DNA from: Alphaproteobacteria bacterium
Lineage (GTDB): Bacteria; Pseudomonadota; Alphaproteobacteria; Ferrovibrionales; Ferrovibrionaceae
NCBI GenBank assembly: GCA_017307375.1
Contig: JAFKFH010000003.1
Coordinates: forward strand, 310,001 to 374,000
Length of the DNA stretch: 64,000 bases
Direction: 5' to 3'
Shown here: in pieces, positions 1-64,000 of the stretch
How the letters are laid out: each line of letters starts with the position of its first letter
Numbering within the stretch: position 1 is the first letter of the stretch
Position numbers and translations under genes: made by a program
The notes under the pieces: generated by a model
The model's input: only the letters and a program-made list of their open reading frames with translations
Database searches by the model: none
What the model was told of the DNA's origin: nothing

Positions 1-306
1 GACCTTGTGCGAGCCGGTGTGATTGAGGTCCTCGCGCTTCAGGTAGATGCGCGCCCCGCCCAGATGCCCGGTCAGCCGTTCGGCGAAATAGAGCGGCGAC
101 GGGCGGCCGACATAGTGCTTCTGCAGCCGCAGGATATCGTCGCGAAACGACGGATCCGACCAGGCATCGTTGTAGGCGGCCTCGAGCTCCAGGATGTTGG
201 GCATCAGGGTCTCGGCGACGAAGCGGCCGCCGAAGATGCCGAAGCAGCCATCGGCGTCGGGGCCTTGCGCGAGGGAATTGGGGCGATAGTCGGTCTGCGG
301 GCGCAT
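1..306 (-). CDS. trpB: Tryptophan synthase beta chain, N-terminal part (runs off the left edge)
   Basis: The first 102 codons of TrpB, the PLP enzyme that condenses indole with serine in the last step of tryptophan synthesis. The visible part holds the family's N-terminal [15 protein letters not shown] stretch, [13 protein letters not shown], and [15 protein letters not shown] just before the edge; that last Lys is the residue that forms the PLP Schiff base in this family. The ATG at 306 is preceded by GGAGGA at proper distance. It is the first gene of its unit here because the next upstream gene is divergent. The leader at 367-476 indicates control by transcription attenuation. trpA would be expected beyond the edge, but that is inference. 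Confidence 0.97.
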
Positions 307-366
307 CTGATCCTCCTCGGGGGGTGGAGGGGCGCTGGGATCGAAGGGCAGACGGGTGTCGAAACT

Positions 367-476
367 AAAAAGGCCGCTCTCCGATCAGAGCGACCCATGA
401 CGTCAGGACGATGTCAGGGATGTCGCCCGCTTTACGCGGGCCACCAACGACAGGAAAGGTGCACGGACATCGTCAT
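367..476 (-). promoter_or_regulatory. Tryptophan attenuator (leader RNA) upstream of trpB
   Basis: Reading the minus strand: a 14-codon leader ORF with two adjacent TGG codons (441-446); a hairpin GCCCGC-GTAAA-GCGGGC (441-425) that overlaps the leader stop; then a 9-bp terminator stem GGTCGCTCT/AGAGCGGCC (395-387 with 380-372, one G-U pair) followed by TTTTT (371-367). The 3' arm of the first hairpin continues as GGGCGAC (428-422), which can instead pair with GTCGCTC (394-388) of the terminator's 5' arm, giving a mutually exclusive antiterminator. This is the classical trp arrangement: ribosome stalling on Trp codons would favour the antiterminator. The terminator ends 60 bases before the trpB ATG. 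Confidence 0.88.
432..476 (-). CDS. trpL: trp leader peptide
   Basis: A 14-residue ORF, MTMSVHLSCRWWPA, ending in TAA, with tandem Trp codons two codons before the end. Its length and late Trp run resemble known alphaproteobacterial trp leaders such as that of Sinorhizobium meliloti. There is no ribosome-binding site upstream, and the best promoter match places the transcription start within a base or two of the ATG, so it is probably translated as a leaderless message. Its role is as the sensor of charged tRNA-Trp; the peptide may have no other function. Confidence 0.85.
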   Translation of the reverse strand: MTMSVHLSCRWWPA

Positions 477-483
477 GGCGCAA

Positions 484-512
484 AAGGTAAGGGTGGATGG
501 CGCGCGAGTCAA
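484..512 (-). promoter_or_regulatory. Probable promoter of trpL-trpB
   Basis: Minus strand TTGACT (512-507), 17-bp spacer, TACCTT (489-484). The -35 is good and the -10 weak. The predicted start at about 477 coincides with the trpL ATG at 476. The rest of the 477-703 stretch, shared with the divergent cupin gene, shows no other feature I can support. Confidence 0.55.
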
Positions 513-703
513 TCCGGGCCGGAGCATTCCCGCAGTATCGCCGCTTTTTTGCGCGGCCCGCTCAAAGCCCCGTCGCCTTCGACCCCTGCGGATAGCGGGG
601 ATGGGCCGCAACCTGTTGAGAAAGCTGGACGCCGGACGATGGCACGCGATTTGCCGGAAGACGGTCGCCACGCCGCAATCCATGCCGCCTCCAGGAGGGC
701 CCC

Positions 704-1180
704 ATGCAGACCGAAACGTTGGCCAAGCCGGCAGCGCCGGCGCCGTTGCCCCTATCGCCCGCCGCCATGATCGCCACCGCCTTCTCGCATATCCGCGAGG
801 GCGATACCGAGTTCAGATCAGACGGACTGCGGGACTTCTTTCTCTATCGGGATCTCGGCGTTGCCGAAGCCACCAACGGCCTGGTCATCGCCCAACTGGT
901 CAAGGCGAACCTGCCGCCCGAGGAAGGCACCGGCTGGCACCGCCACGAAGCCAATTTCCATATCGTGATCATGCTGAAGGGCTGGGCCCGCTTCATGTAC
1001 GAGACCGAGGAGACGCTGGTGCAGGCGGGCGATTGCGTGCACCAGCGGCCGGGAATCGTGCACTACCTGTTCGATTATTCGCCGGACATGGAATATCTCG
1101 AAATCGTCAGCCCGGCGGATTTCACCAGCATCGACATGCCCGGACCCTGCGCCGTTCCGCCACCGACGCCGTGGGCGTGA
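704..1180 (+). CDS. Cupin-domain protein
   Basis: A 158-residue small cupin of unknown substrate. The core follows the cupin pattern: GTGWHRHEANFHIV (H79, H81, H86 as likely metal ligands) in motif 1 and the loop around H120 (PGIVHYLFDYSP) in motif 2. No signal peptide or membrane segment; the first 20 residues are a Pro/Ala-rich tail. The ATG follows AGGAGGG. It is divergent from the trp leader and convergent with ribH, ending at the start of a strong hairpin. Cupins of this type may be dioxygenases, isomerases or sensors; nothing in the neighbourhood decides. Confidence 0.85.
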   Translation: MQTETLAKPAAPAPLPLSPAAMIATAFSHIREGDTEFRSDGLRDFFLYRDLGVAEATNGLVIAQLVKANLPPEEGTGWHRHEANFHIVIMLKGWARFMYETEETLVQAGDCVHQRPGIVHYLFDYSPDMEYLEIVSPADFTSIDMPGPCAVPPPTPWA

Positions 1181-1213
1181 GGGCGGATCCGGCCCGTCGG
1201 GCCGGATCCGCCC
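1181..1213. terminator. Perfect 15-bp hairpin between convergent cupin and ribH genes
   Basis: GGGCGGATCCGGCCC, loop GTC, exact reverse complement. It starts right after the cupin stop and ends 6 bases before the ribH stop. There is no T-tract on either side, so it may be a bidirectional weak terminator or 3'-end RNA stabiliser. Confidence 0.6.
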
Positions 1214-1218
1214 GGCGG

Positions 1219-1707
1219 TCAGGCGACCGCGCGTTCGTCGCGGGCGAGGCGGGCCATGTTCTCCAGCGTGGCGAGGCAGGCATGCGCCGCCTCGACGCCC
1301 TTCACCACGAAATGCTCGCGGAAGAAGGTCGTGTGCGTTTCATGCTCGTGGAAATGCTTCGGCGTCAGGACCGCCGACAGTACCGGGACCTCGGTATCGA
1401 GCTGGATGCGCATCAGCGCGTCGATGACCGCGGTCGAGACGAACTCGTGACGATAGATGCCGCCATCGACGACGAAGCCCGCGGCAACGATCGCGGCATA
1501 GCGCCCGGTCTTGGCCAGCAGCTTGGCCTGCAGCGGTATCTCGAACGAGCCGGGAACCTCGAACAGCTCGACCTGGGACTGCGGAAAACCGCGGCGGCCG
1601 AGCTCGGCCAGGAACGACTGGCGGCACCGATCGACGATGTCGCGGTGCCAGCAGGCCTGGACGAAGGCGATACGCTGGTGGGAGGGGGTCGCAAAAGACT
1701 GATTCAT
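1219..1707 (-). CDS. ribH: 6,7-dimethyl-8-ribityllumazine synthase, RibH2 type
   Basis: 162 residues. It condenses 5-amino-6-ribitylaminouracil with 3,4-dihydroxy-2-butanone 4-phosphate in riboflavin synthesis. The sequence is close to the type II (RibH2) enzymes of Brucella and Mesorhizobium, which form decamers: IAFVQACWHRDIVD at the start, EVPGSFEIPL-like central segment, VVDGGIYRHEFV and SAVLTPKHFHEHETH. The start at 1707 is chosen because GGAAGG sits 6 bases upstream; an in-frame ATG at 1713 abuts that site. It lies behind an FMN riboswitch, as ribH2 does in Rhizobiales. The sequence around the ribosome site (GGTCCTATTGGAAGGATGACC) can fold on itself, suggesting translational control by the riboswitch. 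Confidence 0.96.
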   Translation of the reverse strand: MNQSFATPSHQRIAFVQACWHRDIVDRCRQSFLAELGRRGFPQSQVELFEVPGSFEIPLQAKLLAKTGRYAAIVAAGFVVDGGIYRHEFVSTAVIDALMRIQLDTEVPVLSAVLTPKHFHEHETHTTFFREHFVVKGVEAAHACLATLENMARLARDERAVA

Positions 1708-1804
1708 GGTCATCCTTCCAATAGGACCAGAATCAGGGCACACGGGACCAAGGGCACGCGACCGGGCGCCGTCGCAAGGACGGAGTCCGGCTGTGCTATC
1801 ACCC

Positions 1805-1957
1805 CGTTCTCTTCCATCCGGACTATGACCGTCGGCTTCGGAATCGCACCGAAATCTGCTGACCCCCGATGATCCGACGGGATCATCGAGGCGCTCGCGG
1901 GCTAGGCAATCGCTTGCCATTACCGCCGGTGGGGACTTTCACCCCGCCCTGAGAACG
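1805..1957 (-). promoter_or_regulatory. FMN riboswitch (RFN element)
   Basis: On the minus strand the conserved RFN blocks appear in order: the 5' block TCTCAGGGCGGGGTGAAA, then TCCCCACCGGCGGTAAT, GCCCGCGAGCGCC, a variable arm (CGATGATCCCG-TCGGATCATCG), GGTCAGCAGATTTCGGTG, CCGAAGCCGACGGTCATAGT and the closing GGATGGAAGAGAACG. It lies 98 bases before the ribH ATG. No T-tract hairpin was seen between aptamer and gene, so a translational expression platform (ribosome site inside a small hairpin at about 1710-1735) is more likely than termination. Confidence 0.96.
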
Positions 1958-1993
1958 TCAACATGCCGCCGGCGAATTCCGGTCGGCGTCCAG

Positions 1994-2023
1994 ACTATAG
2001 GCAATCGGAATTTGCCCCGGCAA
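1994..2023 (-). promoter_or_regulatory. Probable promoter for the riboswitch-ribH transcript
   Basis: Minus strand TTGCCG (2023-2018), 18-bp spacer, TATAGT (1999-1994). The predicted start near 1987 is about 30 bases upstream of the aptamer. This gives ribH its own promoter although motAB lie upstream on the same strand. Confidence 0.55.
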
Positions 2024-2032
2024 GGGGAATGG

Positions 2033-2959
2033 CTACTTCACCCCGGTCACGGTCAGAGTGACGCGGCGATTGGCGGCGCGGCCCTCCGGCCCGGCCTGGG
2101 CGGGCCGGGTATCGGCGAAGGCGATCGCGCGCAGCCGCGCGGCGGGCACGCCCTGCTCGATCAGCGTGCGCAGCACGGCGGTGGCACGCGCCGCCGACAA
2201 TTCCCAGTTCGAGGCGAAGCGCGCCGAGCTGATCGGCACGTCGTCGGTATGGCCCTCGACGGCGATCTGACCGTCCAGGTCGCGCAAGGTCGGGGCGAGC
2301 TTGGCGATCGCGCGCCTGCCGACCTCGGACAGTTCGGCCTGGCCGGGGGCGAACAGGACCTTTTCGCCGATGGCGATCGTCAGGTCGCGCGATGTGGCCG
2401 AGATCGCGACGTCGGGCGGCAGGCCGGCAGCCTCGAGCTTGGCGAGCAGCGCGGCATTGGCCGGCGAAATCTCGTCGCGCCGGGGCGGCGGCGGTTCGAA
2501 GAAGCGCGGCGCGGCCTCACGCGTCGCCTCGGGCCCACGCGGGGCGGGGGCGGCGACCAGCGGCTTGCCGTTGGCGGTATCGGTATCGGGATGCGGCTGG
2601 GTCGGCGGCAGCGGCAGGATGGTGCCGCCGCCTCCACCGGGCAGGATCGTGCCGCCGGCGACCGTCGCCTCGCCCTTGACCTGGCCGCGTTCCTCGGAGG
2701 CGAGGTTGAGGCCGCCCTTCAGGCTCTGGATCGCCACCATGCCGAGGAAGACGATCATCAGCACGGTGATCATGTCCATGTAGGACACGACCCAGTCCTC
2801 GGCCTCCTCCGCGCCGGGCGGCAGGTTGTTCGACAGCTTCTGCTGGTTGGCGCCCTGCTGGCGGCGGAAATTCGCCAGCATCTGCTCGGCCTCGCGGCGC
2901 GGGTCGGTGACCTGGGAATCGCGGCCGTTGCCGCTGCGCCAGTTGGTGAGGTCAGGCAC
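2033..2959 (-). CDS. motB: MotB-type stator protein (OmpA C-terminal domain)
   Basis: 308 residues. Flagellar stator subunit that anchors the ion channel to peptidoglycan. A short cytoplasmic N-terminus is followed by one TM segment (about 57-80) with the essential Asp in YMDMITVL (D62), a Pro-rich plug/linker, and an OmpA-like peptidoglycan-binding domain from about 170 to the end (VEGHTDDVPI, NWELSAARATAV, NRRVTLTV). GTG start; the first codons overlap the end of motA by 8 bases, typical of translational coupling. Other flagellar genes are not in the window. A role as a non-flagellar MotAB-like pair cannot be excluded. Confidence 0.93.
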   Translation of the reverse strand: MPDLTNWRSGNGRDSQVTDPRREAEQMLANFRRQQGANQQKLSNNLPPGAEEAEDWVVSYMDMITVLMIVFLGMVAIQSLKGGLNLASEERGQVKGEATVAGGTILPGGGGGTILPLPPTQPHPDTDTANGKPLVAAPAPRGPEATREAAPRFFEPPPPRRDEISPANAALLAKLEAAGLPPDVAISATSRDLTIAIGEKVLFAPGQAELSEVGRRAIAKLAPTLRDLDGQIAVEGHTDDVPISSARFASNWELSAARATAVLRTLIEQGVPAARLRAIAFADTRPAQAGPEGRAANRRVTLTVTGVK

Positions 2960-3782
2960 CGGCGACCTCGTCGCCGCTCTCGCGCAGCATGTGGTCGAGC
3001 GCCTCGGCCACCAGCGTCGGCGAGCGGCCGAGATGGGCCAGCACGATGCCCTGCAGCAGCACGTTGAGCATGTCGACCCGGCGGATCGTGCGCTGCTCGA
3101 GCTTGATGGCGATCGGCTTGAAGACGAGATTGGCGAGGATCAGGCCATAGAGCGTGGCGAGCATCGCCACCGCCATCGCCGTGCCGATGCGGCCGATATC
3201 GCCGGCCCCCAGTTCCTTCAGCATCCCGACCATGCCGACCAGCGTGCCGAGCAGGCCGAAGGCGGGCGCAAAGCTTGCCAGCGTCCGGAACAGCCGGGCC
3301 TGGCCGTGCTCATGCTCGATCAGCTTCTGGATGCGCCAGTTCATGATCTGCAGCGTGTCTTCGAGATTGGCGCCGTCGATGACGAATTGCAGGCCGAGCT
3401 TGAGGAACGGGCTGCCGACCCGGCGCAGCCGTTCGTCGGCGGCCTGGATGCGGCGCTCGTAGATCAGGCGCGAGACGTCGAGCAGGTCGCGGATATCGGC
3501 GTCGAGCGACTTTTCCTCGCGGAAGATCGCAAACATCGCCGCCACGGCGTTGCTGATCTCCGACCAGCGGAAGGCGATCAGCGCCACCACCGCCACCCCG
3601 CCGACGACGATGATCCCGCCGGGCAGGTTGAGGTAATAGATGGCGTCGCCTTCGTGGGTGAAGACATAGGCCAGCAGGGCCAGCGCACCCGCCACGCCGA
3701 TCCAGGTCGAGCCCATCACCCCGCCTGCGGCTGCGCGGGCGGCGGCGGGCTTGGTCTTGGTCGGGGCCTTGGCGTCGCTCAT
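2952..3782 (-). CDS. motA: MotA/TolQ/ExbB-type proton channel, stator subunit
   Basis: 276 residues, partner of MotB. Four hydrophobic segments are visible: about 22-42, 50-72, 170-190 and 200-220, the second pair holding the conserved channel-lining GLLGTLVGMVGML and MAVAMLATLYGLILANL. The large cytoplasmic loop between TM2 and TM3 would carry the charged residues that touch the rotor. A Lys/Ala-rich 20-residue N-terminal tail precedes TM1. ATG start. It begins 38 bases after the upstream cyclase stop, so the three genes may be one transcript. Confidence 0.92.
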   Translation of the reverse strand: MSDAKAPTKTKPAAARAAAGGVMGSTWIGVAGALALLAYVFTHEGDAIYYLNLPGGIIVVGGVAVVALIAFRWSEISNAVAAMFAIFREEKSLDADIRDLLDVSRLIYERRIQAADERLRRVGSPFLKLGLQFVIDGANLEDTLQIMNWRIQKLIEHEHGQARLFRTLASFAPAFGLLGTLVGMVGMLKELGAGDIGRIGTAMAVAMLATLYGLILANLVFKPIAIKLEQRTIRRVDMLNVLLQGIVLAHLGRSPTLVAEALDHMLRESGDEVAGA

Positions 3783-3820
3783 AGGTTGGGTCTACCCCCT
3801 GGCGGGCATCAGGTAAAGGT

Positions 3821-5173
3821 TCATGCGAGGCGCACGAGATCGAGCCGATGGCCGATGCCCTCGACCCGCCGGTCCGGCAGCGTCTCGGCCCCCGGGGGCG
3901 GGGTGAGACCCTGGGCGAGGGCGAGCGCATAGGTGGCCAGCGGCAGCAGCAGCGCGCAGCCTTCGACCTTGCATTGCTTGTCGAGCTTGGCGGCCAGGTT
4001 GACCGGCTCGCCGATCACCGTGATCTCGAGCCGGCTGGCATCGCCGACGGCGCCGAACACGACGGTGCCAGCCGCGACGGTCACACCGATGCGCACCGGG
4101 GCGAGGCCCGCGGCCTCGCGCTCCCCGGCCCAGGCGTCGCAGGCGGCGACGATCGCGATCGCGGCTTCGACCGCATCGGCGGCATGACGGTTGCTGGGCC
4201 GCGCCGCGCCGAAGGAAGCCAGCACCCCGTCGCCGAGGAACTTGTCGACGCTGCCGCCATGCGTGGCGATGCAGGCGACCACCCGCGACTGGTAGTCGGC
4301 CAGCAATGTCATCAGCGCGTCGGGATCCAGGGTCGCGGCCAGCCCGGTGAAACCCCTGATGTCGCAATGCAGGACCGTTGCTTCGATCGAGCGCCCCTGT
4401 CCGGGGACGATCGCGGTCTCGGTCTCGGCGATCGAGCGGGCGACCGCGGGGTCGAAGAACCGCGACAGCTCGTCGGCGGCGGCACCGTCGACGATCGCCT
4501 TGATCATCAGCCGCCGGGCCCGGGCGATGGCCAGCGCCAGGATCAGCGTGACCAGGATGATCGAGATCACCTTGTCGAATTCGGCCCCGCGCAAAATGGC
4601 GTTGGTGGTGATGTAGGCAACGTAGGAGCGGGTGATCTCCACACCCGGACTGTTCATGACGGCATAGGACAGCATGGCGAGCCATCCCACGGCGGCGGCC
4701 AAACCCGCCAGCAGCACATAGCCGACCTCGAAGCGCAGGGCGCGCAGGGCGATGAAGATGAAGACGTAGAGCAGCGTCGGCGACTTCAGGTAGAAGGCCG
4801 GCGGCTGGCCGTACTGGCGATGGAAACTCCAGATCAGCCCGAGCAGCAGGGCCATGTCGGCAATGACCGACAGGGCCAGGATCCAGCGCGGCAGGGCGTC
4901 ATGATAGGCGAGGATCAGCCGGCCGAGGCTGAAGGCGGCATAGATGGCGAGTGCCAGCGGCACCGGTGCCATCATCATGCTCTCGCCCATGAACGCTTTC
5001 GGTGCCAGGGTGTAGAGGGTGGCGAAGGTGGCGGCGAGGCCGAGCTGGACCCAGCCGATCAGCACCTCGCTCGATTGCTGCAGCCGGGCGATCGCGGCGG
5101 CGACCCGCGCGGGCGGCTGCCGGTCGGGGCGGGGTCCCAGCACGGCGCGGTCAAGTCTGGCGAACAGTGACAT
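3821..5173 (-). CDS. Membrane-bound class III adenylate/guanylate cyclase
   Basis: 450 residues from the ATG at 5173 (an upstream in-frame start at 5212 would add 13). The N-terminal half has about six TM segments with no known sensor motif. The C-terminal half is a class III cyclase domain: VLHCDIRGFT with metal-binding D271, SVDKFLGDGV with purine-site K311 and second metal-binding D315, and TVIGEPVNLAAKL with N392. The family's transition-state Arg, five residues into NLAAR, is Lys (K396) here. K311 and the Thr of TVIG suggest ATP as substrate. The first gene of a likely unit with motA and motB. Confidence 0.88.
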   Translation of the reverse strand: MSLFARLDRAVLGPRPDRQPPARVAAAIARLQQSSEVLIGWVQLGLAATFATLYTLAPKAFMGESMMMAPVPLALAIYAAFSLGRLILAYHDALPRWILALSVIADMALLLGLIWSFHRQYGQPPAFYLKSPTLLYVFIFIALRALRFEVGYVLLAGLAAAVGWLAMLSYAVMNSPGVEITRSYVAYITTNAILRGAEFDKVISIILVTLILALAIARARRLMIKAIVDGAAADELSRFFDPAVARSIAETETAIVPGQGRSIEATVLHCDIRGFTGLAATLDPDALMTLLADYQSRVVACIATHGGSVDKFLGDGVLASFGAARPSNRHAADAVEAAIAIVAACDAWAGEREAAGLAPVRIGVTVAAGTVVFGAVGDASRLEITVIGEPVNLAAKLDKQCKVEGCALLLPLATYALALAQGLTPPPGAETLPDRRVEGIGHRLDLVRLA

Positions 5174-5275
5174 CACCCGCCGATCTTGGCCCGGCCGGAC
5201 AAAACTGTACACTTCGTTCGGTCATCCCGCGCTGCTAGTCTCGCAACAACGTGTTGAGCATGCGGAGGGAATGAC

Positions 5276-8200
5276 ATGGGCAAGCTGTTGCGGCGACTGG
5301 TCATGGGCCTGCTGGTCCTCGCGGTGATCGCGATCGCCGGCTTGGCCCTCGACCGCGTGCTGAACCCGCCCGGGCCGCAGGCACCCCAGGTCGCCACCGC
5401 GCCGGTCGCGACCAACCCGGCCCCGACCCAGCCCCCCGCCGCAGCGCCGCCGGCACCGGCCGAGCCCGCTGCGACCGCGACACCGCCCGCCACCCCGGTG
5501 CAGACCGCCGCGGCGCCGCCGGCACCGCCCGCACCGCCGCCGGCACCGCCGGAATTCGCCTACAGCCACCAGACGGCCGAAACCACCGGCCGGGCGCCGA
5601 TCGCCTGCTTCGCCTTCAACCGCGACCTCGTCGCCGACGGCTCGGTCTCCTATGCCGACTATCTGCAGATCGACCGCGACGCCCGCCCCGGCGTGACGGT
5701 CGACGGCCGGAAGCTCTGCCTGTCCGGCCTGCGCTTTGCCACCGACTACACCGTCACCTGGCGCACCGGCCTGCCCGCGGCCGGCGGCGACAAGCTGTTG
5801 TCGGACGAGCGGGTGAAGTTCTCGTTCGGCGACGCGAAGCCGAGCGTCAGCTTCGCCGGCAACGGCTTCATCCTGCCGCGCCAGTCGGCGGCCGGCGTCA
5901 CCCTCGACACCGTCAACGTCGATACCCTGGGCATCAAGGTCTACCGCGTCGGCGACCGCAATGTCGTCCCCCCTGCCGAGGACGATTATTACAATATCCA
6001 GTCCAACCGGAAAATGTCGGCCTACACGCTGAAGCGGTTCGCCGACAAGCAGGCCATCATGGTCTGGCAGGGGACGATGAAGGTCGACCGCCGCCGCAAC
6101 GAGACGGTCTCGACGATCTTCCCGCTGGGCCAGGCGCTGCCCCAGCGCCAGCCCGGCGCCTATGTGGTGGTCGCCCGCGACGCCAAGGCGCCGGAGCGCG
6201 ACCCCGACGACTATTCCTGCTGCGACGACGAAGACAGCACCAGCGTGCTGTGGGTGATCGACACCGACATCGCGCTGACCACGCTGCGCGGCACCGACGG
6301 CATGACGGTGGTGGCCCGCTCGCTGTCCTCGGCCAAGCCGCTGGCCAATGTCGGCGTCAAGCTGTTCTCGGTTTCCAACGACGAACTCGGCCAGGTCACG
6401 ACCGACAAGGACGGCGTGGCGACCTTCGCCCCCGGCCTGCTGCGCGGCCGCGGCGCCGCGGCGCCGGCGATGGTCCAGGCCTTCGGCGGCGACAACGACT
6501 TCGCCGCCATCGACCTCAAGCGCCCGGCCTTCGACCTGGGCGATCGCGGGGTTTCGGGACGGCCGGCCCCCGGGCCGCTCGACGCCTGGCTCTATGCCGA
6601 TCGCGGCATCTACCGCCCCGGCGAGACCGTGCATGTCGTGGCGCTGCTGCGCGACCGCGCGGCGAATGCCGCCGACATCGCCCAGGCCCAGCTGGTGATC
6701 TCCCGCCCCAACGGCGTCGACTATCGCCGCCTCAGCGTCGGGCAAAGCGGGGCAGGCGCCTTCACCGCCGACGTCACCCTGCCCGATGATGCCGTGCGCG
6801 GCCTGTGGAGCGCGACCTTGCGGATCGACGGGGCGGAGGGCCGCGCGCTCGGCCGTCTCGAATTCGACGTGCAGGATTTTGTGCCCCAGCGCCTCAAGGT
6901 CGTCGCCTCGGCGCGCGAGAAGATGCTGCGCCCGGGCGACACGCTGACCGTCGACGTCGACGGCGCCTTCCTTTACGGCGCCCCCGCCGCCGAGCTCGCC
7001 GCCGAGATCGAGGCGCGGATCGCGGTCGACACCGAGCCGTTCCCGGCCGCCCAGGGCTATCGCTTCGGCCTGTTCGACGACACTTTCACCGAGACGGCGG
7101 TCAAGCTCGAGGCGGCGCCGACCGACGCCCAGGGCAAGACCGTCGGATCCGGCAAGATCGAGGGGCTGAAGGCCACCAGCCGGCCGCTGCGCGCCACGGT
7201 GTCGGCCGGGCTGTTCGAGCCGGGCGGGCGGCTGACCCGCACCACGCTGGCGGTGCCGGTACGTACCCATGACCTCTATGTCGGCGTGCGCCCGCTGTTC
7301 ACCGAGGGCCGCGTCCAGGAAAACAGCGCCGCACGCTTCGAGGTGCGGGCGCTGGACGCCGAGGGACGGCCGGTCGATCGCCAGCTCGCCGTCACGGTCT
7401 ATCGCGAACTGTGGGATTACAACTGGTATCGCCGCGACGGTCAGTGGCAGTACGAGGCGATCGTGCGCGACCGGGTGCTGGCCGAAACGACGCTCGCCGC
7501 CACCGCCGACAAGCCCGCGGTGATCGAGCGCGTCGTCGACTGGGGCCGCTATCGCCTGCTGGTCGAGGACAAGCAGACCGGGGCGGCGACGTCGCTGCGG
7601 TTCCGCGCCGGCTGGTCGTCGGGGGGCGAGGCCGCCGAGACGCCCGACAAGGTCGAGGTTTCGGTCGAGCAGGCCGCCTACAAGCCCGGGGCCACGGCGA
7701 AGGTGAGCATCAAGCCGCCGTTCGAAGGCGAGCTGATGCTGGCCGTCGCCGGCGAGAAGATCCATTCGCTGCGCCAGGTGACAGTACCGAAGGATGGCGG
7801 CGTCTACGAGATTCCGGTGCAGCCGGACTGGGGCCCCGGGGCCTATGTGCTGGCCACGCTCTACCGGCCGCTGGCGGCCGGCCGCGAGCGCGAGCCGGTG
7901 CGCGCCGTCGGCGTCGCCTGGGTCGGCATCGACACCGCCGACCGCCAACTGGCGGTGGCGATGGCGGCGCCGGAGACGATGCGACCGCGCAGCCGCCTGA
8001 CCGTGCCGGTCACGGTCGGCAATGCCGGCCAGGAGAAGGTCTTCCTGACCCTTGCCGCCGTCGACGAAGGCATCCTGCAGCTGACCCGCTATCAGAGCCC
8101 GTCGCCGGTCGGCTATTTCTTCGGCAAGCGGCGCCTCGGCGTCGACCTGCGCGACGACTATGCCCGGCTGCTCGAACCGCGCGGCGCGATGGGTGAAATC

Positions 8201-10300
8201 CGCTCGGGCGGCGACGGCATCGGCGGCAAGGGCCTGCCGGTGGTGCCGACCAAGACGGTGGCACTGTGGTCCGGGCTGGTCGAGGTCGGTGCCGACGGCC
8301 GGGCCGAGATCGGCTTCGACGTGCCCGACTTCAACGGCCAGCTGCGGCTGATGGCGGTGGCGCATGGCAAGACGAAGCTGGGTGCCGCCGAGGGCAAGGT
8401 GATCGTCCGCGACCCGGTGGTGGCAGAAATCTCGCTGCCCCGCTTCCTGGCGCCCGGCGACGACGGCCGCATGACGCTGTTCATGCACAACCTCGAGGGT
8501 GCCGCCGGCGACTATCAGCTGAAGCTTGCCGCCGACGGCGCGGTCAGCCTGCCGAGCGCGGCACCGGCGACGGTGACGCTGGCCCGGGATGCACGCAAGG
8601 TCGATACCCTGCCGCTGAAGGCCCTGGGGGCCGGCATCGGCCGGGTTGCGATGACCGTGTCGGGCCCCGACGGCTGGTCGGTCACCCGCGAATGGAAGAT
8701 CGCGGTGCGCTCGCCCTACTATCCGCTGACCGTCGAGCAGGTGGCGGCGCAGAAGCCTGGCGAACGCTGGGCCTTCGATCCCAAGCTGCTCGACGCCTTC
8801 GAGGACGGCGCCTCGGTCTCGATCGGCTACAGCCCGCTGCGCGGCATCGACGTCGCCGGGATCATGCAGTCGCTGGACCGCTATCCCTATGGCTGCTCGG
8901 AACAGCTGACCAGCAAGGCGATGCCGCTGCTGTCCTTCAGCGACCCCGCCTTGCTCAACCTCGCCGCCGCGACCGGCGACGCCGAGGTGAAGAACCGGGT
9001 GCAGCAGACCATCGACAAGCTGCTGGAGCGCCAGGACGAGGCCGGCAATATCGGCCTGTGGCGACTGGGGGACGAGGCACCGACCTATGTCCAGGTCTAT
9101 GTCGCCGACTTCCTCGACCTGGCCAAGCGCCGCGGCTTCGTCGTGCCCGACTTCGCCCTGGCGCGGGCGATGGACCAGGTACGGCGGATCGCGGCGGGCC
9201 ACAGCGAAGGCTACATGCCGGTCCGCGACTTCAACGCCGAGGCCTATGCCGGCTATCTGCTGGCCCGCGCCAACCGCGCCGATATCGGCGACCTGCGCTA
9301 TTTCCACGACGCGATGGCGGGCAAGCTGAAATTCCCGCTGCCGCTGGCCGAGCTCGGCGCGGCGCTGGCGCTGATGGGCGACCAGGCCCGCGCCACCTCG
9401 GCCTTCGGACTGGCCGACCAGGGGATCAACCGCTTCCCGGCCGAAGCCAAGGGCGATTTCGACTGGTATCGCACCCGCCTGCGCGACATCGCCGGCGCGG
9501 TGACGATGGCCGCCGAGTCGCGCCAGTCCGACCGCCTGCGCGCCTGGGTGCCGGCCCTGGAACGGGCCGCCAAGCTGCCCGACGCCATGACGACCCAGGA
9601 GAAGGCCTGGTCGCTGCGCGCCGCCAGCGCGCTGCTGGCCCAGGCCGGGGCGCTGAACCTCGCCGTCGACGGGGTCTCGCAGGCATCGTCGTCGAACGGC
9701 GCGGTGCGCAGCTTCCGCCCGGATGCGACCGCGCTGCGGCTGGGCTTTGCGGTGTCGAACGGCGGCAACGCCGACGTCTGGCGCACCGTCTCGATCCAGG
9801 GCAGCCCGAAGACCGCACCGCCGCCGCTCGCCAACGGCTTCGAGCTGCACAAGACGCTCTACAACCTGCAGGGCGAGGAAATCGACCCGGCCTCGGTCCG
9901 GCAGAACGATCGCATCGTCATCAGCCTGACCGGCAAGATCCTGAGCAACCTGCCGGCGCAGGTGGTGCTGGTCGACTATCTGCCTGCCGGTTTCGAGATC
10001 GAGGCGATCGCACCGAGCGGCACCGAGGATGCGGCCTTCGGCTTCCTGCCGGCGTCGTCGCGGACCCGCATCAAGGAGGCGCGCGACGACCGGTTCGTCG
10101 CCGCCTTCGACCTGAACCGCCCGTCGCGCTACAGCTGGAGCGACGAGCAGCCGCAGGCCGAGTTCAACATGTCCTACCTGGTCCGCGTCGTCACGCCGGG
10201 GAATTTTGTCCTGCCCGGCGCAGCGGTCGAGGACATGTACCGGCCGGGTCGGATGGCCCGCACCGCCGTCGGCAGCGTGGCGGTCGGCCAGGCCCGGTAA
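5276..10300 (+). CDS. Bacterial alpha-2-macroglobulin with thioester
   Basis: 1674 residues, the largest gene of the window. Bacterial A2Ms (YfhM/MagD class) are periplasmic protease traps. The sequence shows an N-terminal membrane segment (about 6-27), a Pro/Ala-rich linker (about 30-95), repeated MG beta-sandwich domains, a central segment with YADRGIYRPGETVH typical of the MG2-like domain, and the thioester motif C1207-S-E-Q1210 in YPYGCSEQ followed by the alpha/alpha toroid. No lipobox Cys is present, so the anchor is an uncleaved TM segment rather than a lipid, unlike E. coli YfhM. Immediately followed by pbpC, 7 bases on, the arrangement known for cell-envelope defence. Confidence 0.95.
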   Translation: MGKLLRRLVMGLLVLAVIAIAGLALDRVLNPPGPQAPQVATAPVATNPAPTQPPAAAPPAPAEPAATATPPATPVQTAAAPPAPPAPPPAPPEFAYSHQTAETTGRAPIACFAFNRDLVADGSVSYADYLQIDRDARPGVTVDGRKLCLSGLRFATDYTVTWRTGLPAAGGDKLLSDERVKFSFGDAKPSVSFAGNGFILPRQSAAGVTLDTVNVDTLGIKVYRVGDRNVVPPAEDDYYNIQSNRKMSAYTLKRFADKQAIMVWQGTMKVDRRRNETVSTIFPLGQALPQRQPGAYVVVARDAKAPERDPDDYSCCDDEDSTSVLWVIDTDIALTTLRGTDGMTVVARSLSSAKPLANVGVKLFSVSNDELGQVTTDKDGVATFAPGLLRGRGAAAPAMVQAFGGDNDFAAIDLKRPAFDLGDRGVSGRPAPGPLDAWLYADRGIYRPGETVHVVALLRDRAANAADIAQAQLVISRPNGVDYRRLSVGQSGAGAFTADVTLPDDAVRGLWSATLRIDGAEGRALGRLEFDVQDFVPQRLKVVASAREKMLRPGDTLTVDVDGAFLYGAPAAELAAEIEARIAVDTEPFPAAQGYRFGLFDDTFTETAVKLEAAPTDAQGKTVGSGKIEGLKATSRPLRATVSAGLFEPGGRLTRTTLAVPVRTHDLYVGVRPLFTEGRVQENSAARFEVRALDAEGRPVDRQLAVTVYRELWDYNWYRRDGQWQYEAIVRDRVLAETTLAATADKPAVIERVVDWGRYRLLVEDKQTGAATSLRFRAGWSSGGEAAETPDKVEVSVEQAAYKPGATAKVSIKPPFEGELMLAVAGEKIHSLRQVTVPKDGGVYEIPVQPDWGPGAYVLATLYRPLAAGREREPVRAVGVAWVGIDTADRQLAVAMAAPETMRPRSRLTVPVTVGNAGQEKVFLTLAAVDEGILQLTRYQSPSPVGYFFGKRRLGVDLRDDYARLLEPRGAMGEIRSGGDGIGGKGLPVVPTKTVALWSGLVEVGADGRAEIGFDVPDFNGQLRLMAVAHGKTKLGAAEGKVIVRDPVVAEISLPRFLAPGDDGRMTLFMHNLEGAAGDYQLKLAADGAVSLPSAAPATVTLARDARKVDTLPLKALGAGIGRVAMTVSGPDGWSVTREWKIAVRSPYYPLTVEQVAAQKPGERWAFDPKLLDAFEDGASVSIGYSPLRGIDVAGIMQSLDRYPYGCSEQLTSKAMPLLSFSDPALLNLAAATGDAEVKNRVQQTIDKLLERQDEAGNIGLWRLGDEAPTYVQVYVADFLDLAKRRGFVVPDFALARAMDQVRRIAAGHSEGYMPVRDFNAEAYAGYLLARANRADIGDLRYFHDAMAGKLKFPLPLAELGAALALMGDQARATSAFGLADQGINRFPAEAKGDFDWYRTRLRDIAGAVTMAAESRQSDRLRAWVPALERAAKLPDAMTTQEKAWSLRAASALLAQAGALNLAVDGVSQASSSNGAVRSFRPDATALRLGFAVSNGGNADVWRTVSIQGSPKTAPPPLANGFELHKTLYNLQGEEIDPASVRQNDRIVISLTGKILSNLPAQVVLVDYLPAGFEIEAIAPSGTEDAAFGFLPASSRTRIKEARDDRFVAAFDLNRPSRYSWSDEQPQAEFNMSYLVRVVTPGNFVLPGAAVEDMYRPGRMARTAVGSVAVGQAR

Positions 10301-10307
10301 AGGCGGC

Positions 10308-12407
10308 ATGGCCGGCGGGCGCCTCCGGACCGGCCTCGCCGCGATCGCCCTGGCGATCGCGGGCGTGGCCGGGCTGGGCGCCCTCGACCGGGCCCTGCCG
10401 CCCGACTACTCGAAACTGTCGCAACTCTCGACCGTCGTCACCGCGCGTGATGATACGGTGCTCCGGGTCTTCCGGGCCGGCGACGATGCGATCCGCCTGC
10501 CCGCCGCAGCCGCCGACGTCGAGCCCGCCTACCTCGCCATGTTGCTGGCCTATGAGGACCGCCGCTTCCGCTGGCATCCCGGGATCGACCCGATCGCGCT
10601 GGTCCGCGCAGTGGGGCAGAGCATCCTGCATCGCCGCATCGTCTCCGGGGCCTCGACCCTGACGATGCAGGTCGCCCGGCTGCTGGAACCGCGGCCGCGC
10701 ACGCTGCGCGCCAAGCTGGCCGAGATGCTGCGCGCGCTGCAGCTGGAGCGGCGGCATACCAAGGACGAGATCCTTGGCATGTACCTGACGCTTGCCCCGT
10801 TCGGCGGCAATCTCGCGGGCGTGCGGGCCGCCAGCCTCGCCTATTTCGGGCGTGAACCGCGCGAGCTCGGCCCCGCCCAGGCGGCCCTGCTGGTCGCGCT
10901 GCCGCAATCGCCGACCCGGCGCCGGCCGGACCGGCAGCCGGAGATCGCGCGAGACGCGGCCCATCGCGTGCTCGACCGCGTCGCCGCGGCCGGCGTGATC
11001 GACGAGCGCCGCCGCCGCGAGGCGCGCGAAGCCGGCCTGCCCGGCAGCCGGCAGCCGCTGCCGATGGCCAGCCCGCATCTCGCCCAGGCCCTGGCGGCCG
11101 ATGCCGTGCCGGGCAGCACGGTACGCACCACCCTCGATTCCCGGCTGCAACAGGGGCTGGAGACGCTGAGCCGGCGCGAGCGGTCCTGGTTCGGCGACGA
11201 CGCCAGCCTCGCCGTGCTGGTGGTCGACAACGCCACCGCCGAGGTGCGGGGCCATGTCGGCGGCGATTTTTTTGCCGCCCAGGGCGGCCAGGTCGACATG
11301 ACCAGGGCGTCGCGCTCGCCCGGCTCGACCCTGAAGCCGTTCATCTACGGGCTGGCCTTCGACGATCTGCTGATCCACCCGGAGACGGTGATCGAGGACA
11401 AGCCGCTGGCCTTCGGCGACTACGCGCCGCGCAATTTCGATCACGACTACCACGGCGAGGTGACGATCCGCAGCGCACTGCGCCAGTCGTTGAACCTGCC
11501 GGCCGTCGCCGTGCTCGACCGCATCGGCCCGCAGCGCCTGATGGCGGCCTTCGATGCCGCCGGCGTCCACCCCAGGCTGCCCCGCGGCGCGACCGAGGCG
11601 GGCTTGCCGGTAGCGCTGGGCGGGGTGGGCGTCAGCCTCGCCGATCTCGCCCGGCTCTACCGCGCCGTCGCCGGCGACGGTCTGAGCCGGCCCTTGCGCT
11701 ACCGCGCCGACGAAGCCGGCCCGGCGGAGACGCCGCGGCAGCTGCTCGGCCCCGTCGCCCGCTATTACCTCGCCGACGTGCTGGCCGATGCCGCGATGCC
11801 CGACAGCGTCACCCAGGTCGCGGCGGAAGGATCGGCGCGGCGCATCGCCTACAAGACCGGCACGTCCTACGGCTTTCGCGACGCCTGGGCGATCGGCTGG
11901 TCGGCCAGCCACACCGTCGCGGTCTGGGTCGGCCGCCCCGACGGCAGCCCGCGTCCCGGGGCGCTGGGCCGCAACGCCGCGGGGCCGATCATGGTCAAGG
12001 TTTTCGACCTGATCCCGGGCCAGGAGGGGTTGCGCTTCCGGACGATGCCGCCGGGTGCGATCCGGGTCAGCGGCACCGCCGGCCTGCCGCCGGCGCTGCA
12101 GCGGTTCCGGTTCGGTGCCGGCGTCACCCGCGGCGGCGACGGGCCGAGCGACGGTCCCCGCATCCTGTTTCCGCCCGACGGCGCGGTGGTCGAGCTGCCG
12201 CGCGATGCCGATTCGCGGCTGGCCTCGCTGGCGCTGAAGGCCGAGGGGGGCGAGGCGCCGCTGCGCTGGCTCGTCAACGGCCAGCCGGTCGAGGCACTGC
12301 GCCGGCGCAACGATGCCTTCTGGCTGCCGGACGGGGAAGGTTATGCCGAGATCGTGGTGATCGACGCGGCCAACCGCCGGGCGCGGGCCGACGTGCTGCT
12401 GCGTTAG
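10308..12407 (+). CDS. pbpC: Penicillin-binding protein 1C
   Basis: 699 residues. Bifunctional peptidoglycan glycosyltransferase/transpeptidase. N-terminal signal anchor, then the glycosyltransferase domain with catalytic Glu in YEDRRF (E83) and SGASTLTMQVAR. The transpeptidase domain shows S340-T-L-K343 in SPGSTLKPF and K516-TGTSYG. The C-terminal ~90 residues match the BiPBP_C domain found in PBP1C. The ATG at 10308 is preferred to an in-frame upstream ATG at 10206, which would sit inside the A2M coding region. PBP1C and A2M are thought to cooperate, PBP1C repairing the wall after a breach while A2M traps proteases. Confidence 0.95.
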   Translation: MAGGRLRTGLAAIALAIAGVAGLGALDRALPPDYSKLSQLSTVVTARDDTVLRVFRAGDDAIRLPAAAADVEPAYLAMLLAYEDRRFRWHPGIDPIALVRAVGQSILHRRIVSGASTLTMQVARLLEPRPRTLRAKLAEMLRALQLERRHTKDEILGMYLTLAPFGGNLAGVRAASLAYFGREPRELGPAQAALLVALPQSPTRRRPDRQPEIARDAAHRVLDRVAAAGVIDERRRREAREAGLPGSRQPLPMASPHLAQALAADAVPGSTVRTTLDSRLQQGLETLSRRERSWFGDDASLAVLVVDNATAEVRGHVGGDFFAAQGGQVDMTRASRSPGSTLKPFIYGLAFDDLLIHPETVIEDKPLAFGDYAPRNFDHDYHGEVTIRSALRQSLNLPAVAVLDRIGPQRLMAAFDAAGVHPRLPRGATEAGLPVALGGVGVSLADLARLYRAVAGDGLSRPLRYRADEAGPAETPRQLLGPVARYYLADVLADAAMPDSVTQVAAEGSARRIAYKTGTSYGFRDAWAIGWSASHTVAVWVGRPDGSPRPGALGRNAAGPIMVKVFDLIPGQEGLRFRTMPPGAIRVSGTAGLPPALQRFRFGAGVTRGGDGPSDGPRILFPPDGAVVELPRDADSRLASLALKAEGGEAPLRWLVNGQPVEALRRRNDAFWLPDGEGYAEIVVIDAANRRARADVLLR

Positions 12408-13585
12408 GCGGTCCGCGCTATCGCGTCGTTGCCGACCACGCAATTGCCCCCGGCGGCCTTGGCCTGGGCCATCGCCGCGTCGGCGCGGGCCATGACCGTC
12501 GCCACGCTCTGGTCGGGGGCGAGCGGACCGGCGACGCCGATCGCGCAGGACAGGGCGACGCTGTCGCCGGTACCGCCGATCAGCACGCTCTTGCGGATTT
12601 CCTGCTGCAGCCGCTCGGCCGTGGCCAACGCGTCGGAGAACGCCGTCTCGACCAGGATAAGATAGAATTCCTCGCCCGAGAAGCGGGCCACGATATCCTC
12701 GATGCGGACATGGGTACGGCAGGCCTCGGCCACCGCCGCGATCGCGGCATCCCCGGTCTCGCGGCCATGGCGCAGATTGATCTGATTGAGGCCGTCGATG
12801 TCGAGCGCCAGCAGGGTGAACGGCCGCTTGTGCCGCCGCCAGACGGCGAAGCTGCGCTCGATCGCCATCAGGAAGGCGGTGCGGTTGAACGCGCCGGTCA
12901 GCGGGTCGACCGCCAGTTCATGACCCAGGCGGTCCTGGGTCGCGGCAATGTCGTGCTCGAGCGCGGCGGTCGCGATCAGGACGAGGCCGATCAGCACCAG
13001 GATCGCGACGATCCCTTCCGCCACCGCATTGGCCATCGCCACGGCCTCGGCGCCCGGCAGCGCCATGAAGCCGATCGCGGCGACGACGCAGCGCGCACCA
13101 TTGACCAGGAACAGGAGGGCGAGACCGCGCCTGAGCTTGCCGGCGAGATGGCCGTTCGGCAGCCGCAGCCGCAGGAACAGCTCGGTCGACAGGGCCGCCG
13201 CGATCAGGGCCCCGAACACCTGGAGCCAGACGACGCCGAAATCGCCGCCGATCAGCATTGCGGCGCCGGCTGCCCCGACCACCAGATAGGCCAGGTGCAA
13301 GCGCCGCGATTCCGCCTCGCCGGTGAAGCGGATCATGCCATGCGCCAGCAGCACCAGGGCCAGGGCGGTCAGGGCTTCGTGGGCCGCGACCGGCCAGACC
13401 GTCGAGAGGCCGCCGGGCAGGGTGGAAAACCCATCCGCCACGCTCATCGTGATACCGCCGAACGCCCAGGTTCCGACGCCGCGCACATGACGCTGGGTCA
13501 GGCCGAGCGCGGCCAGCGCCAGCGCGGCGCCCATCACCATGGCGGCGAGAATCATGTTGGCGGTGACGCCGTCCAGCGTCGGCAT
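12404..13585 (-). CDS. Diguanylate cyclase (GGDEF) with membrane sensor domain
   Basis: 393 residues. About six N-terminal hydrophobic segments (residues 8-210) resemble a MASE-like membrane sensor; then a GGDEF domain (about 225-385). The signature is SGEEF: the first Gly is Ser, and Asp is the tolerated Glu. An I-site RIED lies five residues before it, so c-di-GMP feedback inhibition is likely. The domain keeps DPLTGAFNR at its start. The stop codon overlaps the pbpC stop on the other strand by two bases. Probably last gene of a unit with the methyltransferase and hydrolase upstream. Confidence 0.92.
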   Translation of the reverse strand: MPTLDGVTANMILAAMVMGAALALAALGLTQRHVRGVGTWAFGGITMSVADGFSTLPGGLSTVWPVAAHEALTALALVLLAHGMIRFTGEAESRRLHLAYLVVGAAGAAMLIGGDFGVVWLQVFGALIAAALSTELFLRLRLPNGHLAGKLRRGLALLFLVNGARCVVAAIGFMALPGAEAVAMANAVAEGIVAILVLIGLVLIATAALEHDIAATQDRLGHELAVDPLTGAFNRTAFLMAIERSFAVWRRHKRPFTLLALDIDGLNQINLRHGRETGDAAIAAVAEACRTHVRIEDIVARFSGEEFYLILVETAFSDALATAERLQQEIRKSVLIGGTGDSVALSCAIGVAGPLAPDQSVATVMARADAAMAQAKAAGGNCVVGNDAIARTA

Positions 13586-13616
13586 GAGCGGGATATCCTT
13601 GAAACCTGACGTCCGA

Positions 13617-14456
13617 CTATAGGCCGCGCGCCAGCCAGATCGAAGCGGGAAGCGAGCCGGCGGGGCGGGGCAGCCGGGCGACGACCGAAGCCGTCAGCCG
13701 ATCGGCGAGGCGGGTCTCGACATAGCGGCTGGCCCACAGGAGGCGCCATCCGCCCTGCAGCAGGCAGGCGACGCCCTGCTGCTCGTTGTAGCCACGCCAG
13801 CCCCAGGACGCGGGATAATCGTCCGGCAGGAAGATGTCGTGGATATGGACGAGCACGCCGGGCTTAAGCCGGGGCAGCACCTGGTTGAACAGGAGGTCGA
13901 CGTCCGAGCCCGGCATCAGCACGTGGCTCGAATCGATGAACAGCACGTCGCCCGGCTCCAGGGCGGCGAACACGGCGCGGTCGGCATCGTGAACGGTGGC
14001 GCGGGCGTAGTCCACCGCCAGCCCGTCGAGCCGGGCGCGCGGCGCGGGATCGATCGCGGTGAAGGCGCAGTCGAGGCCGCCATCGGCAATGGCCCTTGCC
14101 ATCACCCGGGTCGAATGACCCGATCCGACCTCGACGATGCGGCGCGGCCGGCGCGCCCGGACCAGCGCATAGGCCGTGACCGCATCGAGCGTCGGAAACC
14201 AGTCCTGTTCGAAGCGGGGGGCCGGGGCGGGTCCGCCGAAGCGGGCGAAATCGGCGGCATGGCCGTCGATACGGTCGAGCAGCGCCAGGAAGTCCGGCGT
14301 TGCCGCCGCACAGAGATCCTCGATCGCCGGATAGGGGCCGGCCGCGCCGTCGGGCGGCAGCGAGGCGGCATAGCGGTAGGGAATGAACCAGCCGCGGCGG
14401 GCGAGACCGGTGAGCGTGGCCAGACCGAAGGCGAGGCGGCGATACAGTCTGGTCAA
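13617..14456 (-). CDS. Class I SAM-dependent methyltransferase (Methyltransf_24-like)
   Basis: 279 residues. The Rossmann motif I is IVEVGSGHSTRVMA (about residue 105-118), followed by ID at the end of the second strand (AFTAIDPAP) and the motif GDVLFIDSSHVLMPGSDV, then HIHDIFLPDDYP, all typical of the Methyltransf_24 group. The substrate is unknown; relatives act on sugars and on small O-nucleophiles. No signal peptide, although the first 25 residues are rather hydrophobic. Lies between a metallo-beta-lactamase-fold gene 24 bases upstream and the GGDEF gene 31 bases downstream. Confidence 0.88.
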   Translation of the reverse strand: MTRLYRRLAFGLATLTGLARRGWFIPYRYAASLPPDGAAGPYPAIEDLCAAATPDFLALLDRIDGHAADFARFGGPAPAPRFEQDWFPTLDAVTAYALVRARRPRRIVEVGSGHSTRVMARAIADGGLDCAFTAIDPAPRARLDGLAVDYARATVHDADRAVFAALEPGDVLFIDSSHVLMPGSDVDLLFNQVLPRLKPGVLVHIHDIFLPDDYPASWGWRGYNEQQGVACLLQGGWRLLWASRYVETRLADRLTASVVARLPRPAGSLPASIWLARGL

Positions 14457-14480
14457 GGTTGGCTGCTCAAAGTCGGTTGC

Positions 14481-15317
14481 TCAAGGGCGCAGGACCAGTC
14501 CTTCGCGCGCGACGACCGAGCCGGGCCGGGTCTCCGCGATCTCGGCGGCGACCTTGTCCATGAAATCGTCGTCGTGATCAGGATCGTGATGGAAGGCGAC
14601 GAAGGTCTTGACGCCGGCGGCATCGCACAGCCGCATGCCCTCGGCCCAGGTCGAATGGCCCCAGCCGACGCGGGTCTTGTGCTCCTCCTCGGAGAACATG
14701 CTGTCGTAGATCATGATGTCGGCCCCGGCGATCAGCCCGAGGATGTTGGGATCGAGGCCGCCCGGCTTGTGCTCGGTATCGGTGACGTAGCAGATGGCAC
14801 GGCCGCCGAATTCGACGCGATAGCCGGTGGCCTGGTCGGGATGGGAAAGCCGGGCGGTGCGGATGGTGATGCCGTCGGCCGGCTGCAGGGTCTCGCCGCA
14901 CTGGAAGTCGCGGAATTCGAGCCGGGCCGGAAAGATCGAGGGCGGCACCGGAAACAACGGCGACATCATCAGCTGGCAGAGGACCTGATGGATCGCGCCG
15001 CTGGCGCCGCCGAGATGCCCGGCATGAATGCGGACCACATTGCGCTTGTCGAAGAACGGCACGAAGAACGGCAGGCCGCAGACATGGTCGTAGTGGGTGT
15101 GGGTAAGGAAGAGGTCGATCTCCTGGGGGCCTTCCGGGATCAGCTTGTGGCCGAGCTGCCTGAGGCCGGTTCCCGCATCGAAGATCAGGCTGCGCGGGCC
15201 GCAGCGGATTTCCAGGGTCGACGTGTTGCCGCCGTAACGCGCCGTTTCCGGGCCGCCACAGGCAATCGATCCGCGTACGCCCCAGAACCGGACGTAAAAC
15301 TCGTCAGCACCGTCCAA
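14481..15317 (-). CDS. Metallo-beta-lactamase-fold hydrolase
   Basis: 278 residues. The metal site motif THTHYDHVCGLPFF (about 93-106) gives HxHxDH, with further ligands likely in YVTDTEH and in the C-terminal FVAFHHDPDH. The N-terminus FWGVRGSIACGGPETARYGGNTS is characteristic of a subgroup that is often annotated as phosphodiesterase-like or RNase Z-like; the actual substrate is unknown. No membrane segment. First gene of the minus-strand trio that ends with the GGDEF protein. A link to cyclic-nucleotide turnover is possible but only inferred from context. Confidence 0.88.
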   Translation of the reverse strand: MDGADEFYVRFWGVRGSIACGGPETARYGGNTSTLEIRCGPRSLIFDAGTGLRQLGHKLIPEGPQEIDLFLTHTHYDHVCGLPFFVPFFDKRNVVRIHAGHLGGASGAIHQVLCQLMMSPLFPVPPSIFPARLEFRDFQCGETLQPADGITIRTARLSHPDQATGYRVEFGGRAICYVTDTEHKPGGLDPNILGLIAGADIMIYDSMFSEEEHKTRVGWGHSTWAEGMRLCDAAGVKTFVAFHHDPDHDDDFMDKVAAEIAETRPGSVVAREGLVLRP

Positions 15318-15502
15318 TGCCCGGCTCCCCTCGGCTCGGCATGGGCCACTACCTAGGCCGACCTATATCACCCCATCATAGATCAACCCGGCATGAACCC
15401 CCATGGTACAGGTGTAATGCTGCGAGATCAACGCGGGTATCTCGCTGGTTATTGCGCACGCCAATGCTACTGGATCCGCTATCGGCCTGCCCGAGAACAG
15501 GG

Positions 15503-15533
15503 TTGACCCGGCCCTTGGGGCCGGGCCGATAAG
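15503..15533 (+). promoter_or_regulatory. MerR-type promoter/operator with 19-bp spacer
   Basis: TTGACC (15503-15508), a 19-bp spacer, GATAAG (15528-15533). The spacer contains a perfect dyad CCCGGCCC-TTG-GGGCCGGG (15507-15525). An over-long spacer with a dyad between -35 and -10 is the hallmark of promoters that MerR proteins activate by untwisting. It lies 30 bases before the MerR-family gene, implying autoregulation. The rest of 15318-15502 holds nothing I recognise. Confidence 0.7.
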
Positions 15534-15563
15534 AGGGGCGGTCAACCAGCCGGGAGTTCAGCC

Positions 15564-16511
15564 GTGAACCGACATCTCAGCCCGACCGACGCCGCCCGAC
15601 AGCTTGGCGTGTCGCCGAAAGCCTTGCGCCTCTATGAACAGCGCGGTCTGGTCCGGCCGCACCGCAGCCAGGCCGGCTGGCGGGCCTACGGACCGGACGA
15701 GATGGCGCGGGCCGCCGAGATCGTCGCGCTGCGCGGCCTCGGCCTCAGCTTGACCGATGTCGGGCGGGTGCTGGGCGGCGACACCGTCGGGCTGGCGGCC
15801 GCGCTGGCCAGGCATCAGGCCGATCTCGAAGGCCGGCAGCGCCGGATCGGCGCGATGATCGGGAAGGTGCGGGGGCTGCGCGACGACCTCTCCCGCGGCA
15901 GGCAGGTCGACCTCGTCGCGCTGAAGGAACCGGCCGTTGCCTTCGACCTGCCCTGGCCTTGGGGCGGCGAGCGGTTCGCGCTGGCCGATATCCGGCCGCT
16001 GACCTGGATCACCGGCCCGCTGGGCAGCGGCAAGACCAGGCTGGCCCGGACGCTGGCTGCGGCATTGCCGGGGGCCACGTTCCTCGGCCTCGACCGGCCG
16101 GCCGGCGAGCGGACGCGCGCAGCACCGGCGCTCGCCTGGCTGACCGATGAGGGTGCCACACCATCGGCTGCCCTGGTCTCGCTGCTGTCGGGATTGGCCG
16201 CGGACGGACCGGTCGTCGTCGATCTGGTCGAGCAGGGGCTGGACGAGGCGACGCAGACGGCGCTGGCTGCCTGGCTGCGCCGGCGCGGGCCGGAGGCCCC
16301 GCCGCTGTTCCTGATGACGCGGTCGACCGCGATGCTCGATCTGGCGGAATTGGGGCGGGACGAATCCATCATCCTGTGCCCAGCCAATCACTCGGTCCCG
16401 ATGATGGTGGGCCCGCATCCCGGCATGCCCGGTTACGAGGCCGTCGCCACCTGCTTGGCGAGGCCTGAGGTGCGGGCGCGCACCGAAGGGGTCGTCGCGA
16501 TCAGGCCGTGA
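15564..16511 (+). CDS. MerR-family regulator fused to a P-loop ATPase domain
   Basis: 315 residues, GTG start with GGGAG 8 bases upstream. Residues 1-75 are a MerR winged-helix HTH (SPTDAARQLGVSPKALRLYEQRGLVRP...GWRAYG), then a short coiled helix (to about 115). In place of a ligand-binding tail, the C-terminal ~180 residues form a nucleotide-binding domain with Walker A GPLGSGKT (about 152-159), a Walker B-like GPVVVDLVEQGLDE and a following FLMTRSTAMLD strand, reminiscent of ABC/AAA ATPases. The usual MerR effector Cys residues are absent. Flanked by its own dyad promoter upstream and a convergent hydrolase 3 bases downstream. Regulon and effector unknown; ATP could be the signal. Confidence 0.85.
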   Translation: MNRHLSPTDAARQLGVSPKALRLYEQRGLVRPHRSQAGWRAYGPDEMARAAEIVALRGLGLSLTDVGRVLGGDTVGLAAALARHQADLEGRQRRIGAMIGKVRGLRDDLSRGRQVDLVALKEPAVAFDLPWPWGGERFALADIRPLTWITGPLGSGKTRLARTLAAALPGATFLGLDRPAGERTRAAPALAWLTDEGATPSAALVSLLSGLAADGPVVVDLVEQGLDEATQTALAAWLRRRGPEAPPLFLMTRSTAMLDLAELGRDESIILCPANHSVPMMVGPHPGMPGYEAVATCLARPEVRARTEGVVAIRP

Positions 16512-16514
16512 CGG

Positions 16515-17438
16515 TCAGGCGGCGTCGCGATGGTCGACCACGCCGATGGCGCGGGCCAGGAAGCAGTCGATGCGCGCCGCCGCCTGGGCCGCCAGTTGGC
16601 CGGGCAAGGCGGTGAAGCCGTGCACCCCGCCGGGATGGATCGCGAGTTCGGCCTCGTTGCCGGCGGCGATCCAGCGCGCATGCATGAACAGCGTGTCGTC
16701 GACCAGGGCATCGAGCGTCCCGACCGTGAACAGGGCCGGCGGCAAGCCGCGCAGATCGGCATGCAGGGGCGAGATATCCGGGTGGCGGCGGTCGAGGGCG
16801 GCCGGCACGAAGGCATCGGCCAGTTGCTCGATCCGCCGCCGGTCGGTCAGCCCGCCCGCGGCGGCCCGCGCGCTCGGCGTCAGGCCGAGATCGTAGAGGC
16901 CGAAGGCGAGGTTGGCCGCGGCGAAGGCCCGGCCGTGGCCGGCGTCGCGCAGGCGCAGCAGGGTGACGGCGGCCAGATGCGCGCCGGTCGATTCGCCGCC
17001 GATGGTCAGCCGCATCGTGCCGAACAACGCGCGCGCCCGGCCGATCAGCCACAGCGCGGCGGCCTCGCAATCGTCGGGCGCGGCTGGGTAGGCTTCGCGC
17101 CGGTAGTCGACGCTGATGCAGGCCATGCCGGTGCGGGCGGCGATGCGGGCCAGCATGCCGTCACGCCGCGCGGTGTCGCCCATCACCCAGTCGCCGCCGG
17201 GGATATGCAGATAGACCCCGCGGGGGTTCGGCGTCGGGATCACGCGCAAGGTGACGGCGGCGCCGCGCCTGGGCTTGATCTCATAGACGTTGATCCGCGC
17301 CGGGCAAGCCTCGGCCGGTAGCGGCTTGCCGGCGACGAGGCCCGCATTGACCGCCCGGGTTTCGGCCGAGACGGCCTGAGGGCGGAACAGGGCGGGGGAG
17401 AAGTCGCCGTTGCGGGTCATGGTGGATCTCGCGTCCAT
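16515..17438 (-). CDS. Alpha/beta hydrolase, hormone-sensitive-lipase-like esterase
   Basis: 307 residues. Oxyanion-hole motif HIPGGDWVMG (HxxGG variant of HGGG), nucleophile elbow GGESTG (catalytic Ser), Asp in VGTLDALVDD, and His in GGVHGF near the C-terminus form a complete triad. No signal peptide. ATG at 17438 has GAGG 8 bases upstream. It begins 44 bases after the WYL regulator's stop on the same strand and may be controlled by it. Likely a short-acyl esterase or lactonase; substrate unknown. Confidence 0.9.
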   Translation of the reverse strand: MDARSTMTRNGDFSPALFRPQAVSAETRAVNAGLVAGKPLPAEACPARINVYEIKPRRGAAVTLRVIPTPNPRGVYLHIPGGDWVMGDTARRDGMLARIAARTGMACISVDYRREAYPAAPDDCEAAALWLIGRARALFGTMRLTIGGESTGAHLAAVTLLRLRDAGHGRAFAAANLAFGLYDLGLTPSARAAAGGLTDRRRIEQLADAFVPAALDRRHPDISPLHADLRGLPPALFTVGTLDALVDDTLFMHARWIAAGNEAELAIHPGGVHGFTALPGQLAAQAAARIDCFLARAIGVVDHRDAA

Positions 17439-17482
17439 CTTGCGTCCTCATCCTTGGGCAAGGATGATGCCGCGACCCGGTG

Positions 17483-18187
17483 TCAAATCCTGTCAGCAGG
17501 CGGTCGGCCATGATCGCAGGCGCTCCACGCCCGGATCAGCGCCGCCCGCGTCTTCGGATAACGCTCGTCCAGCGGCTGCAGGCCGACGATGCGGTCGGCC
17601 CGGAAATGGCGGAAATCGCCGCGCAGTTCGCACCACGCGACCAGCAGCCGCGCCGCCTCGAACTGGATCAGGGTCAGCGGCCAGACGATGCGATCGGTCG
17701 CAGCACCCTGTCCGTCGGCATAGGCGATGCGGATCTTGCGTTCGCGGCGGATTGCCTGGCGCAGCGCCGAGGGCTCGACGATCTCGGCCGCCGCCACCTT
17801 GAACGGTTGCGGCGCCATCAGCACCGGGTTCTCCAGCGTGTCGCTGAGCGTCGCCGGCAGCACCGCGGCGATCTTGGCCAGCGCATCCTCGGCCGCCGCC
17901 GCCAGGTCGCGGTCGCCGCGCTGGGCCACCCAGCGCCCGCCCAGGGCCAGCGCCTCCAGCTCGGCCTCGGTGAACATCAGGGGCGGCAGCATGAAGCCGG
18001 GGCGCAGGATGAAACCCAGCCCGGCCTCGCCGTCGATCGGCGCGCCCTGGGCAATCAGGATCTCGATGTCGCGATAGATCGTGCGCTTGGAAACGCCAAG
18101 CTCGCCGGCCAGCACCTCGGCGGCCACTGGCTGGCGGCGGCGGCGCAGCGCCTGCAGCAGATCGAACAGTCGGGCAGAGCGGGACAT
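17483..18187 (-). CDS. HTH/WYL-domain transcriptional regulator (YafY type)
   Basis: 234 residues. N-terminal winged HTH (about 5-60, ARLFDLLQALRRRR...LAGELGVSKRTIYRDIEIL) of the HTH_11 type, followed by a WYL domain (about 140-230) whose strand IRIAYADGQG and LLVAWCELRGDFRHFRADRI are recognisable. WYL domains bind nucleotides or nucleic acid. Probably regulates the esterase gene just downstream. Divergent from the zinc-uptake operon, 83 bases apart. Confidence 0.9.
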   Translation of the reverse strand: MSRSARLFDLLQALRRRRQPVAAEVLAGELGVSKRTIYRDIEILIAQGAPIDGEAGLGFILRPGFMLPPLMFTEAELEALALGGRWVAQRGDRDLAAAAEDALAKIAAVLPATLSDTLENPVLMAPQPFKVAAAEIVEPSALRQAIRRERKIRIAYADGQGAATDRIVWPLTLIQFEAARLLVAWCELRGDFRHFRADRIVGLQPLDERYPKTRAALIRAWSACDHGRPPADRI

Positions 18188-18250
18188 CGGCAGACTATGC
18201 CGCGTCAGGCGGGCCGGCGGAACCCGCGCTGGACTCGGACGCGCCGTAAC

Positions 18251-18258
18251 GTTATAAC
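18251..18258. promoter_or_regulatory. Putative Zur operator in front of the zinc operon
   Basis: GTTATAAC, a perfect 8-bp palindrome continued as GTTATAACAT, resembles one turn of the Zur box (consensus core TGTTATA..TATAACA). It is the only AT-rich dyad in the 83 bases between the WYL gene and the first zinc-operon gene, and lies 12 bases before that gene's ATG. The match to a full-length box is partial. Confidence 0.5.
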
Positions 18259-18270
18259 ATCGGCCATATC

Positions 18271-18450
18271 ATGTCGCATTCCCACGACCATACCGGCCAC
18301 CGGCACGGACCGGCCGTCCGCCCGCTGACCCGGCCGGACTGGAGCCTGATCGGCACCTCGGTCGGCATGCGGCTGCTGCTCGCGCTGCCGGTGCTGGCGG
18401 CGCTGTGGCTGATGGTGGCCTGGGCGATGGCGCCGGCGGGAATGGAGTAG
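18271..18450 (+). CDS. His-rich single-TM microprotein at the head of the znu operon
   Basis: 59 residues, MSHSHDHTGHRHG at the N-terminus (five His in 12 residues), then one strongly hydrophobic segment (about 31-53) and a short tail ending in AGME. The His cluster looks like a metal-binding tail. Its stop is 4 bases before the znuC ATG, so it is very likely cotranscribed with the transporter. No family name can be given with confidence. It could assist ZnuB, pass zinc, or sense it at the membrane. Confidence 0.78.
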   Translation: MSHSHDHTGHRHGPAVRPLTRPDWSLIGTSVGMRLLLALPVLAALWLMVAWAMAPAGME

Positions 18451-18454
18451 GGCG

Positions 18455-19189
18455 ATGATCCGGCTGGACAATGTTTCCGTCGCCTATGACCGCCATCCGG
18501 CGGTGCATCACGTTTCCGGCGCCTTCAAGGCCGGCGAATTGACGGCGATCGTCGGGCCCAACGGGGCCGGCAAGTCGACGCTGCTGCGCGCCATCGTCGG
18601 CGCGACCAAGCTGGAAGACGGGCGCGTCCTGCTGGACGGGATCGAGCGGCGCGACATCGCCTATCTGCCGCAGGCCGCCGCGATCGATCGCAGCTTTCCG
18701 ATTTCGGTCGGCGAACTGGTCCAGCTGGGCCACTGGCGGCGGGTCGGCGCCTGGGCGGCGATTTCGGGCCGCCAGCGCGACGAGGCGGCCGCGGCCCTGG
18801 CCGCCGTCGGCCTCGACGGCTTTGCCGGCCGCCCGATCGGCGGGTTGTCGATCGGCCAGTTCCAGCGCGTCCTGTTCGCCCGCCTGCTGCTGCAGGATGC
18901 GCGCGTCATCCTGCTGGACGAACCGTTCAACGCGGTCGATGCCCGCACCACCGCCGATCTGATCGAGGTCGTGCTGCGCTGGCGGGCCGAGCAGCGCACC
19001 ATCGTCATGGTCGCCCATGACCACGACCTGGTGGCCCGCCATTGCGCCGAAACCCTGCTGCTGGCCCGCGAATGCATCGCCTGGGGACCGACGGCCGAGG
19101 TCCTGACCGCGCAGAACCAGCTGCGCGCCCGCGCCATGGCCGAGGCCTGGACCGGCGCGGCACCCGTCTGCGAACGCGACGCGGCCTGA
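18455..19189 (+). CDS. znuC: Zinc ABC transporter ATPase ZnuC
   Basis: 244 residues. ATPase of the high-affinity Zn(II)/Mn(II) importer. Walker A GPNGAGKST (about 34-42), the Q-loop in YLPQ, signature LSIGQFQR, Walker B VILLDEPFNAVD and the H-loop VAHDHD. The start ATG is 4 bases after the microprotein stop. Znu rather than Mn function is supported by the His-rich neighbours and the COG0523 chaperone downstream. Slightly overlong C-terminal tail after the H-loop. Confidence 0.94.
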   Translation: MIRLDNVSVAYDRHPAVHHVSGAFKAGELTAIVGPNGAGKSTLLRAIVGATKLEDGRVLLDGIERRDIAYLPQAAAIDRSFPISVGELVQLGHWRRVGAWAAISGRQRDEAAAALAAVGLDGFAGRPIGGLSIGQFQRVLFARLLLQDARVILLDEPFNAVDARTTADLIEVVLRWRAEQRTIVMVAHDHDLVARHCAETLLLARECIAWGPTAEVLTAQNQLRARAMAEAWTGAAPVCERDAA

Positions 19190-19202
19190 GACCGCCCGGC
19201 CG

Positions 19203-20078
19203 ATGACGCTGTCCGAGCTGCTGGTCGCCCCGTTCGCCGAATTTGCCTTCATGCGCCGCGCCATGGTTGCCGGCATCGCGTTGGCCGTCGGTGGCGGGCC
19301 GCTCGGCGTCATGCTGCAGCTGCGGCGGATGAGCCTGGTCGGCGATGCGATGAGCCACGCGGTGCTGCCCGGGGCCGCCATCGGCTTCGTCATCGCCGGG
19401 CTGTCGCTGCCGGTGATGGGGGCGGGCGGGTTCGTCGCCGGGCTGATCGTCGCGGCGCTGTCGGGCCTGGTCAGCCGCTTCACCGCGCTGCGCGAGGATG
19501 CGAGCTTCGCCGCCTTCTACCTGATTTCGCTGGCGCTGGGCGTGCTGATCATCTCGCTGCACGGCGGCGGCAATGTCGACATCATGCACGTGCTGTTCGG
19601 CAGCGTGCTGGCCGTCGACGACACGGCGCTGCTGCTGGTGGTCGGCATCACCAGCCTGACCGTCGTCATGCTCGCCGTCATCCTGCGGCCGCTGGTGCTC
19701 GACTGCGTCGACCCCGATTTCCTGCGCACCGTCTCGGGGCAGGGCGGTTTCTATCACCAGGTCTTCCTGCTGCTGGTCGTGGCCAACCTGGTCGCCGCCT
19801 TCCTGGCGCTGGGGACGCTGATGGCGGTGGGGCTGATGATGCTGCCGGCCGCCGCCGCGCGGTTCTGGGCGCGCGGCCTGGCCGGGGCCGCCGCGCTCGC
19901 CTCCGCCATCGGCATCGTCGCGAGCGTGGCCGGGCTGATCCTTTCCTATCACCTCGATTTCGCCAGCGGTCCGGCCATCGTGCTGGTCGCGGGCGTCGTC
20001 TATGCACTGTCGCTGACCGTGGGCCGCTACGGCTCGCTGCGCGCCAATCTGCTGCCGCCGCGCCATCGCGCGGCCTGA
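19203..20078 (+). CDS. znuB: Zinc ABC transporter permease ZnuB
   Basis: 291 residues, integral membrane protein of the ABC-3 family with about eight TM helices. The family segment RRMSLVGDAMSHAVLPG (about 40-56) is intact. The gene starts 13 bases after znuC and ends 11 bases before znuA, with AAGGAGG-like sequence (GAAGGAGG) at the junction serving znuA. Confidence 0.94.
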   Translation: MTLSELLVAPFAEFAFMRRAMVAGIALAVGGGPLGVMLQLRRMSLVGDAMSHAVLPGAAIGFVIAGLSLPVMGAGGFVAGLIVAALSGLVSRFTALREDASFAAFYLISLALGVLIISLHGGGNVDIMHVLFGSVLAVDDTALLLVVGITSLTVVMLAVILRPLVLDCVDPDFLRTVSGQGGFYHQVFLLLVVANLVAAFLALGTLMAVGLMMLPAAAARFWARGLAGAAALASAIGIVASVAGLILSYHLDFASGPAIVLVAGVVYALSLTVGRYGSLRANLLPPRHRAA

Positions 20079-20089
20079 AGGAGGCTCGA

Positions 20090-21010
20090 ATGCTGTCTCG
20101 TCGTCACTTCGCCGCCCTGGCCGCCGCGGCGGCCCTTGCCTTTCCTGTTGCCGCCCGCGCGGCCGAGCCGGTCCCGGTCGTCGCGACCTTCTCGGTCATC
20201 GCCGATATCGCCCGGGCGGTCGGCGGCGACCGCGTCGCCATCCGGACCCTGGTTCCCGCCGACAGCGACGCCCATGTCTACCAGCCGACCCCGGGCGATG
20301 CCCAGGCGCTGGCGGCGGCGCACCTCGTGGTCACCAACGGCCTCAACATGGAAGGCTGGATCGACCGGCTGATCAAGGCGTCGGGCTACAAGGGCGAGGT
20401 GGTCACCGCGACCAAGGGGATCAAGACGATCACCATGGAAGACGACGATCACGGCCATGGCCACGGCAAGAAGGTCACCGACCCGCACGCCTGGCAGAAC
20501 GCGTTGAACGGCCAGATCTATGCCCGCAACATCGCCGAGGGCCTGGCCCAGGTCGATCCGGAGGGTGCCGCCACCTATCGTGCCAATGCCGAAAGCTACG
20601 CCGCCGAGCTGAAGACGCTCGACGGCTGGGTCAAGGCCGAGATCGCGACGGTGCCGGCCGCCCAGCGCAAGGTGATCACCAGCCACGACGCCTTCGGCTA
20701 TCTCGCCGCCGCCTACGGCATCACCATCCTGTCGCCGCAGGGCATCTCGACCGAGGCCGAGCCGTCGGCCAAGGATGTCGCCCGGCTGATCCGCCAGATC
20801 CGCAAGGAGAAGGTCAAGGCCGTCTTCATCGAGAACATGACCGATCCCCGGCTGATCCAGCAGATCGCGCGGGAAACCGGCGCGGTGGTCGGTGGCACCC
20901 TCTATTCGGATGCCTTGTCACCGGCGGGCGGCCCGGCCGATACTTATATCAAGATGTTCCGCTACAACCTGCCGCTGCTCGTCGCCGGCATGCGGGGCGG
21001 GCAATCCTGA
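20090..21010 (+). CDS. znuA: Zinc ABC transporter periplasmic binding protein ZnuA
   Basis: 306 residues. Signal peptide of about 24 residues (SRRHFAALAAAAALAFPVAARA-type, cleaved after ARA). Cluster A-I metal-binding fold: His in SDAHVYQPTPGD, a short His-rich loop DDDHGHGHGKK (about 121-131), His in TDPHAWQNA, His in VITSHDAFGY and acidic TLYSDALS. The charged loop is typical of Zn rather than Mn binders. Preceded by GAAGGAGG. Confidence 0.94.
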   Translation: MLSRRHFAALAAAAALAFPVAARAAEPVPVVATFSVIADIARAVGGDRVAIRTLVPADSDAHVYQPTPGDAQALAAAHLVVTNGLNMEGWIDRLIKASGYKGEVVTATKGIKTITMEDDDHGHGHGKKVTDPHAWQNALNGQIYARNIAEGLAQVDPEGAATYRANAESYAAELKTLDGWVKAEIATVPAAQRKVITSHDAFGYLAAAYGITILSPQGISTEAEPSAKDVARLIRQIRKEKVKAVFIENMTDPRLIQQIARETGAVVGGTLYSDALSPAGGPADTYIKMFRYNLPLLVAGMRGGQS

Positions 21011-21034
21011 GGCAGGCAGTCCAGAGGTAGAATC

Positions 21035-21994
21035 ATGGACCAGACCCCCGTCACCGTGCTGACCGGCTATCTCGGCGCCGGCAAGACCACGCTGCTGAAC
21101 CGCATCCTGACCGAGCAGCACGGCAAGAAATACGCCGTCATCGTCAACGAATTCGGCGAAATCGGCATCGACAACGACCTGGTGGTCGATGCCGACGAAG
21201 AAGTCTTCGAGATGAACAACGGCTGCATCTGCTGCAACGTGCGCGGCGACCTGATCCGCATCCTCGAAGGCTTGATGAAGCGGCAGGGCCGCTTCGACGC
21301 GATCCTGGTCGAAACCACCGGGCTGGCCGATCCCGCCCCGGTCGCGCAGACCTTCTTCGTCGACGAGGATGTCCGGCGCAAGACCCGGCTGGATGCCATC
21401 GTCACGGTGGTCGACGCCCGCCACGTCCGCCAGCGCCTGCAGGATACCGACGAGGCCGAGGAGCAGATCGCCTTCGCCGACGTCATCCTGCTGAACAAGA
21501 CCGACCTGGTCGGCCCGCAGGAACTCGCCGATGTCGAGGCCGCGATCCGCGGCATCAACGCGCTGGCCCCGATCCACCATACCGAGCGCTGCAACGTCGA
21601 CCTGGCCAGGATTCTCGACTGCGGGGCCTTCGACCTCGAACGCATCGTGGCGATCGAGCCGCATTTCCTGCACGATCACCATCATCATCACCACGACGAG
21701 GATGTCACCTCGCTGTGCCTGACCGCCGACCGGCCGCTCGACCCGCTGCGCTTCGATCGCTGGATCGGGACGCTGCTGCAGGAGAAGGGCCAGGACATCC
21801 TGCGCTCGAAAGGTATCCTCGACCTCGCCGGGCATGACGAGCGCTTCGTGTTCCAGGCCGTCCACATGATCCGCGACGGCGACTTCCAGCGCGCCTGGAA
21901 GGCCGGCGAAAGGCGCGAGAGCCGGCTGGTGTTCATCGGCCGCAATCTCGACGGGAAGGCACTGAGCGACGGCTTCGCGGCCTGCCGTGTCTGA
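21035..21994 (+). CDS. COG0523 GTPase, zinc metallochaperone type (Zng1/YeiR/CobW family)
   Basis: 319 residues. G3E-family GTPase: Walker [10 protein letters not shown] (about 11-19), the metal-binding CxCC motif in NGCICCNV (about 67-74), ETTGLADP switch and NKTD guanine specificity motif. A loop rich in His ([11 protein letters not shown], about 213-223) is a second metal site, and the CobW_C domain follows. Members in Zur regulons hand zinc to clients under starvation; the position after znuA supports that. The C-terminal 8 bases overlap the next gene. Confidence 0.92.
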
Positions 21995-23006
21995 AGCGGC
22001 GCTGGCGGTACCGGTACGCCGCTGGCGGCTCGATGCGGCCGTTACCGGAATTGCCGCGGTCGGCGACCGCATCGCGGTCGCGGCCGGCGACGGGGCGCTG
22101 CGCTGGTTCGATCCGGCGGCCCTGCCGAAGGCGACACCCGCGGCGGTGCCGGTGCATGACGGTGCGATCCTCAACCTCGCCGCCGGCGCCGGCCAGGCGG
22201 TCACCGGCGGCGACGACGGCTGGATCGCGGCGATCCGCCCGGGCGAGGAACCCAGGCGCCTGCTCAAGGTCGCGCGCGGCTGGGTCAACCATCTGGCGGC
22301 CGATCGCGACAGCGGCCGCATCGCCGCCTGCGCGGCCCGGACAGTCCATGTGCTGAACCCCGACGGCCAGGAGCGCCTGCGGCTCGACGATCATCCGTCG
22401 ACCGTCGCGGCCGTCGCCCTGACCAAGGGCGGTCGCCGGGTCGCCGCCGCCCATTACGGCGGCGCCACCGTCTGGTCGGCCGAGCGCGCCGGCACGGCGA
22501 AGCGCTACGACTGGAAGGGTTCGCATCTCGCCGCCTCGTTCAGCCCCGACGGCCGTTTCCTGCTGACGGCGATGCAGGAAGCCGCGTTGCACGGCTGGCG
22601 CCTGGCCGACGCCCACGACATCCGGATGAGCGGCTATCCGGCCAAGACCAAGTCGCTGTCCTGGTCCGCCGACGGACGCTGGCTGTGCTGTTCCGGGGCC
22701 GAGGTCGTCACCGCCTGGGATTTCACGGGCGACGGGCCGATGGGCCGGCCGCCGCGCGAGCTGTGCCCCGGCGAGACCCTCGCCGTCATCGTCGCCTGCC
22801 ATCCGGCCCATGCGCTGATGGCAGCCGGTTTCGAGGACGGGGCCGTCCGCGTCGGCCAGATCGAGGATGGCGGCGAGGCCGAGCTGCCGCCCGCCGGCGA
22901 CGACGAGACCCCGGTCAGCGCGCTGGCCTGGGCGGCCGACGGCACCACGCTGTTTGCCGGGACCGAGGGCGGCGCCATCGCCGTCTACGACCTCGCCAGG
23001 AAATAA
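21987..23006 (+). CDS. WD40-repeat protein of the zinc operon
   Basis: 339 residues, GTG start overlapping the upstream gene by 8 bases, so translationally coupled. Degenerate WD40-like blades are visible along the whole chain ([82 protein letters not shown]), about seven, giving a full propeller. No signal peptide: cytosolic. Function unknown; its coupling to the COG0523 GTPase suggests a scaffold or a client-selection partner for zinc delivery. Convergent with the response regulator, 3 bases apart. Confidence 0.85.
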
Positions 23007-23009
23007 AGC

Positions 23010-23702
23010 CTAAGGGATCAGCTTGTAGCCGCCGGGTTCGGTCACCAGGAGCCGGGCGGCCGAAGGATCGCGTTCGATCTTCTGGCGCAGGCGGTAGACA
23101 TGGGTTTCCAGCGTATGGGTCGTCACCCCGGCGTTGTAGCCCCAGACTTCGGCCAGCAGCGTCTCGCGCGGAACCAGGCGCTGCTGAGCGCGGTAGAGGA
23201 ACTTGAGGATGCCGGTTTCCTTTTCGGTCAGCCGGACCTTCTTGCCGGCCTTCTCGGTATCGAGCAGAAGCTTGGCGGCCGGCTTGAAGGTGTACGGGCC
23301 GATCGTCAGCACCGCATCCTCGGAGGTTTCGTGCTGGCGCAGATGGACGCGGATGCGGGCGAGCAGGACGCCGAGCTTGAAGGGCTTGGTGACGTAGTCG
23401 TTGGCCCCGGCCTCGAGGCCGTTGATCGTGTCTTCCTCGGCCGCCTGGGCGGTCAGCATGATGATCGGGGTACGCACCCCGCCGGCGCGCAGGCGGCGGC
23501 AGAGATCGCGCCCGTCGCCGTCGGGCAGGCCGACATCGAGCAGGATCAGGTCGAACGGCTCGCCGGTCGCCAGGGTGAAGCCGGCGGCGGCGGTCTCGGC
23601 CTGGACGGCCGAGAATTCGCCTTCGAGCTCGAGCTGCTCGGCCAGGGCCTGGCGCAGGGCGCTGTCGTCGTCGACGAGAAGGATGCGGCGGTTGGCTGTC
23701 AT
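23010..23702 (-). CDS. OmpR/PhoB-family response regulator
   Basis: 230 residues. Receiver domain (1-120): acidic pair in LLVDDDSALR, phospho-acceptor Asp in LILLDVGLPDGDG, Thr in MLTAQ and Lys in VTKPFKLG. Winged-helix DNA-binding domain (about 130-228) with LTEKETGILKFLY and THTLETHVYRLRQKIE. No histidine kinase is adjacent, so it is an orphan regulator whose partner lies elsewhere. It is the first gene after the zinc operon on the opposite strand. Confidence 0.94.
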   Translation of the reverse strand: MTANRRILLVDDDSALRQALAEQLELEGEFSAVQAETAAAGFTLATGEPFDLILLDVGLPDGDGRDLCRRLRAGGVRTPIIMLTAQAAEEDTINGLEAGANDYVTKPFKLGVLLARIRVHLRQHETSEDAVLTIGPYTFKPAAKLLLDTEKAGKKVRLTEKETGILKFLYRAQQRLVPRETLLAEVWGYNAGVTTHTLETHVYRLRQKIERDPSAARLLVTEPGGYKLIP

Positions 23703-23735
23703 CTGCGGGATCTGCTCGGCTGAGATTATGGCTTG

Positions 23736-24608
23736 TTATGGCTTGGCGGCGATCAGGTCGTGCAAGGCGCGGGTCAGCGGATGGTCGGGCCGGCCCCAGG
23801 CGTCGATGGCGTCGAAATGGTTGTGGCCGGGCAGGGGGACGATGACCGGCTTGGCCCCCCGCGCCGTCAGGGCGGCGGCAAAGACGTCCTGCTGGGCGTG
23901 GAACTCAGGGGGCTCGACCCCGCCGGCGGCGAGCACCAGCGGCGCGATCGGCGCACCGTCCAGCACCATCTGCAACGGCGAATTGCGCCGGGCCACCTCG
24001 CCATCCATGCCGACCTTGTCGTTCAGATAGGTCAGCCGGATCGGCTCGAGCTCGTAGAGACCCGAGACGGCGCCGGCACCCTTGACCAGGTCGGCGGGAA
24101 GGTCCGAGGCGACTTTCGTCCAGTCGGTCACCGCCAGGGTCGCGGCAAGATGCCCCCCGGCCGAATTCCCGCAGACATAGAGGCGGTCGGGATCTCCGCC
24201 GATGCCGGCGGCATGGCGCCAGACCCAGGCCAGCGCCGCGCGCACCTCGCGCACGATGCGGTCCATCCCGGCTTCCGGTGCCAGGGTGTAGTTGATGTTG
24301 ACGAAGGTCATGCCGGCATCGTGGAAGCCGGAGACCAGCTGGTCGGAATCCGACTTGTCCTGCGACTGCCAGTAGCCGCCGTGGACATGCACGACGATTG
24401 GCGCAGACTGGAACCGTGACGGGAATATATTCATGGTCTCGAGGGCAGTGTCGCCGTAGGCGACGTCGAGGCGCGGCCGGTGCGCCGCCCGCGCAGCCTC
24501 GCCCTCGGCCTTCCAGCGGTCGAAGTATTCCTGGTGGTTCGGAATGGCCGCGCGGACATTGTACTGCGCGTCCAGCCCCGCCCGGTCGTAACCACGCCAG
24601 ATGTTCAT
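23736..24608 (-). CDS. Kynurenine formamidase, alpha/beta-hydrolase type
   Basis: 290 residues from the ATG at 24608 (an in-frame ATG at 24644 overlaps kynA; the inner one starts 9 bases after the kynA stop). The oxyanion motif HGGYWQ (about 75-80) is the signature of AFMID-type arylformamidases, with nucleophile CGNSAGGHLA and His in GHNHFDAID. It should hydrolyse N-formylkynurenine made by KynA. This differs from the metal-dependent KynB fold common in bacteria, so I leave the symbol empty. The adjacency to tryptophan 2,3-dioxygenase is the strongest evidence. Confidence 0.87.
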   Translation of the reverse strand: MNIWRGYDRAGLDAQYNVRAAIPNHQEYFDRWKAEGEAARAAHRPRLDVAYGDTALETMNIFPSRFQSAPIVVHVHGGYWQSQDKSDSDQLVSGFHDAGMTFVNINYTLAPEAGMDRIVREVRAALAWVWRHAAGIGGDPDRLYVCGNSAGGHLAATLAVTDWTKVASDLPADLVKGAGAVSGLYELEPIRLTYLNDKVGMDGEVARRNSPLQMVLDGAPIAPLVLAAGGVEPPEFHAQQDVFAAALTARGAKPVIVPLPGHNHFDAIDAWGRPDHPLTRALHDLIAAKP

Positions 24609-24619
24609 GTCGTCGGCTT

Positions 24620-25474
24620 TCACAGAGACGTCCTCAACGCCCATAGTTCGGGAAAGAAGGCAAAGTCAAGCGCACGCTTGAGATAGGCGACACCCGACGA
24701 CCCCCCGGTACCCTGGCGCATGCCGATGATGCGTTCGACCGTCTTCATGTGGCGGAACCGCCATTGCTGGAACCAGTCCTCGATATCGACCAGCTTCTCG
24801 GCCAGCTCGTAGAGATCCCAGTGGCGCTCGGTATCGCGATAGACTTCGCGCCAAGCCGCCAGCACCGACGGATCGGACGTCCAGCTGCGCCGCAGGTCGC
24901 GGTTCAGCACCGCCGGGTCGATGGCAAAGCCGCGACGGGCCAGCAGGCGGATGGCGTCGTCATAGAGGCTCGGGCTGTTCAGCGCCTCCTCGAGCTCGGC
25001 GGCAAGTTCCGGATCGTGGCGATGCGGCGCGATCAGCGCCTCGCTGCGATTGCCCAGGGCGAACTCGATACGGCGGTAGCCGTAGGATTGAAAGCCTGAC
25101 GATTTGCCCAGCGCGTCGCGGAACGACAGGTAGTCGGCCGGGGTCATCGTCGACAGGACATCCCAGGACTGGATGATCTGGGCCTGGATGCGCGAGACCC
25201 GGGCGAGCATCTTGAAGGCCGGCTGGGGCTGGTCGGCGCGGATCAGGCCCTGCGCGGCCCGCACCTCGTGCAGCATCAGCTTGAGCCACAGTTCGGTGGC
25301 CTGGTGCATGACGATGAACAGGAGTTCGTCATGGCTGTCCGACAGCGGATGCTGGGCGGTCAGGATCTTGTCGAGCTGCAGATAGGCGCCGTAGGACATC
25401 GCCCGCGAGAAGTCGGTATGCACGCCGGTCTCGGCGGCTGCGTCGAAATAATGGTTGGGCGTTTCCTGGTTCAT
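24620..25474 (-). CDS. kynA: Tryptophan 2,3-dioxygenase
   Basis: 284 residues; heme enzyme opening the indole ring of tryptophan to N-formylkynurenine. Diagnostic segments: [30 protein letters not shown] (distal His and substrate-binding residues), [17 protein letters not shown], and the C-terminal [22 protein letters not shown] containing the heme-ligating His. The ATG at 25474 is the family's start; the open frame runs far upstream but that is antisense to ribA. Divergent from ribA with only 54-63 bases between them. With the formamidase it forms the first two steps of the kynurenine pathway. Confidence 0.97.
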
Positions 25475-25528
25475 GCCTATACCCTGGGACTGGAACACGG
25501 GCGAAATGCCCCGAGATGACGATCGAGC

Positions 25529-26635
25529 GTGAATTGCATGGTAGAGGCGCAGGGATTCGACAAGCAAGCCGCCGTCTTGGTTCCCCGGGCGATCGGCGAA
25601 TTCCGCCGCGGCCGGCCGGTTGCGATCAAAGACGACAGCGGGACCTTGATCGCCCATGCCGCCGAGGAACTGACGCCGGAAACCCTTGCCTCGGCCCGCG
25701 CCGCCGCCGGGGCGGAGGGGCCGTTCCTGGCGCTGACCGCGCGACGGGCCGCCCGGCTGCATATCGGCCCGACCGGCCATGACACCATCCTTCTCCCCTG
25801 GGCTGAACGCTACGACCTCAGGCTGATCCGCCACCTGGCCGACCCGGTCGACGACTTCGACCTGCCGTTTTCCGGACCGTTCGCGCGGCTGAAGGTCGCC
25901 CCCCGTGCGGCGGCGTCGGCCGCGGTCGCATTGGCCAAGCAGGCCCAGTTGCTGCCCGCCGCCCTTTTCTACGCGGCCGCGGCCGTGCCGGATGACGTCG
26001 TTTCGCTGTCCGCCGCCAGCGTGATGGCCTATCCGGCGGTCGCCGCCGCGCATCTGCGCATCGTCGGCGAAGCGCGCGTGCCGCTCGCCGATGCCGAGAC
26101 CACGCGCCTTGTTGCCTTCAGGCCGGAAGACGGCGGGGTCGAGCATATCGCCATCGTCGTCGGCGACCCGCCCAAGGCGGCGCCGGTCCTGGCGCGGCTG
26201 CATTCCGAATGCTTCACCGGGGACCTGCTGGGGTCGCTGCGCTGCGATTGCGGCGAGCAATTGCGCGGCGCCATCCGGGTGATGCAGGAGGCGGGCGGGG
26301 GGATCGTGCTCTATCTGGCCCAGGAAGGGCGCGGCATCGGGCTGATCAACAAGCTGCGCGCCTACCGTCTGCAGGACCAGGGCTTCGATACCGTCGAGGC
26401 CAACGAGCGGATCGGCTTCGACCCGGACGAGCGCGTCTTTCTCGTCGCGGCCACCATGCTGCGCCTGCTGGGCTACGAGGCGGTGCGGCTGATGACCAAC
26501 AACCCCGACAAGGTCGGGCAGTTGTCGCGCCACGGCATCACTGTCGTCGAACGGGTCGCCCACCAGTTCGCGCCCAATCCGCATAACCAAGCCTATCTCG
26601 ACACCAAGAAGAAGCGATCCGGGCATTATCTGTAG
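25529..26635 (+). CDS. ribA: GTP cyclohydrolase II with degenerate N-terminal domain
   Basis: 368 residues from a GTG (25529); an ATG at 25538 is equally possible. The C-terminal ~200 residues are the cyclohydrolase II: zinc ligands in [30 protein letters not shown], and [12 protein letters not shown]. The first ~165 residues resemble a worn-down RibB (dihydroxybutanone phosphate synthase) fold, without RibB's conserved acidic motif, so only the first riboflavin step from GTP is expected. It is distant from ribH and has no riboswitch in front of it. Confidence 0.93.
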
Positions 26636-26706
26636 CCCGTCGGCAGAATCTGCCGCCCTGGATCTGCCTGGCACCCTTAAGTGCTTGATATTCTTTAATC
26701 ATGGGT

Positions 26707-26723
26707 CTGGCCCGCGACTTGCA
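26707..26723 (+). promoter_or_regulatory. Sigma-54 (RpoN) promoter
   Basis: CTGGCCCGCGACTTGCA matches the -24/-12 consensus CTGGCACGNNNNTTGCA at every fixed position but one (A to C). The GG and GC dinucleotides are exactly 10 bases apart. Transcription would start near 26734, 25 bases before the next gene's ATG. An enhancer-binding-protein site was not identified. Confidence 0.72.
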
Positions 26724-26758
26724 AAAGCAGGATCGACGAGGGTTCGGATCTTCAGGCC

Positions 26759-27892
26759 ATGACCGATATCGACGCGACCAGCTACCAGACGATTATGCCG
26801 GACAACTGGCTGGCGCGCGCCAATTCGGCAGCGCCGCGTACCCGCGGCGACGGCACCTTCGCCGACGTGATCGGCCAGGACGAGCGCACGATCGACGAGA
26901 AGAGCCTGTTCGGCGACGAGGGCTTCAGCTTCAAGACCGTGCTCGACACCATCAACCCGCTGCAGCACATCCCGATCGTCTCGACGATCTATCGCGAGCT
27001 GACCGGCGACATCCCGGGCCCGGCCTCGCAGGTCGCCGGCGGGGCCCTGTTCGGCGGGGTGATCGGCTTCGTCGCGTCGCTATTCAACGTTCAGGTCGAG
27101 GGCGTGACCGGCAAGGACATCGGCGCCCATGCCGTGGCCGCGCTGGGCGAGGAGAAGGCGGGCGAGGGGAAGGCGGGCGAGGCCAAGCCGGCCGTCGCGG
27201 CTGCCGAGACCGCCAACCAGCCGGCCCAGGCGCCGGCCGACAGGCCGAAGAAGCGGCTGGCAGCCACCCCGCAGGTGATCGCCGCCAGCAAGGCCGCGCT
27301 CAACGTCGCGGAGGATGCGGCCGATCCCCGCCCGGCTGGCATCGCCCGGGTTGGGGCGGCGCAGGCGGCCACGCTGCAGCCCGCCAAGGCGCCTGTGGTC
27401 GATGCACCGATGACCGACGACCTGCTGCTCGCCGCCCTGACCGGACGCGATCCCGCCGCCGCGGCCGCGGCCGTCCAGAGCCGCTCGACCGGCGCGCCCG
27501 CCCAGGTCGCCGCCTTGCCCGGCGCGGTGACGCCGGCGTCGCTGGCCCGGGCCGATGCCGGCGCCGCCCGGCCCGGCGCGATCCCGATCGCGCCCCCGGT
27601 CGCCGGGGCAGCGCCGCGGGTCCTGACGCAGGCACCCGCCGCTGCCGGCAAGGCCGATGACAAACCCGCCGGGGATACCAAGGCGGCAGAGGCGACTGTA
27701 CCCACCCCGTCGGCCAAGGCCGAGGGCACGCCCGGCAATCCGATCCGCTGGATGCCGGCACATCCAGCCGGCGCGCAGAATTTCGCCCTGCCCGATCCGA
27801 GCCGGATGCCCCCGGCCCTGGCACAGCGCGTGGCCGATTCCTATCGCAAGAACCTGCTGTCGAGCGGCGCGGGCGGGCGCGAGCAGCCGTGA
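26759..27892 (+). CDS. Unknown Ala/Pro-rich protein, sigma-54-driven
   Basis: 377 residues with no family I can name for function. The conserved-looking N-terminal third (about 50-125) reads NPLQHIPIVSTIYRELTGD followed by a Gly/Ala-rich hydrophobic segment GGALFGGVIGFVASLF; similar segments occur in unstudied proteins of other Rhodospirillales, from memory. The middle and C-terminal part is low-complexity Ala/Pro/Lys-rich, ending in a small ordered block (RWMPAHPAG...ALAQRVADSYRKNLL). No signal peptide. Translationally coupled to the next gene by a 4-base GTGA overlap. The sigma-54 promoter suggests a link to flagella, nitrogen or envelope functions. Confidence 0.82.
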   Translation: MTDIDATSYQTIMPDNWLARANSAAPRTRGDGTFADVIGQDERTIDEKSLFGDEGFSFKTVLDTINPLQHIPIVSTIYRELTGDIPGPASQVAGGALFGGVIGFVASLFNVQVEGVTGKDIGAHAVAALGEEKAGEGKAGEAKPAVAAAETANQPAQAPADRPKKRLAATPQVIAASKAALNVAEDAADPRPAGIARVGAAQAATLQPAKAPVVDAPMTDDLLLAALTGRDPAAAAAAVQSRSTGAPAQVAALPGAVTPASLARADAGAARPGAIPIAPPVAGAAPRVLTQAPAAAGKADDKPAGDTKAAEATVPTPSAKAEGTPGNPIRWMPAHPAGAQNFALPDPSRMPPALAQRVADSYRKNLLSSGAGGREQP

Positions 27893-28392
27893 CCACCCTC
27901 GTCGTCACCGCCGATGGCTGGGTGATGGCGGGCGGCCAGCGCTGGCGTTGCGCGATCGGCCGCGGCGGCATGAAGACCGACAAGCGCGAAGGCGATGGCG
28001 CCACCCCGGTCGGGTCCTGGCCGCTGCGCCGGGTGCTCTATCGTGCCGATCGGCTGCTGGCGCCGCCGCCGACCGGCCTGGCGGTCGCACGCATCGGCCC
28101 GGCCGACGGCTGGTGCGACGATCCGTCGGACGCGGCCTACAATCGGCCTGTCACCCTGCCCTACCCTGCCAGCCATGAACGGATGTGGCGCGACGACCGC
28201 GTCTACGACGTCGTCGTCGTGCTGGGCCACAACGACGATCCGCCGGTAGCGGGCCTCGGCAGCGCGGTTTTCATGCATGTGGCCCGGCCGGGCTATCTGC
28301 CGACCGAAGGATGCGTGGCGCTGGCCCTGCCCGATCTGCTGCGCCTGCTGGCGGGCAGCAACCCCGGCGACCGGCTCGACATCAGGCCGTAG
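27889..28392 (+). CDS. YkuD-family L,D-transpeptidase-like protein
   Basis: 167 residues, GTG start overlapping the previous stop. YkuD signature: GRGGMKTDKREGDGATPVG near the start and VFMHVARPGYLPTEGCVAL with catalytic Cys in TEGC (usual S/T-x-G-C). These enzymes cross-link peptidoglycan stems or attach proteins to them. No signal peptide is visible, as in several alphaproteobacterial members, which leaves the site of action open. Coupled to the sigma-54-controlled unknown protein. Its last 11 bases overlap the YggS gene on the other strand. Confidence 0.9.
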   Translation: MTTLVVTADGWVMAGGQRWRCAIGRGGMKTDKREGDGATPVGSWPLRRVLYRADRLLAPPPTGLAVARIGPADGWCDDPSDAAYNRPVTLPYPASHERMWRDDRVYDVVVVLGHNDDPPVAGLGSAVFMHVARPGYLPTEGCVALALPDLLRLLAGSNPGDRLDIRP

Positions 28393-29065
28393 CCGCCGGC
28401 GGGCGGTGGCCGAAGATCGCGGTGCCGACCCGCACCGCGGTTGCCCCCAGCGCGACCGCGATGGGAAAATCCGCACTCATTCCCATGCTGAGTTCGGCCA
28501 GGTTGTTGCGCCGGGCGATTTCACGCAGCAGGGCGAAATGCGGGGCCGGCGGTTCGTCGGCGGGGGGAATGCACATCAGCCCGGTGACCGGCAGGCCCAG
28601 GCGATCGCGGCAATCGGCGATGAAACCGTCGGCCTCGGCCGGAGCGATGCCGGCCTTCTGCGGTTCCTCGCCGGTATTGATCTGGATCAGGCAACGCGGC
28701 CGACGCCCGACGGCGGCCATCTCGGCCGCCAGCATCTCGGCCAGCTTGGGCCGGTCGACGGTCTGGATCACGTCGAACAGCCCGATGGCCTGACGGACCT
28801 TGTTGGTCTGCAGCGGGCCGATCAGGTGCAGTTCGAGATCCGGGTGCGCGGCGCGGAACTGCGGATATTTGCCCGCGGCTTCCTGGACCCGGTTTTCGCC
28901 GAAACGGCGCTGTCCGGCGGCGAGCGCGGCTTCGACCGCCTCGGGTCCGTGGGTCTTGGCGACGGCGATCAGCTTGACGTCGGCCGGATCGCGATCGGCG
29001 TCGCGGGCGGCACGGGCAATGGCCTCGATCGTGTCGGCAATATGCTCGGCAATGCTGTCGGCCAT
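28382..29065 (-). CDS. YggS-family PLP homeostasis protein
   Basis: 227 residues from the ATG at 29065 (GGGAG 7 bases upstream). PLP-binding, non-catalytic TIM-barrel protein that buffers pyridoxal phosphate. Motifs: KLIAVAKTHG with the PLP Lys, FGENRVQEAAGK, HLIGPLQTNKVR, INTGEEPQKAG, SMGMSADFPIAVALGATAVRVGTAIFG. Convergent with the YkuD gene. Confidence 0.95.
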   Translation of the reverse strand: MADSIAEHIADTIEAIARAARDADRDPADVKLIAVAKTHGPEAVEAALAAGQRRFGENRVQEAAGKYPQFRAAHPDLELHLIGPLQTNKVRQAIGLFDVIQTVDRPKLAEMLAAEMAAVGRRPRCLIQINTGEEPQKAGIAPAEADGFIADCRDRLGLPVTGLMCIPPADEPPAPHFALLREIARRNNLAELSMGMSADFPIAVALGATAVRVGTAIFGHRPPAATA

Positions 29066-29112
29066 CCTGCGCTCCCCTGCGGCGGTGGCCCGCTCTAGCA
29101 AATCAGGCTGTC

Positions 29113-29160
29113 AAAAAGCAATGGGGCCAAAAAGTAATGGGGCCAAAAAGCAATGGGGGC
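29113..29160. repeat. Three tandem 16-bp copies carrying A/T tracts
   Basis: AAAAAGCAATGGGGCC, AAAAAGTAATGGGGCC, AAAAAGCAATGGGGGC lie head to tail. On the minus strand each copy ends with TTTTT. The third copy provides the T-tract of the porin terminator hairpin (29154-29178), so the array looks like a triplication of the U-tract region. Copies differ at only two positions. Confidence 0.9.
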
Positions 29161-29178
29161 GGACAATGTCCGCCCCCA
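29154..29178 (-). terminator. Intrinsic terminator of porin 1
   Basis: Minus-strand hairpin GGGGGCGGAC-ATT-GTCCGCCCCC (extendable to 12 bp per arm) followed by ATTGCTTTTT. It begins about 32 bases after the porin stop codon. Two further T-runs follow in the tandem repeats. Confidence 0.88.
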
Positions 29179-29209
29179 CGCAACCGAAAGGCTTGCGATC
29201 CGGAAGGGA

Positions 29210-30493
29210 TCAGAAGCGCAGAACGGTACCGACCTGGTAGACCCAGCCCGAATTCTCGGAAGCGGCGAGGGTCGGGTTGGTCGCCGACTTGTACGACTCC
29301 CACTTCTGCCACTCGGCGCCAGCCGACAGGGTGATCCCCGGCCCGAGGGTGTAGCCACCGCCGAGCTCGACGCCCTGGTACTTGTCCTTGCCGAGGCCGG
29401 CGCCGTTGAAATCGACGGCCTTGATGTCGGAGTACATGTAGTTCACGCCGACGCGCCAGCGATCCCACGCGTAGACGAGACCGATGTTCCAGTGGTTGGC
29501 GTCCTTGCCGGCGGTGGTGCCGGCCAGGGCGGCGCGGTTGGTGCCGTTGTTGTCCCAAGCATAGGCGCCGCCGAGCAGGAAGCCGGCATAGCCGACGTTC
29601 ACGCCCGCGTTCCAGGCCTGCTGGTTCTTGAACGCCGCCGGGGTCACGCCGGTCGCGGCGCTCTCGACGTCAGCGGTCATGTAGCCGAGCGAGACGGCCA
29701 GGTCGACCGGGCCGAGCTTGTTGACGTAGTTGGCGCCGAGGCCGACGACGTTCGACTGCTGGCCGGCGTTGTACTTGCCCGACAGCGCGGTGCCGATCGA
29801 GCAGCCGGTGCCGCCCGAACCCTGATAGGCAGTGATGCCCTGGGTCGACGACGACGCGCCGCTCTGACCGGTGACCCAGCACCCGTCCGGAGCGAACGAC
29901 ACGCCGAGCTGGAAGCCGGCGAAGCGCGGGGTGTAGTAGACGATCTTTTCCGAGCGGCCGAGCTCGATGTAGGACGAATGACCGCCGTTGAGCAGGTTGC
30001 CCGACGGGGTCGACATGCCCTGGAAGTCACCGAAGTTCAGCGACCACGGATCGCCGACCGAGTCCTGGATCGACGGAGCAGCGTAGTGCATGTTGAAGGC
30101 GGCGCCGCGGGCCTTGCCGAGCTCGAAGCGGCCGAACTGGCTGTCGAAGAACAGGTTCGACTGGTCGATCTGGTCGGACGAGTTGGCCTCGCCGCGCAGC
30201 TGCACGCGGAAGCCGACCTTCAGGCCGTTGTCGAGATCGGTACGGCCGTTGAACTGGATGCGCGACTTGCGGAACACCGCGTAGTTGCGGACGCCGAAGC
30301 CCGGCTGGGCAGCCTGGGTGGTGGTGGCCGCGCCGTCATCCTGGCTGACGCCAGCAAAGTAACCGTAGAAGTAGCCGCCGATGCCGACCTGGATCGGACC
30401 TTCCTTCTTTGCCTGGGCCTGCGCTGCCGACGCGCCGCCGAGGATCAGGCCCGCCGCCACGAGGGCGGTCGTCCCCAAAAGTACCTTTTTCAT
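29210..30493 (-). CDS. Outer-membrane porin 1
   Basis: 427 residues. Signal peptide of about 26 residues (MKKVLLGTTALVAAGLILGG...AQA). The mature chain alternates Gly/aromatic strands of a 16-strand trimeric porin, starts PIQVGIGGYFYGYF and ends with the OMP signature VYQVGTVLRF (terminal Phe). FRKSRIQFNG and FGRFELGKARGA are the strand/L3-type conserved pieces shared with the second porin. The ATG at 30493 has GAGGAA upstream. Paralogous to the porin at 31715-32941, from which it is separated only by a sulfotransferase gene. Confidence 0.93.
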   Translation of the reverse strand: MKKVLLGTTALVAAGLILGGASAAQAQAKKEGPIQVGIGGYFYGYFAGVSQDDGAATTTQAAQPGFGVRNYAVFRKSRIQFNGRTDLDNGLKVGFRVQLRGEANSSDQIDQSNLFFDSQFGRFELGKARGAAFNMHYAAPSIQDSVGDPWSLNFGDFQGMSTPSGNLLNGGHSSYIELGRSEKIVYYTPRFAGFQLGVSFAPDGCWVTGQSGASSSTQGITAYQGSGGTGCSIGTALSGKYNAGQQSNVVGLGANYVNKLGPVDLAVSLGYMTADVESAATGVTPAAFKNQQAWNAGVNVGYAGFLLGGAYAWDNNGTNRAALAGTTAGKDANHWNIGLVYAWDRWRVGVNYMYSDIKAVDFNGAGLGKDKYQGVELGGGYTLGPGITLSAGAEWQKWESYKSATNPTLAASENSGWVYQVGTVLRF

Positions 30494-30746
30494 AGGGTTC
30501 CTCTCGAATGATCCCGTTTTTAACGTAAGCCCAGGGGCTGCCCCCAATGGCTGCGGGCTATTTAGCGATGCAGCCGCCCGGCGATCAAGTTCATCTAATA
30601 CTTTAAGTTCTTTTTTGACCGGGGTTGTTGCGTCAGGGCAACAGCGTCGCGCAGCCCGGCAACGCCGCGGATTTCCTCGTCAATCCGAATACTTGCTTGA
30701 TGTAGTGGGGATTTTAGCACCCGCGCGCAAGACTTGGGAGCAGCGC

Positions 30747-31574
30747 TCAGCGCAGGTAGCCGAAGCGGCGCATCACGGTAGCCTGGGCGGTTTCGATGCG
30801 GGTAATCTGTTCCGGAGTCAGCAGCTCGCGCCATTGCCCGGCGCGCCCGGTGCGGAAGAAGGCATCGGCCCGCCGCGACCGTTCGACGAAGCCGGTCTTC
30901 TGCTCCTGCGCCTTCAGCACGTCGAACGACGAGAACCGGATCGCCTTCTCGATGCGGGCCCGCCCGGCCGGCAGGCCGAGGAAGCGGGTGACCTTGGTGA
31001 AGGTCGGCAACGGCTTTTCCAGCATGTCCTCGTAGCGCACCGCGATCAGGGCGCGGTGCTTGTGCATCGTCCAGCTTTCGACATGGGCCGACCAGGTGCC
31101 GTAGTACTGCGGCGCGTTGACGTCGTCCTCGGGCGTGCCGGCGACCGGGTTTTCCATCAGCGCGATCACGCCGTCGATGTCGGTGCCGAAATGCGCGGCG
31201 GCCGAGATCGCCACATCGCGCGGGTCGCGCACGATATAGATGGCGCCGGCGGTGCATTCCATGGTGATCAGCGGCGCGCCGAAGGCTTCGCCCAGCCGCA
31301 TATGGGTCTTGACGAAGACGGTGTCGGCCGAGGCGCCGGTGAACAGGTGATGGGTCAGCGGCCGCAACCGCCCCCACTCCTCGTGGCTGAGGCCGGTGAC
31401 CGGCCGGCCGGCGGCCTGGGCATACCAGGACTTGACCGTGTCCCCGATCGTGAACTGGGTCAGTTCGTTGATCGGCACCGGCTCGTCGGCATCACGCAGC
31501 AGGTTGTGGATGAAGGCACGCATCCAGGTGTTGCCCGATTTCGGGTAGGAGGCGAGCCAGAGAATTCCACCCAT
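30747..31574 (-). CDS. Sulfotransferase
   Basis: 275 residues. PAPS-dependent sulfotransferase: the 5'-phosphosulfate loop LASYPKSGNTWMRAFI (about 6-21) and the 3'-phosphate-binding VRDPRDVAIS (about 118-127) are intact, along with HDV-like VFVKTH. Cytosolic, no signal peptide. The acceptor is unknown. Located between two porin genes on the same strand; sulfation of a surface glycan or lipid is possible but only suggested by that position. GGAG lies 7 bases before the ATG. Confidence 0.9.
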   Translation of the reverse strand: MGGILWLASYPKSGNTWMRAFIHNLLRDADEPVPINELTQFTIGDTVKSWYAQAAGRPVTGLSHEEWGRLRPLTHHLFTGASADTVFVKTHMRLGEAFGAPLITMECTAGAIYIVRDPRDVAISAAAHFGTDIDGVIALMENPVAGTPEDDVNAPQYYGTWSAHVESWTMHKHRALIAVRYEDMLEKPLPTFTKVTRFLGLPAGRARIEKAIRFSSFDVLKAQEQKTGFVERSRRADAFFRTGRAGQWRELLTPEQITRIETAQATVMRRFGYLR

Positions 31575-31653
31575 GCGACCACTCCGCGGGCCATTGCCGG
31601 CCCCCCCCTGCGACGACCGCCATTCCGTACGACGGACAACCCGGGCGGACAAT

Positions 31654-31684
31654 AAAAAAGGGGCGCCCCGGCAAGGCGCCCCTT
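31654..31684 (-). terminator. Intrinsic terminator of porin 2
   Basis: Minus strand GGGGCGCC-TTGCCGG-GGCGCCCC followed by TTTTTT (31659-31654), 31-55 bases after the porin 2 stop. It separates the porin transcript from the sulfotransferase gene downstream, whose ATG is at 31574. Confidence 0.93.
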
Positions 31685-31714
31685 CTGGAAGGACTGGTCG
31701 AGAGGACCCGTCGC

Positions 31715-32941
31715 TTAGAACTCGAGCTTGGTGCCCACCACGTAGTTCCAGGCCTTGTTCTGGTTCTGCGGTAGGTTGGTATAGGAACCGAGGTCGAAGT
31801 ACTGGATGCCGCCGACCAGGGTGATGCCCGGGCCGAGCAGATAGTTCACGCCGGCCGAGTAGCCGTCGAGGGTGTCGGTGCCGGCCTTGGTCCCGGTCGC
31901 CGTCTTGACCCGGGCGGCGGTGTGCTGGTACTGCGCGCCGACCGTCCACTGGTCCCAGGCATAGGACAGGCCGACCTGCCAGTCCTGCTGCTGGTCGGGC
32001 AGGTTGCCGAGGGTGGTGCTGCCCTGGCGGATGCCCATGTTGTTGTAACGATAGGCCGCACCGAGCGTGAAGCCGGCCCAGACCAGCGCGCCGCCGACGC
32101 CGTACTGGTCCTGGTTGCGGAACGTGTTGGTCGAGGTGTTGGCGTCGAGCGAGCCGTGGCCGTAGCCGACATAGATCGAGGCGTCGACCGGGCCGAAGGA
32201 ATTGACGTAGTTGGCACCGAGCTCGAGGACCTGGTCCTGCTTGCCGGTCACGTTCTTCAGGCCATAGGCGGTGCCGATGCCGCAGACGTTCACGCCGTTG
32301 GCCGGCGAGCCGACCTTGCACGAGGTCGGGGTGAACGAGGCGCCGAACTGGAAGCCGGCGATACGCGGCGAGAAGTAGGTGACCTTCTCGTCCTTGTCGG
32401 CGTTCACGCCGTAATTGATGAAGGCCGACGGCGACGAGGCCCAGTTCGTGCCGGCATTGTACTGGCCGGGGACGGCGAAGGGCAGGAAGTCGGGCGAGTT
32501 CGCGCCCATGCCCGGGATCGGGGTCGGGGCGCCGTAGAACATCTTGTTGGGCGCCGACGTGGTCTTGCCCAGTTCGAAGCGGCCGAAGGCCGTGTCGAAG
32601 AACAGGAAGGACTGGTCGATCTGGTCGGTCGAATTCGCCTCGCCGCGCAGCTGGACGCGGACGCCGACCTTCACCCCGTTGTCGAGGTTGGTCAGGCCGT
32701 CGAACTGGATGCGCGACTTGCGGAAGATGGCATAGTTGCGCACGCCGTAGCCGGGCTGGGCGCCCTGGGTGGCCGTCGGGCCGTTGTCGTCCTGGCTGAC
32801 GCCGACGAAGTACCCGTAGAAGTAGCCGCCGATACCGATCTGGATCGGGCCTTCCTTCTTGGCCTGCGCAGCGGCCTGGCCGGCACCGAGCAGCAACGCA
32901 ATCGAAACCAGTGCACTGGTGGACGCCAGAATCTTGCGCAT
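31715..32941 (-). CDS. Outer-membrane porin 2
   Basis: 408 residues. Start at the ATG at 32941, which sits 9 bases after a GAGGGG ribosome site; a TTG at 32950 abuts that site and is unlikely. Signal peptide of about 25 residues ending in AAAQA; the mature N-terminus KKEGPIQIGIGGYFYGYF is nearly identical to porin 1. Ends with WNYVVGTKLEF, terminal Phe. Shares YGVRNYAIFRKSRIQFDG, VQLRGEANSTDQIDQS and FGRFELGK with porin 1, so the two arose by duplication and then diverged in the loops. Two Cys in a loop (TSCKVG..NVCGIG) may form a disulfide. Confidence 0.94.
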   Translation of the reverse strand: MRKILASTSALVSIALLLGAGQAAAQAKKEGPIQIGIGGYFYGYFVGVSQDDNGPTATQGAQPGYGVRNYAIFRKSRIQFDGLTNLDNGVKVGVRVQLRGEANSTDQIDQSFLFFDTAFGRFELGKTTSAPNKMFYGAPTPIPGMGANSPDFLPFAVPGQYNAGTNWASSPSAFINYGVNADKDEKVTYFSPRIAGFQFGASFTPTSCKVGSPANGVNVCGIGTAYGLKNVTGKQDQVLELGANYVNSFGPVDASIYVGYGHGSLDANTSTNTFRNQDQYGVGGALVWAGFTLGAAYRYNNMGIRQGSTTLGNLPDQQQDWQVGLSYAWDQWTVGAQYQHTAARVKTATGTKAGTDTLDGYSAGVNYLLGPGITLVGGIQYFDLGSYTNLPQNQNKAWNYVVGTKLEF

Positions 32942-33253
32942 CCGAAGCAACCCCTCTGTCTGATGATCCCCGCGAACGGCTTTGCCCGTCCGTCACTTAT
33001 GCGGCCTAGTTCACGCCCGCTTTCATCGCATCGCAACACGCCTTTTGGCGTAACCCGCCGAAATCCCGGGTTGTGTGGCACTGTCACAACTGTCTGTTTC
33101 ACGCGCTGGCAGGCTGCCCAAATACTGGGCAGGTTTAAGGCCGTAGCCATGGCTTGGCAGGGCGAGGAAGCCAAACTATAACGTGTCGCTTGACCAGCGA
33201 CGCCAAGACGGCCGACGCCAGAGCGAGTTTTCGAGGTCTTTAGGAGAGTGACG
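32942..33253. promoter_or_regulatory. Divergent regulatory region between porin 2 and the DUF3576 gene
   Basis: Two dyads stand out: GTTGTG-N9-CACAAC (33070-33090) and TGCCCA-AATAC-TGGGCA (33115-33131), plus a small hairpin ACGCC-TTTT-GGCGT at about 33035-33053. They are candidate operators for porin 2 and/or the DUF3576 gene. No clear sigma-70 pair could be assigned. A half parS sequence TGTTTCACG at 33096 has no partner half. Confidence 0.4.
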
Positions 33254-33847
33254 ATGCCGCGACAGACCCCCTATCGGTTCGGGCAGGCACCGCGGGTGCC
33301 GGGGCTCAGGGGTTCGCTGCTGGCGCTCGGCGCCCTCGTCGTGGCCTCGGGCCTGCTCGCCGCCTGCGGCGACACCAAGGTCGACCGCAACAGCTATCCT
33401 GCCGGTTACGACGCCCGCGATCCCACGGGCTCGGGCAAGGAATCCGGTTCGGTCTTCGGGCCCGGCGGCCTGCTCGGCGGCGGCGCCTCGGGTGCCAACA
33501 TGTCGAACGGCACCGGCGGCGGCATCGGGGTGAACTCGTTCCTGTGGCGCGCCTCGCTCGATACGCTGGCCTTCATGCCGCTGGCCTCGGCCGATCCGTT
33601 CGGCGGCGTGATCATCACCGACTGGTATTCGCCGTCGTCCTCGACGTCGGAGCGCTTCAAGCTCAACGTCTTCATTCTCGATCGCGTGCTGCGTGCCGAC
33701 GGCCTGAAGGTCGCGGTGTTCCGCCAGGTCCGCTCGGGCGATCAGTGGCTCGACGAGCCGGCCGCCCCGGAAATGAGCTCGAACCTCGAGGATGCCATCC
33801 TGACGCGCGCCCGCCAGCTGCGCATCGACGCCGCCGCCGGCAGCTGA
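33254..33847 (+). CDS. DUF3576 lipoprotein
   Basis: 197 residues from the ATG at 33254 (AGGAGAG upstream; a GTG at 33248 is the alternative). Signal sequence with lipobox LLAACG, so a lipid-anchored envelope protein. A Gly-rich, disordered linker (about 50-90) leads to a conserved domain [30 protein letters not shown], the mark of DUF3576. The family is typically found just upstream of leuS in Alphaproteobacteria, as here. Role unknown, presumably outer-membrane biogenesis given lptE downstream. Confidence 0.9.
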
Positions 33848-33917
33848 CCGGCGGCAGCCCACCTCTCAAATCCGGCGTTCAGCCGCGTCCGCACAGAATT
33901 CAGGAAGTCCAAGGGAA

Positions 33918-36488
33918 ATGGCCCGTTACAATTCCAAGGAGGTCGAGGACAAGTGGCAGCGGCGCTGGGCCGCGGATGGCGCCTTCGCCGTCCAGGCCGA
34001 TCCGTCGCGCCCGAAATACTACGTCCTCGAGATGTTCCCCTATCCGTCGGGGCGCATCCATATGGGCCATGTCCGCAACTACACGCTGGGTGACGTAGTC
34101 GCCCGCTACAAGCGCGCCCGCGGCTTCAACGTGCTGCACCCGATGGGATGGGACGCCTTCGGCCTGCCGGCCGAAAACGCCGCCCAGGAGAAGAAGGTCC
34201 ATCCGGCGGCCTGGACCTACGACAACATCGCCACGATGCGCGCCGAGCTGAAGCGCATGGGCCTGTCGCTCGACTGGGACCGCGAGATCGCGACCTGCCA
34301 TCCGGACTATTACCGCCACCAGCAGAAGCTGTTCCTCGACCTGCACAAGGCGGGGCTGGCCTATCGCAAGGAGTCGGCGGTCAACTGGGATCCGGTCGAC
34401 ATGACCGTGCTGGCCAACGAGCAGGTGATCGACGGCCGCGGCTGGCGCTCGGGCGCGCTGGTCGAGAAGCGCCTGCTGTCGCAATGGTTCTTCAAGATCA
34501 CCCATTTCGCCGACGATCTGCTGCAGGCGCTGGAAGGCCTCGACCGCTGGCCCGAGCGCGTCCGGCTGATGCAGCAGAACTGGATCGGCCGTTCGGAGGG
34601 CGCCCGCCTCGCCTTCGACGTCGTCGGATCCGACGAAAAGATCGAGATCTTCACCACCCGGCCGGACACGCTGTTCGGCGCCTCGTTCCTGGCCGTCTCG
34701 CCCGACCATCCGTTCGCCGCGGCCAGGGCCGCCGGTGACGCCGCGCTGGCCGAGTTCATCGCCGAGTGCAAGCGCACCGGCACGGCGGAAGCCGAGCTCG
34801 CGACCGCCGAGAAGAAGGGCTACGACACCGGCGCGCGGGTCGCCCACCCGTTCGTCGACGGCCATACCCTGCCCGTCTACGTCGCCAATTTCGTGCTGAT
34901 GGACTACGGTTCCGGCGCGATCTTCGGCTGCCCCGCGCACGACCAGCGCGACCTCGATTTCGCCCGCAAATACGGCCTGCCGGTGCTGCCGGTCGTCACC
35001 GGCCCGAATGCCCCGGCCGAAATCGGCGACGTCGCCTATGACGAGGACGGCCCGGCGACCCGGATCGTCAATTCCGGCTTCCTCGACGGCCTCGACGTGC
35101 CGGCGGCGAAGAAGGCCGCGATCGCGCGCATCAAGGCCGACGGCCGTGGCGAAGGCACGGTGAATTTCCGCCTGCGCGACTGGGGCGTCAGCCGCCAGCG
35201 TTACTGGGGCTGCCCGATCCCGATGATCCATTGCGATCATTGCGGCGTCGTGCCGGTGCCGGAAGACCAGCTGCCGGTGCTGCTGCCCGACGACGTCACC
35301 TTCGATCGGCCGGGCAACCCGCTCGACCATCACCCGACCTGGAAGCATGTCGAGTGCCCGCAATGCGGGGCCAAGGCGCGGCGCGAGACCGACACCTGCG
35401 ACACCTTCGTCGACTCTTCCTGGTACTTCGCGCGCTATTGCAGCCCGCGCGCCGATACGCCGCTGGTCCGCGACGAGGTCGACTACTGGATGTCGGTCGA
35501 CCAGTATATCGGCGGCATCGAACACGCGATCCTGCACCTGCTCTACGCCCGCTTCTTCACCCGGGCATTGCAGACCTGCGGCTATCTCAAGGTGGCCGAG
35601 CCGTTCGCCGGCCTGTTCACCCAGGGCATGGTCTGCCACGAGACGTTCCGCGGCGCCGACGGCCGCTGGCTGACACCCGAGGAGGTCGAGCGCCGTGCCG
35701 ACGGCTCCTGGCACGAGCTGGCCGGCGGCCAGCCGGTCACCGTCGGTCGCGTCGAGAAGATGTCGAAGTCGAAGAAGAACGTCGTCGATCCCGGCCGCAT
35801 CATCGACCAGTACGGCGCCGACACCGCGCGCTGGTTCATGCTGTCGGATTCGCCGCCCGATCGCGACATGGAATGGACCGAGGCCGGCGTCCAGGGCGCC
35901 TGGCGCTTCACCCAGCGGCTGTGGCGGCTGGCCGACGAGCCGCGCGACCCGCTGGCCGAGAAGGGCAGCGCCCTGCCGGAAGGCGGCGCCGACGATGCCG
36001 ACGCGCTGGCCCTGCGCCGGGAGACGCACAAGACCATCGCCGCGATCTCGCGCGATCTCGACGCCTTCACCTTCAACAAGGCGGTGGCGCGCATCCACGA
36101 ACTTGCCAATTCGATCGAGGATTGCCGCAGCGTGACGCCGGCGGCGGCCTTCGCCCGCCGCGAGGCGATCGAGGTGGCGACGCGGCTGATCGCGCCGATG
36201 ATGCCGCATCTGGCCGAGGAGATGTGGCAGCGGCTGGGACACGACACCGTGCTGGTCGACATGCCCTGGCCCGAGGCCGATCCCGCCCTGACCCGCGAGG
36301 ACAGCGTGACCATTGCCGTCCAGGTCGGCGGCAAGCTGCGCGCGACGCTCGAGGTCGCCCGCGACATGGACGCGAAGGCGCTGGAAGCGCTGGCCCTGGC
36401 CGACGAGGCGGTGGTGCGGGTGATCGCCGGCCGCCCGGTGCGCAAGGTGGTCGTCGTCCCGAACCGGATCGTGAATGTGGTGGTCTGA
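33918..36488 (+). CDS. leuS: Leucyl-tRNA synthetase
   Basis: 856 residues, full length. Class Ia signatures HMGH (48-51, in [12 protein letters not shown]) and KMSKS (614-618), the CP1 editing insert (about 220-420) and a zinc-binding-like CDHCG/CPQCG pair (about 437-480). It shares a transcript with lptE, whose start lies 14 bases inside its 3' end. Confidence 0.98.
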
Positions 36489-37011
36489 CCTCTGCGACAT
36501 CGGGGCGGCCTTGCGCCGCCTCGCCCTGCTCTGCTGCCTGGCCGCAGGCCTGTCGGCCTGCGGTTTCCGGCCGTTGTACCAGGTGCCGTCCAGCACCACC
36601 GGCGCCGCGGCCGACCTGTCGTCGGTCGAGGTGGCGCCGGCGCAGAACCGCCTGACCCAGCAGGTGCGCAACAACCTGCTGGAACGACTGACCCCGCGTG
36701 GCGCTTCCTCGACCCGCTACGTGCTGTCGCTGGGTGTCGGCGAGCAGGAAACCGGCGTGCTCGTCACCCGCTCCGATACCGTCACGCGCTACAACCTCGT
36801 TGTCACCACCGGCTACATCCTGACCGACAAGAACTCCGGCGAGCAGGTGCTCAAGGGCCAGGTCAATTCGATCGCCGCCTACAACGTCGTGCAGAACGAC
36901 TTCTCCAATCTGACCGCCGAACAGGCGGCGCGGGCCAATGCGGCCCGCGAGCTCGCCGACCAGATCCGCGAGCGCCTGGCCGCCTATTTCCAGAAACAGC
37001 GGACCCCGTGA
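36475..37011 (+). CDS. lptE: LPS assembly lipoprotein LptE
   Basis: 178 residues. Signal peptide with lipobox [10 protein letters not shown], the standard start of alphaproteobacterial LptE. The outer-membrane partner of LptD that inserts LPS. The mature part keeps [12 protein letters not shown], the two-layer fold strands and the C-terminal amphipathic helix ([22 protein letters not shown]). Overlaps leuS by 14 bases and holA by 4, a tightly coupled trio. Confidence 0.93.
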
Positions 37012-38021
37012 AGGTCACGCCGAAGGCGGCGGACGGTTTCGTCAAGCGACCCGACCCGGCGGCCCGGGCCATCCTGGTCTACGGCCCGGACGACGGCCTC
37101 GTCAGCGAGCGCGCGAAGCTTCTGGTCAGGACCGTCTGCCCGAACCTCGACGATCCCTTCCAGCTGGTCCAGTACACCGGCGCCCAGCTCGCGGCCGATC
37201 CGGCCCGGCTGACCGACGAGGCGCGCGAATTCTCGATGATGGGCCGCCGGGTGATCTGGCTGCGCGATGTCGGCAATGGCCAGACGGCGGCGTTCGAGCA
37301 ATTGCTGGGCGACGACAAGGCCGAGGCGCTGGTCGTCGCCGAGGCCGGCGATCTCAACGCCAAATCCTCGCTGCGCAAGCTGTTCGAGGAGGCGAGGAAC
37401 GCCGCCGCCCTGCCCTGCTATGCCGACGACAACGAAGCCATCGCCGAGGTTGCCCGGTCGATGCTGGCCGAAGCCGGGCTGAAGGCCGATGGCGAGGCGC
37501 TGGGCTATCTGGTCGACCATCTGGGCGGCGACCGCCTGCTGACCCGGCGCGAGCTGGAAAAGCTGATTTCCTACAAGGGGCCCGGCCCCGCGACGGTGAC
37601 GATCGAGGATTGCGAGGCGGTCGTGGGCGACAGCGCGGTCACCGGCCTGGACGATGTCGTCTACGCGACCGCCTCGGGCAACTTCACCGGATTGGACCGG
37701 GCACTGGCCCGGGTCTTCCTCGAGGGCGATCCGCCGGTGGCCGTGCTGCGCGTCGCCCAGAAGCATTTCCAGAAGCTGCACCAGGCCGTCGCCTCGAGCG
37801 GCGACGCCCGGGCGATGACCAAGCGGCTGGGCGTGTTCTACAAGCGCGAGGCCGAGTTCGTCGCACAGGCCACGCGCTGGACGGCGCCGCGGCTGGCGAC
37901 GGCCCTGGATCTGCTGACCCAGGCCGAGATCGACTGCAAGTCGAGCAATATGCCGGACGAGGCGATCTGCCGCCACGCCCTGCTCAGGATCGCGACGGCC
38001 GCGCGCAGCGGCCGCCGCTGA
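37008..38021 (+). CDS. holA: DNA polymerase III delta subunit
   Basis: 337 residues, GTG start within the lptE stop (GTGA). Clamp-loader subunit that opens the beta clamp. N-terminal domain shows AILVYGPDDGLVSERA (degenerate P-loop, as in the family) and the typical DNAKSSLRKLFEE; the C-terminal helical domain has FLEGDPPVAVLRVAQKHFQKL and ends in RHALLRIA. Last of the leuS-lptE-holA unit; convergent with the secreted protein gene. Confidence 0.95.
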   Translation: MKVTPKAADGFVKRPDPAARAILVYGPDDGLVSERAKLLVRTVCPNLDDPFQLVQYTGAQLAADPARLTDEAREFSMMGRRVIWLRDVGNGQTAAFEQLLGDDKAEALVVAEAGDLNAKSSLRKLFEEARNAAALPCYADDNEAIAEVARSMLAEAGLKADGEALGYLVDHLGGDRLLTRRELEKLISYKGPGPATVTIEDCEAVVGDSAVTGLDDVVYATASGNFTGLDRALARVFLEGDPPVAVLRVAQKHFQKLHQAVASSGDARAMTKRLGVFYKREAEFVAQATRWTAPRLATALDLLTQAEIDCKSSNMPDEAICRHALLRIATAARSGRR

Positions 38022-38058
38022 TCCGACCGGGAGCGGATCGCCGCTTCCGGCGCAGGGT

Positions 38059-38442
38059 TCAGTTCGTGGTGTACGAGGCGGTATCGCTTGCCTTGTCGTA
38101 CTTCAGGAAGACGTTGTTTATTGAGCAAAGGTCCAAGTTTCGGAAGATCGACGACGAATTGTCGGTCCAGGTAACCTTGATGTTCCAGGTGCAACCTTTG
38201 TCGGCACCCGAGAACTTCACGGGAAACGATGCTCCTTCCGCAAGTACAGCCGAGAGTTCGTTGTCGTTGAACACATTGTCGCCGGGCGGATTTACGAAGA
38301 GGCCCTTGATCGGGTAGCCTGTGTTGTTGACGACCGTGAAGTTGCGATCGTCGGCATACGCCGTACCGCCCCAGGCCAGAAAGACCAGGGTCGCGAGCGC
38401 GACGGCGAACCTGGTGAAGGCGGAAAGAAAGCCGTGTTTCAT
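38059..38442 (-). CDS. Small secreted protein of unknown function
   Basis: 127 residues from the ATG at 38442. Signal peptide of about 28 residues ending ...GGTAYADD. The mature part FTVVNNTGYPIKGLFVNPPGDN...CTWNIKVTW..NLDLCSINNVFLKYD looks like a small beta-sandwich with two Cys that could form a disulfide. Similar small proteins occur in Rhizobiales with no assigned function (some databases name them wrongly). The gene is visibly AT-richer than its neighbours, so recent acquisition is possible. Convergent with holA. Confidence 0.82.
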   Translation of the reverse strand: MKHGFLSAFTRFAVALATLVFLAWGGTAYADDRNFTVVNNTGYPIKGLFVNPPGDNVFNDNELSAVLAEGASFPVKFSGADKGCTWNIKVTWTDNSSSIFRNLDLCSINNVFLKYDKASDTASYTTN

Positions 38443-38546
38443 GAGATGCCCTTTCTCGACTGCCGGGCGGTCGACGACCGCCTTACGGACGAGATAATCA
38501 TCATCCCCGGCCACTTCCGCAGCCCCCAGATGGGAGGTGCCGGCAG

Positions 38547-39743
38547 ATGATTTCGGCGGGGCGCACGAGACACCGGCCGATCGACCGGGACCCCGACATC
38601 GTCGGGCGGGTGATCGGGGCAGCCTACGAGGCCGTTTCCTCGCCGCAGGGCTGGCAGGATTTCGCCGATGCGCTGTCGGCGGCGATACCGTCGGCCCGCA
38701 TTTCGTTCTTCGTCCATGGCCGGGTTCCCGGCATCCCGAGCATCCTGGCGCAGGCCGGATGGAATCCGATCGATCTGCGCGACTATCGCGACCACTTCGC
38801 GAGGGTCAATCCGTTCCTCAAACTGGCGCATCATGTGCCGATCGGCGTGCCCGAGACGTCGCACGGCTTTGCCCGCCGCATGGGCATGGACATCGAGGGC
38901 AGCGAATACTTCAACGATTATGTGCGGCCGCGGCGGCGCAACTGGAATGCGATCGCCCTGGTCCTGGAGCGCAACGAACGCAGCATGACCGCGCTGAGCG
39001 TGGTGTCGGACGAGTTGCTGTCGACGGCGGAAACGCGATCGTTGTGCCGCCTGTTCGCGGGCCTGGCACCGCATATGCAGCGCGCCCTGGCGCTCGACCG
39101 CCGCCTCGCCGGCATCGCGCCAGCCGGTCGCGCCGCGACCGCGGTGCTCGATCGGCTGGCGGCGGCAATCGTCGTACTGAACGATGACGCCAGCCTGCAT
39201 CTGGCCAACCGGGCGGCGGAGACGCTGCTTCAGGCCGGCGACGGGCTGACATTGAGCCGCGAGGGCCAGTTGCGCGGCCAGGATCCCGGTGTCACCGCGC
39301 GGCTTGGACTGGCGATCGAGCGCGCGATCGCGGCGCACCGGCTGGGCGCGGTCGACCAGGGGACGAGCGTCACGCTGCGGCGTGGCCCGGGACGGCAACC
39401 CTTGTCGGCGCTGGTGCTGCCGATGCCGCGGGACGGCAGCCGGTTCGGTTACAGCGGCGACGAAGGCGCGGCGGCGATGGTCGTGATCGCGGGGACCGAC
39501 CAGATCCGTGCCTCGGTCGCCGGCTGGCTGCAGGAACGCTTCCGCCTCACCCCGGCCGAACAGCGGCTGGTGGAATGCCTGGCGACGGGCATGCGGCTCG
39601 AAGAAGCCGCGGGGCGCCTGGCCATCTCGCGCGAGACGGCGCGGACCCGCTTGAAACAGGTGATGATCAAGACCGAATGCGACCGGCAGTCCGAACTGGT
39701 CCGGCTGGTCCTGTCCGCGCCGGGCTCGCTGCTTACCCGCTGA
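38547..39743 (+). CDS. LuxR-type HTH transcriptional regulator
   Basis: 398 residues. GGGAGGTG precedes the ATG. The C-terminal GerE domain is clear: RLTPAEQRLVECLATGMRLEEAAGRLAISRETARTRLKQVMIKT (about 335-378). The first 330 residues hold no recognised ligand pocket; the central LAAAIVVLNDDASLHLANRAAETLL resembles a PAS-like core. Regulates unknown genes; divergent from the small secreted protein 104 bases away, so that gene is a candidate target. Convergent with parB. Confidence 0.9.
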   Translation: MISAGRTRHRPIDRDPDIVGRVIGAAYEAVSSPQGWQDFADALSAAIPSARISFFVHGRVPGIPSILAQAGWNPIDLRDYRDHFARVNPFLKLAHHVPIGVPETSHGFARRMGMDIEGSEYFNDYVRPRRRNWNAIALVLERNERSMTALSVVSDELLSTAETRSLCRLFAGLAPHMQRALALDRRLAGIAPAGRAATAVLDRLAAAIVVLNDDASLHLANRAAETLLQAGDGLTLSREGQLRGQDPGVTARLGLAIERAIAAHRLGAVDQGTSVTLRRGPGRQPLSALVLPMPRDGSRFGYSGDEGAAAMVVIAGTDQIRASVAGWLQERFRLTPAEQRLVECLATGMRLEEAAGRLAISRETARTRLKQVMIKTECDRQSELVRLVLSAPGSLLTR

Positions 39744-39748
39744 CGGCG

Positions 39749-40662
39749 TTACCGCGACAGGCGCCGACAGAGATCGTCGAGCTGGTCGAAGTCCTTGAAC
39801 GAAATGCGCAATTCACCGGCTTCGCCGCGGCCGTCGAGCGCGATGGCGACCTTGAGCCCCAACTGGTCGGACAGCGAGCTTTCCAGCGCCAGCGTATCGG
39901 CATCCTTGTCGGGCCGGGGCGCCACGGCGGTGCCGGCGGCGCCGGGCTTGGACTTGCCGCCTGCCTTCACCGATTTCTCGCCGGCGACCAGTTCCTCCGC
40001 CTGGCGGACGTTCAGCCCCTCGGCGACGATGCGGCGGGCCAGCGTCTCCGGCTGCTCGGCCGCGACCAGCGTGCGGGCATGGCCGGCCGTCAGCTTGCCG
40101 TCGGCGATCATCGCGCGCACGGTTTCGGGCAGGCCGAGCAGACGCAGCGTATTGGCGATATGGCTGCGGCTCTTGCCCAGCGCCTGGCCGAGCTGTTCCT
40201 GGGTGTAGTTGAATTCGCGCTGCAGGCGGCGATAGGCCAGGGCTTCTTCGACCGCGTTCAGATCCTGGCGCTGGATGTTCTCCAGGATCGCGATTTCCAG
40301 CGCCTCGGCGTCGCTGAAATCGCGGACGACCACCGGTACCTGATGCAGCTGCGCCCGCTGGGCGGCGCGCCAGCGGCGTTCGCCGGCGACGATCTCGTAG
40401 CGCTGCGCTTCCTTCGAGCGGCGCACGACGATCGGCTGGATGATCCCCTTCTCGCGGATCGAATCGGCAAGCTGGGCCAGCGCGTCTTCGTCGAATCGGG
40501 TACGTGGCTGGTAGCGATTCGGCACCAGATGCTCGATCGGCAACGACAATTGCCGTGGCGCCGCCCGGTCCGCCTCGCCCGCGGTCGCTGGCGGTGTCGC
40601 CGGATCTTCGCCCAGCAACGCGGCAAGACCACGCCCCAGGCCCTTGCGCTTGCCCTCCTCGC

Positions 40663-40666
<4 letters not shown>
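39749..40666 (-). CDS. parB: Chromosome partitioning protein ParB
   Basis: 305 residues. N-terminal KGLGRGLAALLGED, box I/II with NRYQPRTRFDE and the CTPase motif GERRWRAA, followed by the HTH for parS (YTQEQLGQALGKSRSHIANTLRLL) and a C-terminal dimerisation domain. A CTP-dependent clamp loaded at parS; two perfect parS sites lie 1.4-3.4 kb upstream of the gene start. Overlaps parA by 4 bases. Confidence 0.97.
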
Positions 40667-41466
<800 letters not shown>

Positions 41467-41491
41467 CGGTCCATCTCCTGCGGCTGATGTC

Positions 41492-42109
41492 CTAGGGGTT
41501 GGGCTGCGGCTCGGGAATTCCGGTGAACTTCAGGATGACCCCGCCGGCATCGCTGCGGCTCTGCACGCGTTGCGGCGCCATATTCCAGTTTTTACTCGCG
41601 GCGGTCAATTCCGCCTCGGCGTCGACGCCCTTGGGAAACAGCATGACGGTGCCGCTGTGGCAGAAAGGACGCGCATAGCCGATCAGCTTGTCGAGGGCGG
41701 CCAGCGCCCGGGCGCTGACGACATCGGCCGGAAACGGCTTCAACGCCTCGATCCGGCTACGATGGAAGCTGACCTTGGTGCCGGTCGCCCGCGCCGCCTC
41801 GGACAGGAAGGCCATTTTGCGGCCGTCGGCTTCGACCAGATGCATCTCGGGCGCGCCCAGGATGGCCAGGACCAGCCCGGGAAACCCGGCCCCTGAGCCC
41901 AGGTCCACCCAAACCCTGGCCTCCGTCGGCGCCAACGCATAGAGCTGAGCGGAATCGAGGAAATGGCGCTGCCACAGATCCGGCAGGGTCGACGGACCGA
42001 CCAGGTTGATCGCCTTCTGCCATTTTTCGAGAATCGCGGCGTAGGCCTGGAGGCGGTCGAGTGTTTCACGTGAAACACCGGTTGCCGACGCGAATTCGGC
42101 CGGCGTCAT
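41492..42109 (-). CDS. rsmG: 16S rRNA (guanine-N7)-methyltransferase RsmG
   Basis: 205 residues. Methylates G527 of 16S rRNA. Motif I VWVDLGSGAGFPGLVLA; VSARALAALDKLI. The N-terminal segment GVSRETLDRL is encoded by a perfect parS site (42062-42077), a placement seen in many bacteria. The ATG shares a base with the mnmG stop (TGATG). Confidence 0.97.
   Translation of the reverse strand: MTPAEFASATGVSRETLDRLQAYAAILEKWQKAINLVGPSTLPDLWQRHFLDSAQLYALAPTEARVWVDLGSGAGFPGLVLAILGAPEMHLVEADGRKMAFLSEAARATGTKVSFHRSRIEALKPFPADVVSARALAALDKLIGYARPFCHSGTVMLFPKGVDAEAELTAASKNWNMAPQRVQSRSDAGGVILKFTGIPEPQPNP
42062..42077. promoter_or_regulatory. parS centromere site 1, inside rsmG
   Basis: TGTTTCACGTGAAACA, an exact match to the universal 16-bp parS palindrome, extended to 18 bp (GTG..CAC). 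In rsmG reading frame it encodes VSRET. About 14 kb from oriC. Confidence 0.97.
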
Positions 42110-43968
42110 CAGGCGACCCGCCGCGGCCGACGCCGGACATGGCCCAGCAGCACGGTCAGCGCGGCCGGCGTCATCCCGGGCAGGCGGCCGGCCTGGCCCA
42201 GCGTCGCGGGCTTGGCCGCCTGCAGCTTCTGCCGGACTTCGTTGGACAGTCCGGGCAGCGCCAGATAGTCGATATCGGGGCTGAGCACCAGGTTCTCGTC
42301 CTTGCGGAAGGCGACGATATCGGCCTCCTGCCGATCGATATAGCCGGCATAGCGACCGTCGATCTCGAGCTGCTCGACCACATCGGCGCGCAACCCGGCT
42401 AGTTCGGGCCAGATCGCCGTCAGCCGCTCCACTGTGATGTCGGGATAAGCCAGCAGATCGGCGGCGCTGCGCGGCACCCCGTCCTGATTGATCGTCAGGC
42501 CACGGCGCGCCAGTTCGGGCGGCGTCGCCTTCAGCGCGGCGGCCAGCGCCCGGCCGGCGGCCAGCGCCTCGGCCTTTGCCGTCCACGCTTTGGCCCGGGC
42601 GCCGCCGACGACGCCGGCCGCGATCCCGACATCGGTCAGGCGCTGGTCGGCATTGTCGGCGCGCAGCGTCAGCCGGTATTCGGCGCGACTGGTGAACATC
42701 CGATAGGGCTCATTCGTGCCGCGGGTGACCAGGTCGTCGATCAGTACGCCGATATAGGCCTGGGCCCGGTCGAGAATGATCCCCTCGCCGCCCCCGGCGC
42801 TGCGCGCGGCGTTGAGACCGGCGATCAATCCCTGGGCCGCCGCCTCTTCATAGCCGGTCGTGCCATTGATCTGCCCGGCGAAATAGAGCCCGGCGACCCG
42901 CCGGGTCTCCAGCGTCGCCGACAATTCGCGGGGATCGACGTAGTCGTATTCGATGGCATAACCCGGCCGCAGCATCACCGCCTGCTCCAGCCCCGGAATG
43001 GTCTTGAGCAAGGCTGCCTGCACGTCGCGCGGCAGCGAGGTCGAGATGCCGTTCGGGTAGACGGTCGGATCGTCGAGCCCCTCGGGCTCCAGGAAGATCT
43101 GGTGGCGGCCCTTCTCGGCGAACCGCACCACCTTGTCCTCGATCGACGGGCAATAGCGCGGCCCGGTCGACTGGATCTGGCCCGAATACATCGGGGCGCG
43201 ATGCAGGTTCTTGCGGATCAGCGCGTGCCCGGCTTCCGAGGTCCAGGTGATGCCGCATTCGATCTGCGGTGTCGTGATCCTGTCGGTCAGGAACGAGAAC
43301 GGCACCGGCGGATCGTCGGCCGCCTGCATCTCCAGGTCCTGCCACCGAATCGTCCGCCCGTCCAGCCGCGGCGGCGTGCCGGTCTTCAGCCGACCCACCG
43401 CAAAGCCGTGGCGGCGAAGGGTGGCGGACAGCCCCAGCGACGGCGCCTCGCCGACCCGGCCCGCCGGCACCCGCTCCTCGCCGATATGGATCAGGCCGCC
43501 GAGGAACGTGCCGGTGGTCAGGATCACCCGGCCCGCCTGGATCTCGGTCCCATCCGCCAGCACCACGCCGGTCACGCGGTTCGCAGCCACGATCAGATCC
43601 TCGACTGCCCCCGCCCGCACGGTCAGGTTCGGATAGGACAACAGCAGTTGCTGCATCGCCTCGCGATAGAGCTTGCGATCCGCCTGCGCCCGGGGGCCGC
43701 GCACCGCTGGCCCCTTCGAGCGATTGAGCATCCGGAACTGGATCCCGGCCCGGTCGGCGACGCGGCCCATGATCCCGTCCAGCGCGTCGATCTCGCGGAC
43801 CAGATGGCCCTTGGCCAGGCCGCCGATCGCCGGATTGCAGGACATTTCGCCGAGGGTTTCAACCCGATGCGTCAGCAGCAGCGTCCGCGCACCCACGCGT
43901 GCCGCCGCCGCAGCCGCCTCGCAGCCCGCATGGCCGCCACCAATCACGATAACGTCGTACTGCGTCAT
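42109..43968 (-). CDS. mnmG: tRNA uridine 5-carboxymethylaminomethyl modification enzyme MnmG
   Basis: 619 residues. FAD-binding [25 protein letters not shown] at the start (the Rossmann motif), the conserved [14 protein letters not shown], and [19 protein letters not shown]. Works with MnmE to modify wobble U34. The order mnmE-mnmG-rsmG-parA-parB on one strand is the standard origin-proximal block. Confidence 0.97.
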
Positions 43969-44003
43969 GGTATCGAGATCCGTCTTCCTGTTTCCAACCG
44001 CGA

Positions 44004-44019
44004 TGTTTCACGTGAAACA
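44004..44019. promoter_or_regulatory. parS centromere site 2, between mnmE and mnmG
   Basis: A second exact TGTTTCACGTGAAACA, intergenic, 36 bases before the mnmG ATG and 17 bases from the mnmE stop. About 12 kb from oriC. Confidence 0.97.
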
Positions 44020-44035
44020 CTCGCGGGGACCGGCG

Positions 44036-45343
44036 TCACTTGCCGATACAGAACTCACTGAATATCACGTCGAGGACATCCTCGACATCGACCCGGCCGG
44101 TGATCCGGCCCAACGCCCGTGCCGCCAGCCGCAAATCCTCCGACGCGAGCTCGGGATCTTCCGGCGCGGCGAGGAAACGCCTGAGCGCATCCAGGCAATC
44201 CCGCAACGCCACCCCATGCCGCTCGCGTGTCAGTGCCGCCGCGCCAGGCGTCAACCGCTCCCGTGCCTTGGCGGCAATCGCGTCGACCAGCGCGTCGACC
44301 CCCTGCCCTGTTGCCGCCGAGACGGCCAAGCCGTCGGCCACCGTGGCCGGTGCCAAGTCGGCCTTGTTTATAATGAGCAGGGTGTCGCTGTCGAATCGCG
44401 CCGCCATCGCCGCATGCGTTTCCGGAGCCGTGGCATCGATCAGCAACAGCTTGAGATCGGCACGCGCCGCCCGCGCTTCGGCGCGGCGGATACCTTCCCG
44501 CTCGATCTCGTCGGTCGCCTCGCGCAACCCCGCGGTATCGACCAGCACCACCGGCAGACCGTCGAGGTCGAGGTGGACCTCGATCGGATCACGCGTCGTC
44601 CCGGCAATCGACGAGACGATCGCTGCTTCGCGACCGGCCAGGCGGTTCAGCAGGCTCGATTTCCCTGCATTGGGTGCGCCCAGGATCACCACCGTCAGGC
44701 CCTCGCGCAAACGCTCGCCCGACCGGGCCTGCGACAGATGGGCCGAAATCACCGCGACCAGCGCTTCGATCCGCGGCCGCAGGCCGACGATCAGGTCATC
44801 GGGCAGATCGTCCTCGACAAAATCGATCGCGGCTTCGAGATGGGCGAGGCACAGGATCAGCGCCTGCCGCCAATCCTCGACCAGCCGGCCGAGATCGCCG
44901 TCGAGCTGGCGCAGCGCCTGGATCCGCTGCGCCTCGGTCTCGGCGGCGACGAGATCGGCAAGACCCTCGACCTGCGTCAGGTCGAGCCGGCCGTGGTCGA
45001 AGGCGCGGCGGGTGAAGGCCCCGGGGCCGGCCGGGGCGAGCCCCTCAAGGCGCCCGAGCACCGCCAGCAAGCCCTGGATCACCGCCCGGCCGCCATGGAC
45101 ATGGAATTCGGCGACATCCTCGCCGGTGAAACTGCGGGGCCCGGGAAACCACAGCACCAGACCGTGATCGATCTCGTGCCCGGATCCGTCGCGGAAGCGG
45201 CGCAGCGCCGCCTGACGCGGCGGCGGCGGCGGCCGGCCGGTCAGCGTCTCGATGGTCGGGCCGGCCCCGGGCCCGGAGACGCGGATGACCGCAACACCCG
45301 AGACCCCCGCGCCCGAGGCCAGGGCAAAGATGGTCTCGGCCAT
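44036..45343 (-). CDS. mnmE: tRNA modification GTPase MnmE
   Basis: 435 residues. N-terminal tetrahydrofolate-binding domain (TIFALASGAGVSGVAVIRVSGP), a G domain inserted in the helical domain with GAPNAGKSS, DTAGLRE and NKAD, and the conserved C-terminal FCIGK. Partner of MnmG in wobble-uridine modification. Slightly short because of a compact helical domain. Confidence 0.97.
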   Translation of the reverse strand: MAETIFALASGAGVSGVAVIRVSGPGAGPTIETLTGRPPPPPRQAALRRFRDGSGHEIDHGLVLWFPGPRSFTGEDVAEFHVHGGRAVIQGLLAVLGRLEGLAPAGPGAFTRRAFDHGRLDLTQVEGLADLVAAETEAQRIQALRQLDGDLGRLVEDWRQALILCLAHLEAAIDFVEDDLPDDLIVGLRPRIEALVAVISAHLSQARSGERLREGLTVVILGAPNAGKSSLLNRLAGREAAIVSSIAGTTRDPIEVHLDLDGLPVVLVDTAGLREATDEIEREGIRRAEARAARADLKLLLIDATAPETHAAMAARFDSDTLLIINKADLAPATVADGLAVSAATGQGVDALVDAIAAKARERLTPGAAALTRERHGVALRDCLDALRRFLAAPEDPELASEDLRLAARALGRITGRVDVEDVLDVIFSEFCIGK

Positions 45344-45359
45344 CGGCGCTCCCGTCGGG

Positions 45360-45710
45360 TCAGACCGCCGGCTCGACCTGATCGGGCATCAGCATCAGCC
45401 GCTCGACCCGGCCGCCGGCAACCAGGTGGGTCTGCAGGATCTCGTCGATGTCCGCCGTGGTCTTCGGCGAATACCAGACGCCCTCCGGATAGATCACCAT
45501 GGTCGGTCCGAGTTCGCAGCGATCGAGACAACCGGCATTGTTGATGCGCACCCGCGCCAGGCCGAATTCCTTGGCCCGCGCCTTCATGTAGTTGCGCAGC
45601 TGCTCGGCCCCCTTCGACTTGCAGCAGCCGCGCTTGTGGCCGGCCGGACGCTCGTTGGTGCAGACGAAGACGTGATGATCGTAGAACGGGGCCGGATCCT
45701 GCACGCTCAT
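45360..45710 (-). CDS. (2Fe-2S) thioredoxin-like ferredoxin
   Basis: 116 residues. Cys pattern [18 protein letters not shown]...[13 protein letters not shown] places four or five ligands typical of the thioredoxin-fold [2Fe-2S] ferredoxins (Shethna-protein class). Cytosolic. Electron donor with unknown partner. Starts within the end of the DUF6489 gene (4-base overlap). Confidence 0.92.
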
Positions 45711-45955
45711 TGCCCGCCCTTGCCCGCCGCGGCGGTGAACTGGTTCCAGAACATCTTCTGCAATTGCTCGAAGCCGGCCATGCCGGCGGGCATCCAGGTC
45801 TTGATCAGCGTCTCGGGATCGGTCGCCTGCAGCGCCTGCAGCATGCGGGCCTCGATCTCGGCCATCACCTTTTCCTGCATCGGCTGCACGTCGGGCAGAC
45901 CGAAGAACACCCTTGCCTCGAGCGGCGTACAGTCAATATCGACCTTGACCTTCAT
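45707..45955 (-). CDS. DUF6489 protein
   Basis: 82 residues from the ATG at 45955. Begins [27 protein letters not shown], the recognisable start of an alphaproteobacterial small family of unknown function; the second half is a helical stretch ending in Ala/Gly. Upstream and overlapping the ferredoxin gene. Confidence 0.85.
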
Positions 45956-46063
45956 CGGCCTCTCGTCCCCGTCGCTGATCCCGCCCATAATCGGGCCCGG
46001 ATCATTCTCTATCATCTAGTGCGTCCGGCGCCTATCGCCAGCCCGACAACCGCAAGGCAAACC

Positions 46064-48106
46064 ATGCTCGATTTCGGCCGCAACAATCTCGATCGCGAAA
46101 CCAGCCCCTATCTGCTGCAGCATGCCGGCAACCCGGTGCACTGGCAGGGCTGGAGCGCCGAGGCGCTGGCCCATGCCAAGGCGGCCGACAAGCCGATCCT
46201 GCTGTCGGTCGGCTATGCCGCCTGCCACTGGTGCCATGTGATGGCGCATGAAAGCTTCGAGGCGCCCGAAACGGCGGCGGTGATGAACGACCTGTTCGTC
46301 AACATCAAGGTCGACCGGGAGGAGCGGCCCGACATCGACATGATCTACCAGCAGGCCCTGTCGCTGCTGGGCCAGCAGGGCGGCTGGCCGCTGACGATGT
46401 TCCTGACGCCGGCCGGCGAACCGTTCTGGGGTGGCACCTATTTTCCGCCGGAACCCCGCTGGGGCCGACCCGGCTTCGCCGACCTGCTGCGCCGCGTCGC
46501 CGAGGTCTTCCGCACCGAGCGGGCGACGACCGTCGAAAAGAACCGGCTGGCGCTGGGCGACGCGCTGGCCCGGCTGGGCCGGCCGCCGGAAGACGCGCCC
46601 GAGCCGGCCCTGGGTCCCCAGTTGCTCGATCAGGTCGCCGAACGCTTCGCCCGCGATGTCGATCCGGTCAATGGCGGGTTCGGCACGGCGCCGAAATTTC
46701 CCAACATCGCCAATCTCACCCTGCTGTGGCGCGCCTCGCTGCGGGCGGGGCGGCAGGATTTCGCCCGCGCGGTGCGCACCACCCTCGACCGGATGTGCCA
46801 GGGCGGCATCTACGATCACCTCGGTGGCGGGTTCAGCCGCTATTCGACCGACGAACGCTGGCTCGCCCCACATTTCGAGAAGATGCTCTACGACAACGCC
46901 GAACTCGTCGGCATCCTGGCCGAAGTCTGGGCCAAGACCGGCACCCGCCTCTACGAACAGCGCCTGCGCGAGACGGTTGCCTGGCTGCGCCGCGAGATGA
47001 TCGCCGAGGGCGGCGGTTTCGCCGCCACCGTCGATGCCGATTCGGAAGGCGAGGAAGGCCGTTTCTACGTCTGGACCGAAGCCGAGATCGACGAAATCCT
47101 CGGCGAAGAGGCCGGGCTGTTCAAGGCCACCTACGACGTCTCGCTGCGCGGCAACTGGGAAGGCAAGACCATCCTGAACCGGCTGGACCAGGCGACCCCT
47201 TTGTCCGAGGACGACGAAGCCCGCCTCCAACGCTGCCGGATGACCCTGCTTGCCCACCGCGACAAACGGGTCCGGCCGGGCTGGGACGACAAGGTGCTGG
47301 CAGACTGGAACGGCCTGATGATCGCAAGCCTCGCCCGCGCCGCCACGCTGTTCGCCGAGCCGACCTGGCTCGCCACCGCGATCGCGGCCTTCGATTTCGT
47401 GCGCGACCACATGCAGCCGGACGGCCGGCTGCGCCACAGCTTCCGCCAGGGTCAGGCCCGGCATGCCGCGCTGCTCGACGACTATGCCAACATGGCGCGC
47501 GCCGCCCTCGAGCTGCATGAGATCTCCGGCGAGATCGGCTATCGCCGCCAGGCCATGGCGTGGGTCGACATCCTCGACCGCCATTACTGGGATTCGGACC
47601 ATGGCGGTTATTTCCTGACGCCGGACGACGCCGAGGCGCTGATCACGCGGTCGCGCAGCGTCTACGACAACCCGAATCCATCCGGCAACGGCACGATGGT
47701 CCAGGTGCTGTCGCGGCTGTGGCGCCTGACCGGCGACGATCGCTACCGGGCACGGGCAGAAGCCATCATCGCCGCGTTCGCGACCGAGGTGTCAAGGAAT
47801 CTGTTCCCACTGGCGACGTTCCTGAACAATGTCGAGTTCCATCATGCGGCCGACGAGATCGCCATCGTCGGCCAGCGCACCGATCCGGCAACCGCCCGCC
47901 TGCTCGCCGTCGCCCTGAAGGACCCCTGGGCCAACCGCGTGATCAGCGTCGTCCCACCCGATGCGACCCTGCCGCCGACCCACCCGGCCTTCGGCAAGGG
48001 CCAGGCTGACGGGCGGCCGACGGCCTATCTGTGCCGCAACCAGGCCTGCTCGCTGCCGCTGACCGAACCGGCCGATCTGGCCCGCGCGATCCTCGGGGGC
48101 GAATGA
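46064..48106 (+). CDS. DUF255 thioredoxin-domain protein (YyaL/SSP411 family)
   Basis: 680 residues. N-terminal thioredoxin-like domain with [21 protein letters not shown] and the active-site-like [29 protein letters not shown], then an (alpha/alpha)6 barrel like cellobiose epimerases ([28 protein letters not shown]...). Function unclear despite wide conservation. Its stop overlaps the start of the next gene (ATGATG). Confidence 0.94.
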
Positions 48107-48561
48107 TGCCGCAGCTTTCCTTCCTGTCGCCGCTCGGCGACATCACCGTCAGCGAAGAGGACGGCGTCATCGTCTCGCTCGACTGGGGGCGCGGCCCGCG
48201 CGAGTTCCAGGAACAGACCCCGCTGCTGCTCGAAGCCCGCGACCAGATCCACGGCTATTTCGATGGCCGGGTCCGGCGTTTCGCCCTGCCGCTGGCGCCG
48301 TTCGGCACCGAGTACGAGCGAGCGATCTGGACCATCCTGCAGGCAATACCCTTCGGCCACACCCGCAGCTACGGCGAGGTCGCCAAGGAAACCGGGTCGG
48401 TGGCCCGCGCCGTCGGCCGGGCCTGCGGCGCCAACCCGATCCCGATCATCATTCCCTGCCACCGGGTGCTTGCCGCCGGCGGCAAGCTCGGCGGTTTCTC
48501 CGGCTCCGGCGGCGTCGAATCGAAGGTCGCGCTGTTGCGGCTGGAAGGCGCCTTGCTTTAG
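48103..48561 (+). CDS. ogt: Methylated-DNA--protein-cysteine methyltransferase
   Basis: 152 residues. Suicide repair of O6-methylguanine: active site PCHRV (Cys), helix [18 protein letters not shown] and [24 protein letters not shown]. Short N-terminal domain, no Ada-type regulator part. Overlaps the DUF255 gene and is likely cotranscribed. Confidence 0.96.
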
Positions 48562-48619
48562 CCTCGGGCCCCGACATATCTCCGCCTTTCCAGAACATAA
48601 TCACAGAGGAAACACGACA

Positions 48620-49321
48620 ATGGCCTCGACCGAACTGTCGCTCACCGCTTTCGACGGCGGCGAATTCACCGGCTATCTGGCCCTGCCCCCCGCGGGCAAG
48701 GGTCCCGGCATCGTCGTGCTGCAGGAAATCTTCGGCGTGAACGCGGTGATGCGCGAAGTCTGCGACGAGCTGGCGGCACAGGGATACGTGGCGCTCTGCC
48801 CCGACCTGTTCTGGCGCCAGGAACCGGGCATCCAGATCACCGACAAGACCGACGCGGAGTGGAAGCGCGCCTTCGAGCTGTTCCAGGGCTTCGACATCAA
48901 TACCGGCATGATGGACGTCTCCCATGCCATCGACGCGCTGCGCCGGCATGACGCCTGCACCGGCAAGGTCGGCACCGTCGGCTATTGCCTGGGCGGGCGG
49001 CTTGCCTATCTCGCCGCGACCCGTACCACCACCGATGCGTCGGTCGGCTATTACGGCGTCTACATCCAGGACCATCTCGACGAGGCGCGCAACATCAAGA
49101 ACCCGCTGATGCTGCACGTCGCCGAGGCCGACGAATTCGTGCCGCCGGAGGCGCAGGCCAAGATCAAGGAAGGCCTGGCCGGCAATCCGCTGGTCACGGT
49201 GCACAGCTATGCCGGTCGCGACCACGCTTTTGCCCGCGTCGGCGGCAAGCATTACGATGCTGCGGCGGCCAAGCTGGCCAACGACCGTACCGCGGCATTC
49301 TTCAAGCAGCATCTGGGCTGA
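48620..49321 (+). CDS. Dienelactone hydrolase family protein
   Basis: 233 residues. Alpha/beta hydrolase with Cys nucleophile in VGYCLGGRLAY, the Glu of VLQEIFGVN, Asp in AEADEFVPPEA and His in GRDHAFAR: the full Cys-His-Asp triad of dienelactone hydrolases. ATG after AGAGGAA. Probably a lactone or ester hydrolase; no catechol pathway is nearby. A quinone oxidoreductase follows 8 bases on. Confidence 0.93.
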   Translation: MASTELSLTAFDGGEFTGYLALPPAGKGPGIVVLQEIFGVNAVMREVCDELAAQGYVALCPDLFWRQEPGIQITDKTDAEWKRAFELFQGFDINTGMMDVSHAIDALRRHDACTGKVGTVGYCLGGRLAYLAATRTTTDASVGYYGVYIQDHLDEARNIKNPLMLHVAEADEFVPPEAQAKIKEGLAGNPLVTVHSYAGRDHAFARVGGKHYDAAAAKLANDRTAAFFKQHLG

Positions 49322-49328
49322 TCGCGCC

Positions 49329-50306
49329 ATGACACGCGCCATCCGCTTCAACAAGCCCGGCGGGGTCGAAGTCCTCTCCTGGGACGAGGTCGAGGTCGGC
49401 AACCCCGGCCCCGGCCAGGTCCGGCTGCGCCACACCGCGATCGGGCTGAACTTCATCGACATCTACTATCGCTCGGGCCTCTACCCGATCGCCACCTGGC
49501 CCTCGGGCCTCGGCATGGAGGCCGCCGGGGTGGTCGAACAGGTCGGCGACGACGTCACCGACCTGCGGCCCGGCGATCGCGTGGCCTATGCCGCCGGTCC
49601 GCTCGGCGCCTATTCGGAAGCCCGGCTGATGGCCGCCGACAAGCTGGTAAAGCTGCCCGATGCAATCGACGACCGCACGGCCGCGGCGATGATGCTGAAG
49701 GGCATGACCGCCGAATACCTGCTGCGCCGGACCTATCCGGTGAAGGCCGGCGACACGATCCTGGTCCACGCCGCCGCCGGCGGCGTCGGCCTGATCCTGT
49801 GCCAGTGGGCCAAGCATCTCGGTGCCACCGTCATCGGCACCGTCGGCGACGGCGCCAAGGCCGCGCTGGCCCGGGCCAATGGCTGCGACCATCCGATCAT
49901 CTACACCTCGGAGGATTTTCCGGCCAAGGTCCGCGAACTGACCGGCGGGGTCGGGGTGCCGGTGGTCTACGATTCGATCGGCAAGGATACCTATGCCGGT
50001 TCGCTCGACTGCCTGCGGCCGCGCGGCATGATGGTGTCGTTCGGCAATGCCTCCGGCCCGACCGGGCCGATCGACCCGCTGCAGCTCTCTGCCAAGGGAT
50101 CGCTCTATCTCACCCGCCCGACACTGATGAGCTACACCGCCACCCGCGCCGACCTGGAGGAAAGCGCCAACGCGCTGTTCGCCGTGGTCGCCTCGGGCGC
50201 GGTCAAGCTGTCGGTCAATCAGACCTACCCGTTGGCGGAAGCCGGCCGGGCCCAGACCGACCTGGCCGGCCGCAAGACCACCGGGTCGACCGTCCTGCTG
50301 CCCTGA
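49329..50306 (+). CDS. Quinone oxidoreductase (zinc-free MDR family)
   Basis: 325 residues. NADPH:quinone reductase, QorA-like: GHADR-type catalytic residues in LNFIDIYYRSGLYP, GMEAAGVVEQVG, NADPH loop VHAAAGGVGLILCQWAKHLGA and the usual IGKDTYAGSLDCLRPRGMMVSFG. No structural zinc Cys. 8 bases behind the dienelactone hydrolase gene, likely same transcript. Confidence 0.95.
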   Translation: MTRAIRFNKPGGVEVLSWDEVEVGNPGPGQVRLRHTAIGLNFIDIYYRSGLYPIATWPSGLGMEAAGVVEQVGDDVTDLRPGDRVAYAAGPLGAYSEARLMAADKLVKLPDAIDDRTAAAMMLKGMTAEYLLRRTYPVKAGDTILVHAAAGGVGLILCQWAKHLGATVIGTVGDGAKAALARANGCDHPIIYTSEDFPAKVRELTGGVGVPVVYDSIGKDTYAGSLDCLRPRGMMVSFGNASGPTGPIDPLQLSAKGSLYLTRPTLMSYTATRADLEESANALFAVVASGAVKLSVNQTYPLAEAGRAQTDLAGRKTTGSTVLLP

Positions 50307-50343
50307 CGTCCGCGCGTGGAGGTCGTCGTGATGGCGGCGACCT

Positions 50344-51204
50344 CTATCGCTGCAGCTGCCTGAGCGAATCCCGAAGCGCGTCACCCATGGCAACCCCGGG
50401 CAACGTCCTCGCCCGGCCCCCGGCCACCAGCGCGATCGTCGAATGGCCGAGATCAGGCAAGCCTTCGCGCCGCCCCAGCACCCTCAGACCCGGTCTGAGG
50501 CTTTCATAGCCGAGCACGGCGACACCCAGGCCCGCCTCGACCGCGGCCAGCAGGCCGAGCAGGCTGCCCGAGGTGAAGACCGGCACCACCTGCCGCCCTG
50601 CCCGCTGCAAGGCCGAGACCGCCAGTGCCCGCATGCCGCAGGGCGGCGCCAGCGCGACGAGTTTCGCCGGCCCCCCGGGATCGGGCCGAAACCCCTCGCC
50701 GGCTACCCAGAGCAGCGGTTCATGCAGCAGGACCTCGCCCGGCGCATCGTTCGACCCCTGCCGCACCACCGCGAGATCCAGCCCGCCATCGTCGAGACGC
50801 CGGCGGAGGGTGGCGGAAATTCCGGCCTCGACCGTCAGTGCCACATTGGGATGCATGGCGGCAAACCGCGCCAGGATGGCCGGCAGATGGCGCGGCACGA
50901 AGTATTCGGTCACGCCCAGGCGCAACGCACCCGTCAGCGGCGGCCGGCTGACCACCGCCACCGCCTCGTCGTTCAGCTCGAGCAGCCGGCGGGCATAGCC
51001 GAGCAGTGCCTCGCCGTCGCGGGTCAGGCTCAGCCGGCGTGGCGTCCGCTCGAACAGCCGCTTGCCCAGCCGTTCCTCCAATTTGCGGATCTGAATCGAG
51101 ATCGCCGATTGCGACCGCGCCACGCGCTCGCCACCGGCGGTGAAGCCGCCGGCATCAGCGACGGCCACAAAACTGCGCAGGATGTCGGTATCGAGGTTCA
51201 GCAT
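50344..51204 (-). CDS. LysR-family transcriptional regulator
   Basis: 286 residues from the ATG at 51204. LysR HTH LRSFVAVADAGGFTAGGERVARSQSAISIQIRKLEERLGKRLFER, then the two-lobed effector domain. Divergent from the tautomerase gene 100 bases away, with a dyad ACAAT-N7-ATTGT between them, so the tautomerase is the probable target. Confidence 0.93.
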   Translation of the reverse strand: MLNLDTDILRSFVAVADAGGFTAGGERVARSQSAISIQIRKLEERLGKRLFERTPRRLSLTRDGEALLGYARRLLELNDEAVAVVSRPPLTGALRLGVTEYFVPRHLPAILARFAAMHPNVALTVEAGISATLRRRLDDGGLDLAVVRQGSNDAPGEVLLHEPLLWVAGEGFRPDPGGPAKLVALAPPCGMRALAVSALQRAGRQVVPVFTSGSLLGLLAAVEAGLGVAVLGYESLRPGLRVLGRREGLPDLGHSTIALVAGGRARTLPGVAMGDALRDSLRQLQR

Positions 51205-51220
51205 CGATCCATGATAAAAC

Positions 51221-51237
51221 ACAATCATTGAAATTGT
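51221..51237. promoter_or_regulatory. Candidate LysR operator
   Basis: Inverted repeat ACAAT-CATTGAA-ATTGT in an unusually AT-rich stretch between the LysR gene and the divergent tautomerase gene. Size and placement fit a LysR binding site. Confidence 0.5.
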
Positions 51238-51304
51238 TTCTATGCGATTCCGTGATGATCGGCGCGGCCGGTATCCTGGCGTCATCCAAGCAGGAGACAC
51301 CGCC

Positions 51305-51703
51305 ATGCCGATCCTCAACGTCACCCTTTCCAGCGCCCCCGATGCCGCCCTGTCGGCCGCGGTCGCGGGGGAGCTGTCGCGGCTGACCGCCGCCTTGCTC
51401 GGCAAGAATCCGCAAGTCACGGCGGTCGCCGTCGGCCATGTCGATCCGGCGCACTGGTTCGTCGCCGGCCAGCGCCTCAGCGAAATCGGCAAGGCGAGCT
51501 TCTTCCTCGACACCCGCATCACCGACGGAACCAATACCAAGGACGAGAAAGCCGCCTATGTCGCCGCGGTGTTCGAGGCCATGGCCCGGTTGCTCGGGCC
51601 GATCCACGAAGAATCCTACGTCCATGTCCACGACGTGCGCGGCGACGCCTACGGCTATGGCGGCAAGACCCAGGACTACCGCTACATCGCGGCGAAGGTC
51701 TGA
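51305..51703 (+). CDS. Tautomerase-superfamily protein (4-OT-like)
   Basis: 132 residues. Begins MPILNVTLS, giving the catalytic Pro1 after Met removal. Longer than classical 4-oxalocrotonate tautomerase (62) and in the size of MIF-like or fused forms; the second half has TDGTNTKDEKAAYVAAVFEAMARLLG and a YVHVHDVRGDAYGYGG tail. Possibly an isomerase or dehalogenase. Controlled by the divergent LysR gene, by inference. Confidence 0.9.
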   Translation: MPILNVTLSSAPDAALSAAVAGELSRLTAALLGKNPQVTAVAVGHVDPAHWFVAGQRLSEIGKASFFLDTRITDGTNTKDEKAAYVAAVFEAMARLLGPIHEESYVHVHDVRGDAYGYGGKTQDYRYIAAKV

Positions 51704-51711
51704 AACGAAGC

Positions 51712-51735
51712 GGGGCCCCTTCTTGAAGGGGCCCC
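51712..51735. terminator. Hairpin between convergent tautomerase and rho genes
   Basis: GGGGCCCCTT-CTTG-AAGGGGCCCC, a perfect 10-bp stem with 4-base loop. No T-tract; likely acts in both directions or as an RNA end-stabiliser. Confidence 0.65.
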
Positions 51736-51742
51736 GGACAGG

Positions 51743-52999
<1,257 letters not shown>

Positions 53000-53176
53000 G
53001 GGGACTTTGCCCTAGCGGTGCTGGGTTCTGGCCACCAACCCGGCAGCATGGCCAGGGTTGCATGGTCTATGGGGAGAGGATCTGCGAACGGGGTCGCTAC
53101 AAAGGAGACTTGGCAGCGGTCGCCGATATCTTGGGACGGGACGGACTGTGCTGAACGCAGGGTCCGCTTGACGAGC

Positions 53177-53221
53177 TATATAACAGCCCGGCGCATCGAT
53201 GCAAGCCCCGGATGCGCCGGG
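53177..53221 (-). promoter_or_regulatory. Probable rho promoter overlapped by a hairpin after hemJ
   Basis: Minus strand TTGCAT (53204-53199), 16-bp spacer, TATATA (53182-53177). The -35 lies in the loop of a perfect inverted repeat CCCGGCGCAT-N15-ATGCGCCGGG (53187-53196 / 53212-53221) that starts 15 bases after the hemJ stop. It may terminate or end-protect hemJ mRNA. The remainder of 53000-53176 is the rho leader; nothing else was recognised. Confidence 0.5.
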
Positions 53222-53235
53222 TCGTGTCGCTCCGT

Positions 53236-53670
53236 TCAGAACGGCTTGACGATCACGAGGATGACGATGCCGAGCATCAGCACGGTCGGTACCTCGTTGA
53301 CGATCCGATAGAATTTGGCCGAATGGACGTTCTGGTCGCGCTCGAACTGGCGGCGCCAGCGCGACAGGAAACCGTGCGCCGCGGTCATCAGGATGACCAG
53401 GGTCAATTTCGCGTGAAACCAGCCTTCGCGAAACCAGCCGGCATCGACCGCCAGATAGGCACCGGTCAGGAAGGCGACGATCATCGCAGGGTTGATGATG
53501 CCGCGCAGCAGGCGGCGCTCCATCACCTTGAAGGTTTCGGACTGGCGCGATCCCGGCTCGGCCTCGGCGTGATAGACGAACAGCCGCGGCAGGTAGAGCA
53601 TGCCGGCCATCCAGGCGATGATCGCGACGACGTGCAGCGACTTGATCCAGAGATACAGCATCGCCGTCAC
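53236..53670 (-). CDS. hemJ: Protoporphyrinogen IX oxidase HemJ
   Basis: 144 residues, four TM helices. Conserved His in LWIKSLHVVAIIAWMAGMLYLPRLFVYH and the Lys in WFHAKLTLVILM. Oxidises protoporphyrinogen to protoporphyrin just before HemH. Overlaps hemH by 4 bases. Confidence 0.95.
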   Translation of the reverse strand: MTAMLYLWIKSLHVVAIIAWMAGMLYLPRLFVYHAEAEPGSRQSETFKVMERRLLRGIINPAMIVAFLTGAYLAVDAGWFREGWFHAKLTLVILMTAAHGFLSRWRRQFERDQNVHSAKFYRIVNEVPTVLMLGIVILVIVKPF

Positions 53671-54722
53671 AAGCCTTTCTCGGCCATCGCGCAGCGGCGG
53701 CAGGTGCCCGGGCAGATCCGGCCGCCTTCACCCGAAATCATGTCGCTGACCGCACTGCCGCAGGCATCGCGTACCAGCCGCGCCAGGCCCTCGATGAACT
53801 CTGGTTCGGTGCCGACCGCCGGCACCCGGACATAGGCCGGGACGCCGGCGGCTTCGGCCTTGGCGCGATAGTCGATGTCGAGCTCGAACAGCGTCTCGGA
53901 ATGTTCGGACACGAAGGCGATCGGCACCACGACCGCAGGAAGCTTGTCGCTGCCGCAGCGATGGATCTCATGCTCGGTATCGGGGCCCAGCCATTCCAGC
54001 CTTCCGACCTTGCTCTGATAGCAGACGACATAGTCTTCGGCCGCGATGCCCGCCGCCTTGGCGATGGCGCCGGCCGTCGTCTCGACATGCACCTGGTAGG
54101 GGTCGCCGTCGTCGACCACCCGCTTGGGCAGGCCGTGGGCCGAGAACAGCACGCGCGGCCTGCGATCGGGCGCCAGCGCGTGCGCCTCGGCCAGCCCCGC
54201 CATGACCAGCCGCGCCTGGGCGGCGATGAACCCTTCCTCGCGCGGGTAGCAGCAGACCGCGACGGTCGGCTTGTTCAGGCCGATCGCGCGGGCGGCCCGA
54301 TGCCAGTCCTTCAGCGACGAGGCCGAGGTCGTCGTCGAGTACTGCGGGTAGAGCGGCAGCAGGACGATTCGATCGGGGTCGAAGCGCTTGACCGCCTGGG
54401 CGGCCTCGTCGGCGAACGGATGCCAGTAGCGCATCGCCACCGCCACCTCGATCCGGCCGAGGTCGCCCAGCGCTGCCTTCAGCGCCTGGCCCTGGGCCTG
54501 GGTCAGCGGCACCAGCGGCGACCCGCCGCCGATCGAGGCATACATCTCCCGCGACAGCGGTGCCCGACGGCGCGAGATGAACTTGGCCAGCGCCCAGCGA
54601 AACGGGTTGGGCAGACGGATGATCGCCGGATCCAGGAACAGGTTGTAGAGGAACGGTTCGACCGCCGACAGCCGGTCGGGACCGCCGAGATTGAACAGGA
54701 CGACCGCGGTACCGCCGCTCAT
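53667..54722 (-). CDS. hemH: Ferrochelatase
   Basis: 351 residues. Inserts Fe(II) into protoporphyrin: FNLGGPDRLSAVEPFLYNLF, LFSAHGLPKRVV (metal-binding His) and SEHSETLFELDIDY (catalytic acidic/His). The C-terminal CPGTCRRC, with a further Cys in RDACGSA just upstream, looks like a [2Fe-2S] cluster site, as known in Caulobacter ferrochelatase. Overlaps DUF2889 and hemJ genes. Confidence 0.97.
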   Translation of the reverse strand: MSGGTAVVLFNLGGPDRLSAVEPFLYNLFLDPAIIRLPNPFRWALAKFISRRRAPLSREMYASIGGGSPLVPLTQAQGQALKAALGDLGRIEVAVAMRYWHPFADEAAQAVKRFDPDRIVLLPLYPQYSTTTSASSLKDWHRAARAIGLNKPTVAVCCYPREEGFIAAQARLVMAGLAEAHALAPDRRPRVLFSAHGLPKRVVDDGDPYQVHVETTAGAIAKAAGIAAEDYVVCYQSKVGRLEWLGPDTEHEIHRCGSDKLPAVVVPIAFVSEHSETLFELDIDYRAKAEAAGVPAYVRVPAVGTEPEFIEGLARLVRDACGSAVSDMISGEGGRICPGTCRRCAMAEKGL

Positions 54723-55258
54723 GTCTCAGTCCCCGTGTAGAATTGCGGCAGCAACGCCTTGGTGACCGGACCGTCCGAGGCCCAGGCATGGCAGCCGTCG
54801 AGTTGGAAGGGCTTCTTGCCCGGATCGATGTCTTCCCATTCCGCGACGGTCTGGAACGCCACGGTGGCGATCGGCATCAACAGCTCGACCAGATGGGTGC
54901 AGCCTTCGGTCCCGCCCAGCCGCTGGGCAACGTTGCGCCGCCACCCTGCCCCGATGGTCAGCCCGATCAGCCGCTTGAAGTTCGGCGCCACGGCGCCGCA
55001 ATGGCTGTAGGGCGCGACCTCGGTCACCGCTTCGACGTCGTGGACCTTCATCGTCTTGTCGATGGTGACCCGCATGACCATGTGGTGGATCGGCTGGCCG
55101 GCGGCGACCTTGCCCCCCATCATCTCGACGAAGGTATAGGCCTTGGTATCGATGATCCGGGCCTCGATGTCATAAAGTCCGTCATGGCGGCGATAGCCGT
55201 CGAGGGCGATGCGCCGCTGGTGGCGCAATTCCCGTTCGACCGGTGGCGACAGCGGCAT
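54719..55258 (-). CDS. DUF2889 protein
   Basis: 179 residues, a family of unknown function in proteobacteria. Conserved pieces: RRIALDGYRRHDGLYDIEARIIDTK, CGAVAPNFKRLIGLTIGAGWR and the EGCTHLVELLMPIATVAFQT block with Cys and His. Sandwiched between hemE and hemH with a 4-base overlap into hemH, suggesting a role linked to heme or simply shared expression. Confidence 0.9.
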   Translation of the reverse strand: MPLSPPVERELRHQRRIALDGYRRHDGLYDIEARIIDTKAYTFVEMMGGKVAAGQPIHHMVMRVTIDKTMKVHDVEAVTEVAPYSHCGAVAPNFKRLIGLTIGAGWRRNVAQRLGGTEGCTHLVELLMPIATVAFQTVAEWEDIDPGKKPFQLDGCHAWASDGPVTKALLPQFYTGTET

Positions 55259-55261
55259 CGC

Positions 55262-56290
55262 TCAGGCCCGCCTAATGCGGTCGACCAGGGCCGCGACGTG
55301 GTCCGGCGGGGTTTCCGGCACGATGCCGTGGCCCAGGTTGAAGATGTAGCGATGCGGACCCAGGGTTGCGAGGCAGCGATCGATCTGGGCGGCCATCGCG
55401 TCGCCGCCGACGACCAGCAGCCGGGGATCGAGATTGCCCTGCAACGCCGCTTCGGGCGCCAGCGTCCTTGCCGCCCAGTCGAGCGGCACGCCGGTGTCGA
55501 GCGAGATGCCGGCCACGCCGGTGGCCGCGGCATAACCCTGGTAGCCGCCGCCGGCCGCGCGTGGAAAGCCGATCACCGGCACGGCCGGATGGCGCTGCTT
55601 CAGCGCCCCGACGATCCGTGCCACCGGGGCCACGCACCAGGCCTGGAAGGCGAAATCGGGCAGGCCACCGGCCCAGCTGTCGAACAGCTGGACGACTTCG
55701 GCCCCGGCCTCGATCTGCCTTGACAGATAATCGATCGTCGCCGCGGTCACGATGTCGATCAGCCGCGCGAAACCGGTGGGATCGCGATAGGCCCAGGCCT
55801 TGACGATTTCATGGTCGGTGCCGCCTCGCCCCTCGACCATGTAGGTCGCGACGGTCCAGGGGGCTCCGGCGAAACCGATCAGTGCGGTCTCGGCGGGCAG
55901 TTCGGCCCGCAGCCGGCGCACGGTCTCGTAGACCGGTGCCAGATGGGCATGGATGTCGCGCTGCCCGAGGCGGTCGAGGTCGGCCCCGTCGCGCACCGGC
56001 GCCAGTACCGGTCCCTCACCTTCCTTGAATGCCACTTGCTGGCCCAGCGCATCCGGCACCAGCAGGATGTCCGCGAACAGGATCGCGGCGTCGAAGCCGT
56101 AGCGCCGGATCGGCTGCAACGTCACCTCGACGGCATGGTCGGGGGTGTAGCACAGGTCGAGGAAGCCTTTCGCCTTGGCCCGGACCGCCCGGTATTCCGG
56201 CAGATAGCGGCCGGCCTGGCGCATCAGCCATACGGGCGGCGGCCAGACCGTTTCCCCGTTCAGGACGCGGGTGAGTTTTCTGGTGGTCAC
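55262..56290 (-). CDS. hemE: Uroporphyrinogen decarboxylase
   Basis: 342 residues from a GTG at 56290, chosen because GGAG lies 8 bases upstream and the length then fits the family; the frame stays open further upstream into the origin region. Motifs: PPVWLMRQAGRYLPEYR, ILFADILLVPDALG, GFAGAPWTVATYM, GFPRAAGGG. Its 5' side abuts oriC, as in Caulobacter. Confidence 0.96.
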   Translation of the reverse strand: MTTRKLTRVLNGETVWPPPVWLMRQAGRYLPEYRAVRAKAKGFLDLCYTPDHAVEVTLQPIRRYGFDAAILFADILLVPDALGQQVAFKEGEGPVLAPVRDGADLDRLGQRDIHAHLAPVYETVRRLRAELPAETALIGFAGAPWTVATYMVEGRGGTDHEIVKAWAYRDPTGFARLIDIVTAATIDYLSRQIEAGAEVVQLFDSWAGGLPDFAFQAWCVAPVARIVGALKQRHPAVPVIGFPRAAGGGYQGYAAATGVAGISLDTGVPLDWAARTLAPEAALQGNLDPRLLVVGGDAMAAQIDRCLATLGPHRYIFNLGHGIVPETPPDHVAALVDRIRRA

Positions 56291-56701
56291 CGTGGGAACT
56301 CCATGCTGGGGCCGCTTACCTAAACCATATGGGAGTCGAAGAGTAAGGGATTCCTGTAGTGGTGCTTGGGGGGTGGAATCCTGTGGATTAATGCCGCTCC
56401 CGATTTTGTCGACTCCCGACGGTTTTATCCCCGTTTTCCCGCCGTGGGAAAACCGTTGCGGATAAACCCGGCGACTCGACCGGTTTACGGTCGTGTGAAT
56501 CCTGTGGATGACGGGGATAGTCACCGAACCGACTTTTTCCACAGGATTCACAACCAGACGCGCGGACTATCCGCAAGGTGGCGACCGGTCGCACCGGCGA
56601 CGGCATGACGGGGGTGGAAAAACCGGGGCTTCCGGGCGACTCGGGGTTCATCCCCGTGTTTCCACCTTTTCCACAGGCCCGGGATTTGCTTTAAGCAGGG
56701 G
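56291..56701. other. Chromosomal replication origin (oriC)
   Basis: A 411-bp gene-free stretch between divergent hemE and ppsR, the known location of alphaproteobacterial origins. DnaA-box-like nonamers, given as read toward TTATCCACA: TAATCCACA (56390-56382), TCATCCACA (56511-56503), TTATCCGCA (56465-56457), TTTTCCACA (56535-56543), TTTTCCACA (56667-56675), TTATCCCCG (56425-56433), CTATCCGCA (56567-56575). Eight GANTC sites lie in it (first bases at 56333, 56349, 56376, 56411, 56473, 56497, 56545, 56638). Genes on both sides are transcribed away from it. Confidence 0.88.
56494..56552. repeat. Perfect 15-bp inverted repeat inside oriC
   Basis: TGTGAATCCTGTGGA (56494-56508) and its exact complement TCCACAGGATTCACA (56538-56552), 29 bp apart; each arm includes a DnaA-like box and a GANTC site. 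The 13-base core GAATCCTGTGGAT also occurs as a direct copy at 56376-56388. Confidence 0.95.
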
Positions 56702-57526
56702 ATGACCGCCTTCCACCTCCATCTGGTGTCGGATTCCACCGGCGAGACGCTGAAGGCCGTGGCGCGCGCCGCCATCGTCCAGTTCGCCAATGCCGCCGCC
56801 GAGCAGCGCGAGCACAGCTGGGCGCTGGTCCGCACCCCCGGGGTGATGGAACGGGTGATCCAGGCGATCGCCGCGACCCGCGGCATCGTCCTCTACACCG
56901 TCGTCGATCCCGAACTGCGCGAGATGCTGGTCGACAGCTGCCGCAAGATCGGCGTGCCCTGCGTCGCCGTGCTCGACCCGGTGATCCAGGCCCTGTCGCT
57001 GTTCCTGGGCCAGCAGGCCCAGGGCCTGCCGGGCCGCCAGCACGAGCTCGACGCCGAGTATTTCAAGCGCATCGACGCGATGAACTACACGCTGGCCCAC
57101 GATGACGGCCAGGTGCCGGAAGACCTCGATACCGCCGATCTGATCCTGCTGGGCGTCTCGCGCACCTCCAAGACGCCGACCTCGATCTATCTGGCCAATC
57201 GCGGGGTCAAGGTCGTCAACATCCCGGTCATCCCGGGCGTCGAACTGCCGCCCCAGCTCTTCGAGATCCGCAAGCCGCTGGTCGTCGGCCTGACCACCAA
57301 TCCCGAGCGGCTGATCCAGATCCGGATGAACCGGCTGGCCTCGCTGAACCAGAATTCCGAGACGTCCTATGTCGACCCCGATGCGGTGCGCGAGGAGATC
57401 ATCAAGGCGCGGCGTCTCTACAACGACAACGGCTGGCACGTGATCGACGTCTCGCGCCGCTCGATCGAAGAGACGGCCGCGGCCATTCTCAACCTGCTGT
57501 CCCAGCGCCGGACCAACGACCGATGA
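56702..57526 (+). CDS. ppsR: Pyruvate, phosphate dikinase / PEP synthase regulatory protein (DUF299)
   Basis: 274 residues. Bifunctional kinase/pyrophosphorylase that inactivates and reactivates PPDK or PEP synthetase. P-loop GVSRTSKTPTSIYLA (about 151-165), start HLVSDSTGETL, and VGLTTNPERL. Historically the first gene to the right of alphaproteobacterial oriC. Overlaps maf by 4 bases. Confidence 0.95.
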   Translation: MTAFHLHLVSDSTGETLKAVARAAIVQFANAAAEQREHSWALVRTPGVMERVIQAIAATRGIVLYTVVDPELREMLVDSCRKIGVPCVAVLDPVIQALSLFLGQQAQGLPGRQHELDAEYFKRIDAMNYTLAHDDGQVPEDLDTADLILLGVSRTSKTPTSIYLANRGVKVVNIPVIPGVELPPQLFEIRKPLVVGLTTNPERLIQIRMNRLASLNQNSETSYVDPDAVREEIIKARRLYNDNGWHVIDVSRRSIEETAAAILNLLSQRRTNDR

Positions 57527-58131
57527 ACGAACCGATCCCCCCTGTCGTGCTCGCCTCGGGCAGCGCGACCCGCGCCACCCTGCTCGAGCGCGCGGGCGTC
57601 CCCTTCACCGTCGCGCCGTCGTCGGTCGACGAGTCCGAGATCAAGCTGTCGATGCAGGCCGACGGTGCCGCCGCCGCCGATTGCGCCGAGGCGCTGGCCG
57701 AGCTGAAGGCGCTGAAGCGGTCCTACAATGCGCCGGGCGCGCTGGTGATCGGGGCCGACCAGATGCTGTCCTGCGACGGCCGCTGGTTCGACAAGCCGGT
57801 CGACCGCGCCGCCGCACGCGAACAGTTGCTGGCCCTGGCCGGGCGCCAGCACCTGCTGGACAGCGCCGTCGTCGTCGCCAAGGACGGGTCGGCGATCTGG
57901 CGCCATCGCGAGGTGGCGCGGCTGACCATGCGCCCGTTCGATGGGGCTTTCGTCGACCGCTATCTCGACCAGGCGGGCGCGGCGGTGACGACCTCGGTCG
58001 GCGGCTACCAGATCGAAGGGCTCGGCGCGCAGCTGTTCTCGCGCATCGCCGGCGATTATTTCTGCATCCTCGGCCTGCCGCTGTTGCCGCTGCTCGAACT
58101 GTTGCGCAACCACAGGGTTCTCGATCGATGA
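57523..58131 (+). CDS. maf: Maf-like nucleotide pyrophosphatase
   Basis: 202 residues. VLASGSATRATLLERAG at the start, GADQMLSCDG, and TTSVGGYQIEGLGAQLF: house-cleaning nucleoside-triphosphate pyrophosphatase (non-canonical or dTTP/UTP-like). Overlaps ppsR and aroE by 4 bases each. Confidence 0.94.
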   Translation: MNEPIPPVVLASGSATRATLLERAGVPFTVAPSSVDESEIKLSMQADGAAAADCAEALAELKALKRSYNAPGALVIGADQMLSCDGRWFDKPVDRAAAREQLLALAGRQHLLDSAVVVAKDGSAIWRHREVARLTMRPFDGAFVDRYLDQAGAAVTTSVGGYQIEGLGAQLFSRIAGDYFCILGLPLLPLLELLRNHRVLDR

Positions 58132-58949
58132 GCGGCATGCTGCAGGCCGGCGTGATCGGCTGGCCGATCGGCCATTCGCGGTCGCCGAAACTGCATGGCC
58201 ACTGGCTGAAGACCTACGGCATCGCCGGACGCTACGATGCCGTGGCGGTCGAACCCGAGGCCCTGTCAGGCTTCATCCGGCGTCTGGCCGATAGCGGCTG
58301 GCGCGGCTGCAACGTGACCATCCCGCACAAGGAAGCGGTGTTCGGCCTGGTCGACCGGGTGTCCGACACCGCCCGGCGGATCGGCGCGATCAACACCGTG
58401 ATCGTCGAGGATGACGGCCGGCTCCATGGCCACAATACCGATGCCTACGGCTTCATCGAGAATCTCAGGCAATCGCTGCCCGGCTTCGATTTCGCCGCGG
58501 GGCCGGCGCTGGTGCTGGGTGCCGGCGGGGCCGGCCGCGCGGTCGTCGCCGCGCTGCAGGATGCCGGCGTGCCCGAGATCCGGCTGGCCAACAGGAATCG
58601 AGGCCGTGCCGAGGCGCTGGCCGCCGCCCTGCCCGACCGGGTCACCGTCGTCGACTGGGCGGGCGGCGACCTCGGCGGGATCAACCTGCTGGTCAATGCC
58701 ACGTCGCTCGGCATGGCCGGCCAGCCGCCGCTCGACATCGCGCTCGACCGGCTGCCGGTCACCGCGCTGGTGACCGACCTCGTCTATGTCCCGCTGGAAA
58801 CGCCGCTGCTGGCTGCCGCGCGTCGCCGCGGCAACCCGGCGGTCGACGGGCTGGGCATGCTGCTGCACCAGGCGCGGCCCGGCTTTGCCGCCTGGTTCGG
58901 GCGCGAGCCCGAGGTGACCGACGCGCTGCGTGCCGCGGTGCTGGCATGA
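58128..58949 (+). CDS. aroE: Shikimate dehydrogenase
   Basis: 273 residues. Shikimate-binding [17 protein letters not shown], catalytic Lys in [19 protein letters not shown], and NADP loop [15 protein letters not shown] with [10 protein letters not shown]. Reduces 3-dehydroshikimate in aromatic amino-acid synthesis. Confidence 0.97.
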
Positions 58950-59533
58950 GGATCGTGGGCCTCACCGGCTCGATCGGGATGGGCAAGTCGACGGTCGCCG
59001 CGATGCTGCGCGATCTCGGCGTGCCGGTCTTCGATGCCGACGCGACGGTCCATGAGCTCTATGCCAAGGGCGGGGCCGGCGCCGCGGCGATCGCCGCGGT
59101 CTGGCCGGATGCCGTGATCGACGGCGCGGTCGACCGCGCCAGGCTGTCGGCCCATCTGATGGGCAACCCGGACGGTTTCGCCCGCCTCAATGCGATCGTG
59201 CATCCGCTGGTGCGCGAGCGGGAGATCGCCGTGCGCGCCGCGGCCGAGGCCGCGGGGGCCGGATTGTTCGTCGTCGACGTGCCGCTGCTGTTCGAGACCG
59301 GCGGCCGCGATCGGTTCGACACGGTGCTGGTGGTCTCGGCCCCGGCCGACATCCAGCGCGCCCGCGTGCTGGCCCGGCCCGGCATGACGCCGGAAAAATT
59401 TGCGATGATCCTGGCCAAGCAGGTGCCCGATGCGGAAAAGCGCGCCGGGGCCGACCATGTCATCGATACCGGGGTCGGTCTCGACGAAACGCGGGCCCAG
59501 GTGACACGATTGGTGGAGGAATTGTCGCAGTGA
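58946..59533 (+). CDS. coaE: Dephospho-CoA kinase
   Basis: 195 residues. P-loop [17 protein letters not shown] at the start, [12 protein letters not shown], and [12 protein letters not shown]. Last step of coenzyme A synthesis. 4-base overlaps with aroE and dnaQ. Confidence 0.96.
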
Positions 59534-60216
59534 TCCGGGAAATCATCCTCGATACCGAAACCACCGGCCTGTCGCCGCGCGATGGCGACCGCCTGGTCGA
59601 AATCGGCTGCCTCGAACTGATCAACCACATCCCGACCGGGCGGCAGTACCACCAGTACATCAACCCCGAGCGCGAGGTGCCGGAGGAAGCGGTCAGGGTC
59701 CATGGCCTGACCTGGGAGCGGCTGAAACCCGAGCCGGTCTTCGCCCAGGTCGCCGATGCCTTCCTCGAGTTCGTCCAGGATTCGCCGCTGGTGATCCACA
59801 ACGCCAGCTTCGACATGGGGTTCATCAACCACGAGCTCGGCCTGCTCGGCAAGGCGCCGATCCCGATGGCACGCGCCGTCGACACCGTGCAGATCGCCCG
59901 CCGCAAGTTCCCGGGCGCGCCCGCCTCGCTCGATGCGCTCTGCCGCCGCTTCGGCGTCGACAATTCCGGCCGCACCTTCCACGGCGCCCTGCTCGATGCG
60001 AGCCTGCTGGCCGACGTCTATATCGAGCTGCTGGGTGGCCGCCAGGTCGGCCTGTCGTTCGATCGCACCACGGTCAGCCTCGGCGGCGTCACCGTGACGA
60101 CCGAAACCCTGACGGTGCGCGAAGCCCGCCCGCATGCGCCGACCGAAGACGAGCTCGCGGCGCATGCCGCGTTCATCGCCAAGATGAAGACCCCGGCGAT
60201 CTGGCTGCAGGAATGA
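59530..60216 (+). CDS. dnaQ: DNA polymerase III epsilon subunit (3'-5' proofreading)
   Basis: 228 residues, GTG start. Exo [14 protein letters not shown] (DxE), Exo [15 protein letters not shown], Exo [17 protein letters not shown] (H...D): complete DEDDh active site. The C-terminal tail (about 180-228) likely holds the alpha-subunit contact. Last gene of the ppsR-maf-aroE-coaE-dnaQ unit. Confidence 0.97.
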
Positions 60217-60243
60217 AAAAAGGGGCGCCGGTCGGGCGCCCCT
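60216..60243 (-). terminator. Intrinsic terminator of secB
   Basis: Minus strand GGGGCGCC-CGACC-GGCGCCCC followed by TTTTTT (60221-60216), about 27 bases after the secB stop. Being a near-symmetrical stem it may also stop dnaQ transcripts. Confidence 0.92.
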
Positions 60244-60269
60244 CGACGTCTTGCGGCCGAGCGACCGTC

Positions 60270-60761
60270 TTAAGCGGTGCCCTGCGCCTGCATTTCCTGG
60301 GCACGGGCCAGGTTGCGGGCATAAAGCTCGGAGAAATCGATCGGGCGCAGCAGGACCGGCGGGTAGCCGCCCTGGGTGGTCAGGGTCGAGACGATCTGGC
60401 GCGCGAACGGGAACAGCAGGCGCGGGCATTCGATCAGGCAGATCGGGTGCCAGTTCTCTTCCGGGATGTTGATCAGCTGGAACAGCCCGGCATAGGTCAG
60501 GTCGACGACGAAGAACACGGTTTCGCCGGACTGGGCCTTGACCGACAGGCGGAAGGCGACCTCGAAGACGTTTTCGCCCATGCGCTGGACCTCGACGTCG
60601 AATTCGACGTTCATGTCCGGCTCGCCCGAGGTCTGCGCCAGCGACTGCGGCGCATTCGGGTTCTCGAACGAGAGGTCCTTGACGTACTGCGTCAGGCAGT
60701 TGAGGGCGGGCGCCTGCTCCTGGTCACCCTGGTTGGCCGCGTCGGTACGGGCGTCGCTCAT
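60270..60761 (-). CDS. secB: Protein-export chaperone SecB
   Basis: 163 residues from the ATG at 60761 (GGAGCGAC upstream). Conserved TQYVKDLSFENPNAPQS, INVE-like DMNVEFDVEVQ, and GGYPPVLLRPIDF with the SecA-contact tail. Tetrameric chaperone for Sec substrates. Divergent from the Tim44-like gene. Confidence 0.97.
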   Translation of the reverse strand: MSDARTDAANQGDQEQAPALNCLTQYVKDLSFENPNAPQSLAQTSGEPDMNVEFDVEVQRMGENVFEVAFRLSVKAQSGETVFFVVDLTYAGLFQLINIPEENWHPICLIECPRLLFPFARQIVSTLTTQGGYPPVLLRPIDFSELYARNLARAQEMQAQGTA

Positions 60762-60960
60762 CAAGTCGCTCCTGGTTGCACGCGGCAGGCTCGTAGCACG
60801 GCGCCGGATCGGCTTCAACCGCTTCCCGAGCGGCGTTTTTACCCTTAAACTGACTTGCCGCGGTGCGTCCGGATACTTAACTCCAAGGGACAGTGCCGCA
60901 GGCCCCTCGGGACGCCGAGGTTTGGTGGCGAAACCGGGGCGCGACATAAGGCTGATACAG

Positions 60961-61647
60961 ATGGGTGACTTCCAGTTCCTCGACATCATTCTGCTGGCAT
61001 TGGTGGCAGGGTTCATCCTGCTGCGACTGCGCAGCGTCCTGGGAACCCGTACCGGCCACGAGAAACCCCGCGAGGCCTGGCGGCCCGGCCCGCGCGATCC
61101 CAAGGCCCCGCCCCAGCCCGACGGCGCCAAGATCATCCCGATGCCCGACCGGCAGATCCCGGCGCGCGACCAGTTGGCCCCGATTCCGCCCGGCCCGGCC
61201 CAGGCCGGCCTCGGCCGCATCCAGCAGGCCGATCGCAGCTTCGATCCCGCCGAATTCCTGTCGGGTGCCAAGGGCGCCTATGAAATGATCGTCGGCGCCT
61301 TTGCCGCCGGCGATGTCCAGACCCTGCGCCAGCTGTTGTCGCGCGACGTGTTCGGCGATTTCGAGGCCGCCATCAAGCAGCGCAAGGCCGACGGCCTGAC
61401 CCAGGAAACCACCCTGGTCGGGATCGACGAGGCCGAGATCGCCGATGCCGACCTGAAGGGGTCGGTCGCCGAGGTCACCATCCGCTTCGTCAGCCAGCTG
61501 GTCAACGCCACTCGCAACGCCGCCGGTGCGGTCGTCGCCGGCGACCCGGCCCGGGTCGACAAGGTGACCGACATCTGGACCTTCGCGCGCGATACCACGT
61601 CGCGGGATCCGAACTGGACGCTGATCGCCACGTCGTCGCCGACTTGA
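60961..61647 (+). CDS. Tim44-like (TimA) domain protein
   Basis: 228 residues. One N-terminal TM (FLDIILLALVAGFILLRLRSVLG), a Pro-rich linker (about 40-90), and a Tim44-like domain (about 95-228, FLSGAKGAYEMIVGAFAAGDVQTLRQLLSRDVFGDFEAAI). Homologue of the mitochondrial import motor component; placed beside secB and before mltA in many Alphaproteobacteria. Inner-membrane attached, function not settled. Confidence 0.93.
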   Translation: MGDFQFLDIILLALVAGFILLRLRSVLGTRTGHEKPREAWRPGPRDPKAPPQPDGAKIIPMPDRQIPARDQLAPIPPGPAQAGLGRIQQADRSFDPAEFLSGAKGAYEMIVGAFAAGDVQTLRQLLSRDVFGDFEAAIKQRKADGLTQETTLVGIDEAEIADADLKGSVAEVTIRFVSQLVNATRNAAGAVVAGDPARVDKVTDIWTFARDTTSRDPNWTLIATSSPT

Positions 61648-62843
61648 CGGTGCGGCCTGGCCTGGCGGCGCTGGCCGGGCTTGCCCTCGGCCTTGCCGCC
61701 TGCACCCCGCCCAAACCGCCCGAGGCGGTGCCCGACCGGCTGGTGCTGACGGCGGCCGACTATCGCGATCTGGCCGGCTGGGGCGACGACGACCAGGCCG
61801 CCGCCCTGCCCGCCCTGCGCCGGTCCTGCAACCGCATCGGCAATCTCGCGCCCGATCGCCAATTCGGGCCCGATCCTCGCTTCGGCACCGCCGCGGCCTG
61901 GAAGGCACCCTGCGCCGCGGTGATGGCGGTGCCGCCCGGCGACGCCACGGCGGCGCGGAACACGCTGGTGCAGTGGTTCCGCCCGGTCGCGGCGACCAAC
62001 AACGCCAAGGCGGAGGGCCTGTTCACCGGTTATTACGAGCCCAGCCTGAAGGCCGCGCGCCAGCGCGACGCTACCTATACCGTGCCGATCATGAAGCGGC
62101 CGCCCGATCTGGTCATGGTCGAACTGGGCGATTTCCGTGATGCGCTGAAGGGGCAGCGCCTGGCCGGCCGGGTCGAGAACGGCCGGCTGCGCCCCTATGA
62201 GGACCGGGCCCGGATCGAGGCCGGCGCGCTGGCCGGCCGCAATCTCGAACTCTACTGGGCGGCCGATCCGGTCGACGTCTTCTTCCTGCAGATCCAGGGT
62301 TCGGGGCGGCTCGAGCTGCCGGACGGGCAGATCGCCCGGGTCGGCTACGATGCCCAGAACGGCCATCCCTATGTGGCGATCGGCAAGGTGCTGGTCGACG
62401 AGGGCAAGATGGACCGCGCCGACGTCACGATGCAGTCGCTGCGCGCCTGGATGCAGGCCCACCCGGCCGAGGCGCCGGGGCTGATGCGACAGAACCCGTC
62501 TTATGTCTTTTTTCGCGAACTGAAGGGCGACGGGCCGCTGGGGGGCGAGGGCCTGGCCCTGACGCCGGGCCGCTCGCTGGCCATCGACCGCAGCCTCGTC
62601 GCCTACGGCCTGCCGGTCTGGCTCGACACCACCCGGCCCGACACCGACCCGGCCAGGCCAGCCGTGCCGTTCCGCCGGCTGATGGTGGCGCAGGATACCG
62701 GCGGGGCGATCAAAGGCCCGGTCCGCGGCGACGTGTTCTGGGGCCCCGGCCCCGAGGCGGCCGAGATCGCCGGGCGGATGAAACAGTCCGGCCGCTGGTG
62801 GTTCCTGCTGCCGGCCGAGGTCGCCGGCGCGTTGAAGCCGTGA
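61644..62843 (+). CDS. mltA: Membrane-bound lytic murein transglycosylase A
   Basis: 399 residues from a TTG overlapping the previous stop; a GTG at 61650 is an alternative. Lipobox LGLAACTPP: outer-membrane lipoprotein. MltA core VQWFRP..FTGYYEPSLKA, FFLQIQGSGRL, and 3D domain AQDTGGAIKGPVRGDVFWG with catalytic Asp. Cleaves glycan strands to 1,6-anhydro products. Confidence 0.95.
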   Translation: MTVRPGLAALAGLALGLAACTPPKPPEAVPDRLVLTAADYRDLAGWGDDDQAAALPALRRSCNRIGNLAPDRQFGPDPRFGTAAAWKAPCAAVMAVPPGDATAARNTLVQWFRPVAATNNAKAEGLFTGYYEPSLKAARQRDATYTVPIMKRPPDLVMVELGDFRDALKGQRLAGRVENGRLRPYEDRARIEAGALAGRNLELYWAADPVDVFFLQIQGSGRLELPDGQIARVGYDAQNGHPYVAIGKVLVDEGKMDRADVTMQSLRAWMQAHPAEAPGLMRQNPSYVFFRELKGDGPLGGEGLALTPGRSLAIDRSLVAYGLPVWLDTTRPDTDPARPAVPFRRLMVAQDTGGAIKGPVRGDVFWGPGPEAAEIAGRMKQSGRWWFLLPAEVAGALKP

Positions 62844-62925
62844 CAATGTTGCGCTGCGGGAACTGAGACCCGCGCGCCGAAGTTCGATCGCTGCCCGATC
62901 CGGTTACCCAAGGAGGCAGCAAGAC

Positions 62926-63138
62926 ATGTCCGGCGCGCCCGACCTTCGTCCCCCCGCCGACCCGGCCTGGGTCGACATCAACCAGCCCGACGACGTGCGC
63001 TACTGGTGCCATCTGTGGCACGTCTCGCCCGAACAGCTCGAGGCCGCCGTCCGTGATGCCAGCGTGATGGCGTCCGACGTCGCCCGCCAGCTGGACCGGC
63101 CCGGCCGCACCGTCCACCCGGTCGCCAGCCACACCTGA
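62926..63138 (+). CDS. DUF3606 small protein
   Basis: 70 residues after a strong AAGGAGG site. WVDINQPDDVRYWCHLWHVSPEQLEAAVRD is the DUF3606 signature. Family role unknown. Confidence 0.85.
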   Translation: MSGAPDLRPPADPAWVDINQPDDVRYWCHLWHVSPEQLEAAVRDASVMASDVARQLDRPGRTVHPVASHT

Positions 63139-63181
63139 AGAGTTCCTAACGCCCGGGGTCGCGGCGTATAGTGCCGCGGCC

Positions 63182-63940
63182 ATGACCCAGAAACCTCGCG
63201 TCGCCCTTTTCGTCACCTGCCTCGTCGACCTGCATCGGCCGAGCGTCGGCTTTGCCGCGGTCAAGCTGATCGAGGAGGCCGGCGCCGAGGTCTTCGTGCC
63301 CGCCGCGCAGACCTGCTGCGGCCAGCCGGCCTACAACAGCGGCGACCGCAAGGACGCGATCGCCATCGCCCGCCAGGTCATCGCAACCTTCGAGGATGCG
63401 CCCTATGTCGTGGCGCCGTCCGGTTCCTGCGCCGGCATGATCAGGCATCACTACCCCGCCCTGTTCGCCGGCGATCCTGCCTGGAAGGCGCGGGCCGACC
63501 GGCTGGCCGCAAAGACCTACGAGCTGGTCTCCTTCCTGACCGACGTGATGGGGGTCGAGCGTGTCGCCGCCGCGCTGCCGGCGCGGGCGACCTATCACGA
63601 TTCCTGCTCGGGCCTGCGCGAGCTCGGGATCAAGGAACAGCCGCGCAAGCTGCTGGCCACGGTCGACGGGCTCGATCTCGTCGAATTGCCCGGTGCCGAG
63701 ACCTGCTGCGGCTTCGGCGGCACGTTCTGTGTCAAATACCCGGAAGTCTCGGTCGAGATGGTCCAGCGCAAGGCCGACGACGTCGCCGCCACCGGGGCGG
63801 ACCTGCTGCTGGCCGGGGACCTCGGCTGTCTTCTCAACATGGCCGGCAAGCTCAGCCGCGACGGCCGCGCCATCGCGGTGCGCCATGTCGCGGAAGTCCT
63901 GGCCGGCGTCACCGACACCCCGGCGATGGGCAAGGATTGA
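63182..63940 (+). CDS. lutA: Lactate utilization Fe-S protein LutA
   Basis: 252 residues. Two CCG domains: FVTCLVDLHRP...QTCCGQPAYNSG and YHDSCSGLRELG...ETCCGFGGTFCVKYP, the cysteine-rich motif of LutA/LldE subunits. With LutB and LutC it oxidises L-lactate. ATG just upstream of lutB by 6 bases after the stop. Confidence 0.95.
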   Translation: MTQKPRVALFVTCLVDLHRPSVGFAAVKLIEEAGAEVFVPAAQTCCGQPAYNSGDRKDAIAIARQVIATFEDAPYVVAPSGSCAGMIRHHYPALFAGDPAWKARADRLAAKTYELVSFLTDVMGVERVAAALPARATYHDSCSGLRELGIKEQPRKLLATVDGLDLVELPGAETCCGFGGTFCVKYPEVSVEMVQRKADDVAATGADLLLAGDLGCLLNMAGKLSRDGRAIAVRHVAEVLAGVTDTPAMGKD

Positions 63941-63946
63941 GCCGCG

Positions 63947-64000
63947 ATGCAGTCGACCGCCTTCGACTTCGAGAACAACGCCCACAAGGCGCTAGACGAC
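63947..64000 (+). CDS. lutB: Lactate utilization protein LutB, first 18 codons (runs off the right edge)
   Basis: ATG followed by QSTAFDFENNAHKALDD, the expected N-terminus of LutB (F..NA..AL.D). It begins 6 bases after the lutA stop. Iron-sulfur subunit partner of LutA; the assignment rests on position and this short match. Confidence 0.7.
   Translation, partial: MQSTAFDFENNAHKALDD

Follow-up and report, generated by a model that had tools for sequence, protein, structure and literature searches.

A predicted tryptophan attenuator before a supernumerary trpBA pair in an alphaproteobacterial genome, with a homologue in Tistrella

The DNA directly upstream of a second trpB gene in this alphaproteobacterial genome very probably encodes a ribosome-mediated, tryptophan-dependent transcription attenuator controlling a supernumerary, horizontally acquired trpBA pair. 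The computed support for this reading comprises the anatomy of the leader, its folding order in silico, the second gene copy, the TrpB phylogeny, and conservation of the element in Tistrella. Coordinates refer to the window, the whole 64,000-nt stretch of DNA analyzed. On its minus strand, the leader ORF and the 1:2, 2:3, and 3:4 pairings can all be read directly from 476 to 367:

512–484, minus strand: candidate promoter; TTGACT 512–507, 17-nt spacer, TACCTT 489–484
476–432, minus strand: trpL leader peptide ORF; 14 codons, MTMSVHLSCRWWPA then stop, ATG at 476, TAA ending at 432
474–407, minus strand: long-range helix in the MFE fold; leader start 474–466 with 415–407
441–425, minus strand: segments 1 and 2 (1:2 hairpin); GCCCGC 441–436 / GCGGGC 430–425, loop GTAAA, spanning the stop codon
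428–388, minus strand: antiterminator 2:3; GGGCGAC 428–422 pairs with GTCGCTC 394–388, 7 bp
396–367, minus strand: terminator 3:4; GGGTCGCTCT 396–387 / AGAGCGGCCT 380–371, 10 bp, then T5 371–367
306–1, minus strand: 5′ part of trpB2; 102 of 408 codons inside the window, Shine–Dalgarno sequence GAGGAGG upstream, trpA2 following outside the window

The first-pass annotation had placed, 60 bases before trpB, a 14-codon leader containing Trp codons in tandem, together with a 1:2 hairpin, a rival 2:3 pairing, and a 3:4 terminator with T tract; every listed part was confirmed. The leader ORF reads ATG ACG ATG TCC GTG CAC CTT TCC TGT CGT TGG TGG CCC GCG TAA, with the tandem Trp codons (TGGTGG, 446–441, minus strand) near its end, and the trpB ATG at 306 (minus strand) lies 60 bases past the terminator T tract. 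This tract is short, being T5 in the window and TTTGTCGTTT in Tistrella, and the 3:4 hairpin is the sole site returned by a terminator scan of 300–720. The attenuator has a folding z-score of −3.3 to −3.6, with 0–1 of 200 shuffles equally stable. A short leader ORF in which Trp codons stand in tandem, a terminator ahead of the structural gene, and a Trp-biosynthesis gene downstream are all present, and a mutually exclusive 2:3 antiterminator, freed by a ribosome stalled on the Trp codons, is present in silico. The long-range helix, which may mask the leader start region in finished transcripts, is partly retained in one Tistrella sequence (ATGACGA/TCGTCAT) and gone in another.

Upstream of the leader, the candidate promoter matches the consensus at 8 of 12 positions, a score under the scan threshold, and places TACCTT 7 nt from the leader ATG. 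The Tistrella leaders are preceded by a like layout (TTG..., 17 nt, TACCGT, 6 nt, ATG). Transcription would be expected to start at the leader ATG or within 1–2 nt of it, which would yield a leaderless leader mRNA.

Numbered from the leader A, the Trp codons occupy nt 31–36 and the stop codon nt 43–45, and segments 1 to 4 correspond to nt 36–41, 47–55, 81–90, and 97–106. When the leader is masked as by a stalled ribosome (nt 1–46), the antiterminator is the best fold for transcripts 88–100 nt long. The geometry agrees with both outcomes: an A-site at codon 11/12 leaves nt 49–55 of segment 2 free, and segment 2 is covered once the ribosome stands on the stop codon, which leaves the terminator (−21.9 kcal/mol for nt 57–116). 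Untranslated or released RNA also folds to the terminator, and the untranslated leader holds segment 2 in the 1:2 hairpin. Once segment 4 has fully emerged, the terminator is more stable than the antiterminator even with the leader masked; antitermination would thus depend on kinetics, as it does in the textbook attenuation case.

We infer how transcription would begin, how stalling and termination would operate, and what the cell would gain, as follows. RNA polymerase would start on the leader ATG or immediately beside it, followed by a ribosome translating the 14-codon leader. If tryptophan is plentiful, this ribosome would reach the stop codon and cover segment 2, the 3:4 terminator would form, and transcription would end near 367. 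Under a shortage of charged tRNA-Trp, it would stall at codons 11–12 and cover segment 1; segment 2 would then pair with segment 3, no terminator would form, and trpB2–trpA2 would be transcribed. Without translation, the 1:2 hairpin would sequester segment 2, making termination the default. The predicted outcome is an additional tryptophan synthase, beside an un-attenuated trpFBA, under tryptophan starvation only.

The controlled genes appear complete by length and score. trpB2 has a full length of 408 codons and reaches 623 bits against TIGR00263 (cut-off 392); trpA2, directly behind it, is intact and reaches 238 bits against TIGR00262 (cut-off 102). A second trpB lies in an ordinary trpF–trpB–trpA run on contig C37, where no leader was found; trpF there overlaps the upstream gene, which is pyrF-like as judged by reading its protein. 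Among the family and class samples, two trpB matches of such strength were confined to this genome and to three genomes of Tistrella, a genus of another family. The remaining pathway genes are on contig C29, with trpE and, further along, trpG–trpD–trpC. The latter run is preceded by a Trp-rich leader candidate (...MSAMNSHILSRRWWRWHSQRPS, L038 6729–6896, plus strand) that has a TTGACA box upstream and a strong hairpin; no U-rich terminator or U tract was seen at this candidate.

These loci narrow two claims of the first-pass annotation. It had proposed that the last step of the pathway is controlled independently: the attenuator does stand before trpBA, but this trpBA is an extra copy, and because the genome also holds an ordinary trpFBA with no leader, the attenuator would govern that extra copy and not the cell's sole last step. 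It had also set trpB against trpE as the attenuated gene; trpB does lie behind the attenuator, but trpGDC has a Trp-rich leader candidate as well, so the target is better read as the extra trpBA, possibly together with the usual early-pathway target.

In those samples, the closest TrpB proteins to that of the window are the extra copies of Tistrella, 78% identical in two of its genomes. A tree of 79 TrpBs joins the window copy to the Tistrella extra copies as sisters (100/99), nested on the Rhizobiales branch among TrpBs of Bradyrhizobium, Hyphomicrobiaceae, and the like; the TrpB of the C37 trpFBA and Tistrella's own TrpB are placed elsewhere. The simplest reading of this topology is lateral acquisition of trpB2 from a Rhizobiales-like source. 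A WW leader is absent from the close Rhizobiales relatives (L041–L044, L124, L125, and L134), which have trpF upstream, so the attenuator was probably gained together with, or later than, the trpB2 transfer.

A homologous attenuator precedes the extra trpB in 3/3 Tistrella genomes; in Tistrella mobilis KA081020-065 the extra gene, leader included, is located on plasmid pTM3 (L161). The Tistrella leaders end in ...MTMLHPIFCPMQTRRWWPA or ...HPIFCPMQTRRWWPA, followed by the stop, and share the core CCCGCGTAA(A)GCGGGC and the terminator. They score 161–164 bits against the covariance model and the window scores 93 bits. Identity between window and Tistrella is ~75% over the terminator and ~22–60% in the flanks: leader, hairpins, and WW are kept across two families, the flanks are not conserved. 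No trpA was found next to the extra Tistrella trpB, and both hosts also retain an ordinary trpFBA. The extra gene appears to change frame near codon 289 in L161 6001–7229 (pTM3) and in L153, and the copies in two sister Tistrella genomes are intact; the pTM3 copy may be a target that is decaying in one Tistrella genome.

All three helices are maintained in this comparison. The 1:2 hairpin retains 6/6 core pairs in Tistrella with none varying, and the terminator keeps 8/8 pairs with one U–G/C–G change. The antiterminator, in alignment A1, keeps 7/7 pairs, among them one Watson–Crick double change, from A–U in the window to G–C in Tistrella, and another pair that varies between C–G and U–G; sliding the antiterminator partner by 1–3 columns lowers pairing to 40–62%. 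At the compensatory position, segment 3 has U or C, matched in the antiterminator by A or G of segment 2 and in the terminator by an unchanged G of segment 4; the terminator tolerates the change. One compensatory pair was reached by 151 of 500 shuffles and the alignment holds two independent lineages only, the window and Tistrella, so that this covariation gives the antiterminator suggestive support, short of statistical proof. The covariance-model check proposed by the first-pass annotation found its conserved tandem TGG and a compensatory pair, in three Tistrella genomes. Its suggestion that no conservation in close relatives would speak against the element proved misleading, since relatives in the family are without an extra trpB and conservation appears in Tistrella, of another family. 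Its central claim, a complete Trp attenuator before trpB, is backed by the anatomy, the folding order, this conservation, and the one compensatory pair.

Beyond these hosts the element was sparse. Covariance model R1, run on genome samples with strict filters, gave strong matches solely in this genome and the three Tistrella genomes among 385 alphaproteobacteria, no score higher than 34 bits in 397 genomes from the Rhizobiales-like order of genome G319, and no new match among 398 genomes of the phylum. The weak matches (25–34 bits) that turned up elsewhere in the Alphaproteobacteria and in the Rhizobiales-like order were rejected: a WW ORF was missing nearby in every case except one, unrelated, near L173. 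Beta- and gammaproteobacterial "RFVWW" leaders before trpB, which initially resembled a wide family of trpB attenuators, were likewise discarded; these ORFs overlap the 3′ end of trpF and are out-of-frame readings of the conserved TrpF DSSGG region (frames compared by eye). A blastn search of the leader against plasmids returned nothing; it misses the Tistrella plasmid copy because that copy is too diverged.

The architecture stands well above chance. A search for short ORFs that contain TGGTGG and have an intrinsic terminator within 110 nt returned one match in 114 kb of this genome, the attenuator site itself, exactly before trpB, and none in 40 Markov windows. In 1.35 Mb of compared loci, which partly overlap and contain some trpB places several times, it returned the trpB leaders of the window, of Tistrella, and of G002 (a genome of the window's family), plus two unrelated places. 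As the window contains 7 short ORFs with WW and 5 sites resembling terminators, a GC-rich terminator-like hairpin could have met a random WW ORF by accident, but their single joint occurrence in this position, its absence from the Markov windows, and the homologous element in Tistrella make such an accident extremely improbable.

Other readings accept the attenuator and question its role. Under tryptophan starvation the extra TrpB could make tryptophan from serine and free indole, with trpA2 as a passenger; isolated TrpB is able to use indole (PMC3937554), and the extra Tistrella trpB is single, with no adjacent trpA found, but in the window trpA2 is intact and directly behind trpB2, and we regard this salvage role as rather unlikely. 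It is improbable that attenuator and trpBA2 are a silent or decaying remnant of a transferred operon that is no longer relevant: the canonical trpFBA of both hosts and the apparently frame-broken T. mobilis copy on pTM3 would fit a remnant, whereas full-length window genes above their family cut-offs, and a leader, hairpins, and WW conserved over two families with unconserved flanks, would not. We also give little credence to a chiefly trans-acting leader, in which terminated RNA and leader peptide would regulate other mRNAs. The precedent is peTrpL of Sinorhizobium meliloti, likewise 14 aa and leaderless, whose leader RNA (rnTrpL) and peptide act in trans (PMC7298713), and the window leader also looks leaderless; such action would nonetheless add to cis attenuation, not replace it. 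As an extension of the preferred reading, cis control of an acquired trpBA, we tentatively consider it possible that a mobile Trp-attenuated cassette (trpL–trpB, with or without trpA) is spreading among distant Alphaproteobacteria, with a Tistrella megaplasmid as one of its carriers, and provides its recipient with a starvation-inducible extra last step beside an un-attenuated trpFBA.

The mechanism itself is already known; what is new, prior mention being possible, is the supernumerary transferred trpBA as target and the sharing of the element between distant genera. An attenuated extra trpBA is not described in the papers found, a set that does not include the trp attenuator compilations by Vitreschak (2004) and Merino (2008). 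The Escherichia coli trp leader (RF00513) has the same four-segment logic and tandem Trp codons, but its target is the whole trp operon rather than trpBA alone, and the window leader is without an evident Shine–Dalgarno sequence. The RF00513 Trp_leader model (gathering score 41 bits) had no match in this genome, and no relevant Rfam match was found at the site, where searches at E up to 10 gave chance matches only; with no match above the gathering score, the attenuator is not assigned to RF00513. The trpL–trpE(G) leader of S. meliloti shares the 14-codon length, consecutive Trp codons, alternative hairpins, and an alphaproteobacterial host, and has its ATG at the transcript 5′ end, a feature only predicted for the window (PMC7298713). 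It controls the first step, trpE(G) being the only attenuated one of three trp operons (PMC7298713), whereas the window target is an extra, transferred trpBA. In Chlamydia, a putative trpL was proposed between trpR and trpBA, and so likewise directly before trpBA (PMC3937554), but that trpBA does not duplicate a complete trpFBA elsewhere in the genome; the C. trachomatis candidate, with 59 codons and no consecutive Trp codons, was judged a poor attenuator, unvalidated and atypical (PMC7755916).

Within the window's family, G002 also carries a WW leader (MLTVRPNPFSWWRAPMGPPFR) and a terminator directly before trpB (L023 1325–1470/L154). Its trpB, unlike that of the window, is single, 64% identical, and heads a trpB–trpA–trpD run; its leader and hairpins have no recognizable homology to those of the window, and its fold z-score is only −0.9. 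The G002 leader is apparently independent of the window attenuator. In the window, ribosome-mediated attenuation appears fitted to a redundant, transferred last-step enzyme instead of the first, committed step. Should the attenuator work in this way, the two copies would divide the labor, with trpFBA steady and trpBA2 induced by starvation, and the shared element suggests that leader and gene are able to stay together in distant hosts.

Further genes adjoin this end of the window. A cupin-domain gene (704–1180, plus strand) is divergent from trpBA2 and lies between it and a ribH-like lumazine synthase gene (minus strand), upstream of which is an FMN riboswitch (1802–1960, minus strand; RF00050, 107 bits). 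At 2033–5212 (minus strand), translations show adjacent look-alikes of MotB/OmpA-type and MotA-type proteins and a membrane-bound nucleotide cyclase.

Follow-up and report, generated by a model that had tools for sequence, protein, structure and literature searches.

Described Origins and the Present Locus

The chromosomal origin of Caulobacter crescentus (Cori) is flanked by hemE and a DUF299 gene and contains G-boxes and W-boxes. In E. coli, GATC sites and SeqA delay re-initiation at oriC. The basal unwinding system (BUS) of B. subtilis consists of a DnaA box pair, a spacer and DnaA-trios, and has been proposed to be widespread (PMC8287927).

The window analyzed here (the whole stretch of DNA under study, 64 kb) contains a 411-bp gap between hemE (minus strand) and ppsR (plus strand), which an earlier note had proposed as the chromosomal oriC. 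Synteny, a cluster of DnaA boxes, a directional architecture seen across 139 gaps and a skew reversal in a complete genome of the same family (G003) together led to the same assignment, and we are highly confident that the gap is a DnaA-dependent chromosomal origin. Counting against the assignment are the shallow skew of the window's own contig, the lack of a BUS match and the low AT content of the gap's unwinding stretch. For an uncharacterised lineage of Alphaproteobacteria, the assignment locates the start of replication.

The gap belongs to the known Caulobacter Cori/BUS-type origins. It shares with Cori the gene neighbours, the restriction to moderate and weak, off-consensus DnaA boxes, and the presence of several GANTC sites, as reported for Cori (PMC3973325, PMC4468827, PMC4285127). 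It differs in that the boxes here replace the G of position 2 by A or C, or carry T at position 3. The exact G-box TGATCCACA was absent from the gap, where only the variants TAATCCACA and TCATCCACA were present. The full CtrA site TTAAN7TTAA was likewise not found in the gap, which holds two TTAA half sites, and the IHF consensus WATCAANNNNTTR had no full match there.

As in the BUS, a box pair faces a TAG-type trio in the correct orientation, with the most AT-rich stretch alongside; however, one clear trio core was observed here, compared with the at least three contiguous trios of the BUS rule. The resemblance to E. coli oriC is that methyltransferase sites are dense both at the origin and near dnaA, and that some adjoin DnaA boxes. 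In contrast to E. coli, the site is GANTC, that of CcrM, and its enrichment is not tied to the presence of CcrM.

Position and Gene Neighbourhood

The limits proposed for the origin proved exact, with the likely hemE start and the ppsR start at the nucleotides directly adjoining it. The gap and the surrounding features are as follows:

56291–56701, no strand: predicted chromosomal oriC, the hemE–ppsR intergenic region; its box cluster is the sole one in 774 kb, and the divergent gap is conserved in relatives
55262–56290, minus strand: hemE, uroporphyrinogen decarboxylase (TIGR01464, E=5.7e-122), likely GTG start at 56290
56702–57526, plus strand: ppsR, PPDK/PEP synthase regulator, DUF299 (NF003742, E=5.4e-102), ATG at 56702
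39749–40666, minus strand: parB (TIGR00180, E=1.4e-57)
40663–41466, minus strand: parA, a ParA/MinD-family ATPase adjoining parB (NF041546, E=1.2e-31, under the cut-off of that model)
42065–42074, no strand: parS-like TTCACGTGAA, sequence match
44007–44016, no strand: parS-like TTCACGTGAA, sequence match

A longer hemE reading frame of 429 aa, beginning at 56551, was rejected because its N-terminus is spurious; the hemE family match starts only at residue 93 of this frame, in agreement with the GTG start.

To the left of the gap, hemE is followed in order by a DUF2889 gene, hemH, a hemJ-like UPF0093 gene and rho. Beyond rho come mostly plus-strand metabolic genes, then mnmE, mnmG, rsmG, parA and parB. 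To the right lie ppsR, maf, coaE and a DnaQ-type exonuclease gene; the frame between maf and coaE is presumably aroE-like, a call made from its sequence and established synteny. The divergent orientation claimed for both sides is true of the immediate neighbours and of the rho–hemE and ppsR–coaE groups, but the left arm as a whole is broken up by a mostly plus-strand block at about 45.7–51.7 kb. This block (45710–51703, between mnmE and rho) includes genes for a DUF255 thioredoxin-like protein and a zinc-type oxidoreductase, among others. Elsewhere in the window, an FMN riboswitch was identified at 1802–1960 on the minus strand (Rfam RF00050, 107 bits).

A parABS system had also been noted nearby, and ParA, ParB and the two parS-like sites were indeed located 12–17 kb to the left of the gap, the parS sites themselves being 12–14 kb away. 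A second cluster, with four parS-like TTCACGTGAA sites, was observed on another contig (C31:179064-181230, genome G000), adjoining a ParA homologue (L131:12101-13150, minus strand). It suggests a separate partitioned replicon, e.g., a megaplasmid or chromid; the ORFs tested included no named replication initiator.

DnaA Boxes

The 9-mer TTATCCACA was used as the DnaA-box reference, and boxes were counted at no more than two mismatches. Eight such 9-mers are present in the gap, five with one mismatch and three with two; elsewhere in the window, a 411-bp stretch holds three at most. A cluster of at least three boxes at no more than one mismatch, or at least five at no more than two, occurs in the gap alone within the 774 kb examined of the 879-kb contig. 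The boxes, together with a more degenerate one identified from the sequence and by comparison with relatives, are the following:

56372–56380, minus strand: degenerate trio-proximal box GATTCCACC, four mismatches, overlapping a GANTC site
56382–56390, minus strand: DnaA box TAATCCACA, one mismatch, unwinding-module box
56425–56433, plus strand: weak box TTATCCCCG, two mismatches
56457–56465, minus strand: DnaA box TTATCCGCA, one mismatch
56503–56511, minus strand: DnaA box TCATCCACA, one mismatch
56535–56543, plus strand: DnaA box TTTTCCACA, one mismatch
56567–56575, plus strand: weak box CTATCCGCA, two mismatches
56613–56621, minus strand: weak box TTTTCCACC, two mismatches
56667–56675, plus strand: DnaA box TTTTCCACA, one mismatch, ppsR-proximal

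The several box variants described in the earlier note were thus recovered, and their deviations are of the kinds it had named: position 2 is altered in TAATCCACA and TCATCCACA, while TTATCCCCG, TTATCCGCA and CTATCCGCA represent the CCCC/CGCA forms. In addition, both copies of TTTTCCACA depart from the reference at position 3. A graded-affinity set is plausible for this gap, judging from the box sequences. Graded boxes are the usual state in the class, and a perfect TTATCCACA was present in only 36 of 139 gaps.

Conserved Order of Origin Elements

Gaps of relatives were recovered with the ppsR protein as query. The divergent hemE/ppsR gap was obtained directly at 139 of 159 genome loci of the class (about 60 families, the window's own gap included). 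At the remaining 20 loci, hemE was not recovered beside ppsR, in some cases because the retrieved DNA ended early. About 109 loci, 80 of them named records (Microvirga, Methylobacterium and others), also had the divergent pair. Two related genomes (G026 and G138, loci L030 and L214) carry one in-frame TAG within the ppsR match; a pseudogene, a real stop or an effect at the edge of the alignment could each account for it.

Over 61 families, DnaA boxes ranked highest among enriched 9-mers. Expressed as family-equivalents, ATCCACAGG was observed 16.5 times versus 0.14 expected, TTATCCCCA 19.5 versus 0.39, and TTATCCACA 19.4 versus 0.43. In 108 of the 139 gaps, the most AT-rich 50 bp fell within the fifth nearest hemE. 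Within the first 220 bp, 43 gaps (25 families) carried GTAGTRG in this orientation, compared with two occurrences in the opposite orientation, and it was found once in the rest. Minus-strand boxes prevailed in the mid-left part and plus-strand boxes at the ppsR end.

The class-wide order accordingly runs from an AT-rich block through a TAG-type DnaA-trio (GTAGTRG) and then minus-strand boxes to plus-strand boxes at the end facing ppsR. The window follows the same order, with GTAGTGG at 56356, the box pair at 56372–56390, minus-strand boxes up to 56511, and, between 56535 and 56675, boxes mostly on the plus strand. The result is a directional origin map for the whole class that is open to direct testing.

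Two features of the unwinding region are involved:

56314–56363, no strand: candidate unwinding element, the most AT-rich 50 bp of the gap (54% AT), hemE-proximal
56356–56362, plus strand: GTAGTGG, DnaA-trio core

The value of 54% is the seventh lowest maximum among the 139 gaps. The BUS rule (a DnaA box, a spacer of no more than 16 bp and at least three contiguous trios) was satisfied in 77 of 139 gaps versus 26 in shuffles. The published BUS search returned no match in the sequence of this gap, even with a spacer of up to 25; the trio run here is degenerate, GTAGTGG being its sole clear core. The GC-rich unwinding stretch and the degenerate trio run are a real peculiarity of this member.

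From this arrangement, a working scheme can be proposed. ATP-DnaA would load on the moderate and weak boxes, comprising minus-strand boxes on the left and in the middle and plus-strand boxes at the ppsR end, with loading nucleated by the unwinding-module pair at 56372–56390. From this pair, a DnaA filament would grow over the GTAGTGG trio into the relatively AT-rich hemE-proximal stretch, whose melting would permit helicase loading. Two forks would then depart, the left one through hemE and the right one through ppsR, and ParA and ParB, acting at the parS sites, would pull the new origins apart.

GANTC Sites at the Origin

Eight GANTC (CcrM) sites are present in the gap, versus 1.6 expected from dinucleotide shuffles, and three of them abut DnaA boxes as TCCACAGGANTC, the highest count of any gap. 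The corresponding features are:

56333, 56349, 56376, 56411, 56473, 56497, 56545 and 56638 (span 56333–56642), no strand: the eight GANTC sites
56494–56552, no strand: perfect 15-bp inverted repeat, TGTGAATCCTGTGGA (56494–56508) and TCCACAGGATTCACA (56538–56552), each arm containing part of a DnaA box and a GANTC site

Two of the three TCCACAGGANTC copies lie in the inverted repeat. The gap is the densest GANTC spot in the 774 kb sampled, and the runner-up is located upstream of dnaA. This second cluster (L125:10150-10660, C16 at about 450.2–450.7 kb) precedes a small rhodanese-like gene and dnaA. In Caulobacter, control of the dnaA promoter by CcrM has been reported (PMC3973325). The genome of the window encodes a RAMA-domain CcrM (C1:74771-75883) and GcrA.

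Across the class, GANTC was the most enriched of eight equivalent palindromes in the gaps (58 families, family-level p=1.5e-4). It peaked at −30 to −10 and +10 to +30 relative to the trio start, and in CcrM-carrying genomes it was enriched about threefold in the DUE and in the trio/box segments. The enrichment was nonetheless nearly the same with a CcrM orthologue (1.55x) as without (1.57x), and no association with CcrM presence was detected among 62 family-level groups (52 with and 10 without CcrM, some of the latter represented by draft genomes; permutation p=0.46). Dependence of the enrichment on CcrM was therefore rejected, and the GANTC excess is not explained by CcrM, at the power afforded by 10 CcrM-negative families. 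In one family (f35: G051, G151, G220 and G279), all four sampled members were without a CcrM orthologue and had 4–6 GANTC sites in the gap, with about two expected. Such CcrM-independent enrichment near the trio separates two ideas that are usually merged, namely methylation control and sequence constraints that spell GANTC.

There is about an even chance that the GANTC sites are a by-product, in that GANTC arises incidentally within a degenerate, GATTCACA-like DnaA box and an AT-rich unwinding motif of the GAATCTTA type. Besides the independence from CcrM, this reading is favoured by the two peaks beside the trio, which coincide with the GAATCTTA-type motif and the degenerate box. However, an enrichment of about 1.8-fold remains in mid-gap, away from both elements.

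Timing by CcrM is an addition to the oriC identity and not an alternative to it. It would mean that GANTC sites at the unwinding-module box and the AT-rich element go from fully to half methylated when the origin fires and so delay re-initiation, similarly to GATC and SeqA. The density of sites, their contact with boxes, the CcrM and GcrA genes, the class-wide rank of GANTC and the cluster upstream of dnaA all point in this direction. Even so, we consider such timing unlikely, given the equal enrichment without CcrM, the strong enrichment in f35, and the finding that CcrM is not required for initiation control in Caulobacter (PMC3973325). A survey described origin site clusters for Dam and three other orphan methyltransferases, GANTC not being among them (PMC4752239).

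A broader proposal is that GANTC flanks the DnaA-trio class-wide, with sites in the melting stretch on one side and in the trio-proximal box on the other, and that the copies here of a DnaA box joined to GANTC act as an initiation switch sensitive to methylation, independent of but comparable to GATC/SeqA control. We regard it as quite doubtful. We know of no SeqA analogue that reads GANTC.

Nucleotide Skew and the dnaA Region

The genome of the window is a 41-contig draft, and skew was calculated from sampled stretches. On its own contig, the skew was very shallow, with a cumulative minimum at about 414–440 kb (keto) or 460–514 kb (GC), compared with the gap at 366 kb, that is, 50–150 kb to the right of it. 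An origin on this part of the contig agrees with these values, which do not pinpoint it; within the 64-kb window alone, no clear turning point was found at the gap. A skew minimum away from the gap, the counter-evidence named in the earlier note, does not settle the matter in this draft contig.

In G003, hemE/ppsR lies at 1.307 Mb and the opposite point at about 3.44 Mb. Samples between 0.02 and 1.27 Mb mostly had negative skew, those between 1.31 and 3.36 Mb mostly had positive skew, and the skew was again negative at 3.69 Mb. Its sign thus changes around hemE/ppsR and near the opposite point, as resolved by coarse 20-kb samples.

In many bacteria, the origin lies beside dnaA, and DnaA is an established regulator of promoters. 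Here, dnaA is located at C16:451170, 85 kb to the right of the gap. That the main origin adjoins dnaA and the hemE–ppsR boxes serve a DnaA-regulated divergent promoter is extremely improbable: although the shallow own-contig minimum is closer to dnaA, a dnaA-proximal origin was rejected because the fully sampled 20 kb around dnaA contain no box cluster (at least three at no more than one mismatch, or at least five at no more than two), while the conserved trio/box architecture, parABS and the G003 skew reversal are all located at hemE–ppsR.
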